From: Clostridia bacterium
Lineage (GTDB): Bacteria > Bacillota > Clostridia > UBA1212
DNA length: 35,697 nucleotides
Assembly: GCA_017444825.1 (NCBI GenBank)
Contig: JAFSVU010000038.1
Span: 1 to 35,697, forward strand
Direction of reading: 5' to 3'
The notes under the pieces are model-generated. The model saw only the letters and a list, made by a program, of their open reading frames with translations. It was not told the DNA's origin and did not search any database. Numbering within the stretch: position 1 is the first letter of the stretch; each line of letters begins with the position of its first letter. The position numbers and the translations under genes were made by a program. Below, in pieces: positions 1 to 35,697 of this stretch.

Positions 1-1
1 C

Positions 2-247
2 GCCGAGGCGGTATATGCTGAGAGCACGGCCGATTTTGCCCATAAATTCAAAATTGCTTTGAAAGAGGCTAACGAAACCGAGAAATGGCTTAAGGTGTTA
101 TATAGAGCCGGTAAGATCGATGAATTAAACTTTAAGCCGGTCATGGACAGGTGTCTATCGCTGAAAAGGATGCTTATATCTGCCGTTAATACAACCAAAG
201 CTAAGCTCGAAAACGCATCAAGAGCAAACTACAAATATGTCGCATAA
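2..247 (+). CDS. Four-helix-bundle protein (S23/IVP family), C-terminal part
   Basis: The reading frame is open from the left edge of the window and ends at TAA 245-247, so the N-terminus lies outside. The visible part starts with an AEAVYAES segment, followed by FKIALKEANETEKWL, a hydrophobic KVLYRAG turn and a last helix, SLKRMLISAVNTTKA. This pattern (conserved EA, then K-A-x-ETxxWL) is typical of the TIGR02436 four-helix-bundle family. The family was first described from intervening sequences in 23S rRNA genes and is now known as scattered small bacterial proteins of unknown role. Family members are usually about 115-130 residues, so around 40 are missing. An internal TTG at 59 is an unlikely start because the conserved motif begins upstream. 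No partner gene is visible on the left. Confidence 0.8.
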   Translation, partial: AEAVYAESTADFAHKFKIALKEANETEKWLKVLYRAGKIDELNFKPVMDRCLSLKRMLISAVNTTKAKLENASRANYKYVA

Positions 248-255
248 AGCTTTTT

Positions 256-358
256 AGCAGGTTCGAAAGCACTCGCCAATGGTCAAGACAAGCGTCAATC
301 GACGCCATTGACGGGTCTTCGCGAACCTGCTCCGGTAAAATAAGGGGTCAAATCCCCT
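256..358. repeat. Long imperfect inverted repeat (hairpin) after the first gene
   Basis: AGCAGGTTCG (256-265) and CGAACCTGCT (322-331) form a perfect 10-bp stem. Inside, AAGAC/GTCTT and GCGTC-AATC-GACGC nest as further helices. A second small hairpin, AGGGG/CCCCT (343-347/354-358), follows. No T-run follows either stem, so this is not a canonical intrinsic terminator. It may stabilise the mRNA 3' end or be a remnant of a mobile or intervening element connected with the four-helix-bundle gene. The stretch 248-527 holds no convincing gene. Confidence 0.5.
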
Positions 359-435
359 AATTATGATGCCGGGCACCGCTTGGATTTTATGGCATGGGTT
401 TCACCTGCTTCACGCTTCTTATCTATTTCTATATG

Positions 436-480
436 AAAAAGCGGGCGCCCGGAATCCGATCCAAAGCGCCCGCTCTTTTT
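436..480. terminator. Bidirectional intrinsic terminator
   Basis: GCGGGCGC (441-448) pairs with GCGCCCGC (466-473). It has T-runs on both strands: CTTTTT on plus at 475-480, and the AAAAA at 436-440 reads as TTTTT on minus. It can end both the left plus-strand gene and the minus-strand glycolipid-type operon that ends at 528. Confidence 0.8.
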
Positions 481-548
481 ACCTAATACCTTTTACTTAT
501 TACTTAAAGCGGCACTCCCTCAAACTATTACTTATTACCTTGTTCAGT
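481..548 (-). repeat. Heptamer/cap dispersed repeat, locus 1
   Basis: Read on the minus strand, two heptamer units (AAGGTAATAAGTAATAG) are followed by a cap, GTTTGAGGGAGTGCCGCTTT, and then more RGTAAWA-type heptamers. The first unit overlaps the end of the upstream gene and codes its last residues (Gly-Asn-Lys-stop). The orientation matches transcription of that gene. See the other loci at 9032, 15437, 19511, 21314, 21596, 22243 and 23579. Confidence 0.85.
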
Positions 549-2306
549 ATCACACATATAACTCAGTGGTATCCCGTAAGTCGTCTCATATATCTCTTTC
601 CAAACAAGTGAGTTCTTCTCCATGAGCATCTTGGTGTTTTCACGCTCGGACAGCGTGGGATCCGGGTAAATCGGAGGGGCTACGTTGACTGTGTATTCCT
701 GGATGTTGAAGCCGTCCCGGTCAATGAAGTCAGAGTCCTTCATGGTTATGAAACAGGGGAGCACCGGAACCATGTTGCGTGCGGCGAAGACGAAGGCGCC
801 TCTCTTCAGCGGCCTTGGTTTGCGGTAGTTCCACCACATCGACTGCTCAGGGTAGATGAGAACGAAATTGCCTTCGCGGAGAAGGCTGTCGGTGGCCTTG
901 ATGAACTTCTTCATTGTCTCCTTGTTGGAGGAGAGGGGGAGGGTGTTGCAGTTGCGCATCAGGAAGCCGTAGAAGCCCGGGAAGGATGTGTAGTTTCCTT
1001 CACGGATGACTCTGTAAAACGTTCTCTTGGGCTGTTCTGCGGCCTCGTACGTGAGCTGGATAGCGAAACTGTCTGCGGCGTTGAAGTGGTTGCAGGTGAT
1101 GACAGCTCCCGAATCGAGGTTCTTGAAATTTTCGATACCCTTGATGGCCTTTAAGATGAATTTCTTTTCGGCAATCAAGTTTTTTACGTAGCGGTGGGCG
1201 ATTATAAATGCAAACTTGGTCTGCATCTTCTGAACAATGCCCTTTCTGTAGTAGTCGATCTCATTGGGAAGGAGCTCTCTCGTGGGCGGGTCGTTTTCCA
1301 CGTCCTCAAAGAAATTGCCGCGGCGCTCGAATTCCTCGATCTTGCGAACTATCTCAACACGGTCGGAGGAGCGGTGCTGCTCATTGATCATATTCCGGAA
1401 ATTGTCGGGCTTATTGGTTTCGCTCTCCGCAAGCTTCAGAAGTTTTTCCTGGGACTCCTCGTCCTTCTTTTTCTGCTCGTCAGTATAATTCTCAAGCTCT
1501 TTCATAAGTACTTCGTAGACCTCCGTTTCTTTGGCGTATTTCCAGAAAATGTCGGCGTGGTTCGCATCCTTGTAGTGCCAGGGTTTGGTGTACAGGCAGT
1601 AGTGGATTATGCGGGCCTCGTCTATGGGGAAACCAATGTAATCAAGTGTCTGGGTGTTCCAGCGCTGGTTGAGCCAGAAGACGTGATCCTTGCAGATGAC
1701 GTTGAGGTAGTCCTCGTCCTGGGTCACTACGAAATTGTAAAGGCGCAGGTAGTAAATGAACTTGTCCAGTACGAAGCGCAGCCTGAACTGCTCGCAGTTG
1801 ATGAGCAGGATGCCGGCATTGAAAAAGCTGTAGCGGGAAAGTCCCAGGGCCCGTTCAACGTATGTTCCGAAGGTGTCGATCTGAATCATGACCTGTTCGT
1901 GGCAGGCCCCGACGAAAGCATCGCCAATGTCGGTAAGGTACAGCTTGCTGATGTCAGACTGGACAATGGTATCGCTGTCGATGTAGATGGCCTTGTTGTA
2001 CTCCGGGAACATCTCGGCAATGAACATCCTGTAGTAGGTTGTCTTTGAGTAGTAGTCTCGAAGCGGCAACTTCTCCGAAACGTTCAGCAGGTAGTCCGAA
2101 ACGTCCGTAAAGAGTATGGTAATGTCTTCGTTTTCAAGATCTTTAAACATGCACCTCGTCTCTTCGCTGAGGCCGGCATTGAGTATCCTTATAACGTAGT
2201 CGTATTCTTTTGAGCAGTTTTTGGCAAGCGATGTGATGGATACAGCAGTGTATTTGGCAAAATTATCATCGCAGGCGTAGAAAATCGGTATGGATGCTTT
2301 CTTCAT
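528..2306 (-). CDS. GT8 glycosyltransferase fused to PlsC-type acyltransferase
   Basis: 592 aa. Residues about 1-270 form a GT8 domain. They have the metal-binding DSD at 110-112 within IYIDSDTIVQSD, the NAG motif near 163 and an NQRWNTQ segment near 213. A charged, probably coiled linker spans about 265-345. Residues about 365-590 form a 1-acyl-glycerol-3-phosphate-type acyltransferase with an HX4D box (NHFNAADS, His407-Asp412) and a YPEQS substrate box near 485. There is no signal peptide, so it is probably a cytoplasmic or membrane-associated enzyme that both glycosylates and acylates a lipid or glycan carrier. The start ATG overlaps the stop of the upstream GT8 gene by 4 bp (ATGA), so the two are translationally coupled. 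The last three residues come from the heptamer repeat. The fusion is clear in the uninterrupted frame. The substrate is unknown. Confidence 0.87.
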   Translation of the reverse strand: MKKASIPIFYACDDNFAKYTAVSITSLAKNCSKEYDYVIRILNAGLSEETRCMFKDLENEDITILFTDVSDYLLNVSEKLPLRDYYSKTTYYRMFIAEMFPEYNKAIYIDSDTIVQSDISKLYLTDIGDAFVGACHEQVMIQIDTFGTYVERALGLSRYSFFNAGILLINCEQFRLRFVLDKFIYYLRLYNFVVTQDEDYLNVICKDHVFWLNQRWNTQTLDYIGFPIDEARIIHYCLYTKPWHYKDANHADIFWKYAKETEVYEVLMKELENYTDEQKKKDEESQEKLLKLAESETNKPDNFRNMINEQHRSSDRVEIVRKIEEFERRGNFFEDVENDPPTRELLPNEIDYYRKGIVQKMQTKFAFIIAHRYVKNLIAEKKFILKAIKGIENFKNLDSGAVITCNHFNAADSFAIQLTYEAAEQPKRTFYRVIREGNYTSFPGFYGFLMRNCNTLPLSSNKETMKKFIKATDSLLREGNFVLIYPEQSMWWNYRKPRPLKRGAFVFAARNMVPVLPCFITMKDSDFIDRDGFNIQEYTVNVAPPIYPDPTLSERENTKMLMEKNSLVWKEIYETTYGIPLSYMCDTEQGNK

Positions 2307-3148
2307 TGGTTAGTCCTTTCGAGAGATTTCTCAAATGATTTCTTAAGATAAATGTAGTCAAACAGTATGTCGTCAAACACAAAATATCTGAACACCTTGT
2401 GGACCTTGGTCACGTGATACTGTTTGATATTGTCGGTGTGGGGGTAGGGTAGCCAGAAGAGCCTCTTGGAAAAATGGCGCACAACGGTGTGCTTGTGAAG
2501 GAACTTCTGGTCGTTGAAGCGCTGGGGCAGCATCTTCTTTTTGGTGGTGGAGCGGATGAGAGCGCTCTGGTCGGCAAACACCAGCTTCTGTTTTCTGAGC
2601 CAGTCCCTTGCCTTTGAGAATATGCCTGTCTCGCGCATCTTTTTCATGTTAAATAGAAGGACCCCGGCGTTGATGTAGTTGGGCTGAATGAGATATTTGC
2701 CGTAGTGGTCGCGGCCGGCGGCGTATTCATAGTCCGTGATGTCGAGGTCATAGAGAAGCCTTATGTCGCGGTTAAACATTATGTCCGTGTCAAGGTAGAG
2801 CATCTTATCAGGAAGCCCGGGTACAAGATCGGCAAGGAGTCTAATGAGAGTGTAGGGGGAGCAGTAGGCGGTCTCGTTGGGGCAACCCGAAAAATGCTCC
2901 ATATAAAGCTTCGTCACGTCGAAGAGCTCCACTGAGTTTTTAGGGTTATACTCCTTCGAGACGCTCTCGATGAATGCCCTGTGCTTTTCGGTGACAGGGG
3001 TGTAGTTTGGTTTCAGGTGCGACACGTCCATAGTGAATATATGAAATTTGAAAGGCTCTTTTGTATCGGTGCGCTTAAGTATCGAAAGCATGCCGGTCAG
3101 CACGCCGTCGAACACGCCTTCATTGCCGCAGAAAAGAATGTTGATCAT
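2303..3148 (-). CDS. Glycosyltransferase family 8 protein
   Basis: 281 aa, a single GT8 domain. It has the DTD metal-binding triad (residues 120-122, in MLYLDTDIMF), the INAGVLLFN motif near 159-167 and basic C-terminal residues likely to contact membrane. GT8 enzymes transfer glucose or galactose from UDP-sugars with retention of configuration and often decorate LPS, glycolipids or surface proteins. The start ATG overlaps the upstream acyltransferase stop by one base (TGATG), and its own stop overlaps the next gene by 4 bp. The three genes are therefore one tightly coupled unit. The neighbourhood suggests a glycolipid or surface polymer that is both acylated and glycosylated. That product is inferred, not shown. 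Confidence 0.85.
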   Translation of the reverse strand: MINILFCGNEGVFDGVLTGMLSILKRTDTKEPFKFHIFTMDVSHLKPNYTPVTEKHRAFIESVSKEYNPKNSVELFDVTKLYMEHFSGCPNETAYCSPYTLIRLLADLVPGLPDKMLYLDTDIMFNRDIRLLYDLDITDYEYAAGRDHYGKYLIQPNYINAGVLLFNMKKMRETGIFSKARDWLRKQKLVFADQSALIRSTTKKKMLPQRFNDQKFLHKHTVVRHFSKRLFWLPYPHTDNIKQYHVTKVHKVFRYFVFDDILFDYIYLKKSFEKSLERTNQ

Positions 3149-3993
3149 CAGTCAGTTCCTTTTTTGATATATCGTATGTATTCCTTATCGGATTTTTCAG
3201 CCCGCCTGCACATTGCATCAAAGACTCTGTCCCGGAGATCCTTTTTGCGTGACGCCAATGTCAGCTCCATGTCAGGGTAAAACGGGCCGTCTATATAAGT
3301 TACTATTTTAGGCTTTGAAAGCTCTTTTCCGAATAAAAACCTCTTCTGATAAGTGTTCGTAAAGCAAAACACGGGTTTTCCCGATCTTGCGGGGTAGCCG
3401 AAGGACTTATCGCTGAAGTTTCTTATCTTCGTATAGTATGGCCAGATATGAGCCTCCGGATAAATGGCCACAATATCGCCATTATCGATCCTTTCACTAA
3501 TGAATGATGAAAAGTTCTTTGCGGCATCTATGTCGTCAGGCAGGGGAATCGCGCCAATGAACCTGTTGATAAACCCGAGGACAGGCATCGAGACGTTATT
3601 CGGATGCACGATAAAGTATACGTTTTCGGGAAACGCAAAAAGGTTCGGCATCAGGGGATCGCCGTAGTTCGACGTGTGGTTTCCGTAAAGATAGAAGCCT
3701 TTTTTCCTGAAGGGCTTCAAAACTTTTCTGCTAACACATCTGTAGTGAAGGAACGCTTTGCAATAGATAAATGCCAGGGGCGTTGCAACGATCCTGTAAA
3801 AGAAAAATCTTGCAACTGCGGACATTCCGCGGGTCCTGTCATATCTGTAATTCTTATCTATTTTAATAGGCTTTATAACAGCGGCAGAGAATTCGTCGTT
3901 TTGTTCGTCGGTATAAAAAATCGTTTTGCCTTCTTTCAAAACTACGGGCCTCCTCCCTGTGATCTCATAACCAATGATACAGTAAAGGGTCAT
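3148..3993 (-). CDS. PlsC-family 1-acyl-glycerol-3-phosphate-type acyltransferase
   Basis: 281 aa from ATG 3993. A TTG three codons upstream (4002) is also in frame, and neither has a strong Shine-Dalgarno site. The acyltransferase core has GNHTSNYGDP near 104-113, which places five residues rather than the usual four between the catalytic His106 and Asp112. A YPEAHIWPY box lies near 178-186. The segment from about 60 to 85 is hydrophobic and may attach to membrane. The family moves acyl chains from acyl-CoA or acyl-ACP to lysophosphatidate or related acceptors. As first gene of a three-gene overlapping set with two GT8 domains and a second PlsC domain, a role in a dedicated glycolipid rather than bulk phospholipid is plausible. 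The extra residue in the His-Asp box is worth checking. Confidence 0.82.
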   Translation of the reverse strand: MTLYCIIGYEITGRRPVVLKEGKTIFYTDEQNDEFSAAVIKPIKIDKNYRYDRTRGMSAVARFFFYRIVATPLAFIYCKAFLHYRCVSRKVLKPFRKKGFYLYGNHTSNYGDPLMPNLFAFPENVYFIVHPNNVSMPVLGFINRFIGAIPLPDDIDAAKNFSSFISERIDNGDIVAIYPEAHIWPYYTKIRNFSDKSFGYPARSGKPVFCFTNTYQKRFLFGKELSKPKIVTYIDGPFYPDMELTLASRKKDLRDRVFDAMCRRAEKSDKEYIRYIKKGTD

Positions 3994-4020
3994 TTCAGTC
4001 AAGTGCGGGGTGCTCTAACA

Positions 4021-4065
4021 TAAGTAGAAACCGTCTCCACCGTTGTTCTACTCTCATTCTACTTA
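4021..4065. repeat. 9-bp inverted repeat with internal direct repeat in divergent promoter region
   Basis: TAAGTAGAA (4021-4029) and TTCTACTTA (4057-4065) are perfect inverted arms. TTCTACT also occurs at 4046-4052 and 4057-4063, 11 bp apart, about one helical turn. The site lies between the minus-strand acyltransferase start and the plus-strand regulator promoter. It may be a regulator-binding site, or a leader hairpin of the minus operon. Confidence 0.5.
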
Positions 4066-4077
4066 GAGGGATGATTT

Positions 4078-4129
4078 TTGACTTCCTTTGTGAATACAAG
4101 TATAATGATTTTGTGACAGGATTTGTCAC
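4078..4129 (+). promoter_or_regulatory. Strong sigma-A promoter with downstream palindromic operator
   Basis: TTGACT (4078-4083), a 17-bp spacer and a perfect TATAAT (4101-4106). Seven bases after the -10, GTGACA (4113-4118) and TGTCAC (4124-4129) form a perfect inverted repeat with a 5-bp spacer, covering the expected transcription start. That position suits repression. The obvious candidate binder is the XRE-type protein encoded 48 bp downstream, making an autoregulatory loop. The binding itself is inferred. Confidence 0.8.
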
Positions 4130-4177
4130 TTTACATTGGTTACGCAATAATCTAAACTTACCATCGAGGTCCGGACC

Positions 4178-4657
4178 ATGATACAAGACGCACTGAAAAC
4201 TTTACGGAAAAAGAATAAACTTTCACAGGAAGAACTGGCAGACAAGCTTTTTGTTTCAAGAGCGCTTGTGGCCAAATGGGAGCTTGGGAAACGGTACCCC
4301 TCGCCTGAAATGCTTGAAGAGATTGCACGTTTTTTCAGTGTGGACGTGAATTATCTTATAAGCGGAGACGAGAACAGATCTGAGATATCAAAGGAGATCT
4401 CAGAGATGGTACCGGGAGACGAAAGTAAAGATGACGGCGGCGAAGATTTCATGGTCGCGCTTATTGCCAAAAAGATCTCGGACTTCTTAAGATCTTTAAC
4501 CGGCGAAGACAGAAAGATCTTCATGCGAAGATACTACTATTACGACAGTCCCGAAAAGATCTCGAAGGATCTCGGCATGGATATTGATCGTGTCAGGGTA
4601 AAGCTTTCGGAGATAAGGTTTAAGCTTCGGAACTATTTTGAAGAGGAGGGCTTTTGA
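4178..4657 (+). CDS. Chimeric regulator: XRE helix-turn-helix plus sigma-70 region-4-like domain
   Basis: 159 aa. Residues about 4-60 are an XRE/HTH_3 domain (LSQEELADKLFVSRALVAKW, then GKRYPSPEMLEEIARFF). After an acidic linker (about 62-92), residues about 98-157 match the region-4 end of ECF-type sigma factors in Clostridia: FLRSLTGEDRKIFMRRYYY, then SPEKISKDLGM, then a recognition helix and the terminal LRNYFEEEGF. No sigma region 2 is present, so it probably cannot open promoters alone. It may act as a repressor or anchor that also touches the -35 region or RNA polymerase. Its promoter carries a palindrome (4113-4129) suited to autoregulation. The next gene starts one base after its stop, indicating an operon and a functional pair. 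Confidence 0.83.
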   Translation: MIQDALKTLRKKNKLSQEELADKLFVSRALVAKWELGKRYPSPEMLEEIARFFSVDVNYLISGDENRSEISKEISEMVPGDESKDDGGEDFMVALIAKKISDFLRSLTGEDRKIFMRRYYYYDSPEKISKDLGMDIDRVRVKLSEIRFKLRNYFEEEGF

Positions 4658-4658
4658 G

Positions 4659-6161
4659 ATGAACAGAAACGATCTCGATGAAGCGATGAAGAATATTGAC
4701 AATGATCTTGTCAAAGAGACGGCGAACAAAAAGCCGAAAAAGTTCTGGATAGGATTTGGAATCAGTGCTGCGAGCATAGTTCTTGCGGTCACCGTACTGA
4801 CGTCCTTCCTTATCTCAGGCATGTTCAAAAATCCCGTTAAAAATGATGGTTACAAGGACGGGGTGATCGGAGAGAAAAAAGAGACCATTGGCGATAAGAT
4901 AAGAGATTTTATTGACGGTGTGATTCCGGGTTCAAGCGGTTCCGCTTTTAAATATGAGATGGATTCAGGTGCCCCTGCTCCGATGCCGGGATCCAAGGAT
5001 GCTGCATATGCTTCAGACGCAAAATACGGCGGTGCAGATGAATTTATGGAGGTGCCTTCGGAGGGACTTTATTATGATAGAGATATTACCGGGATGAATG
5101 CCGATCCTGTTGCCGGAACGCTTACAGCCGGAGAATGGCGTGATATCGATAACCTTTCCGACTGGTTCAAACTGATCAACGACAACAACTGGTATCCCTA
5201 CGCCGAGAACAGGGCGCTTTACACAAACAAAGCTGTCACAGTGGTAGTTAAGGACGGAGACGCTGCCTGCTTCAACGTTAAAGTTGAGCTTAAGGACGGA
5301 GATAAAGTCATTGGCACAGGAAGAACGGATATTAACGGAAAGGTCAGGATCTTCTACAACCTTAACAAAGAAGGCTTTGATCCCACCGCGGTCACCGTTA
5401 ACGGAAAGAGTTTTGATCTCACTTCCGATTACATTGAAGTTGAGGCAAAGAACGCAGGTGTAAAGCTTCAGCAGATCGACCTTATGTACATGATCGACAC
5501 CACCGGTTCCATGGGTGATGAGATCACATATCTCCAGGCAGAGCTCGTTGACATGGTGGAGCGCATTTCGGCCAAAGATCAATCTGTATCCATCAGAGTC
5601 AGTGTTAACTTCTACAAGGATGCGGACGATGAATATATTGTGAAATATTTCGACTTCAGAGAAGACATTAACCAATGCCTTGAGCAGATAAAGAATGAGT
5701 CTGCCAGCGGCGGCGGTGATTTCCCGGAGGCCGTTCATACAGCACTTGACAATGCTGTCACAGGTCACAACTGGAGAGAAGACGCACTAAAGCTTTGCTT
5801 CTTTGTCCTCGACGCACCGCCTCACGATGAGTCTGAGATCCAGGGTATCAATGCCCAGATCAGAGAAAGCCTCGTTAAGGCAGCAGATCTTGGTATCAGG
5901 ATCGTTCCCGTTTTCTGCTCAGGCGCTGACCAGGCTTCCGAATATCTCTTCAGAAGCTTTGCGGTAATAACCAACGGAACCTTCGTATTCCTGACCAACG
6001 ATTCCGGTGTGGGCGGAGATCACCTTGAGACCTCCGTGGGTGAGTACAAGGTAGAAAAACTCAACGACTGCATGGTAAGGATAGTTTGCGAATTCGCAGG
6101 CTTTACGTATCAGGAACCTGCTCAAAACAGCCAGGGACAGCAGGATGTTCCTCAGCAATAG
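4659..6161 (+). CDS. Membrane-anchored vWA-domain protein, anti-sigma-like N-terminus
   Basis: 500 aa. ATG 4659 was chosen because GAGGAGGG lies just upstream. The N-terminus (LDEAMKNIDNDLVKE) followed by a basic stretch and one membrane helix at about 29-55 looks like the short cytoplasmic tails of anti-sigma-type proteins encoded beside ECF sigma genes in Clostridia. The outside part holds a low-complexity segment (about 60-140), a beta-rich domain with TDINGKVRIFY (about 190-265) and a von Willebrand A domain from about 272. That domain has a MIDAS-type DTTGSMGDE (Asp280), GGGDFPEA and LDAPPHDE. The C-terminus is Gln-rich. It probably senses something at the cell surface and signals to the HTH-sigma4 protein encoded just upstream. 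This is inference from arrangement and topology. Confidence 0.8.
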   Translation: MNRNDLDEAMKNIDNDLVKETANKKPKKFWIGFGISAASIVLAVTVLTSFLISGMFKNPVKNDGYKDGVIGEKKETIGDKIRDFIDGVIPGSSGSAFKYEMDSGAPAPMPGSKDAAYASDAKYGGADEFMEVPSEGLYYDRDITGMNADPVAGTLTAGEWRDIDNLSDWFKLINDNNWYPYAENRALYTNKAVTVVVKDGDAACFNVKVELKDGDKVIGTGRTDINGKVRIFYNLNKEGFDPTAVTVNGKSFDLTSDYIEVEAKNAGVKLQQIDLMYMIDTTGSMGDEITYLQAELVDMVERISAKDQSVSIRVSVNFYKDADDEYIVKYFDFREDINQCLEQIKNESASGGGDFPEAVHTALDNAVTGHNWREDALKLCFFVLDAPPHDESEIQGINAQIRESLVKAADLGIRIVPVFCSGADQASEYLFRSFAVITNGTFVFLTNDSGVGGDHLETSVGEYKVEKLNDCMVRIVCEFAGFTYQEPAQNSQGQQDVPQQ

Positions 6162-6184
6162 ACATTGGTTAGTTTAACCGGAAT

Positions 6185-6218
6185 AGGGGTCTCTCGATAA
6201 GGGAGGCCCTTATTTTTT
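6185..6218 (+). terminator. Intrinsic terminator after the regulator/vWA operon
   Basis: AGGGGTCTC and GAGGCCCTT pair with G-U wobbles around a short loop and are followed by ATTTTTT. It ends the 4178-6161 operon. Confidence 0.75.
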
Positions 6219-6243
6219 GCTTTTAGAAAATGTGACGATTTGC

Positions 6244-6249
6244 TATAAT
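6244..6249 (+). promoter_or_regulatory. Probable -10 element before the DUF4838 gene
   Basis: A perfect TATAAT lies 55 bp before the TTG start. The -35 is weak (TTTTAG at 6221-6226 with 17-bp spacing). It sits just past the upstream terminator, where a new promoter is expected. Confidence 0.45.
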
Positions 6250-6303
6250 TATCTGGAATCTGAAGGATATACCGCATACCCGGAACCGAAAGGAGATATA
6301 TAA

Positions 6304-7989
6304 TTGAAAAACTGCGAAAAGAGCTTTTTTGATAATAAAAAGATGGCAGATCTTAAGATCGTATACGGCAGCTCAGCCGACGATACGCTAAAAAATGCCG
6401 CTTTGAATCTTTCCCGATACGCAGGAAAAGCTTTTGACTGTGATATAAGCTGCATACCTGCCTCGGATATTCACGAGGAGCCCCATAATATCATTTTTGT
6501 TGGGAAAACGGACTTCGACACGGCCAGGGTAAAGGATGCCTGTAAGGGCCTCTACAACTGTGGTATCGCCATTGTGGCAGACGGAGACAACCTTTACCTT
6601 ACGGGTGAAAACGAGACCGGAGCCATGTACGCGGTCTACACCTTCCTTGAAGACTTCGTTGGCTGGCGCTTTTATTCGTCCAAATTTGAAACTCTTGTTC
6701 CTGATGCCGCAAAGGATCTTCCGCAAGACGCATGCATTACATATTCACCGAAGCTCTTTAACCGTGATACTTTCTGGTTTGACAGCTTTGACGTCGAATT
6801 TGCTTCCAAGCTTAAGCTTAACGGTGGTGTTACACGTTCGCGCAAAGGGTACGGAGCATTGGTTAAATATGCGGGACCATTTGTTCATACTCTTCCTGGC
6901 CTTGCCGGAACTCCGAGAGTGCCCGACGTTCAGCCATGTCTTACGGATCCTGAAGTTTACGAAAAAGTCCTTGGCAATGTGCGAAATCTCCTCAAAGAGA
7001 ACCCGGACGCTAAGATAATATCGGTTTCCCAGAACGATTCCCACGATTTCGGACTCGGGTGTCAATGCGATAAATGTAAAGCCATTGACGAGCGGGAAGG
7101 CACGCCAATGGGCTCGCTTCTAACTTTTGTCAACAGGATCGCAGACGATATCAAAGACGATTATCCCGACGTTTTCGTCGATACACTTGCTTACAGGTAT
7201 ACGAGGAAGGCTCCGAAGAGTATACGACCTCGCGACAACGTGATCATAAGGCTGTGCTCAATTGAGTGCTGCTTCTCCCATACCCTTGATTCCGACTGCC
7301 CCCGCAACGTCGCCTTCAGAAAGGACATTGAGGACTGGGCCAAGATCAGTAAGAACCTTTTTATCTGGGACTACACCACTGATTTCCTGTTTTACGTAAT
7401 ACCGTTCCCGAATCTTAAGGTGCTTTACGACAACGTCCGTTTCTTCGTTGACCATAACGTCATAGGCCTATTCGAGCAGGGAAACGGTCAGTCCCAGTCG
7501 GGTGAGTTTGGCGAGCTTCGGGCTTATATGCTGGCAAAGGTCATGTGGGATCCGGATATGCCAAGGGAGAAATTCGAAGAGTTAGTTGACGATTTCCTGA
7601 AGGGTTACTACGGCCCCGGCTGGAAATATGTTAAGGAGTATATCGATAAGGTCTGCGCTCTTTCCGGTGAGACTCATATGGGTATCTACGATTTTGTCCA
7701 GAATAACCTGAGTATTGAGAATAAGGACGAAGCATCCGTTATAGAGGAACTTGAGGGGCTCTGGAAAAAGGCTCTTGAAGCCTCTGATGAGCTCCATTAC
7801 GAAAACGTTGAAAAGTCGTCCCTGCAGATATATTACACTAAACTTCTGAGACTTTGGCATAAAGATACATCGCCAATGGAACTCAAAGACATGTACAGCA
7901 AGTTGAAAAAATACAATATCACCCATTTCAGAGAAGGCGTTAAGCTTCCGGTTGAACCGGATTTTAACAAGCCTTTAGCTGAATGGTGA
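6304..7989 (+). CDS. DUF4838 domain-containing protein (putative glycoside-active)
   Basis: 561 aa, beginning with TTG. The strong AAAGGAG about 9 bases upstream fits this start, and the first in-frame ATG (6343) has no such site. The N-terminal half has the family's NIIFVGKTDF and GENETGAMYAVYTFLEDFVG segments, a fold like the N-terminus of alpha-glucuronidases. The DUF4838 core follows with ISVSQND near 237-243, CQCDKC at about 253-258, and FVNRIADDI. No signal peptide is seen, so it is probably cytoplasmic. Family members are generally found near carbohydrate-degradation genes and are suspected glycosidases, but the reaction is unproven. It is followed 16 bp later by a peptidase gene with its own Shine-Dalgarno site. 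Confidence 0.8.
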   Translation: MKNCEKSFFDNKKMADLKIVYGSSADDTLKNAALNLSRYAGKAFDCDISCIPASDIHEEPHNIIFVGKTDFDTARVKDACKGLYNCGIAIVADGDNLYLTGENETGAMYAVYTFLEDFVGWRFYSSKFETLVPDAAKDLPQDACITYSPKLFNRDTFWFDSFDVEFASKLKLNGGVTRSRKGYGALVKYAGPFVHTLPGLAGTPRVPDVQPCLTDPEVYEKVLGNVRNLLKENPDAKIISVSQNDSHDFGLGCQCDKCKAIDEREGTPMGSLLTFVNRIADDIKDDYPDVFVDTLAYRYTRKAPKSIRPRDNVIIRLCSIECCFSHTLDSDCPRNVAFRKDIEDWAKISKNLFIWDYTTDFLFYVIPFPNLKVLYDNVRFFVDHNVIGLFEQGNGQSQSGEFGELRAYMLAKVMWDPDMPREKFEELVDDFLKGYYGPGWKYVKEYIDKVCALSGETHMGIYDFVQNNLSIENKDEASVIEELEGLWKKALEASDELHYENVEKSSLQIYYTKLLRLWHKDTSPMELKDMYSKLKKYNITHFREGVKLPVEPDFNKPLAEW

Positions 7990-8005
7990 TAAGCAGGAGA
8001 TAACT

Positions 8006-9043
8006 ATGGCCGAATTTGATGAGAAATACTGTCTTGATATGTTTAAGCAGCTTGTGGATATCGACAGCACTACGGGACAGTTTGAGAAGATCCAGGAAAA
8101 AATATGTGGGATATCGCGAGACATTGGTTATGATTACACTGTGACCCATAAAGGCGGCGTTATTGTTGACCTTGGCGGGGAGGGCGATCCGCTGCTTGTG
8201 TCTGCTCACCTTGACGATATAGGACTTATGGTCAGACATATCAACAGCGACGGCACGCTTAACGTTTGTCCTGTGGGCGGGCTTTATCCTTTTTACTGCG
8301 TCACCGAAAACGTGCGGATCGAGACAAGAGACGGAAAGATCTATACCGGGTCCATCTGCAGGATACCGAACTCCATTCACGTCACCGAAGAGGAGCTTAG
8401 AACGGCGCTTCCAGATTTCCGCACAAACGTATGCGTGGTGCTGGACGAGAATGTTAAAACCGCCGAGGATGTGAAAAAGCTGGGAATCGATACCGGCGAC
8501 ATGATCGCACTTGACCCGAGATTCCGGGTGGAGAACGGATATATCAAGTCCAGGTTTGTGGATGACAAGGCGGCCTGCGCTATCCTTATCACTGTTATGA
8601 AGCAGATGAAGGATCTTGGGTTTGTTCCTTCACGCAAGATATATTTCTATTTTGCTATGTACGAGGAGATCGGCCACGGTACTGTATACATGCCTTCAGA
8701 CGTCAAGGACTATATCGCCGTGGATATTGCGCCGACCGGGCCCGACCAGAATTCAGATGAGAGAAAAGTCACCATATTTGCCAAGGATTCAAGGTACCCC
8801 TATCACTGGACACTGACCAATGAGATCCGCGACGTTGCGATAAAAGCCGGTGTCGATTATGTGATGGATATATTTACGCCTCATTACGGCACGGATGGTG
8901 ATGCCAGTGTTGCCGCAGGGTATGATATAAGGCACGGAGCAATTGGGTTTGGCACGCTTAACAGTCACGGGTATGAGAGGACACACGTTGAGGGGCTGAG
9001 GAATACTTTTAAGCTTTTGTGGGCTATACTAAGTAATAGGTAA
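8006..9043 (+). CDS. M42 family metallopeptidase (FrvX/PepA-like glutamyl aminopeptidase)
   Basis: 345 aa with AGGAG before ATG. The dinuclear-zinc ligand pattern is complete: SAHLDDIG (His68 and Asp70), SRFVDDKA (bridging Asp near 186), YEEIGHG (catalytic and metal Glu near 219-220), a metal Asp in HYGTDGDAS or nearby, and the last His in ERTHVEGL near 327. The region between His68 and the bridging Asp matches the inserted beta domain usual in M42 enzymes. It is expected to be a cytoplasmic aminopeptidase that trims short peptides. The last codons (AGT AAT AGG TAA, Ser-Asn-Arg-stop) lie inside the heptamer repeat that follows, so the repeat supplies the C-terminus and stop. Confidence 0.87.
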   Translation: MAEFDEKYCLDMFKQLVDIDSTTGQFEKIQEKICGISRDIGYDYTVTHKGGVIVDLGGEGDPLLVSAHLDDIGLMVRHINSDGTLNVCPVGGLYPFYCVTENVRIETRDGKIYTGSICRIPNSIHVTEEELRTALPDFRTNVCVVLDENVKTAEDVKKLGIDTGDMIALDPRFRVENGYIKSRFVDDKAACAILITVMKQMKDLGFVPSRKIYFYFAMYEEIGHGTVYMPSDVKDYIAVDIAPTGPDQNSDERKVTIFAKDSRYPYHWTLTNEIRDVAIKAGVDYVMDIFTPHYGTDGDASVAAGYDIRHGAIGFGTLNSHGYERTHVEGLRNTFKLLWAILSNR

Positions 9044-9084
9044 TAGGTAAAAGGTAAAAGGTAACAGGTAAAAAGTAAAAGGTC
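9032..9084 (+). repeat. Heptamer dispersed repeat, locus 2 (no cap)
   Basis: Eight units in exact 7-bp register: AGTAATA, GGTAATA, GGTAAAA twice, GGTAACA, GGTAAAA, AGTAAAA, GGTCACT. The first units overlap the end of the M42 peptidase gene and contain its stop codon. The repeat ends 23 bp before the lipoprotein gene. No GTGCCG cap is present here. Confidence 0.9.
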
Positions 9085-9107
9085 ACTGCGTGATGTAGGT
9101 TGAAATT

Positions 9108-11231
9108 ATGAAAAGTAGTATTTTGAAAAATATGATAGGTTTGGCGGTATTGTTTATTTTGGCGCTTATTGCGGCTGCGTGTGCATTTACGCCGCCGGAT
9201 GTTAAACCTGAGCCAACTGCTTCCGGTGATATGTCGGACAAAGATACGCCAATGCCTTCGGAAGATGTCGAAACTGTTGTGCCTGATCCGACGCCAGACG
9301 TCACAGAAACAGAGCTTTTGACGCCTGAAATTACCGGGAAAGTTACCTCAACTCCTGATGTGACAGCTACTGAAGCACCCACAGATACCGTTTCCGAAAC
9401 TCCTTTTGAGACTCCTACAGATACTCCGACCGCTTCGCCGTCTACGCCCACGCCAACTCCGGTGCCTGAGAAAGAAGACAACGAGACAAGGTCCGGCGTT
9501 AAGTATACGGTCTCCGGAGGCACGAACAACGGAGGCGGGGTCTATTCAATAAATCAGGGCTTTAAAATATCCTTTGAAGATAATGCTTTTAAACAATCAT
9601 TCAACAGGTTCGTATTTAATTACACGTCTTCTGCTCCTCTAAAGATCACAGTTTCATACAAGTCTTCCGGCAAAACTGTTACCGACAGTTTTTTCCTTGA
9701 TAAAGGTGAAAACATGGTTTTCCGCGGTCTTGTGTCGTCATATTTGAATTCGGGGAAGGGCGCCGGCATTGGTTATGTTGAGGTCAGCACCTGCGAGAAG
9801 AAAAACGCCACGTTCAGACTGATGGATCTTACCACCGAAAACATTGCAGTTTACAACAGCACAACGTACTACCTTGAAAATTCGCGGTATAAGCTGGGGA
9901 TCAAGCTCAGCTGGGGCGGCGGTATAAACTATATAGAGGACAAGACTGCTTCTGTTTCCGGTATAACCAATCTCATCAATCAGGCGGACACAGGGCGCCT
10001 CATTCAGCAATCCTACTATGGGACGGCAGGCAACAGTGAATATACTCCGGGCGATTTTAACGGATCACGCTGGACTTACAACCCTGTGCAGGGCGGTGAT
10101 AAGTACGGCAATGCCAGCAGGCTCATCGACGTCGAGATCACTTCTAACTCAGTCTATATCAAGGCACAGCCTCAGGACTGGTCTTTAAACGGTCAAATAA
10201 CGCCAAGTTACATGGAAAACACGTACACGTTAAACGGTGACGTTATCCGGGTGGACAACCGTTTTACCGATTACTCCGGCTGGACTCACAGATATTCGTC
10301 TCAGGAACTCCCGGCTTTTTACACTATAAGTTACCTTGATACGTTTACTTTTTATAATGGCATAGACTCCTGGAACGACGGGAAGCTTGCCGTTAAGCCT
10401 GACCTCAATTTCTGGGGCGATCCGGCCTACTCCGCTTCCTGCACTTTCCCTGTAAAAGTCGACAACACCGAGACCTGGTGCGCCTGGTATAACAGGAGCG
10501 CGGATTATGGCATTGGTTTGTATGTGCCTAATATCGACTGTCTTTATGCAGGCAGGTTCTCCTACAACGGGTCCAAGGATCCTTACAACGGCGCAACCAA
10601 CTACGTGGCACCGCTCAACACCATCTGCATAGTCTCTTTCACGCCAATCGAGTACAGCTACCTTATCACGACAGGCAACGTGTCAACTATCAGGAGCACT
10701 TTTAAAGCCAACAGGAATTTTGCCACCAATGATTCTCTCCATAGGAACTATCAGTCATCCCGTGTCCCGTACTTTGGCCTTGAGGAACTGAATTTCAGCG
10801 ATTCAAAATACATGGCAGCCATAGGTCATCCATACAACACGGCAGTATCCTATAATGATTCGAAAAAAGCTCTTGAACTTAAGGTTTCAAACGCCTTCGA
10901 TCCATCGGTCATGATCTTATACGCCAATGCTCCGGAACCCATGTACGCCAATGACTACGGCACGTTAACGATTGAGTACATGATACCCGTGACCAATTCA
11001 ATGAAGTCCTACGAGTGCGATCTGTTTATCTGTACCGGTTCCGTGACCGAGCCTTCCGGAGATGCAAGACACCGGGTGACACTTGTTTGTGATGGGTCAT
11101 ACCATACAGTGACTGTTAACCTTAAATCGCTGAGCTTCTGGAATGGGGAGATACATAAGATCAGGTTTGATTACTTTGATCAATGCGGGAATAATGACGT
11201 TATTTATGTTAAATCTATTAACCTTAACTGA
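9108..11231 (+). CDS. Large secreted lipoprotein with Thr/Pro linker and beta-rich domain
   Basis: 707 aa. The N-terminus is a lipoprotein signal peptide: basic start, hydrophobic core, and a lipobox-like IAAAC with Cys25. Residues about 26-125 are a Thr/Pro/Glu-rich linker with TPTP-type repeats, suited to spanning the cell wall. The rest (about 130-707) is rich in aromatic and Asn/Gly residues, for example LSWGGGINYIEDK and IQQSYYGT. It resembles beta-sandwich carbohydrate-active proteins of the galactose-mutarotase-like type, and its last 150 residues look like a carbohydrate-binding module. I do not recognise a named family or catalytic residues. It is probably surface-exposed and glycan-binding or glycan-processing. 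The gene follows a heptamer repeat and has only a weak Shine-Dalgarno site. Confidence 0.7.
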   Translation: MKSSILKNMIGLAVLFILALIAAACAFTPPDVKPEPTASGDMSDKDTPMPSEDVETVVPDPTPDVTETELLTPEITGKVTSTPDVTATEAPTDTVSETPFETPTDTPTASPSTPTPTPVPEKEDNETRSGVKYTVSGGTNNGGGVYSINQGFKISFEDNAFKQSFNRFVFNYTSSAPLKITVSYKSSGKTVTDSFFLDKGENMVFRGLVSSYLNSGKGAGIGYVEVSTCEKKNATFRLMDLTTENIAVYNSTTYYLENSRYKLGIKLSWGGGINYIEDKTASVSGITNLINQADTGRLIQQSYYGTAGNSEYTPGDFNGSRWTYNPVQGGDKYGNASRLIDVEITSNSVYIKAQPQDWSLNGQITPSYMENTYTLNGDVIRVDNRFTDYSGWTHRYSSQELPAFYTISYLDTFTFYNGIDSWNDGKLAVKPDLNFWGDPAYSASCTFPVKVDNTETWCAWYNRSADYGIGLYVPNIDCLYAGRFSYNGSKDPYNGATNYVAPLNTICIVSFTPIEYSYLITTGNVSTIRSTFKANRNFATNDSLHRNYQSSRVPYFGLEELNFSDSKYMAAIGHPYNTAVSYNDSKKALELKVSNAFDPSVMILYANAPEPMYANDYGTLTIEYMIPVTNSMKSYECDLFICTGSVTEPSGDARHRVTLVCDGSYHTVTVNLKSLSFWNGEIHKIRFDYFDQCGNNDVIYVKSINLN

Positions 11232-11241
11232 AATCCTCAAC

Positions 11242-11270
11242 TTGTTTAAAATATTATAATATATTATAAT
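11242..11270 (+). promoter_or_regulatory. Candidate promoter before the CNNM/CorC-type gene
   Basis: TTGTTT (11242-11247), a 17-bp spacer and TATAAT (11265-11270), in a very AT-rich stretch where a second overlapping TATAAT lies upstream. The gene starts 87 bp later. Confidence 0.5.
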
Positions 11271-11356
11271 ATTAATATCTTTGCCGGTTAGCAAAACGAT
11301 GCAAAGTGTTTAACTAAGCCCATTGGCGTTTTGAAAGGAAATGATATTCCAACATT

Positions 11357-12697
11357 ATGGACGTACCTTTACGACTGCTGCTGCTCATATTTTTAACACT
11401 CGCAAATGCTTTTTTTGCTGCAGCCGAAATCGCGCTTCTTCAGATCAATGAAGCAAAATATAAAAAGCTGGCGGAGGAGGGCGACAAAAAAGCCCGCAAA
11501 ATAATAAAACTGATTTCAAATTCCGCGGCTCTACTCTCCAATATTCAGGTGGGAGTGACGTTGTCAGGTTTTCTTGCATCTGCTTTTGCGGCAGATTCCT
11601 TTGCCGAGGAAATTACAAAGCTTGTGATCTCCGGCATCCCGAGCGTGAACGAAAAATTCATTAAAACACTTTCCATCATAGTTATAACGATCGTGCTTTC
11701 TTATTTCACTTTAGTCTTTGGCGAGCTGGTGCCAAAGAGGTTGGCTATGAAAAAGAGCGATAAGATCGCAAGAGGTTCCGTCGGAATACTCTCGGTTACA
11801 GGGGTAATTTTCCTGCCCTTTATTAAACTCCTTTCAGGTTCAGTAAATCTTATCCTCAGGATCATGCGGATCGACCCCAATGAAAGAGACGACAACATCA
11901 CCGAGGAAGAGATCAAACTTATGGTTAATGAAGGCCAGGAGCAGGGGACCATTGACGACGATGAGAGCGAGCTTATAAACAACGTGTTTGAGTTCGACGA
12001 TACGACCTGCGGCGATATTATGATCCACAGGACTGAGGTGGTGGCGGTTCCGAAAAACGTTTCTTTTGACGAACTGATCAAGATAGCTTCGGAGGAACGG
12101 TATTCAAGGATCCCGGTGTATGACGAGTCGATAGATGATATCATTGGTTTGATCCACATAAAGAGCCTTCTCGGGGTTACTGCCGAAACTTTTGATCTCG
12201 ATTCGATGCTGCTTCCCATCGTGAACGTGTTCGAGTCCACCAAGATCGATGATGCTTTGGACGAGCTTAAGAAAAACCAATGCCATATGGCTGTGGTCGT
12301 TGACGAATTTGGCGGCACGGGCGGTATCATCACCATGGAGGATATTCTGGAGGAACTGGTTGGTTCCATCAAGGACGAATACGACGCCCAGGAGGAGAGC
12401 ACGGAAGACCTTGTGAAGAAGATATCCGACACCGAATACATTATCGCGGGACACGCGGAGCTTGACGCTATAAACGAAGAATTCGGCCTCGATATTGAGA
12501 GCGAGGAGTTCAATACCGTAAGCGGTTTTGCGGTGGATATGCTGGAAAAGATTCCTGAGGAGGGCACACATCCTGAGTTTTTCTACAAGAATATGAAGTT
12601 TACGGTGCTTGAAAGCAATAAAAAACTGATCACGAGCTTAAAGCTTGAGATACTTCCCGAAAAGCAAGAGGGCGACGAAGATAATGAAGATGAATAA
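11357..12697 (+). CDS. CNNM/CorC (hemolysin C-like) transporter-associated protein
   Basis: 446 aa. Residues about 1-190 form a DUF21/CNNM transmembrane domain: a first helix with FLTLANAFFAAAEIALL, then SNIQVGVTLSGFLASAF and LVFGELVPKRLA. Residues about 205-330 are a CBS pair (IMIHRTEVVAV, YSRIPVYDESIDDIIGLIHI, then VVVDEFGGTGGIITMEDILE). Residues about 350-430 are a CorC/HlyC domain. All three modules occur at normal length. The family is linked to Mg2+/Co2+ efflux or homeostasis. The older 'hemolysin' name should not be taken literally. Its last 14 bases overlap the next gene. The Shine-Dalgarno is weak (AAAGGA, distant), so a nearby alternative start cannot be excluded. Confidence 0.9.
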   Translation: MDVPLRLLLLIFLTLANAFFAAAEIALLQINEAKYKKLAEEGDKKARKIIKLISNSAALLSNIQVGVTLSGFLASAFAADSFAEEITKLVISGIPSVNEKFIKTLSIIVITIVLSYFTLVFGELVPKRLAMKKSDKIARGSVGILSVTGVIFLPFIKLLSGSVNLILRIMRIDPNERDDNITEEEIKLMVNEGQEQGTIDDDESELINNVFEFDDTTCGDIMIHRTEVVAVPKNVSFDELIKIASEERYSRIPVYDESIDDIIGLIHIKSLLGVTAETFDLDSMLLPIVNVFESTKIDDALDELKKNQCHMAVVVDEFGGTGGIITMEDILEELVGSIKDEYDAQEESTEDLVKKISDTEYIIAGHAELDAINEEFGLDIESEEFNTVSGFAVDMLEKIPEEGTHPEFFYKNMKFTVLESNKKLITSLKLEILPEKQEGDEDNEDE

Positions 12698-14510
12698 AAC
12701 TTCTTCCCGAATATTTGCGAAAGCCGGCGCTTTGATCATTGCGCTGGTTCTTTTGGTTTCATTGACAGGCTGCTATAACTCAAGCTATTACATCAAATTT
12801 AAAAGTGGAGATATCGTTTTTGGTTCCATTGATTATAAGGAGCCTAACTATCCGAGATTTATCCAGCTCATGGATTCTCTCAAGACCTGTTACGGCAGCT
12901 TTAGTAAAGCATTTTCGGTCAACAAGATATTCACCGAAGCTTACGACATCATGATGGATATCGTTTCTCTTGAGGCATATACTGACATTCTGACTAAGCA
13001 GAACGTGAACGATACTTTTTCCGCAAAGCTCCACGACACGCTGAAGACCCAGGCTGACAACGCCAAGGACCTGATGTGGGAGGCTGCGGACATACTGAAG
13101 ACCGACGTTTCCGGCTGGATGCTAAGGTTATCCACTGACCTTGAAAAATTCTGCAAAAGGTCCGGCGGCGTATACTCTGAGCACCATATCGATGAGGTAC
13201 TCGATATTGAAAAGCAGGAGAAGGACCTTGTAAGTCAATATCATACGCTATCGGAAAAAGAATATTACGTGGATGGAAGTCTCTATAATTACGAAAGTCC
13301 CGTCCCATCGAGTGCAATGCTGTTTTCCGAAACCGAGGATGGCGAAGAGATCTGGCTTGTAAACGAGGATATTGCCGATCGGTATTACTATGCCGGCTAC
13401 CTTACGCCTTCAGAATATATAAGGATAATTAATGACATATACGCCAATGCCTCAAAAGACTATGCAGATATCCTTTCGGAGCTTGTTTCTTTAAGAAAAA
13501 GAGCCTCATATGTGGCCGGCTTTAACAGCTACAGTGATTATTCTTTTATTAGAAAATTTGCCCGTGACTACACACCATCAGATATACAAAATCTTTCTGA
13601 TGCAACGTTAAGCAAGGCTCTCGAAACAAACGTCTCCGCCGCGGAGCTCATTGATCAGCATGAAGTGGCCAAAGCTGATGAGATCGCAAGAGAGATGTAC
13701 TCGAACGATCTTATCTCAAGCGTAACGCCTCTTCTTGAGGCAATCGATCTCGATACTTATATCGTTATTTTAAGGGACCTCACCCATGAGAAGGCTTATG
13801 ATTACAGGTACTATCCTTCAAAAAAGAGCGGCTCGTTTACCACTCTTATCCCTTATTACGATATACCTTTTATCTACATTCAGCCTCAGGAGAACGCCAC
13901 CTGGTCCGATCTCAACACATTCTTCCATGAGTTCGGTCACTATCTGCTGCTCTACAACTATCCTGAGAACGGCTATCTTAACGACCGCGATACTTCCGAG
14001 ACCGCATCGCTGTCCTTTGAGCTTATGACCACCAGGCTTTACGGTATCCTATTCGACAATGCCGAGACCTGCCAGGCTCTTTACCACAGCACCATAGCGG
14101 AGATATCCGGTTCCATCGTGAGAAGCTATTTCATAAACGAGTTTGAAAACAGGCTCTTTGCGGAGAAAAGTCTTGACCGGGAAAAGATAAATGATATTTA
14201 CTATCAGCTTCTCCTGGACTACGGAATGATCGAGGACGATCCGGACCTTAAGGAGTATTACGGAAGCCAATGGATATATCTTGACGAAATATTCGAGAGC
14301 TCTTATTCCTCAATAAGTGACTGCGTTGCTGCGGTCGCGGCCATTGGCGTGTTCTTCTCCGATGATCCTCTTCAGACCTTCAATAAATTCATCGCCAATG
14401 CCGAAAGCATGACTCTTCGTGAAAACTGCGCCGCCTGCGTCATCCCGGATCCACTCGATCCAGCGGAGGTCTTAAAGCTTCTTGATAAACTGAACGATAC
14501 TTTAAATTAA
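12684..14510 (+). CDS. M3-like metallopeptidase lipoprotein
   Basis: 608 aa from ATG 12684, preceded by GAGGG at a suitable distance. An ATG two codons later (12690) is an alternative. The signal peptide ends in a good lipobox (VSLTGC). The catalytic zinc site is FFHEFGHYLL near residue 415, with a third ligand probably in ETASLSFELM about 25 residues later, as in thimet oligopeptidase/PepF-type M3 enzymes. The helical N-terminal half fits the M3 fold. The location is unusual, because most PepF enzymes are cytoplasmic while this one should be tethered outside the membrane. It probably cleaves extracellular oligopeptides. It overlaps the CNNM gene by 14 bp and is followed 14 bp later by era. 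Confidence 0.82.
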   Translation: MKMNKTSSRIFAKAGALIIALVLLVSLTGCYNSSYYIKFKSGDIVFGSIDYKEPNYPRFIQLMDSLKTCYGSFSKAFSVNKIFTEAYDIMMDIVSLEAYTDILTKQNVNDTFSAKLHDTLKTQADNAKDLMWEAADILKTDVSGWMLRLSTDLEKFCKRSGGVYSEHHIDEVLDIEKQEKDLVSQYHTLSEKEYYVDGSLYNYESPVPSSAMLFSETEDGEEIWLVNEDIADRYYYAGYLTPSEYIRIINDIYANASKDYADILSELVSLRKRASYVAGFNSYSDYSFIRKFARDYTPSDIQNLSDATLSKALETNVSAAELIDQHEVAKADEIAREMYSNDLISSVTPLLEAIDLDTYIVILRDLTHEKAYDYRYYPSKKSGSFTTLIPYYDIPFIYIQPQENATWSDLNTFFHEFGHYLLLYNYPENGYLNDRDTSETASLSFELMTTRLYGILFDNAETCQALYHSTIAEISGSIVRSYFINEFENRLFAEKSLDREKINDIYYQLLLDYGMIEDDPDLKEYYGSQWIYLDEIFESSYSSISDCVAAVAAIGVFFSDDPLQTFNKFIANAESMTLRENCAACVIPDPLDPAEVLKLLDKLNDTLN

Positions 14511-14524
14511 GACAGGACTAAAAT

Positions 14525-15436
14525 ATGGACAAACATTTCAAATCAGGCTTTGTTACGGTTACGGGCAGGCCCAATGCCGGAAAATCTACGCTTATCAATG
14601 CTCTTACGGGTGAACATATTGCCATCACTTCGCCGAAGCCTCAGACCACGAGGAAAAATCAATTGGCGATACTCACCACGGGCAGCTATCAGATTGTATT
14701 TGTGGACACTCCGGGACTTCATGCTCCGAAGACTAAACTTGGCGAGTTTATGGTCAAGAGTATCGACAATGCGATCGATTCCGGAGAAATAATCCTGTAC
14801 CTTTATGACTCCACCGACGCTAATATTTCAGAAGCTGCCAGGAGTTTCTGCAAAAAGCTTTCTGAGATAAAGTATGCAAAAAAGATTCTTGTTCTGACAA
14901 AGATCGACCTTATTGAAAAAGATAAACTGCTTCCCATTATTTCCGAACTTACAGGCCTTTGTGATTTCGAAGCCGTTGTGCCCCTGTCATCTGTTAAAAG
15001 GGACGGAACGGGGATACTCGTAAGTGAGATCGTAAAGCTTTTACCGGAGGGACCGGCTTATTATGATGAGGATATATCTACCACCTCTTCGGTGAGGGAT
15101 ATGGCCGCTGAGATCATCAGGGAAAAAGTTCTTTATTTCACCAATGACGAAGTGCCTCACGGCGTGGGTGTTGAGATCATTGCTTTCAAAGAGCCGAATA
15201 AACGGGGAATTGCCACCACCATCGAGGCCACCATACTTTGCGAAAAGGAATCCCATAAAGGCATATTGATCGGTAAGGACGGCGCTATGCTTAAGAAGAT
15301 TGGATCTGCCGCAAGACATGATATTGAAAATATTGTGGGCGGCAAAGTAAATTTGAAGCTTTGGGTCAAGGTGAAGGATGACTGGCGGAACTCGAAGCAT
15401 ATGCTGAAGGAGTTGGGGTATAAAGAAGAGAAATGA
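14525..15436 (+). CDS. era: GTPase Era
   Basis: 303 aa, full length. The G domain has GRPNAGKST (P-loop, residues 13-21), the switch I segment PQTTRKNQ, VDTPGLHAPKTKLGEFM (G3) and LTKIDLI (G4). The C-terminal KH domain carries GILIGKDGAMLKKIG and LKLWVKVKDDWR. Era binds the 3' end of 16S rRNA and checks late 30S assembly. AGGACT precedes the ATG. The gene ends TGA at 15434-15436 and is followed at once by a 160-bp heptamer/cap repeat, and then by recO. The era-recO order is common in Firmicutes. Confidence 0.97.
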   Translation: MDKHFKSGFVTVTGRPNAGKSTLINALTGEHIAITSPKPQTTRKNQLAILTTGSYQIVFVDTPGLHAPKTKLGEFMVKSIDNAIDSGEIILYLYDSTDANISEAARSFCKKLSEIKYAKKILVLTKIDLIEKDKLLPIISELTGLCDFEAVVPLSSVKRDGTGILVSEIVKLLPEGPAYYDEDISTTSSVRDMAAEIIREKVLYFTNDEVPHGVGVEIIAFKEPNKRGIATTIEATILCEKESHKGILIGKDGAMLKKIGSAARHDIENIVGGKVNLKLWVKVKDDWRNSKHMLKELGYKEEK

Positions 15437-15598
15437 GTTCAAGCGGTGCCGGACAAAGTAATAAGTAAGAAGTAAAAGGTAAGAAGTGCGCGAGCGGTGC
15501 CGGACAAGGTAATAAGTAATAGGTAAAAGGTAATAGGTAAAAAGTAATAGGTAATAGGTAAAAGGTAATAGGTTTTAGGTAAAAATAGGTAAAAAAGT
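15437..15598 (+). repeat. Heptamer/cap dispersed repeat, locus 3 (longest, two caps)
   Basis: It starts one base after the era stop with cap GTTCAAGCGGTGCCGGACAA and four heptamers. A second cap, GAGCGGTGCCGGACAA (15493-15508), follows, then about a dozen RGTAAWA heptamers in nearly perfect 7-bp register. One unit is degenerate (GGTTTTA) and there are small slips near the end. It runs straight into the recO start ATG at 15599. Because 7 is not a multiple of 3, successive units put TAA into all three frames. Confidence 0.93.
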
Positions 15599-16258
15599 AT
15601 GGGCAGGAGAGTAAAGGTCAATGCGCTGGTGCTGAATTCCGTAAATTACAGCGAATCCAGCAAAATGCTCACCGCGCTGTCGGACCGGTTCGGGAAGATA
15701 TCGATATCCGCAAAGGGTGCGAACAAGCCTAACAGTCCTTTTCTTGCTTGCAGCCAGGTCTTTTGTTATTCCAGCATGGAGCTTTCGGAAGGGCGAAACG
15801 GCGTTTACACGCTTTGCGAATGCGAGCTCATCAACTCTTTTTATGCCATTAGAGAAGACATCGATATAGTATTTGAGGCATATGATCTTGCCAAGGCTGT
15901 CCTCACCGTATGCCAGGAGGAAAATGCCGACGAGGACCTGATGAGACTTGCTCTCAACACGCTTTACTATCTTTGTGTTCTTTCCGAGAGAAATAAAACT
16001 TTGGGAGAGGGCGAAAAGGCCCGTGAAGAGTTTTTAAACCGAGTGATACTTGTGAAATGCGTGTTTTATATAAGGCTTGCCTCCGACCAGGGGTTTTTTG
16101 ATTATCCGGACAGTTTTAATAATCCCGACACCGAAAGAGCTGTTGAGCATATTACATCCTGCGATTTTAAAGAGCTTTTTGCTTTTTCGTTAAAAAGCGA
16201 CGCTTTTAAGGAGCTATCTTTGATAGCCGACAAAGCACGCACCAATGTACTCGATTGA
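15599..16258 (+). CDS. recO: DNA repair protein RecO
   Basis: 219 aa. The N-terminal OB fold (VKVNALVLNSVNYSESSKML, then FGKISISAKGANKPNSPF) and the helical C-terminal part (IRLASDQGFFDYPD) identify RecO. RecO anneals SSB-coated DNA and loads RecA with RecR in the RecFOR pathway. The protein is somewhat short and lacks the CxxC zinc-finger cysteines found in many Firmicute RecO proteins. The ATG follows the last heptamer directly, and the only Shine-Dalgarno-like sequence (TAGGTAAAAAAGT) is part of the repeat. An independent start downstream is not evident. Confidence 0.88.
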   Translation: MGRRVKVNALVLNSVNYSESSKMLTALSDRFGKISISAKGANKPNSPFLACSQVFCYSSMELSEGRNGVYTLCECELINSFYAIREDIDIVFEAYDLAKAVLTVCQEENADEDLMRLALNTLYYLCVLSERNKTLGEGEKAREEFLNRVILVKCVFYIRLASDQGFFDYPDSFNNPDTERAVEHITSCDFKELFAFSLKSDAFKELSLIADKARTNVLD

Positions 16259-16267
16259 TCACGCGAT

Positions 16268-16993
16268 ATGGGTCTACTGCTTGCGGTTTCAAAACTTATT
16301 TATAAAGAGCTTTACGAAAAGCTTCTTATTGAGGGCGATGTATCGCTTCTTGATGTAAATCCCAATCTGCCGCTTCCCGAAAGCACTCACGCGGATATGC
16401 AGATCTTTTCAGATCCTGTTTCGGATGAAGTATTTGTTAAAGCGGGCATTACGGCCACGTTTTTGTCAGACTTAAAGAGGGCGAATAAAAGAGTTACAGT
16501 ATCAACTGATAATGGCCCTGATGTTTATCCTTGCTGCTGCTCACACAACATTCTTCTTTGCGGTCAGTATTATTTTCACAAGCTTTCGTTAACGGATCCT
16601 GACGTTAAAAAGCATCTTGATTCAAATTTCAGGATCCCGGTGAATGTAAACCAGGGCTATACCGGCTGTTCCTCCTGCTATATAGATACTCTTGACCTTA
16701 TAATAACCCAGGACACCGGCATCAGAAAAGCCTCGTCCAAGCATTCGTTTAATTGCTATTTTATCGGTGAAAACATTGTTGAGAACATATTGATGGATGG
16801 ATATGAGCATGGTTTCATTGGCGGGTGCCTTGGCTATTCTAAAGAAACCAATACTCTCTACGTTAACGGATCACTTTCCTGCTCTATTCCTGAGCTTTAT
16901 GAGCTCTTAAGATCTGCAAAAGTAAATGTTGTCGAGGTTCCGGATAAGCCTCTTTGTGACATTGGCGGTATCAAAACCATCGTTTACAAATAA
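16268..16993 (+). CDS. DUF6873 family protein (GME fold)
   Basis: 241 aa. It has segments typical of DUF6873: HADMQIFSDP at 41-50, NQGYTGCSSCYIDTLDLIIT and HGFIGGCLGYSKETNTLYVNG. The family is assigned to the guanidine-modifying-enzyme (pentein) superfamily, but the function and the presence of catalytic residues are not established. The protein is Cys-rich in the middle (CCC, then GCSSC). The Shine-Dalgarno is weak, and it starts 9 bp after recO, so the two are probably co-transcribed. The promoter for leuS begins within its last codons. Confidence 0.68.
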   Translation: MGLLLAVSKLIYKELYEKLLIEGDVSLLDVNPNLPLPESTHADMQIFSDPVSDEVFVKAGITATFLSDLKRANKRVTVSTDNGPDVYPCCCSHNILLCGQYYFHKLSLTDPDVKKHLDSNFRIPVNVNQGYTGCSSCYIDTLDLIITQDTGIRKASSKHSFNCYFIGENIVENILMDGYEHGFIGGCLGYSKETNTLYVNGSLSCSIPELYELLRSAKVNVVEVPDKPLCDIGGIKTIVYK

Positions 16994-17011
16994 CCCTGTA
17001 TTTGCTAAAAT
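16983..17011 (+). promoter_or_regulatory. Candidate leuS promoter
   Basis: TTTACA (16983-16988), 17-bp spacer, TAAAAT (17006-17011), overlapping the end of the DUF6873 gene. Transcription would start about 50 bp before leuS. The leader is too short for a T-box. Confidence 0.55.
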
Positions 17012-17021
17012 ATAAAGTTGT

Positions 17022-17038
17022 GGAGAGAATATCTCTCC
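17022..17038 (+). promoter_or_regulatory. Short leader hairpin before leuS
   Basis: GGAGAGA-ATA-TCTCTCC is a perfect 7-bp stem with a 3-base loop and no T-run. It lies between the promoter and the leuS Shine-Dalgarno (AAAGGGG), so it may shape the 5' end of the mRNA. Confidence 0.45.
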
Positions 17039-17073
17039 CTAATTCTGTATAGTTCTTTAAAGGGGATTTTACT

Positions 17074-19497
17074 ATGAGTAAATATGATTTCGGCGCTTAT
17101 AACCCCGCTTCCATTGAAAAGAAGTGGCAAAAGATCTGGGAGGATAACGCTACTTTTGAACCGTCTCCAGATCATTCAAAACCTAAGTTTTACGGCCTCA
17201 TTGAGTTCCCGTATCCGTCCGGCAACGGCCTTCACGTGGGCCATCCGAGATCGAATACGGCTATGGATATCATTTGCCGCAAGAGAAGAATGGAAGGCTA
17301 CAACGTTCTTTTCCCGATCGGCTGGGACGCTTTCGGACTTCCAACCGAGAATTTTGCCATCAAGAATAAGATCCATCCCGAGATCGTAACCGCAAACAAC
17401 ATCGAAAGATTCAGAAAGCAGCTCAAAATGCTGGGCTTTTCTTTCACATGGACTTCCGAGGTGAACACCACCGATCCGGCGTATTATCACTGGACCCAGT
17501 GGATATTCCTTCAGCTTTTTAAAGCTGGTCTTGCATACAAGGCTGAGATGCCCATCAACTGGTGTACGTCGTGTAAGGTTGGACTTGCCAATGAAGAAGT
17601 CGTCAACGGCGTCTGCGAGAGATGCGGCGGCGAAGTCGTAAGAAAAGTAAAAAGCCAATGGATGCTGAAAATCACTGAGTATGCCCAGAAGCTCATTGAC
17701 GGACTTGACACGGTGGACTTCATTGAGAAGGTCAAAATTCAGCAGCGCAACTGGATCGGTAAATCAACAGGCGCCGAAGTTGATTTCAAGATCAAGGATG
17801 CAGACGATTCCATCAGAGTTTATACCACAAGGCCCGACACGCTTTTTGGCGCGACTTACATGGTCATTTCCCCTGAACATAAATATATAGAAAAATACAA
17901 AGATCGCATAACTAATTATGCCGAGGTCGAAGCCTATAAAGACGCGGCTGCCAAAAAATCTGAGTTTGAGCGCACCGAGCTTGCCAAGGAAAAGACCGGC
18001 GTCGAGCTTAAGGGCCTCACTGCCATAAATCCTGTCAACGGGAAAGAGATACCCGTCTGGACCTCCGATTACGTTTTAAGCTCCTACGGCACAGGCGCAA
18101 TTATGGCCGTTCCTGCCCACGACGACAGAGACTTTGAGTTTGCAAAGAAGTTCAACATCCCGATCATTCAGGTGGTGGGCGGCTGCGACATAACCAATGC
18201 GGCCTTTACCGACATCAATTCCGGCACCATGATCAATTCCGGCTTCCTCGACGGTCTTTCCGTAACCGAAGCGAAAAAGAAGATCATCTCCTACCTGGAA
18301 GAAAAAGGTATCGGCACCGGCAAAGTGAACTATAAGCTCCGCGACTGGGTCTTCAGCCGTCAGAGATATTGGGGTGAGCCTATTCCGGTGGTGAACTGCC
18401 CTAAGTGCGGCTACGTTCCTCTTGATGAGAAAGATCTTCCGCTGCTTCTTCCGGAAATTGACAATTACGTTCAGACAGACAGCGGCGAGTCGCCTCTTGT
18501 TAATGTTCCTGAGTGGGTGAACACCACCTGTCCCTGTTGCGGCGGTCCCGCAAAGAGAGAAACCGACACAATGCCCCAGTGGGCCGGATCATCCTGGTAT
18601 TTCATCAGATACACTGATCCCAAAAACGCCAATGAACTCGCAAGCCAGGAAGCTATGAAATACTGGCTCCCGGTTGACTGGTATAACGGCGGCATGGAGC
18701 ATACCACGCTTCACCTGCTGTATTCCAGGTTCTGGCATAAGTTCCTTTATGACATTGGCGTTGTGCCCTGTCCGGAGCCTTATCAAAAGAGAACATCCCA
18801 CGGCATGATCCTTGGTGAGAACGGCGAAAAGATGTCCAAATCCCGCGGCAACGTCATCAATCCCGACGACATTGTAAATGAGATCGGCGCTGACGCTTTC
18901 AGGCTTTACGAGATGTTTATGGGCGCTTTTGACCAGCCTATTCCATGGTCCACCGACGGCGCAAGAGGGTGCTACAGATTCCTTGAGAGAGTTTATAAGC
19001 TGATGAAGTTTGTGACCGAGGAGAAGGAGATATCAAAGCAGCACGAAAAGTCTGTCAACATTGCCATCAAGAAGGTCTCCGAAGACTATGAAAAGATGAA
19101 ATATAACACGGCGATCGCGGCAATGATGGGCCTGGTCAATGATTTCTACGCCGCAGGAACCCTTTCCAAGGGCGACCTCGCAACACTCCTGAAGCTTCTT
19201 TACCCCGTCTGCCCGCATATGACAGAGGAAATGTGGCAGCTGGTGGAGCTTCCGGGTATGGTCCATGAAGCCAAGTGGCCCGAATGCGACGAATCTAAAA
19301 CCGTTTCGCAGGAGGTTGAGATCGCTATTCAGATACTCGGAAAAATCAAAGCCAGGATCAACGTACCCACAAGCCTCGACAGGAATCAGCTGGCTGAGTA
19401 TGTGCTGGAAAATGATGAGGTCAAGGCGCTGATCGACGGAAGGGCGGTCAGGAAGGTTATTGCCGTGCCGGGAAGCTTGGTAAATATTATCATATAA
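17074..19497 (+). CDS. leuS: Leucyl-tRNA synthetase
   Basis: 807 aa, normal length for a bacterial LeuRS. The class I signature appears as HVGH (residues about 54-57, in [11 protein letters not shown]) and KMSKS (about 586, in [11 protein letters not shown]). Between them lies the editing domain with [19 protein letters not shown] and a [19 protein letters not shown] segment that includes the conserved Asp and Thr-rich region for removing misacylated residues. Two CxxC pairs (WCTSCKVGL with CERCGG) form a zinc module, and more CxxC pairs lie near 440-490. It charges tRNA-Leu with leucine in the cytoplasm. It has AAAGGGG before ATG and no T-box upstream. Confidence 0.98.
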
Positions 19498-19510
19498 GGG
19501 GGGCCGCTTT

Positions 19511-19571
19511 TGGTTAGAGCGTGTGCCGGACAAAGTAATAAGTAAGAGGTAATAGGTAATAAGTAAAAAGT
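19511..19571 (+). repeat. Heptamer/cap dispersed repeat, locus 4
   Basis: Cap GGTTAGAGCGTGTGCCGGAC followed by AGTAATA, AGTAAGA, GGTAATA twice, AGTAAAA and AGT, running into the argS ATG. It lies entirely between leuS and argS and has the same orientation as both. Confidence 0.92.
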
Positions 19572-21290
19572 ATGGATATAAAAAAACAGTTAACTGAGAT
19601 AATAATTAAATATACCAATGATGAGGCGATAACTGAGGATTTCATCAGCGGGCTTATTTCTGTGCCGCCGGAGGAGAAACTTGGCGATTTCGCACTTCCG
19701 TGTTTCAGGCTTGCAAAAGGGCGCAAACCCTTTGAGGTGGCAAGTGAGCTCCGGGAGCAGATCCTTTCAGGCAACGACGGGGAATTCTTTTCCGATATCA
19801 AAGTTGTTGGACCTTATCTCAATTTTTATCTAAACAGAGGCAAAGTCTCCGATGAAGTCGTTTCTGAGATACTTAGGGACCGTGAAAATTACGGCAAGCT
19901 TAAAGAGGGCGAAGGCAAAAAGGTTATTGTTGAGTACTCATCTCCTAACATCGCCAAACCGTTCCACATCGGTCATCTCTGCTCAACTGCCATTGGCAAT
20001 TCTCTTTCCAGAATCTATGATTTTCTTGGTTACGACGTGGTAAGGATCAATCATATCGGTGACTGGGGAACCCAGTTTGGAAAGCTTATTAGCGCTTATA
20101 AACGCTGGGGTGTAAGAGAGGATATCGAGAAGGACCCGATCAACGAATTGCTGAAAATTTACGTGAAATTTCACGAAGTCGCCAAGGAAAAGCCTGAGCT
20201 TGAGGATGAGGCAAGGCATAATTTCAAGCTTCTGGAAGAGGGCGATCCTGAAGTTACCGCCCTTTGGAAGTTCTTCGTTGAAGTGTCCCTCAAGGAATTC
20301 AACAGAATGTACGATATGCTTGGCATTGGTTTTGATTCTTTCGCCGGAGAAAGCTTCTATTCTGACAAAATGCCAGAAATTGTCGATATTTTGCGGGAAA
20401 AATCACTTCTTGAGGAAAGCGACGGCGCCCAGGTGGTCCGGTTTGACGAGCCCAATATGCCTCCTTGCATTATTCTCAAGTCAGACGGAAGCACCATCTA
20501 TGCTACCAGGGACATTGCCGCGGCACTTTACAGAAAACGTCACTACGACTTTTATAAGAACATATACGTTGTCGGAACTCCTCAGGCGCTCCATTTCAAG
20601 CAGGTATTCGGGGTTCTTAAGAAGATGGGCTTCGAATGGGCTGACGACTGCGTTCACGTTGGCTTTGGCTACGTAAGGTTCCCGGACCGTGTTCTTTCGA
20701 CCAGAAACGGCGACGTTGTGCTCCTTGAAGATGTCATCAACGAATCTATCGCAAAAACCAAGGAGATCATCGTCGAAAACGGCACCGCCGACCAGATCGA
20801 CAACATTGACGAAGCCGCTAAGGTTATCGGCATTGGCGCTGTTTTGTTTGAATTCCAGAAAAACGGCCGTGAACGTGATATCGTTTTTGAACTCGCCAAG
20901 ATGCTCGATTTCGAAGGCGAATCAGGTCCTTACGTGCAATATTCGTACGCCAGAGGCCGCAGCGTGCTTAGAAAAGCTGCTGATCTCGGTATTGATTATA
21001 AGAACGCCGACCTGGGACTTTTAACTGATGATCTTGAATATCAGCTTGTCAAGGTGCTCCAAAAACTGACTCAGCAGGTTCGCGATTCGGCTTCCAAAAA
21101 CGAGCCATATATCGTGACAAGGTATGCCATAGAGATTTGCAAGGCATTTAATAAGTTTTATAACTCGACCAACGTGCTAAAGTCTGAACCGGATGTTAGA
21201 GCAGCAAGGCTGGCGCTTATAGATGCAACGACTTCGACAATCAAGGAAACGCTGAATCTTATCGGTGTCGGAGTTGTTGAAAAAATGTAA
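19572..21290 (+). CDS. argS: Arginyl-tRNA synthetase
   Basis: 572 aa. The N-terminal Arg-N (additional) domain (about 1-110) is followed by the class I core with SSPNIAKPFHIGH (HIGH, near 131-134) and the degenerate KMSKS equivalent LSTRNGDV. A C-terminal anticodon-binding domain carries YVQYSYARGRSVLRKA and YEIC-like FNKFYNSTNV. It charges tRNA-Arg. The ATG directly follows the heptamer repeat and no other Shine-Dalgarno is present, so translation starts from repeat-derived leader sequence (GAGGT and AGG elements 15-30 bases upstream). It is the only gene in the window whose initiation region is entirely repeat DNA besides recO. Confidence 0.97.
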   Translation: MDIKKQLTEIIIKYTNDEAITEDFISGLISVPPEEKLGDFALPCFRLAKGRKPFEVASELREQILSGNDGEFFSDIKVVGPYLNFYLNRGKVSDEVVSEILRDRENYGKLKEGEGKKVIVEYSSPNIAKPFHIGHLCSTAIGNSLSRIYDFLGYDVVRINHIGDWGTQFGKLISAYKRWGVREDIEKDPINELLKIYVKFHEVAKEKPELEDEARHNFKLLEEGDPEVTALWKFFVEVSLKEFNRMYDMLGIGFDSFAGESFYSDKMPEIVDILREKSLLEESDGAQVVRFDEPNMPPCIILKSDGSTIYATRDIAAALYRKRHYDFYKNIYVVGTPQALHFKQVFGVLKKMGFEWADDCVHVGFGYVRFPDRVLSTRNGDVVLLEDVINESIAKTKEIIVENGTADQIDNIDEAAKVIGIGAVLFEFQKNGRERDIVFELAKMLDFEGESGPYVQYSYARGRSVLRKAADLGIDYKNADLGLLTDDLEYQLVKVLQKLTQQVRDSASKNEPYIVTRYAIEICKAFNKFYNSTNVLKSEPDVRAARLALIDATTSTIKETLNLIGVGVVEKM

Positions 21291-21313
21291 ACAGCTGCTA
21301 AATAAACATTTTA

Positions 21314-21344
21314 AAGTAACAAGTATTAAGTAGTAAGTATAAGG
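21314..21344 (+). repeat. Heptamer dispersed repeat, locus 5 (short, degenerate)
   Basis: AGTAACA, AGTATTA, AGTAGTA, AGTATAA and GG in 7-bp register, starting 24 bp after the argS stop. No cap is present. Confidence 0.75.
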
Positions 21345-21363
21345 TGTTTTTAAATAAATAATT

Positions 21364-21416
21364 TGGCGCTGCGCGAAAAATATTAAAAAATATATTTACG
21401 CGGCGCCAGTTTTATT
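21364..21416 (+). terminator. Intrinsic terminator after argS
   Basis: GGCGC (21364-21368) pairs with GCGCC (21403-21407), and CGCG (21371-21374) with CGCG (21399-21402). The loop is AT-rich, and AGTTTTATTT follows. Confidence 0.7.
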
Positions 21417-21497
21417 TGTATGATTATTGTTTTTTAGAAAAAATTCGAAAAATGTCTTTGAGAGTGAAAATCAGGAATTACCACTTCTCTGAGGTTT

Positions 21498-21531
21498 AAT
21501 ATTGCACAAAATTATTATTTTGTGCAATATT
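21498..21531. repeat. Perfect 15-bp inverted repeat in the argS/pncA convergent gap
   Basis: AATATTGCACAAAAT (21498-21512) and ATTTTGTGCAATATT (21517-21531) are perfect complements around a TATT loop. It lies between convergent genes argS and pncA. The stem is AT-rich with a GCAC core and lacks a clear U-run, so it may be a protein-binding site, a terminator for the minus strand, or an mRNA end-stabiliser. The rest of 21417-21595 shows no gene. Confidence 0.75.
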
Positions 21532-21595
21532 TCCAGCGCCCTCGTTTTCAGATTTATCTATTGATTTTTAACTAATTTTCATTTTCCGAACTTAC

Positions 21596-21672
21596 ATATT
21601 ACCTGTTACTTATTACCTGAGCGGCACCCCTTGAACTATTACCTGTTACTTATTACTTTGAGCGGCACTCCC
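21596..21672 (-). repeat. Heptamer/cap dispersed repeat, locus 6 (two caps)
   Basis: Read on minus: cap GGAGGGAGTGCCGCTC, heptamers AAAGTAATAAGTAACAGG, a second cap GTTCAAGGGGTGCCGCTCAG, then more heptamers. The first cap and heptamer are translated as the end of pncA (Gly-Ser-Ala-Ala-Gln-Ser-Asn-Lys-stop). Confidence 0.92.
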
Positions 21673-22191
21673 TCCGGAAATCTCAACCTGGCAAGACCTC
21701 ATCACATCAATTGCTTCATCATGTTTTAATTTGGTTACACCTGCGCAGCAACTTTCATCAACTTCAATATCCATTTCCGGAAAAATAATTTTAACGATCA
21801 GTGCATTTGAAATCACGCAAACGTCTGTACATAGTCCTATAAAACAGATCTTTTCATAGCTTTTCTTTTCAATAAGCTTAGGAAGCTCGATACTGCCGAA
21901 TGACTGTTTTTCTAAAATGATCGCGTTCTTTTCATTCAGCGCGTTCTGAACTTCAGTCCGGATATTCCAGCCATCGGTTCCTTTTATGCAGTGTGGAACC
22001 GGTAGGAAACGTCCCTCTCTTGTATGCATATAATTTATTTCGTGGGTATCTTTAGTTGCGATTATTTCGCCCTCCCAGCTTCTGATTTTTGAAACTACAT
22101 TTGGAACTATACTTTCCGCTTCCTTCGTTCCCAGCGCTCCGTCAATGAAATCGTTTTGCATATCCACTACCACGAGTAAACTTTTTGTCAT
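21646..22191 (-). CDS. pncA: Nicotinamidase / cysteine hydrolase
   Basis: 181 aa. The isochorismatase-like catalytic triad is visible: Asp10 in VVVDMQNDF, Lys95 in LEKQSFGS and the nucleophile Cys125 in GLCTDVCV. The metal-site region is TKDTHE at 47-51, with a later His in VPHCIKGTDGW. It converts nicotinamide to nicotinate, which the pncB product downstream of the NAD salvage route uses. AAAGG precedes the ATG. The natural protein probably ends near residue 171 (CQVEI). The final SGGSAAQSNK is encoded by the repeat cap and heptamer, so it is a read-through tail. It is separated from pncB by another repeat. Confidence 0.92.
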   Translation of the reverse strand: MTKSLLVVVDMQNDFIDGALGTKEAESIVPNVVSKIRSWEGEIIATKDTHEINYMHTREGRFLPVPHCIKGTDGWNIRTEVQNALNEKNAIILEKQSFGSIELPKLIEKKSYEKICFIGLCTDVCVISNALIVKIIFPEMDIEVDESCCAGVTKLKHDEAIDVMRSCQVEISGGSAAQSNK

Positions 22192-22242
22192 GATTTTTAC
22201 CTTTCTTTTTGAAATATAGTCTGAGTATTTTGTTTTTTAATA

Positions 22243-22329
22243 CTTATTTACCTCTTACCTCTTACCTATTACTTAGTCCGGCACCGCTTTCGCCGTTACT
22301 TATTACTTTGAGCGGCACTCCATCAAACC
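22243..22329 (-). repeat. Heptamer/cap dispersed repeat, locus 7 (two caps of both types)
   Basis: Read on minus: cap GTTTGATGGAGTGCCGCTC, heptamers AAAGTAATAAGTAAC, second cap GGCGAAAGCGGTGCCGGAC, then TAAGTAATAGGTAAGAGG and further units. It contains both the CCGCTC and the CCGGAC cap types. The first cap is translated as the end of pncB (Glu-Cys-Arg-Ser-Lys-stop). Confidence 0.92.
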
Positions 22330-23526
22330 ATTAGCATTTTTAATTCTAAAATTCACCGCTTCTTTCAGATATTCCAGATATCCTTCATCCTGGCACATCT
22401 CTTTACCCGGTGTATCTGATATCTTGGCGACAGGCCTGCCGTTCACGTATTGCAGCTTAATTACGATATTGAGAGGCTCAACACATGTGTCATTGGATAT
22501 AAATGTTCCGATCCCGAATGAAACCTTGATTCTGTGCTTAAAATAGTCAAATAGATGCTGCGCTCTGTCAAAGTCGAGACTGTCTGAAAAGAGAAGTGTC
22601 TTGGTTTTTGGGTCCACGCCAAACTTCTCATAGTGTCTGATGATCTTTTCGCCCCACTCATACGGATCGCCGCTGTCATGACGTACACCCGTATAGTTGT
22701 TTACGTTACTTCGGTCAAAATCGATCAAAAACAGATCTGTTCCGAGTGTATCCGTCAGTGCGGTTCCGTTGTCGCCCTGGTATTCGTCAAACCAATCTTT
22801 AAGCGCAAAATGATTTGTGTAAGCAAGGGGGATGCTTTCGATTCCCTGATACAGCTGCACATACTCATGGGCAAAGGTTCCTATTGGTTTTAGACCGTAC
22901 TTTTTGGCAAGGTAAACGTTTGACGTTCCCACCATATTCTTGTTTTTTAGGGAAGAAGCGAGTTTTACTACAGCCTCGTCAAGCCACTCCCCAGATAGTC
23001 GCCTTCTGCACCCGAATTCTGCAAAAATAAAGGTGTATTTTCCTTCGTTGAAATCCTTGATCTTGGCGTCAAGTCGCTCTCTTGCGGACTTTAAAAGCAT
23101 ATCGTAATCATATGCTTCCCTGAAATAGACCTCATTGATTATTTCAAGAAGATATATCTCAAAATGCATGGCCATAAACATAGGCCCGGAGACAACTACG
23201 TTCAGCGTACCGTCATCGTCAAGCGAAGTTGTCACGTAATCCCTAAGAGGCCTCCAGATCCTCAAAAACTCCACAAAGTCCCTCTTCAGGAATCTTATCG
23301 TATGCAGATAGTCAAGTTCCTCTTTCGTAAGCGTCAATGTGCATAGATGGTCGATCTGCTCATTGATCTCCTGGAACATCTCTTTGGTAAAACGGACGTC
23401 TTCGTTCCTGCATTTAAAGTAATAATCTCCGCAAAGCTCCGGATGCTTGTGGAGCATCACCTGCTGCATGTTCCATTTATAAAGATCCGTGTCTAAAAGC
23501 GACTTTATGATCGGTTTGTATTTCAT
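22303..23526 (-). CDS. pncB: Nicotinate phosphoribosyltransferase
   Basis: 407 aa. It has the family start LLDTDLYKWNMQQVML, the His of IGTFAHEYVQ (the site phosphorylated in PncB enzymes) and the PRPP-binding GVRHDSGDPYEWGE region with LLFSDSLDFDRA. It makes nicotinate mononucleotide from nicotinate and PRPP, the step after PncA in the Preiss-Handler NAD salvage route. Its length is that of the short bacterial type. The upstream sequence has an AGGTAAGAG element that is itself heptamer-like. The C-terminal MECRSK comes from the repeat cap. It is encoded upstream of pncA on the same strand, with only repeat-containing DNA between. Confidence 0.96.
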   Translation of the reverse strand: MKYKPIIKSLLDTDLYKWNMQQVMLHKHPELCGDYYFKCRNEDVRFTKEMFQEINEQIDHLCTLTLTKEELDYLHTIRFLKRDFVEFLRIWRPLRDYVTTSLDDDGTLNVVVSGPMFMAMHFEIYLLEIINEVYFREAYDYDMLLKSARERLDAKIKDFNEGKYTFIFAEFGCRRRLSGEWLDEAVVKLASSLKNKNMVGTSNVYLAKKYGLKPIGTFAHEYVQLYQGIESIPLAYTNHFALKDWFDEYQGDNGTALTDTLGTDLFLIDFDRSNVNNYTGVRHDSGDPYEWGEKIIRHYEKFGVDPKTKTLLFSDSLDFDRAQHLFDYFKHRIKVSFGIGTFISNDTCVEPLNIVIKLQYVNGRPVAKISDTPGKEMCQDEGYLEYLKEAVNFRIKNANGLMECRSK

Positions 23527-23578
23527 GTTAACTCTTACCTGACTTTTTCCCTTTCTTTACATTATCGCGCAGCGCAAT

Positions 23579-23649
23579 TTTACCTATCACCTATTACCTA
23601 TTACCTTGTCCGGCACTCGCTTAAACTAATCCGGCACCGCTTTAACTAA
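23579..23649 (-). repeat. Heptamer/cap dispersed repeat, locus 8
   Basis: Read on minus: a partial cap (AAAGCGGTGCCGGATTA) begins at the stop of the URO-D gene. A full cap, GTTTAAGCGAGTGCCGGAC, and AAGGTAATAGGTAATAGG, then GTGATAGGTAAAA follow. It lies between the URO-D family gene and pncB. Confidence 0.9.
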
Positions 23650-24634
23650 CAGCTTTCTCTGCATACTCCCTAAACATCTCAAGATAAACCTTATACCTCT
23701 CAAGCGGTACATCCGGCGGCGTCTGGTGATCGACACTTGGTACAAACCCGCCTGACTTCATGACCGGCAGAAGTCTCTCAAACTCATCTCTCATTTCTTT
23801 TTCGCCAATGCGCATAGTCATTTTATCAAATGCACCGATGAACAGAAAATCAGGATAGTCTTCCCTAAGCTTTACAATGTCGACACCGGCCTGGCGTTCC
23901 AGGGGCAGTACGCCTTCGATTCCCGCCCTCTTCAGCCAGGGTATCATCCTTGTGATATCGCCGTCGGAGTCAATGATTACCTTGGTTCCGTGTTCTTTAA
24001 TGAACGGTACGACTTTTCTGTAGTAAGGAAGCAGGAATTCGTCAAAGCTTGCCTCTGATATCATTGGTCCGTTGTTGTAGCTCATGTCCTCGCCGAAGGT
24101 CATAAAGTCGGGAGTCAGGATCTTATACATGCGCTCCATTTGGGATAGCTGGAATTCTGCCAGATCGTCAAGGATCCTGTGATAGAGCTCAGGCTGGTCA
24201 TAGAATGAATAGAGATGATTTTCGATTCCGAGTATAGTTCTTGGGAACCAGAAACCGCCGTCGAGGCTGAACCAGATGGGAAGATCGTCTGATTCATGCT
24301 TTGGCTTAAGCATTTCAAGCTCCTGAAATACCCAGTCGTTGTCCGGAAAAAGGTGTGGCAGGAGAGCTTCGTATTCATCCTCGTCCTCCGCTATCGGACC
24401 GCCCTCCCTTTCAGGCTGCGGACAAGAAGGCTTTTTGTGAGGAAGCCAATACTGCTTTTCTGCGTCAAGCCCAAGGTAAGGGCCGATGGTGTCCCATCCC
24501 AGTTCACTCGGGAGTCCCTGCTCACGCCAGTTATTTATGGTCTTGTCCCACCAGGCAGCCCACTCTATCATCGGAAGTCTGTCGTCTGGCTTTTCAAAGT
24601 TTAAAACCGCATTTAATCTGTCTCTGTTTTTCAT
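23642..24634 (-). CDS. Uroporphyrinogen decarboxylase-family protein (MtaA/methyltransferase-like)
   Basis: 330 aa from ATG 24634, with GGGTGA just upstream. A GTG three codons earlier is also possible. The fold is recognisable from DRLNAVLNFEKPDDRLPMIE at the start, the conserved glycine-rich FIGAFDKMTM segment and the end motif VPSVDHQTPPDVPLE. These occur in the stand-alone URO-D/corrinoid methyltransferase-like proteins of Clostridia. The usual metal-binding HSDGD reads IDSDGD here, so the His is missing. No corrinoid protein is encoded nearby. Heme synthesis is unlikely because no other heme genes are present. The substrate is unknown. It is 16 bp downstream of the carboxylesterase gene, and the stop TAA abuts a repeat cap. 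Confidence 0.72.
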   Translation of the reverse strand: MKNRDRLNAVLNFEKPDDRLPMIEWAAWWDKTINNWREQGLPSELGWDTIGPYLGLDAEKQYWLPHKKPSCPQPEREGGPIAEDEDEYEALLPHLFPDNDWVFQELEMLKPKHESDDLPIWFSLDGGFWFPRTILGIENHLYSFYDQPELYHRILDDLAEFQLSQMERMYKILTPDFMTFGEDMSYNNGPMISEASFDEFLLPYYRKVVPFIKEHGTKVIIDSDGDITRMIPWLKRAGIEGVLPLERQAGVDIVKLREDYPDFLFIGAFDKMTMRIGEKEMRDEFERLLPVMKSGGFVPSVDHQTPPDVPLERYKVYLEMFREYAEKAVS

Positions 24635-24658
24635 GATCTTCACCCGCCCAAAAGACGC

Positions 24659-26437
24659 TCAATATTCGCCCTCCTGCATTTTGTCCAGTATCCCGAACAA
24701 ATTGATTTTCCTTTCCGTTTCTTTAACCATCTTTGTTTCAGTATCAAAATTCATGTAGGATATCGAATCCTCATTTATATTCCATTCCTTGAGTGTGTAG
24801 GAAGGATCGCCGTATTTCACAAAATCAAGGAAAGTCTGCGACATCTTCCTCATAAGCGCCCTGTCAGTTTCGTCGTAAAGCCCCGATCTTTCCGGAATGT
24901 TTCCGTAGAAGTATACTTCTTCGCCGCTGTGCCATGGGCCGAGGCGCCCGTTGGTTTTTGAAAAATAATACTCATAGACCGGTATCCCGCCTTTAACAGC
25001 AAGTCTGTTAAGACAGTAATGAGGATAATCGAAGAAAACCGCCCCGTATATCTCCGCCCACATGGTGTCGGCCTCTTCATCGGAGCCGGGCAGGTAGACA
25101 GAAAGCACTTCGTCTGAGTAATCGCCAAAGTAATCTTTCACATTTTTAACGAAAGACTCTTTGTCAGTTTTAGTGAACATTATAAACGCAGCGCTTTCCT
25201 CTTTATTGAAACCGTGGAGGATCGCCTCTTCGTTGGTCTCACCGAGTTTGTATGATTCATAAGGTGTTTTATCAAGGACGTAGCCGTCAATGGTTATATG
25301 ATGCTGGGTATACGCTTCTTTGGTGAGTTTTGACGCGGGAAGCTTTCTAAGCTCTGAGACGTTATTTACGCCGTATCTATTTAGAAGCTCTCTGCCGGAT
25401 TCAAGTGCCTCTTCAAATGATCTGAAAGAATGGGGAGGTTCTTTTGGTGCAACTGTGGAGCTTTCAAGTATGGTCCTTTTGAAAAGCCCTTTGGCGAGTT
25501 TGGACGCGGAAAGAGCGCTGACACAGGCAGCTCCTGCGGATTCTCCCGCAAGTGTAACGTTACCGGGATCACCACCGAAAGACTCAATGTTATCACGGAC
25601 CCATTCAAGCGCTTTTATCTGGTCTAACAGTCCGTAATTTCCTGTTGTAGCGTTTTCAGACTCACCTGCCAGCTCATCGAGAGCCAGGAAGCCGTAGATG
25701 CCAAGCCTGTAGCCCATATTGACGACGATGATACCTTCTTTTGCAAGGTTTTCTCCACTGTAATCCTCATACCAGGGCTGTCCGGTTTGAAGCGATCCGC
25801 CGTGGATATAAACAAGCACGGGAAGATTTTCTTCTGTGTTTCTTTCTGCAGGACGCCAAACATTAATATAAAGAGCATCCTCCGAAACCGCAGGCATGTA
25901 ATTATCGGTAAAATCAAACCACCTGTAGTCGTGATAACCTATTATCTGAGCCAGACTGTAGTATATGCTCACGTTTCTCGGCTGCATTGCCATTGGCGCG
26001 AAAGTATCGCACTCGAGTACGCCCTCCCATTTATCGGGGTCCTCCGGCTCTTTCCATCTTAATTCTCCCACCGGCGCTTTTGCGTATGGAATGCCGGCGA
26101 AGAGTTCAACTGTTCTGTCTTTGTTAACAACGCCTGAAACTTTTCCGTCGTTTATGGTTATGACATCTGTTTTAATTTTGCTGCCTTCAAACGATTTGAC
26201 CCTCTTCATAGGCGGATAGGTTAAAAAGTAAATACCGGCAAGGATCACAAAGAAAAGTATCCATGCCAGGACACCGAAAAGAGGCTTACCCTTTAAAACG
26301 CCTGTCTCCCAAAGAATTATAAACCCGGTAAAGACAGCTCCCGTAAGGAACAGACTAAGCACTGTGTTTGACGACAGGTCGAGCAAAACTATGTAAAGTA
26401 TAAGCAGTAATGCGATTATTATGCGTCTTGCGATCAT
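24659..26437 (-). CDS. Membrane-anchored type B carboxylesterase
   Basis: 592 aa. Residues 1-75 contain two or three membrane helices (5-22, 25-43, 55-73). The alpha/beta-hydrolase domain outside includes GIPYAKAPVGELRW, VLVYIHGGSLQTG (oxyanion hole, near 207-219), GNVTLAGESAG (nucleophile Ser300) and WHSGEEVYFYG with the catalytic His. The acidic member lies in or near GFNKEES. It should hydrolyse carboxyl esters of small molecules or decorated glycans at the cell surface. Anchoring by an N-terminal membrane bundle is uncommon for this family, which is usually cytoplasmic or secreted. The start ATG overlaps the SGNH hydrolase stop by 4 bp (ATGA), so the two esterases are translationally coupled. 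Confidence 0.85.
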   Translation of the reverse strand: MIARRIIIALLLILYIVLLDLSSNTVLSLFLTGAVFTGFIILWETGVLKGKPLFGVLAWILFFVILAGIYFLTYPPMKRVKSFEGSKIKTDVITINDGKVSGVVNKDRTVELFAGIPYAKAPVGELRWKEPEDPDKWEGVLECDTFAPMAMQPRNVSIYYSLAQIIGYHDYRWFDFTDNYMPAVSEDALYINVWRPAERNTEENLPVLVYIHGGSLQTGQPWYEDYSGENLAKEGIIVVNMGYRLGIYGFLALDELAGESENATTGNYGLLDQIKALEWVRDNIESFGGDPGNVTLAGESAGAACVSALSASKLAKGLFKRTILESSTVAPKEPPHSFRSFEEALESGRELLNRYGVNNVSELRKLPASKLTKEAYTQHHITIDGYVLDKTPYESYKLGETNEEAILHGFNKEESAAFIMFTKTDKESFVKNVKDYFGDYSDEVLSVYLPGSDEEADTMWAEIYGAVFFDYPHYCLNRLAVKGGIPVYEYYFSKTNGRLGPWHSGEEVYFYGNIPERSGLYDETDRALMRKMSQTFLDFVKYGDPSYTLKEWNINEDSISYMNFDTETKMVKETERKINLFGILDKMQEGEY

Positions 26438-27027
26438 TTTGAACCTTCCATTTGTTTAGTAACCAATGCGTCAAAAAACGCCTGTGCAATTATAGCTGAG
26501 CCTTCCGGTGAAGGATGCCCGCCGTCATCAGAATACGTGTCCCGCCCTTCTCTATAGGCCTCGTGCAGCCTGTCTCCGGCAGGCACGAATATCGCGTCGT
26601 GCTCTTTTGCGGCTTTCACGTAAGCGCTTTTGAGAAGTTCCTGCATCTCCTCGTGGGTCCAGCCTTTTTCAACAAGAAGAGGCGATCCGTCGGGTCTTCC
26701 CCAGGTCTGATATAATGCGGGCCTTGCACCGTTCTCTCTTATATAAGGCATAAACTCCCGCACGCTCTTTAGAAAAGTCTCAGGGTTTGACGCAGGCCTT
26801 ACGCTCATCTCCTGAAGCACAACGTAATCAAATTTGTATTGATTCAAAAGCTCCTTGGCTCTTCTGCCGCAGTCATTGTCGTTTGAGACAAAATGGGCAA
26901 TGGTATATCCTCCGCAGGTAACGCTCATAACTTCAGCATCAACACAGTTGCGAGCGCAGATATCTTTAAAAAGCTCGGGCATGTTATTGTAAAATGTGTA
27001 GCTGTTTCCAAGGAAAAGAACTCTCAT
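26434..27027 (-). CDS. SGNH/GDSL-type hydrolase
   Basis: 197 aa from ATG 27027. GGAG lies 10-13 bases upstream, while the GTG at 27057 has no such site. The SGNH blocks are present: FLGNSYTFYNN (catalytic Ser near 8), VTCGGYTIAHF, VVLQEMS and DDGGHPSPEGS with Asp and His. It has no signal peptide, so it is predicted to be cytoplasmic, in contrast to its coupled partner. It probably deacylates a small ester substrate, perhaps in the same catabolic route as the carboxylesterase. It is the first gene of the 27027 to 23642 minus-strand operon. Confidence 0.82.
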   Translation of the reverse strand: MRVLFLGNSYTFYNNMPELFKDICARNCVDAEVMSVTCGGYTIAHFVSNDNDCGRRAKELLNQYKFDYVVLQEMSVRPASNPETFLKSVREFMPYIRENGARPALYQTWGRPDGSPLLVEKGWTHEEMQELLKSAYVKAAKEHDAIFVPAGDRLHEAYREGRDTYSDDGGHPSPEGSAIIAQAFFDALVTKQMEGSK

Positions 27028-27059
27028 GATGTATATAACTCCGGTAAGGTTTTTCACTC

Positions 27060-27098
27060 ATTTCACAACATGAAGATAGGTGTCCTCATATGTGAAAT
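27060..27098. repeat. Inverted repeat upstream of the SGNH operon
   Basis: ATTTCACA (27060-27067) and TGTGAAAT (27091-27098) are perfect arms. ATGA/TCAT pairs just inside. It lies 33-71 bases before the SGNH start and about 36 bp from the divergent promoter at 27135. It could be an operator for one or both directions, or a leader hairpin of the minus operon. Confidence 0.5.
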
Positions 27099-27134
27099 TC
27101 TACTTTAAATGCTCTTTGGTGTCAATAAAACAAA

Positions 27135-27163
27135 TTGAACAAATTCATGAAATGTGATATAAA
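27135..27163 (+). promoter_or_regulatory. Promoter of the GGDEF-EAL gene
   Basis: TTGAAC (27135-27140), 17-bp spacer, TATAAA (27158-27163). It gives a leader of about 90 bases. Confidence 0.65.
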
Positions 27164-27218
27164 TACTCTAATTGTTTCTGCAAAAAAGAAAGCACGAAAA
27201 GCGTTTAAAAACATAAAA

Positions 27219-27257
27219 TCCTTGGATAATTACGGTTATCCGGAAAGGACTTTTTTT
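27219..27257 (+). promoter_or_regulatory. Leader hairpin that covers the Shine-Dalgarno, followed by T7
   Basis: GGATAA (27224-27229) pairs with TTATCC (27236-27241), and TCCTT (27219-27223) pairs with AAGGA (27245-27249) across a 3-base bulge. AAGGA is part of the Shine-Dalgarno (AAAGGA) of the GGDEF-EAL gene, and TTTTTTT follows right before CT-ATG. The structure can therefore act as an SD-hiding hairpin or as a weak terminator. No c-di-GMP riboswitch aptamer is recognisable in front of it. Confidence 0.6.
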
Positions 27258-27259
27258 CT

Positions 27260-30200
27260 ATGACAATAACCAAGGCGGCCCGCAACAGGCATCTGGGACT
27301 ATCAGTTAAGGCTTTCGCTTTTCCTCTTTTGATCATTGTCGCTATATTACATATCATAATCATTGTTCTCATCATTGACGTAAACAGATCAAGTACGATG
27401 CTTTCGGAGCTTATGAAAAGATCCGGCGAGTATCAGATTGACGCAACCAGTATGCAGGGAACAAATACCGTTCTTTCGGAAACGAGCGCAAACTACATAC
27501 AGCGGGCCGGGATTACGCCGAACGACATAAATGTTCAGCCTTTAAGCACTTACGCCAAGGAACTTGACGCGGACACCAGGAGCTTCAGATTGTTGGAAAA
27601 ATTCAGGACCTATGACGTCAGCGAAGAGGTTCTGTCAAATTTCGAACAGGCAGCAGAGCTCTGCGATCAGATGACTGAAGTTCAGCTTCATGCCATATCT
27701 CTTGTACGATCCGTGTATCCTTTCCCGGATATTTACCCTGCGCTTAAAAACATACCCAATGTAGAGCTTACTGAAGAAGAAAAGAATATGTCAGATGAGG
27801 AGAGAGTCTCTCTTGCAAAGTCCATGATCTTAGACAAGGATTATGCCCAGCTTCGCTATAAGATCTCGGGCTTTATCGATAACTGCACCCGTATTCTTCA
27901 AGACGAATTCAATACAGCTTCCGCGGAGGCCCAGCATCACGTGTCCATTGTACGTCTTTTCCTTTGGATATCGGTGTTTGTTATCATAGCGTTTCTGCTC
28001 ATAACGTTTATAATGTTTTATCAGCTGATATTAAAACCTGTTCGCATCTGTTCCGAGAAGATCGATGAAAACAAGCGAATTGACGAAGTCAGGGCTATCC
28101 GCGAGCTGAAGATACTTATAAACTCACATAACAATCTCTGGTCACGCAGAAATAAGCTGGAGTCTATTTTAAGAGCCGAGGCCGAGACAGACTCTCTTAC
28201 GGGCCTTCCCAACCGTTTCAGCATGGAAACGAATATCATGAAAAATGAATCGTTTTCCGGATCCCTCGGCGTCCTCTGGTTCGATGTAAACTATCTTAAA
28301 ATAACCAATGACACAAAGGGTCATCTCGCGGGCGACCACCTTCTCAAAACTTCCGCTGCCTGCATAAAAGAGTGCTTTGCCGAAAACGCAGGAGAAAACT
28401 GCTACCGAATCGGCGTCGATGAATTCGTCGTCTTCTTAATGAACTGCACCGAGAGTGATATCTTAAAACGTATTGAAGCTTTCAACAAAGCTCTTGAAAG
28501 AGAAAATATATCAGTATCTGTCGGCTATGCATTTGAGGAAAACGCCAATGACAACTGCTTCCATCGCCTTATAGATCAGGCTGACCAGATGATGTATGAG
28601 CAGAAAAAGATCACCCACGATAACAGCAAGAACGACACCGCGGTTATTGCCGATATGGTTTTAAACGAAAACCGTTATGACAGCCTGACGGGACTTCCCA
28701 GTATAAGCTTTTTCTTTGAGCTTTCGGAGCCGGAGAGAGATGCTATTCTTCAAAACAGCGGCCGCCCTGCCCTCCTTTATTTCGACCTTAACGGTATGAA
28801 ATATTACAACCATAAGTACGGTTTCGCCAGCGGAGACAATCTTCTCCGTTCCTTTGCCGATATTCTTGCACGTCTCTTCGGAAGAAATTTCTGCAGCCAT
28901 GTGGGTGCGGATCACTTTGCCGTCCTTACGGATGAAGAAGGACTTGAGGAAAAGCTTAACAAACTGTTCGACGAATGGGCGGATATGAACAAAAGCACTC
29001 CCATTCCTGTAAGCGTAGGCATTTTCAGACATTGGGACAAGACCATATCACCCGGCATTGCGTATGACAGGTCCAAGCTTGCCTGCGACGCGCTAAAGGG
29101 AACTTATTCATCTTCTTTCAAGTATTACAGTGATGAGCTGAACGAAGCATATCTTAAGAAAAAATATATACTTGAGAATTTTGACAGAGCTCTTTCCGAG
29201 AACTGGATCAAAGTATTCTACCAGCCCATCGTAAGGATCATCAATAAAAATGTGACTGATCTCGAGGCGCTTGCAAGATGGGATGATCCTGAAAAAGGAT
29301 TCTTAAGTCCTGCGGATTTCATACCTTATCTTGAAGAGGCGGGCCTAATCTATAAGCTTGATCTCTACGTTCTTGACAGAGTGCTGGAACACATGCAGGA
29401 AAAGGACGAAGAGGGACTTTATCTTGTACCCCACTCCATCAATCTTTCAAGGTCGGATTTTGACTCCTGTGATATTGTGGATGAGATAACAAAGAGAGTC
29501 GACAATGCAGGCATAAATCGTAGGAAGATCTGTATTGAGATCACTGAAAGCGTTATCGGCCGTGATTTTGATTTCATGAAAACGCAGATAGACCGTTTCC
29601 AGCAGCTGGGATTCCATGTGTGGATGGATGATTTCGGAAGCGGCTATTCCTCACTCGACGTCCTTCAGAGTATAAAATTTGAGCTTATAAAGTTTGATAT
29701 GAACTTTATGCGTAAACTTGACGAAAGCGAAGACGGCAGGATCATACTTTCCGAACTTATGAAGATGGCCACAGCACTCGGCGTTGACACTATCTGCGAA
29801 GGAATCGAGACCGAGAATCAGTCCAGATTCCTTGAGGAAACCGGATGTGCGAAGCTTCAGGGCTATTATTTCAGCAAGCCTCAGCCCCATGAAGTGATCA
29901 AACAGTGGAACAAAAACGCTAAACTGAACGGTTACGAAAACCCTGACGAATCGGTTTATTTTGATTCGATTTGCCGCGCAAATCTGTTCAACCTTGGCGT
30001 TATTGAAGAAGAGTACAAAGGCGTTCTTAAGAATACATACAGTGTGCTTCCAATTGGCGTGATCGAGATCCATGACGGCAATTCCACCAGGTTCTTAAGA
30101 TGCAACCAGTCCTACAGAGATTTTGCAAAGCATTATTTTGCCCTTGATATTACGAATCTGGGTCCGGACTTTGTGGAATTTGACGCTGCTTTCATGAAAA

Positions 30201-30364
30201 ATGTGGTGCAGAAGTGCTGCGTTGAGGGTACAAGCACGTTTTATGACGATAAAAGGCCTGACGGAACCGTGATCCACTCATTTGCCCAGAGAATAAGCAG
30301 GAACCCGGTCACCGGAAATGATGCCATTGTCGTGGCTGTGCTTTCTATATCCAAAAACGAATAA
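27260..30364 (+). CDS. Membrane GGDEF-GGDEF-EAL protein, probable c-di-GMP phosphodiesterase
   Basis: 1034 aa. Membrane helices at about 15-40 and 232-258 frame an extracellular sensory region of about 190 residues. A first GGDEF-like domain (about 308-450) has GVDEF near 383 and a second (about 470-625) has GADHF near 549. Both signature loops are degenerate, so cyclase activity is doubtful. The EAL domain (about 645-895) keeps LEALARW (EAL near 668), INLSRSDF, EITES, MDDFGSGYSSL (near 789) and GIET, and should hydrolyse c-di-GMP. A C-terminal PAS-like segment (about 910-1034) follows, with PIGVIEIHDGN and a PxG-type turn. It is likely a receptor whose degenerate GGDEF domains bind nucleotide allosterically. 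It is convergent with a cyclase gene. Confidence 0.9.
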   Translation: MTITKAARNRHLGLSVKAFAFPLLIIVAILHIIIIVLIIDVNRSSTMLSELMKRSGEYQIDATSMQGTNTVLSETSANYIQRAGITPNDINVQPLSTYAKELDADTRSFRLLEKFRTYDVSEEVLSNFEQAAELCDQMTEVQLHAISLVRSVYPFPDIYPALKNIPNVELTEEEKNMSDEERVSLAKSMILDKDYAQLRYKISGFIDNCTRILQDEFNTASAEAQHHVSIVRLFLWISVFVIIAFLLITFIMFYQLILKPVRICSEKIDENKRIDEVRAIRELKILINSHNNLWSRRNKLESILRAEAETDSLTGLPNRFSMETNIMKNESFSGSLGVLWFDVNYLKITNDTKGHLAGDHLLKTSAACIKECFAENAGENCYRIGVDEFVVFLMNCTESDILKRIEAFNKALERENISVSVGYAFEENANDNCFHRLIDQADQMMYEQKKITHDNSKNDTAVIADMVLNENRYDSLTGLPSISFFFELSEPERDAILQNSGRPALLYFDLNGMKYYNHKYGFASGDNLLRSFADILARLFGRNFCSHVGADHFAVLTDEEGLEEKLNKLFDEWADMNKSTPIPVSVGIFRHWDKTISPGIAYDRSKLACDALKGTYSSSFKYYSDELNEAYLKKKYILENFDRALSENWIKVFYQPIVRIINKNVTDLEALARWDDPEKGFLSPADFIPYLEEAGLIYKLDLYVLDRVLEHMQEKDEEGLYLVPHSINLSRSDFDSCDIVDEITKRVDNAGINRRKICIEITESVIGRDFDFMKTQIDRFQQLGFHVWMDDFGSGYSSLDVLQSIKFELIKFDMNFMRKLDESEDGRIILSELMKMATALGVDTICEGIETENQSRFLEETGCAKLQGYYFSKPQPHEVIKQWNKNAKLNGYENPDESVYFDSICRANLFNLGVIEEEYKGVLKNTYSVLPIGVIEIHDGNSTRFLRCNQSYRDFAKHYFALDITNLGPDFVEFDAAFMKNVVQKCCVEGTSTFYDDKRPDGTVIHSFAQRISRNPVTGNDAIVVAVLSISKNE

Positions 30365-30393
30365 AGATATGAACTTTGAATAGAATAATCAAT

Positions 30394-30434
30394 AAGAGTG
30401 GCCACCGGATCTTGAACGGTAACCACTCTTTTTA
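30394..30434. terminator. Terminator between convergent c-di-GMP genes
   Basis: AAGAGTGG (30394-30401) pairs with CCACTCTT (30423-30430), with an internal CCG/CGG pair, followed by TTTTTATT. The left flank AATAAG gives a weaker run on minus, so it may serve both genes. Confidence 0.8.
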
Positions 30435-30459
30435 TTGCAAATCTATATCTCTTATTCTT

Positions 30460-31548
30460 TTAACCCCTGTTTTCTCTGCCGTTTGACTTTCCGTTTTCTC
30501 TGTAATACTTTTCTTTCACTTCATACATCATCATATCGGATTCTCGAAGCATTTCTTCGACATTCTTTTGACCGTCTCCGGAAAAACTGTAACCAATGGC
30601 ACAGTTGTATTTGGTATCACCAACGTCGGCCTCAATACGTTTTATGAGCGCATCCATATCTTCTCTTGATGTTTTACGGCAAAGTATCACAAACTCATCT
30701 CCGCCGACCCTGTAGCCAAACTGCCTGGCTTTAAGGGCTCTCCGGAAGCACAGAGCAAGAGTCAGTAGCGCTTCATCCCCTGCGGCGTGTCCCTGCGTGT
30801 CATTAATTACCTTCAGACCGTTCATATCGATCGATATAAGTGCGGTGATCTCTTCGGGATTTTTTGATATATCCGCGTGATATGCGTGGCGGTTAAGCAG
30901 CTCAGTCAGCGAATCTTTTTTTGTCTGCTGAAGTATTTCGAAAACGTAATATACGAAAATAGCTATTGCGATCGTCGGGCAGAATATGCTTGAAAAATCA
31001 CTGCCGAAAACGAATGGAAAGATAAGCCCTGAAAGAAGAGCCAAACTTAGGAAAATGATCGGTATTATCTCCATCCATTTCTTATTGCATCTTTTTATCA
31101 GAAGATAAACAAGGGCAAGGCTATAGAGTCCGGCAACGATAAAAGGAAGGTAACCAAGGATCCCGCGGGAGAAGGTGTTGTCCTCATTAATCTTGAAGAC
31201 GATGCCGGTAAATATTGAAACTATATCGATCACGCCAAGGACCATAGATGGAATGAAAATCAACCAGGTCTGTTTTTTGACAAGCGTATACATGATCTGT
31301 GCGATTATGAACGGCGTTGAACTGTATCGTATCGCCATAAGAATGCTTCTAAGTATTCTGTATTCCGGATATGCATTAATGCTGAACTCCACAAATACAA
31401 CGAGAGAAAGCAGAAAAACACCGACTATCAAAACGTACATGCGCCTGATGGTTCTTTTATCCAAAAAGACGGTAATGTGTAGTGCAATTGCAAAAGCAGC
31501 CAAAACCAGTATCAAAGACCAGTTTTGAAGCAAATACTCTTTGATCAT
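30460..31548 (-). CDS. 7-TM diguanylate cyclase
   Basis: 362 aa. Seven membrane helices (about 10-28, 37-56, 66-90, 97-117, 130-151, 160-182, 186-204) precede a GGDEF domain with DSLTELLNRHAY, SIDMNGLKVINDTQGHAAGDE and an intact GYRVGGDEFVIL (282-286). It should make c-di-GMP from two GTP. The usual RxxD inhibitory site before the signature is absent (KARQFGYR), so feedback inhibition through it is unlikely. The C-terminus is short, basic and Asn/Arg-rich. The ATG overlaps the SGNH stop by 4 bp, which couples cyclase production to an esterase gene. The convergent neighbour is the likely opposing phosphodiesterase. Confidence 0.93.
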   Translation of the reverse strand: MIKEYLLQNWSLILVLAAFAIALHITVFLDKRTIRRMYVLIVGVFLLSLVVFVEFSINAYPEYRILRSILMAIRYSSTPFIIAQIMYTLVKKQTWLIFIPSMVLGVIDIVSIFTGIVFKINEDNTFSRGILGYLPFIVAGLYSLALVYLLIKRCNKKWMEIIPIIFLSLALLSGLIFPFVFGSDFSSIFCPTIAIAIFVYYVFEILQQTKKDSLTELLNRHAYHADISKNPEEITALISIDMNGLKVINDTQGHAAGDEALLTLALCFRRALKARQFGYRVGGDEFVILCRKTSREDMDALIKRIEADVGDTKYNCAIGYSFSGDGQKNVEEMLRESDMMMYEVKEKYYRENGKSNGRENRG

Positions 31549-32579
31549 GAAACATACCCCTCATAATTTTGTGATTTCGACTTTTCTAGGGCTTCCTTCA
31601 GTACCGGTTTTATTACATTCGCCATTCGCCAAAAACCAAGGTCGTTAGGATGGATGGTATCTACTGAACAAAGATCCCGGTCCGTGTCTCCGTAGAATGT
31701 GGAACCGTCAATGAACCACACGTTGTCATCGCCCTCTTTTTTAGCGTTAAGATATGTCTGATAAACTATATCACGGCGGGCTTTTACGTCGTCGTCAATT
31801 TCGATGCAGGGACGGGTCATCATTATAACCGGTAGCTCCGGTCTTTTTTCTCTGATGATCTTAAAAAATGGTTCATGGGTCGCCCTTAGTGTTTCGGGAG
31901 TCGGTGAATTGTGGTCGTAATCGAAAACAAAAACACTCATATCAACGCCGGCAATATATTCTGCAACAGCCCGCTCCCCTCTTGCGGATCCGGAAAAGCC
32001 AAGATTGTAAAAGTCCACGTCAAGCCAGCGTGAAAGCAGGCAGTTGTATCCGTTAAAAAGCACCGTTGAGCATCCGCATTCCGTGATGGATGAGCCGTAG
32101 TAGAGTACCGGTTTATCATACCTATACGGCGTAGGAGGCTGAACGGCAGCCTCGTCATTTACCGATATTTGAATGTCGATGACAGGTTCGTTTCTCGGCA
32201 GCCAAATGAGGATATCCTCCATATCCGGGGATTTGGTGAATGTTTTCTCAAAGGAAAGCTGATCGTATGACGCGGGAAACCCGTGACCGAGATATCTTCC
32301 GCCTGACTTGCTTCCTTGGAAGACATAAAACGACTGACAGCCGTAAATTGAAATGCCAATGTCAGGTGTAAGTTTACTAAAGGTCATCTTTATTTTTATC
32401 TCACACGCATTTGTACGGAACCCAATCCGGGCTCCCGGGCAGCGCAGGCCATATTCTCTTGGCAGAATTTCCATGGAAGCGATAAGCTCATCCGGTATTC
32501 TCTGCAGCTTATGAGTCTTATCAAAATCGATGATTCCCCATACTTTCATTGGCGAGTCAAGATATGAATAGGTTTTCAT
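31545..32579 (-). CDS. Two-domain SGNH hydrolase
   Basis: 344 aa. Residues about 1-150 form a beta-sandwich-like domain with RCPGARIGFRTNA and IWLPRNEP, as in SGNH hydrolases with an N-terminal carbohydrate-recognition domain. Residues about 155-340 are the catalytic SGNH domain: LYYGSSITECG (Ser near 164), YNLGFSGSARGE, FVFDYDHN and SVDTIHPNDLGF with the Asp-His pair. No signal peptide is evident. The family removes acetyl or other acyl groups from sugars. AAAGGAAAAC precedes the ATG. Its promoter may be read-through from the initiator tRNA, and it is coupled to the diguanylate cyclase by an ATGA overlap. Confidence 0.82.
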   Translation of the reverse strand: MKTYSYLDSPMKVWGIIDFDKTHKLQRIPDELIASMEILPREYGLRCPGARIGFRTNACEIKIKMTFSKLTPDIGISIYGCQSFYVFQGSKSGGRYLGHGFPASYDQLSFEKTFTKSPDMEDILIWLPRNEPVIDIQISVNDEAAVQPPTPYRYDKPVLYYGSSITECGCSTVLFNGYNCLLSRWLDVDFYNLGFSGSARGERAVAEYIAGVDMSVFVFDYDHNSPTPETLRATHEPFFKIIREKRPELPVIMMTRPCIEIDDDVKARRDIVYQTYLNAKKEGDDNVWFIDGSTFYGDTDRDLCSVDTIHPNDLGFWRMANVIKPVLKEALEKSKSQNYEGYVS

Positions 32580-32609
32580 GTTTTTTAGTTTTCCTTTTTT
32601 AAAATGTTT

Positions 32610-32647
32610 AAAAAGAGACCTCTTTCGCCAAGGCCGACAAAAGAGGT
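32610..32647 (-). terminator. Terminator after the initiator tRNA
   Basis: On the minus strand ACCTCTTT pairs with AAAGAGGT around a short loop and is followed by CTCTTTTT. It lies directly downstream of the tRNA and before the SGNH gene. Confidence 0.75.
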
Positions 32648-32654
32648 TTCCTGA

Positions 32655-32730
<76 letters not shown>

Positions 32731-32801
32731 ATATTGACCCGCTCTCGCGAGCAAAATAAATAATACCAAAAAAGAAACTTAAATGCAACACCTTTTTTTA
32801 C

Positions 32802-32829
32802 TTGATATTTAAAAAAATCATGATATAAT
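32802..32829 (+). promoter_or_regulatory. Promoter for the tRNA-Arg region
   Basis: TTGATA (32802-32807), 16-bp spacer, perfect TATAAT (32824-32829). It lies 24 bp before the start of the truncated tRNA-Arg. Confidence 0.7.
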
Positions 32830-32853
32830 TATGGGGCCTTGAGAAAAGGCAAT

Positions 32854-32893
32854 GTCGCTATAGCTCAGCTGGATAGAGCGACCGCCTCCTAAG
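32854..32893 (+). pseudogene. 5' half of a tRNA-Arg(CCU), broken in the anticodon arm
   Basis: GTCGCTATAGCTCAG followed by the D arm (GCTGGATAGAGCGA) and CCGCCTCCTAAG match a tRNA-Arg with anticodon CCU up to the anticodon loop. After AAG the sequence (GTGTGGCTC...) cannot complete the anticodon stem or the rest of the molecule. The core CGCCTCCTAAG recurs in the intact tRNA-Arg at 33062. Breakage at this point is typical of site-specific integration into tRNA genes. The matching 3' half was not seen in this window. Confidence 0.85.
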
Positions 32894-33025
32894 GTGTGGC
32901 TCTATCTTGATGATACCGTAGGAAACGCGAGAAAAGCCGCGAAAAAGCGAGAAAACGCGAGCATTTTCTTCGGCGCGTCACCGCCTTTGCGAAATTGGCA
33001 CCTGATTTTGCACCCTCGCTTTTGA
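32894..33025 (+). pseudogene. Possible remnant of a tyrosine-integrase C-terminus
   Basis: Directly after the tRNA half an open frame reads VWLYLDDTVGNARKAAKKRE before ending at TGA 33023-33025. The Tyr followed by D-D-T and an Ala/Lys/Arg-rich helix resembles the catalytic-Tyr tail of phage-type integrases (Y-x-H-x-T/D...AAxK). An alternative frame just downstream reads KLAPDFAP, also a common integrase ending. The evidence is short and weak. The context (junction in a tRNA anticodon loop) is what makes it plausible. Confidence 0.3.
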
Positions 33026-33061
33026 CACGTAAAGAGGTGAGCGTGAAATACAATTCAATAC

Positions 33062-33138
33062 GTCCCCGTAGCTCAGCAGGATAGAGCGGTCGCCTCCTAA
33101 GCGACAGGCCGTTGGTTCGAATCCAATCGGGGACGCCA
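33062..33138 (+). tRNA. tRNA-Arg (CCU)
   Basis: 77 nt with encoded CCA. The acceptor stem is GTCCCCG/CGGGGAC, the anticodon stem is GTCGC/GCGAC around CTCCTAA (anticodon CCU, reads AGG), and the T arm is GTTGG-TTCGAAT-CCAAT. It folds fully and differs from the broken copy at 32854 in the acceptor stem. Confidence 0.95.
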
Positions 33139-33148
33139 CGTCAATACC

Positions 33149-33180
33149 GGAAACCTTTGGAAATCAAGGGTTTCCGTATT
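33149..33180 (+). terminator. Terminator-like hairpin after tRNA-Arg
   Basis: GGAAACC (33149-33155) pairs with GGTTTCC (33169-33175), followed by GTATTTATA. The U-run is short. Confidence 0.5.
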
Positions 33181-33204
33181 TATAGATCAATTGAATACCG
33201 GTCA

Positions 33205-33270
33205 TCGGAGGACAGTACGCCGTAGCGTAGGGGATCGTAAAGCGAAAGCTTTACAGGCCGCCTGTCGGAT
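33205..33270 (+). ncRNA. Candidate structured RNA (three-way junction) before the GNAT gene
   Basis: GACAG (33211-33215) pairs with CTGTC (33262-33266) as a closing stem. Inside it TACGC-CGTA-GCGTA (33216-33229) and GTAAAGC-GAAA-GCTTTAC (33237-33254) form two perfect hairpins, the second with a GNRA tetraloop. Unpaired GGGGATC and AGGCCGC segments lie between the helices. A terminator-like hairpin and the GNAT gene follow. I do not recognise a known riboswitch. No promoter is obvious directly upstream. Confidence 0.5.
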
Positions 33271-33283
33271 AAGATGTCGAGTG

Positions 33284-33328
33284 AGCTCGGAATGAAATGG
33301 GTCTACCCTTTTCTTGCCGGGCTTATTT
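33284..33328 (+). terminator. Terminator-like hairpin just before the GNAT Shine-Dalgarno
   Basis: AGCTCGG (33284-33290) pairs with CCGGGCT (33317-33323), with an inner GGGT-CT-ACCC hairpin, followed by TATTTTAA and then ACGGAGG of the GNAT gene. With the structured element upstream it has the layout of a regulated leader. Confidence 0.5.
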
Positions 33329-33342
33329 TAACGGAGGTTTTT

Positions 33343-33903
33343 ATGGGAACGAAAACAGTTACGCTCGCACCACTCACGCCGGATGACCGGGAGCAGTTCA
33401 TCCTCGACAATCAGGAGTCGTTCCGCTTCGGAGCGATGGAAGAATTCGGACGCCGTGACGATCACATGGAAGAGGACGGCGAAATCATTTCCCGCGCCAC
33501 AATCGAGCGATGCATCGACGGCGAGCATGCCGAAGCGCTTCGCATTCTGGAGGACGGGCGTCCCGTTGGCGGGGCGGTCGTAAAACTCGATCCTGTGTCC
33601 TATCACAACGAGCTGGAGTTGCTCTTTGTTACCCCGCACGAACACAGCAAAGGGGTCGGCTTCCGCGCGTGGCAGCTGATCGAAGAACGGTATCCGGATA
33701 CCGTCGTGTGGGAAACCTGCACGCCGTATTTTGAAACACGCAACATTCATTTCTACGTAAACAAGTGCGGATTTCATATCGTCGAGTTTTTCAACTGCAA
33801 GCACCCCGATCCGCACGATCCCGAAACCGGAGAAGTCAACAATTATGACGACGGCGACGGCTTTGACGGAATGTTCCGGTTTGAGAAACGGATGAAAACC
33901 TGA
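33343..33903 (+). CDS. GNAT family N-acetyltransferase
   Basis: 186 aa from ATG 33343, chosen for the ACGGAGG 6 bases upstream. In-frame codons before it lie within the leader. The acetyltransferase core is seen in LEDGRPVGGAVVKLD, then LELLFVTPHEHSKGVGFRAW (acetyl-CoA-binding region, Q/RxxGxG/A in the form HSKGVG) and FYVNKCGFHIVEFF (the C-terminal strand). It transfers an acetyl group from acetyl-CoA to an unknown amine. It lies in the segment that lacks the RCCAATG motif and looks richer in GC than the left part, consistent with recent acquisition. A clear terminator follows. Confidence 0.85.
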   Translation: MGTKTVTLAPLTPDDREQFILDNQESFRFGAMEEFGRRDDHMEEDGEIISRATIERCIDGEHAEALRILEDGRPVGGAVVKLDPVSYHNELELLFVTPHEHSKGVGFRAWQLIEERYPDTVVWETCTPYFETRNIHFYVNKCGFHIVEFFNCKHPDPHDPETGEVNNYDDGDGFDGMFRFEKRMKT

Positions 33904-33941
33904 AAAAACAGCTGCCTAACCTGCCCCAATGATAGCAAAAC

Positions 33942-33976
33942 GACCGGAGTCCATGATGGTTTCCGGTCTGTTTTTA
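33942..33976 (+). terminator. Intrinsic terminator after the GNAT gene
   Basis: GACCGGA (33942-33948) pairs with TCCGGTC (33962-33968) and is followed by TGTTTTTATTTTTT. Confidence 0.85.
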
Positions 33977-34024
33977 TTTTTTCTGTTGATTTATCACGAT
34001 TAAACGGAATTTTCCGATAAAATC

Positions 34025-34640
34025 TCACGCCTTGTTGAATTTTTCCTTCGGCTGTTTACAGCGAGGACATTTCCAATCGTCGGGTAGATTTTCAAAAGCG
34101 ACGCCGTCGTGCTTGGCGGGATTGTAAACGTATCCGCAGATCGAGCATACGTATTTCCCGCTCGCTTTTTCAGCCGAAAAATCGACTTCTGCAAGGATTG
34201 TCGGCACGGGGTGATCAAGATCGATCACGCGCTTTGCTTCGAGGTTCTCATATCGTAGGTTATATCGCCGTGGAACATATAGAACAGCCCTTCGTTTTCG
34301 ACGATCACGATGCTGTTGCCGTTGGTATGTCCCTTCGCTTTGATGAAGTAAACGCCGTCGGCGATCTTCTGACTTGTGGGGAAATTATAACACGCGCCGT
34401 CGGTAAACTTTACGGGAACGACAATCGACAGCCCATGAAGTTCGACAGCGGTCAATTCTTCCTCGTTGAAGTAAATCTGCACGTTCGGGAAGGAGCTAAG
34501 CTCGCCCGAGTGATCGTTGTGCTTGTGCGTGAGAAGGATCTTCGTGACCTGCTCTGGCTTATAGCCGAGCGCGGCGATCGCTTCCGTATAACTGCAAATG
34601 TCTTTACCCGTATAGAGCGGGCTGTTTTTTAGTTTTGACT
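34025..34640 (-). pseudogene. Remnant of an MBL-fold metallohydrolase with C-terminal rubredoxin domain
   Basis: Two frames on the minus strand are parts of one protein. The upstream part (about 34640-34245) reads LLTHKHNDHSGELSSFPN (the H-x-H-x-D-H metal motif) and later [20 protein letters not shown], but has no start codon and lacks the first roughly 80 residues. It meets a stop at 34225-34227. The downstream part, in another frame, continues with [15 protein letters not shown], which is the usual C-terminal end of this MBL family. A rubredoxin domain follows ([10 protein letters not shown] ... CPRC). The stretch that should join them is missing, so there is a 5' truncation plus an internal deletion with a frame change. 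The rubredoxin end alone could be expressed from a GTG at 34228, but this is unlikely. Confidence 0.75.
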
Positions 34641-35051
34641 TTAATCGAGCGACGTCGCGAACTCACCTGCGCGATTGAGATCTTCCTCTGTCGGAAGACC
34701 TTTGTTGATAAATATCCACGATGCGGCGCAATGGAATTCTTTTTCGCTGAGTTTTATGCCGAGCTCATCGGTCACTTTTTTGACAGCTTTCCACGTAGAC
34801 GCGCCGGAGGCGGCGGTATTTATATTGATTACCTCGCCGATACTATCCTTGTTTCTTGAAAGAAATTCCTTGACCTCTTTGTCAATATTTGCGGCATACA
34901 TGGCGTTGATGAGAAACAGTCTGTCGATCTTTTCATCAAAATCGCGCGAAACGTCGAACGCTTCGATGCCGAGCGCCTTTGACACTGCGTCAGCCAGTTT
35001 TTTTGTGTTGCCTTTTTTTGATTTTGTAAAATAGCGTATAGCTGTCTTCAT
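34641..35051 (-). CDS. Flavodoxin family protein
   Basis: 136 aa from ATG 35051, preceded by GGAGG. The in-frame codons upstream (MEVNK) include the Shine-Dalgarno itself. The N-terminus MKTAIRYFTKSKKGNTKK holds the FMN phosphate loop, and INTAASGASTWKAVKKV looks like the second flavin loop. It should be a small one- or two-electron carrier for an anaerobic redox route. It is the only gene of the right-end redox cluster that appears intact in this window. Its neighbours, a rubredoxin-bearing MBL protein and a radical SAM protein, are both damaged. Confidence 0.8.
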   Translation of the reverse strand: MKTAIRYFTKSKKGNTKKLADAVSKALGIEAFDVSRDFDEKIDRLFLINAMYAANIDKEVKEFLSRNKDSIGEVININTAASGASTWKAVKKVTDELGIKLSEKEFHCAASWIFINKGLPTEEDLNRAGEFATSLD

Positions 35052-35077
35052 TTTATTTACCTCCATAATTATGTACT

Positions 35078-35382
35078 TTAACGTGATTGTTTGATCTGAC
35101 TCTCAACGAGTTCGCACTTTTCATAGAGCACGCAGCCACACGCGTGATCATCGTTCAAAAGATTGCCTTCTCGCAGTGCGGTAAACAGCGGCGGGATATG
35201 TTCACCATTTTTCTTTGCTTTTTTCTTTTTTTTGACGCAGAGCGGCTTGCCGCGGCGAATTTCAGCATGAATGCGCTCTCTCTGGGGTTTTTCAGTGTTG
35301 CTTTTAACGCCTCTGAAACGATACGCTCCACACCCTCGGTCATATATTTCTGAATATCAAAATCTTTTCCGTTGTTCTTCAT
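35078..35382 (-). pseudogene. Remnant of a radical SAM protein (core deleted, frameshifted)
   Basis: The N-terminal part (YMTEGVERIVSEALKATLKN, then PRESAFMLKFAAASRSASKK) matches the leader of a family of Clostridial radical SAM proteins. The frame then fails in an A-rich run (about 35215-35235). In the next frame it resumes as KKNGEHIPPLFTALREGN, then HACGCVLYEKCELVES, which is the known C-terminal end of that family. The HIPP motif is normally followed by the CxxxCxxC cluster, which is entirely missing. So there is both an internal deletion of the catalytic core and a frameshift. Its start ATG overlaps the upstream flavodoxin-like stop by 4 bp. Confidence 0.7.
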
Positions 35383-35697
35383 TCAAGCATCTTCCTTGTG
35401 AAATCCTTCGCTGCGTCCGTGCGCGCTTTGATCCGCGTCATATGCGCGTAAAAATACTTTTCGTCAACCGGTATGCCTTTGGCGCGAAGCTCCTTTTTGA
35501 GCGCTCTCACCGTCCGCCGCGACCAGTTTGACGTGGTGAACAGGATCGCGCGTCCAACCTGGTCGGCACTGAGCTTTTCGGCATAGGCGCGGAGTTCCGG
35601 CGCCATGATATTGGCGTATGGCGCGCCGCCGAGAAAGAGGACGTCGACATACTCCGCGAGATCGGGCTCTTCCGTTACCGACACCGCTTTCACGCCC
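35379..35697 (-). CDS. Flavodoxin-like protein, C-terminal part
   Basis: The frame is open to the right edge of the window, so the N-terminus is outside. At least 105 residues are visible: YVDVLFLGGAPYANIMAPEL (flavin loop region), ILFTTSNWSRRTV and the C-terminal helix. The pattern suits a flavodoxin-domain protein with an F-T-T-S turn. It overlaps the start of the radical SAM remnant by 4 bp, which suggests they once formed one operon with the flavodoxin and MBL-rubredoxin genes further on. Confidence 0.7.
   Translation of the reverse strand, partial: GVKAVSVTEEPDLAEYVDVLFLGGAPYANIMAPELRAYAEKLSADQVGRAILFTTSNWSRRTVRALKKELRAKGIPVDEKYFYAHMTRIKARTDAAKDFTRKMLE

Follow-up and report, generated by a model that had tools for sequence, protein, structure and literature searches.

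The window analysed here, a stretch of 35,697 nucleotides from a Clostridia bacterium (GCA_017444825.1, contig JAFSVU010000038.1), encodes a regulator that keeps region 4 of a sigma factor next to a membrane protein with an external vWA domain, and the question that it raises is what such a regulator does at a promoter and how its neighbour might control it. The original prediction, made from the sequence alone, saw a single sensing unit in which a DNA-binding repressor domain, acting at an operator that covers the start site, had replaced the promoter-melting domain. The reading favoured by the present analysis, at a probability of roughly 0.7, is that the regulator is a bipartite activator of primary-sigma RNA polymerase, that it promotes its own expression, and that a transmembrane anti-sigma protein holds it back. 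The domains, the pairing of the two genes, the architecture of the promoter and a target element shared across the family were established computationally, and the features of the window are collected in Table 1.

Table 1. Features of the regulator-partner locus, in window coordinates
Feature	Coordinates	Strand	Basis
P1, primary-sigma-type promoter TTGACT-17-TATAAT	4078..4106	+	direct reading
Left half of bipartite element, GTGACA; inferred sigma-4 site	4113..4118	+	two-block motif, covariation
Right half of bipartite element, TGTCAC; inferred XRE site	4124..4129	+	two-block motif, covariation
P2, conserved autoregulated promoter TTTACA-17-TAAACT	4130..4158	+	family-wide arrangement
XRE-sigma4 regulator, 159 aa	4178..4657	+	Pfam, AlphaFold, structural match, paralogues
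XRE helix-turn-helix domain, residues 1-62, recognition helix 28-36	4178..4363	+	HTH_3, P22 c2 match
Sigma region 4 domain, residues 89-156, recognition helix from 136	4442..4645	+	Sigma70_r4, ECF SigL match
Single-pass membrane partner, 500 aa: anti-sigma-like N-terminal tail, transmembrane helix, beta domain, vWA	4659..6161	+	Pfam VWA_4, AlphaFold, conserved adjacency
Anti-sigma-like cytoplasmic tail, two short helices (low model confidence)	4659..4730	+	HMM of partner tails
Transmembrane helix, residues 31-53	4749..4817	+	hydropathy peak and predicted helix
vWA ectodomain, DTTGS metal-site motif	5472..6098	+	VWA_4, motif invariant in 5 orthologues

Domains of the regulator and of its membrane partner

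Pfam matched HTH_3 to residues 6-60 of the regulator (E 1.3e-15) and Sigma70_r4 to residues 104-151 (E 2.9e-6; 27.1 bits, cut-off 24.1), and the 14 matches listed at E≤1 included none to a sigma-region-2 family, in agreement with the proposal that an XRE helix-turn-helix stands in place of region 2. Both domains were matched in all 82 distinct homologues collected for this chimera, across which no region-2 family was among the 25 most frequent families, and a PF04542 scan of the window genome listed 0 of its 8 chimera genes. The AlphaFold model of the regulator, computed from the 82-sequence alignment, has two confident domains (mean pLDDT 87.8) and a weak linker at residues 82-87. In structural comparison, residues 1-64 align with the P22 c2 repressor (Z 12.5, rmsd 1.1) and residues 86-159 with residues 103-175 of the ECF sigma factor SigL (Z 10.8, rmsd 1.9, 73 residues); the predicted sigma-region-4 fold of the C-terminal domain is thereby borne out. 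The regulator is a cI-type XRE helix-turn-helix joined to sigma region 4, without region 2. Lacking region 2, it does not qualify as an ECF sigma factor, and it should be unable to melt DNA or to recognise a -10.

The ATG of the partner gene, at 4659, lies one base past the regulator stop codon (4655-4657), just as had been read from the sequence. About 28 residues precede the transmembrane helix of the partner, and VWA_4 was matched at residues 275-406 (Pfam, E 6.4e-12); the AlphaFold model has a mean pLDDT of 56.8 and is poor before residue 165. The tail can be compared with those of ECF partners in relatives, for instance MKAEDIFNALGYIDDDLLEAA with MNRNDLDEAMKNIDNDLVKET of the window protein. 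An HMM built from the tails of chimera partners matched 14 of 33 ECF anti-sigma-type partners at E≤0.01, versus 3 of 220 other transmembrane proteins, all 3 of them from loci collected for the chimera. By sequence similarity, then, homologues of the regulator have an adjoining transmembrane partner with an anti-sigma-like tail, as ECF sigma factors do, and the single-pass, vWA-bearing partner described originally is recovered. From this tail and the pairing of the genes we infer that the partner tail binds and inhibits the regulator, probably through sigma-4; the covariation analysis of regulator and tail yielded no docking site and did not single out the sigma-4 domain. The next gene downstream (window positions 6304-7989) encodes a DUF4838 protein.

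A family with many putative sensors, and few region-2 sigma proteins in the window genus

Rather than a single unit, as first thought, the locus belongs to a signalling family with many paralogues, eight of them full-length in the window genome. The hosts are Saccharofermentanales-like and Ruminococcus-type rumen genomes; named records include a Mageeibacillus sp. and Ruminococcus, among them R. flavefaciens, and derive mainly from rumen and gut samples. Full-length chimeras are present in all six genomes examined of the genus of the window, in a genus of a second family of the same order and in one genus besides. In scans that scored a limited set of candidates from each genome, chimeras were found at E≤1e-24 in at least 7 of 391 genomes of a class-wide sample and in at least 1 of 398 genomes of a phylum-wide sample. 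At loci not truncated by the end of a contig, a gene for a transmembrane protein nearly always lies directly downstream, mostly overlapping, and the predicted conservation of the gene pair is therefore upheld. These partners are single-pass, with a median of 40 residues ahead of the transmembrane helix. Their ectodomains fall into 29 sequence clusters, vWA being confined to the five orthologues of the window gene, so across the family the regulator and tail are constant and the sensor varies; Pfam assigned no ectodomain family to the seven other partners of the window genome. At one locus in another genome (G003:C24, positions 33449-40502; L134, L137/L086 and L140) three chimera loci stand in tandem with near-identical promoters, and two of the three copies are shortened by stop codons, which suggests recent duplication and decay.

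A census of sigma-region-2 proteins counted 1-3 per genome in the genus of the window versus about 8-10 in two sister genera that are free of the chimera, a difference which suggests that the chimera may have taken over from ECF sigma factors in this genus. The three region-2 proteins of the window genome are a SigA-like protein, one other group-1/3-like sigma factor and one ECF. This ECF (L010, G000:C4) adjoins a tuf-like gene, and the anti-sigma-type protein encoded beside it has an ectodomain rich in repeats. The census also bears on the idea that an unlinked region-2 protein joins the chimera to make a two-part sigma factor, for which the way RsoA joins SigO is a precedent (PMC8103513). 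No short free region-2 protein is among the three, the single ECF is already accompanied by its own anti-sigma-type neighbour, and the -10 of the chimera promoters is the TATAAT of the primary sigma factor; we regard such a composite as very improbable. The sigma-4 domains of ECF factors in relatives are closely related to that of the chimera (E to 1e-22). A tree of sigma-4 domains has 2 label changes and gives a single fusion origin in 40% of bootstraps, a level of support compatible with one fusion or several.

A shared promoter element and the domains that may read it

An unsupervised de novo search for two-block motifs in 77 chimera upstream regions converged on.tGtnaC.tTTTGTcnCttta - 13-15 nt - gnTATAAT. 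The promoter shared by about 70 of the 77 genes accordingly reads TGTnAC–TTTTGTnnC, followed after 22-24 nt by a primary-sigma TATAAT. Motif scores above 12 were obtained for 70 of 77 upstream regions, versus 1 of 1540 dinucleotide shuffles and 1 of 253 other genes in the same loci. That single gene, encoding 405 residues on the minus strand (L132:2336-3553), is sited directly upstream of the L132 chimera gene, and because it carries the family promoter itself the L132 operon may begin one gene earlier. In cross-validation, a model trained on other taxa found the motif in 30 of 34 genes of the window genus versus 0 of 680 shuffles. Almost every scoring member places the element 22-24 nt from the -10. 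Chimera promoters lack an ECF -35 and an ECF-type -10, the -10 being TATAAT; a TG precedes it in about half of all members. Many members have a -35-like sequence after the element, so part of their expression may not need activation, and in subgroup 2 there is no -35 match (CAAAAA).

In the window, the element is the palindrome GTGACA-GGATT-TGTCAC (4113-4129), and P2 has its -10 (TAAACT) at 4153-4158, with an inferred start near 4165. The proposal that the palindrome lies over the start site holds for P1, whose expected start it overlaps, but not for the family-conserved P2, since it stands just upstream of the P2 -35. Upstream of the element in L042 there is a TTGACT-17-TATAAT like P1. In the window genome and G002, P1 could give basal expression that is blocked by bound regulator. 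GTGACA-N5-TGTCAC occurs as two exact copies in the 2.45-Mb genome, versus none for the reversed-pattern control; the second (G000:C40:63861, L169) lies at the end of a mutS-like gene, 23 nt before the TAGAAT of a gene for a large membrane protein resembling mannosyltransferase.

A perfect palindrome over the expected P1 start is what an autorepressor might use, with an XRE dimer on the palindrome blocking P1 and perhaps P2 and the sigma-4 domain serving only to dock the partner. The PDB relatives of the XRE domain are mostly repressors, and the element is a perfect palindrome in the vWA subgroup and in L043, where both arms have changed together, a symmetry well matched to an XRE dimer. In most other subgroups, however, the element is not palindromic; L043, L101 and L131 have the element and the downstream -10 but no P1-like promoter was seen upstream of it, and the fixed spacing to the -10 is not required of a repressor. 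Autorepression is therefore considered unlikely, although it is the strongest of the three alternatives weighed. The activator is favoured because the element keeps its distance from a primary-sigma -10 both at the promoters of the chimera operons themselves and at those of envelope-gene targets, and on these grounds binding of the regulator probably activates transcription; the start-site operator of the original prediction gives way to this arrangement.

Covariation was assessed over 74 promoter-protein pairs (effective number 60) and 148 protein columns. Columns of the right half-site covary best with residues 33, 28 and 29, the top three of the 148 and all in the XRE recognition helix; for those of the left half-site the two best-ranked residues, 145 and 141, lie in the sigma-4 recognition helix, as do 137 and 138 in fourth and fifth place. 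Arginine at residue 28 goes with C at site column 16 in 63 of 63 pairs, and a residue other than arginine with a base other than C in 11 of 11. The interaction between left or right half and domain was reached in 0 of 200 shuffles of a two-clade permutation; in a phylogeny-corrected sign test on independent pairs all pairs agree, the roughly four changes of residue 28 being too few for significance. Within the TGACA subgroup, differences in the right half track XRE residue 29 and the left half does not change, a pattern that speaks against recognition of both halves by an XRE dimer. Together, these sequence patterns suggest that sigma-4 reads the left half-site and XRE the right, rather than that an XRE dimer binds the whole palindrome.

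The position of the left half-site matters for a further alternative, by which the sigma-4 domain of the chimera would displace region 4 of the primary sigma factor on the beta flap and form a hybrid holoenzyme. Phage T4 AsiA/MotA, which remodels sigma, offers a model for such a swap; the domain has a true sigma-4 fold, closest to that of ECF SigL, and the promoters of subgroup 2 have no recognisable -35. The inferred sigma-4 site near -48, though, is beyond the normal reach of the flap. It lies about 14 bp upstream of the apparent ECF placement (TGYAAC, 18 nt to GTC), a comparison read by hand from few promoters, motif discovery on ECF promoters having locked onto the start-codon region. This offset favours DNA reading over a swap on the flap, which we judge improbable, somewhat more so than autorepression.

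Proposed mechanism, precedents and candidate targets

In the activator model, the N-terminal tail of the partner would keep the regulator at the membrane at rest, and a signal at the ectodomain (vWA here) would release it to activate the operon that encodes it and a few envelope genes. At these promoters sigma-4 would read the left half-site, TGTnAC or an equivalent, at about -51 to -46, XRE would read the right half-site, TGTnnC, at about -41 to -36, and the bound regulator would recruit primary-sigma RNA polymerase, which would supply recognition of the -10. The promoter-proximal cI subunit at PRM likewise occupies about -41 to -36, where it contacts sigma region 4. The result would be a signalling unit made from ECF sigma/anti-sigma parts without a sigma factor, working like an ECF/anti-sigma circuit with an activator as its output. 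Each copy probably switches on the operon to which it belongs, together with cell-surface genes; in related bacteria whole sigma factors perform this task.

Precedents exist for the parts: ECF/anti-sigma pairs, SigO-RsoA, GafA/GafYZ and LytTR systems. With the pairs of ECF sigma and transmembrane anti-sigma factors (group IV sigma70; SigV-RsiV and related Clostridia ECFs) the chimera shares the sigma-4 domain, an overlapping gene for a single-pass partner with a similar N-terminal tail and a variable ectodomain, and an autoregulated operon, but it has XRE instead of region 2 and an element upstream of a primary-sigma TATAAT. The class II activators cI and c2 of lambda and P22 at PRM have in common with it the XRE fold and a proximal half-site by the -35, whereas the second reader here would be a fused sigma-4 rather than a second XRE subunit, and control is from the membrane. 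SigO-RsoA of Bacillus subtilis also places sigma region 4 on a protein that lacks region 2, which RsoA supplies, while the chimera has no such partner. In the LytTR Regulatory Systems HdrRM and BrsRM, where the logic of a membrane inhibitor has been demonstrated experimentally, direct repeats lie just upstream of the -35 (PMC6193735). The resemblance extends to a DNA-binding regulator with a membrane partner (a putative inhibitor here), predicted positive autoregulation and repeats upstream of the -35; the regulator here is instead an XRE-sigma4 chimera, in which Pfam found HTH_3 and Sigma70_r4 but no LytTR DNA-binding domain, and its partner has an anti-sigma-like tail. The gene-transfer-agent activators GafA and GafYZ of alphaproteobacteria, of which GafY binds RpoD (PMC9638019, PMC11150451), likewise combine DNA-binding domains, one of them sigma-factor-like, and act with the housekeeping polymerase; unlike the chimera they have a DnaA-like N terminus and an omega-binding centre, and no anti-sigma partner.

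No published description of the XRE-sigma4 pairing was found in the literature searched, which was covered in part. On balance, the family probably represents a class of transmembrane signalling distinct from ECF sigma factors, in which region 4 and XRE form a bipartite activator under anti-sigma control, and which has undergone expansion in one rumen genus and largely replaced ECFs there. If this is true, a domain taken from sigma factors can be redeployed to give an activator its specificity without loss of the anti-sigma circuit; the covariation offers for both heads a residue-to-base code that can be tested by swaps, and the family hints at the way in which gut Clostridia nearly devoid of ECF sigma factors may sense their surface.

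Regulons were searched by sequence pattern, with reversed patterns as controls. Strict bipartite patterns gave 21 matches in five genomes of the genus versus 0 for the reversed patterns. The loose pattern TTTGTnnC-N22-24-TAnAAT was enriched in two genomes (17 versus 1 in G003, 10 versus 1 in G004) and not in the window genome (11 versus 13). The non-self sites examined precede genes for lipoproteins, secreted proteins or membrane proteins, and the sites in the window genome include one upstream of a secreted protein with a CBM9 domain. Two sites of this genome, on contigs C42 and C53, share TGACAATTTGTCTCTTTTTTT with the promoter of the paralogue L003, a match that suggests paralogue-specific regulons. 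In another genome, TTTGTGACC-N-TATAAT stands upstream of an ECF sigma gene (L211, G030:C41), which is possibly a chimera target, with cross-talk between the two systems.
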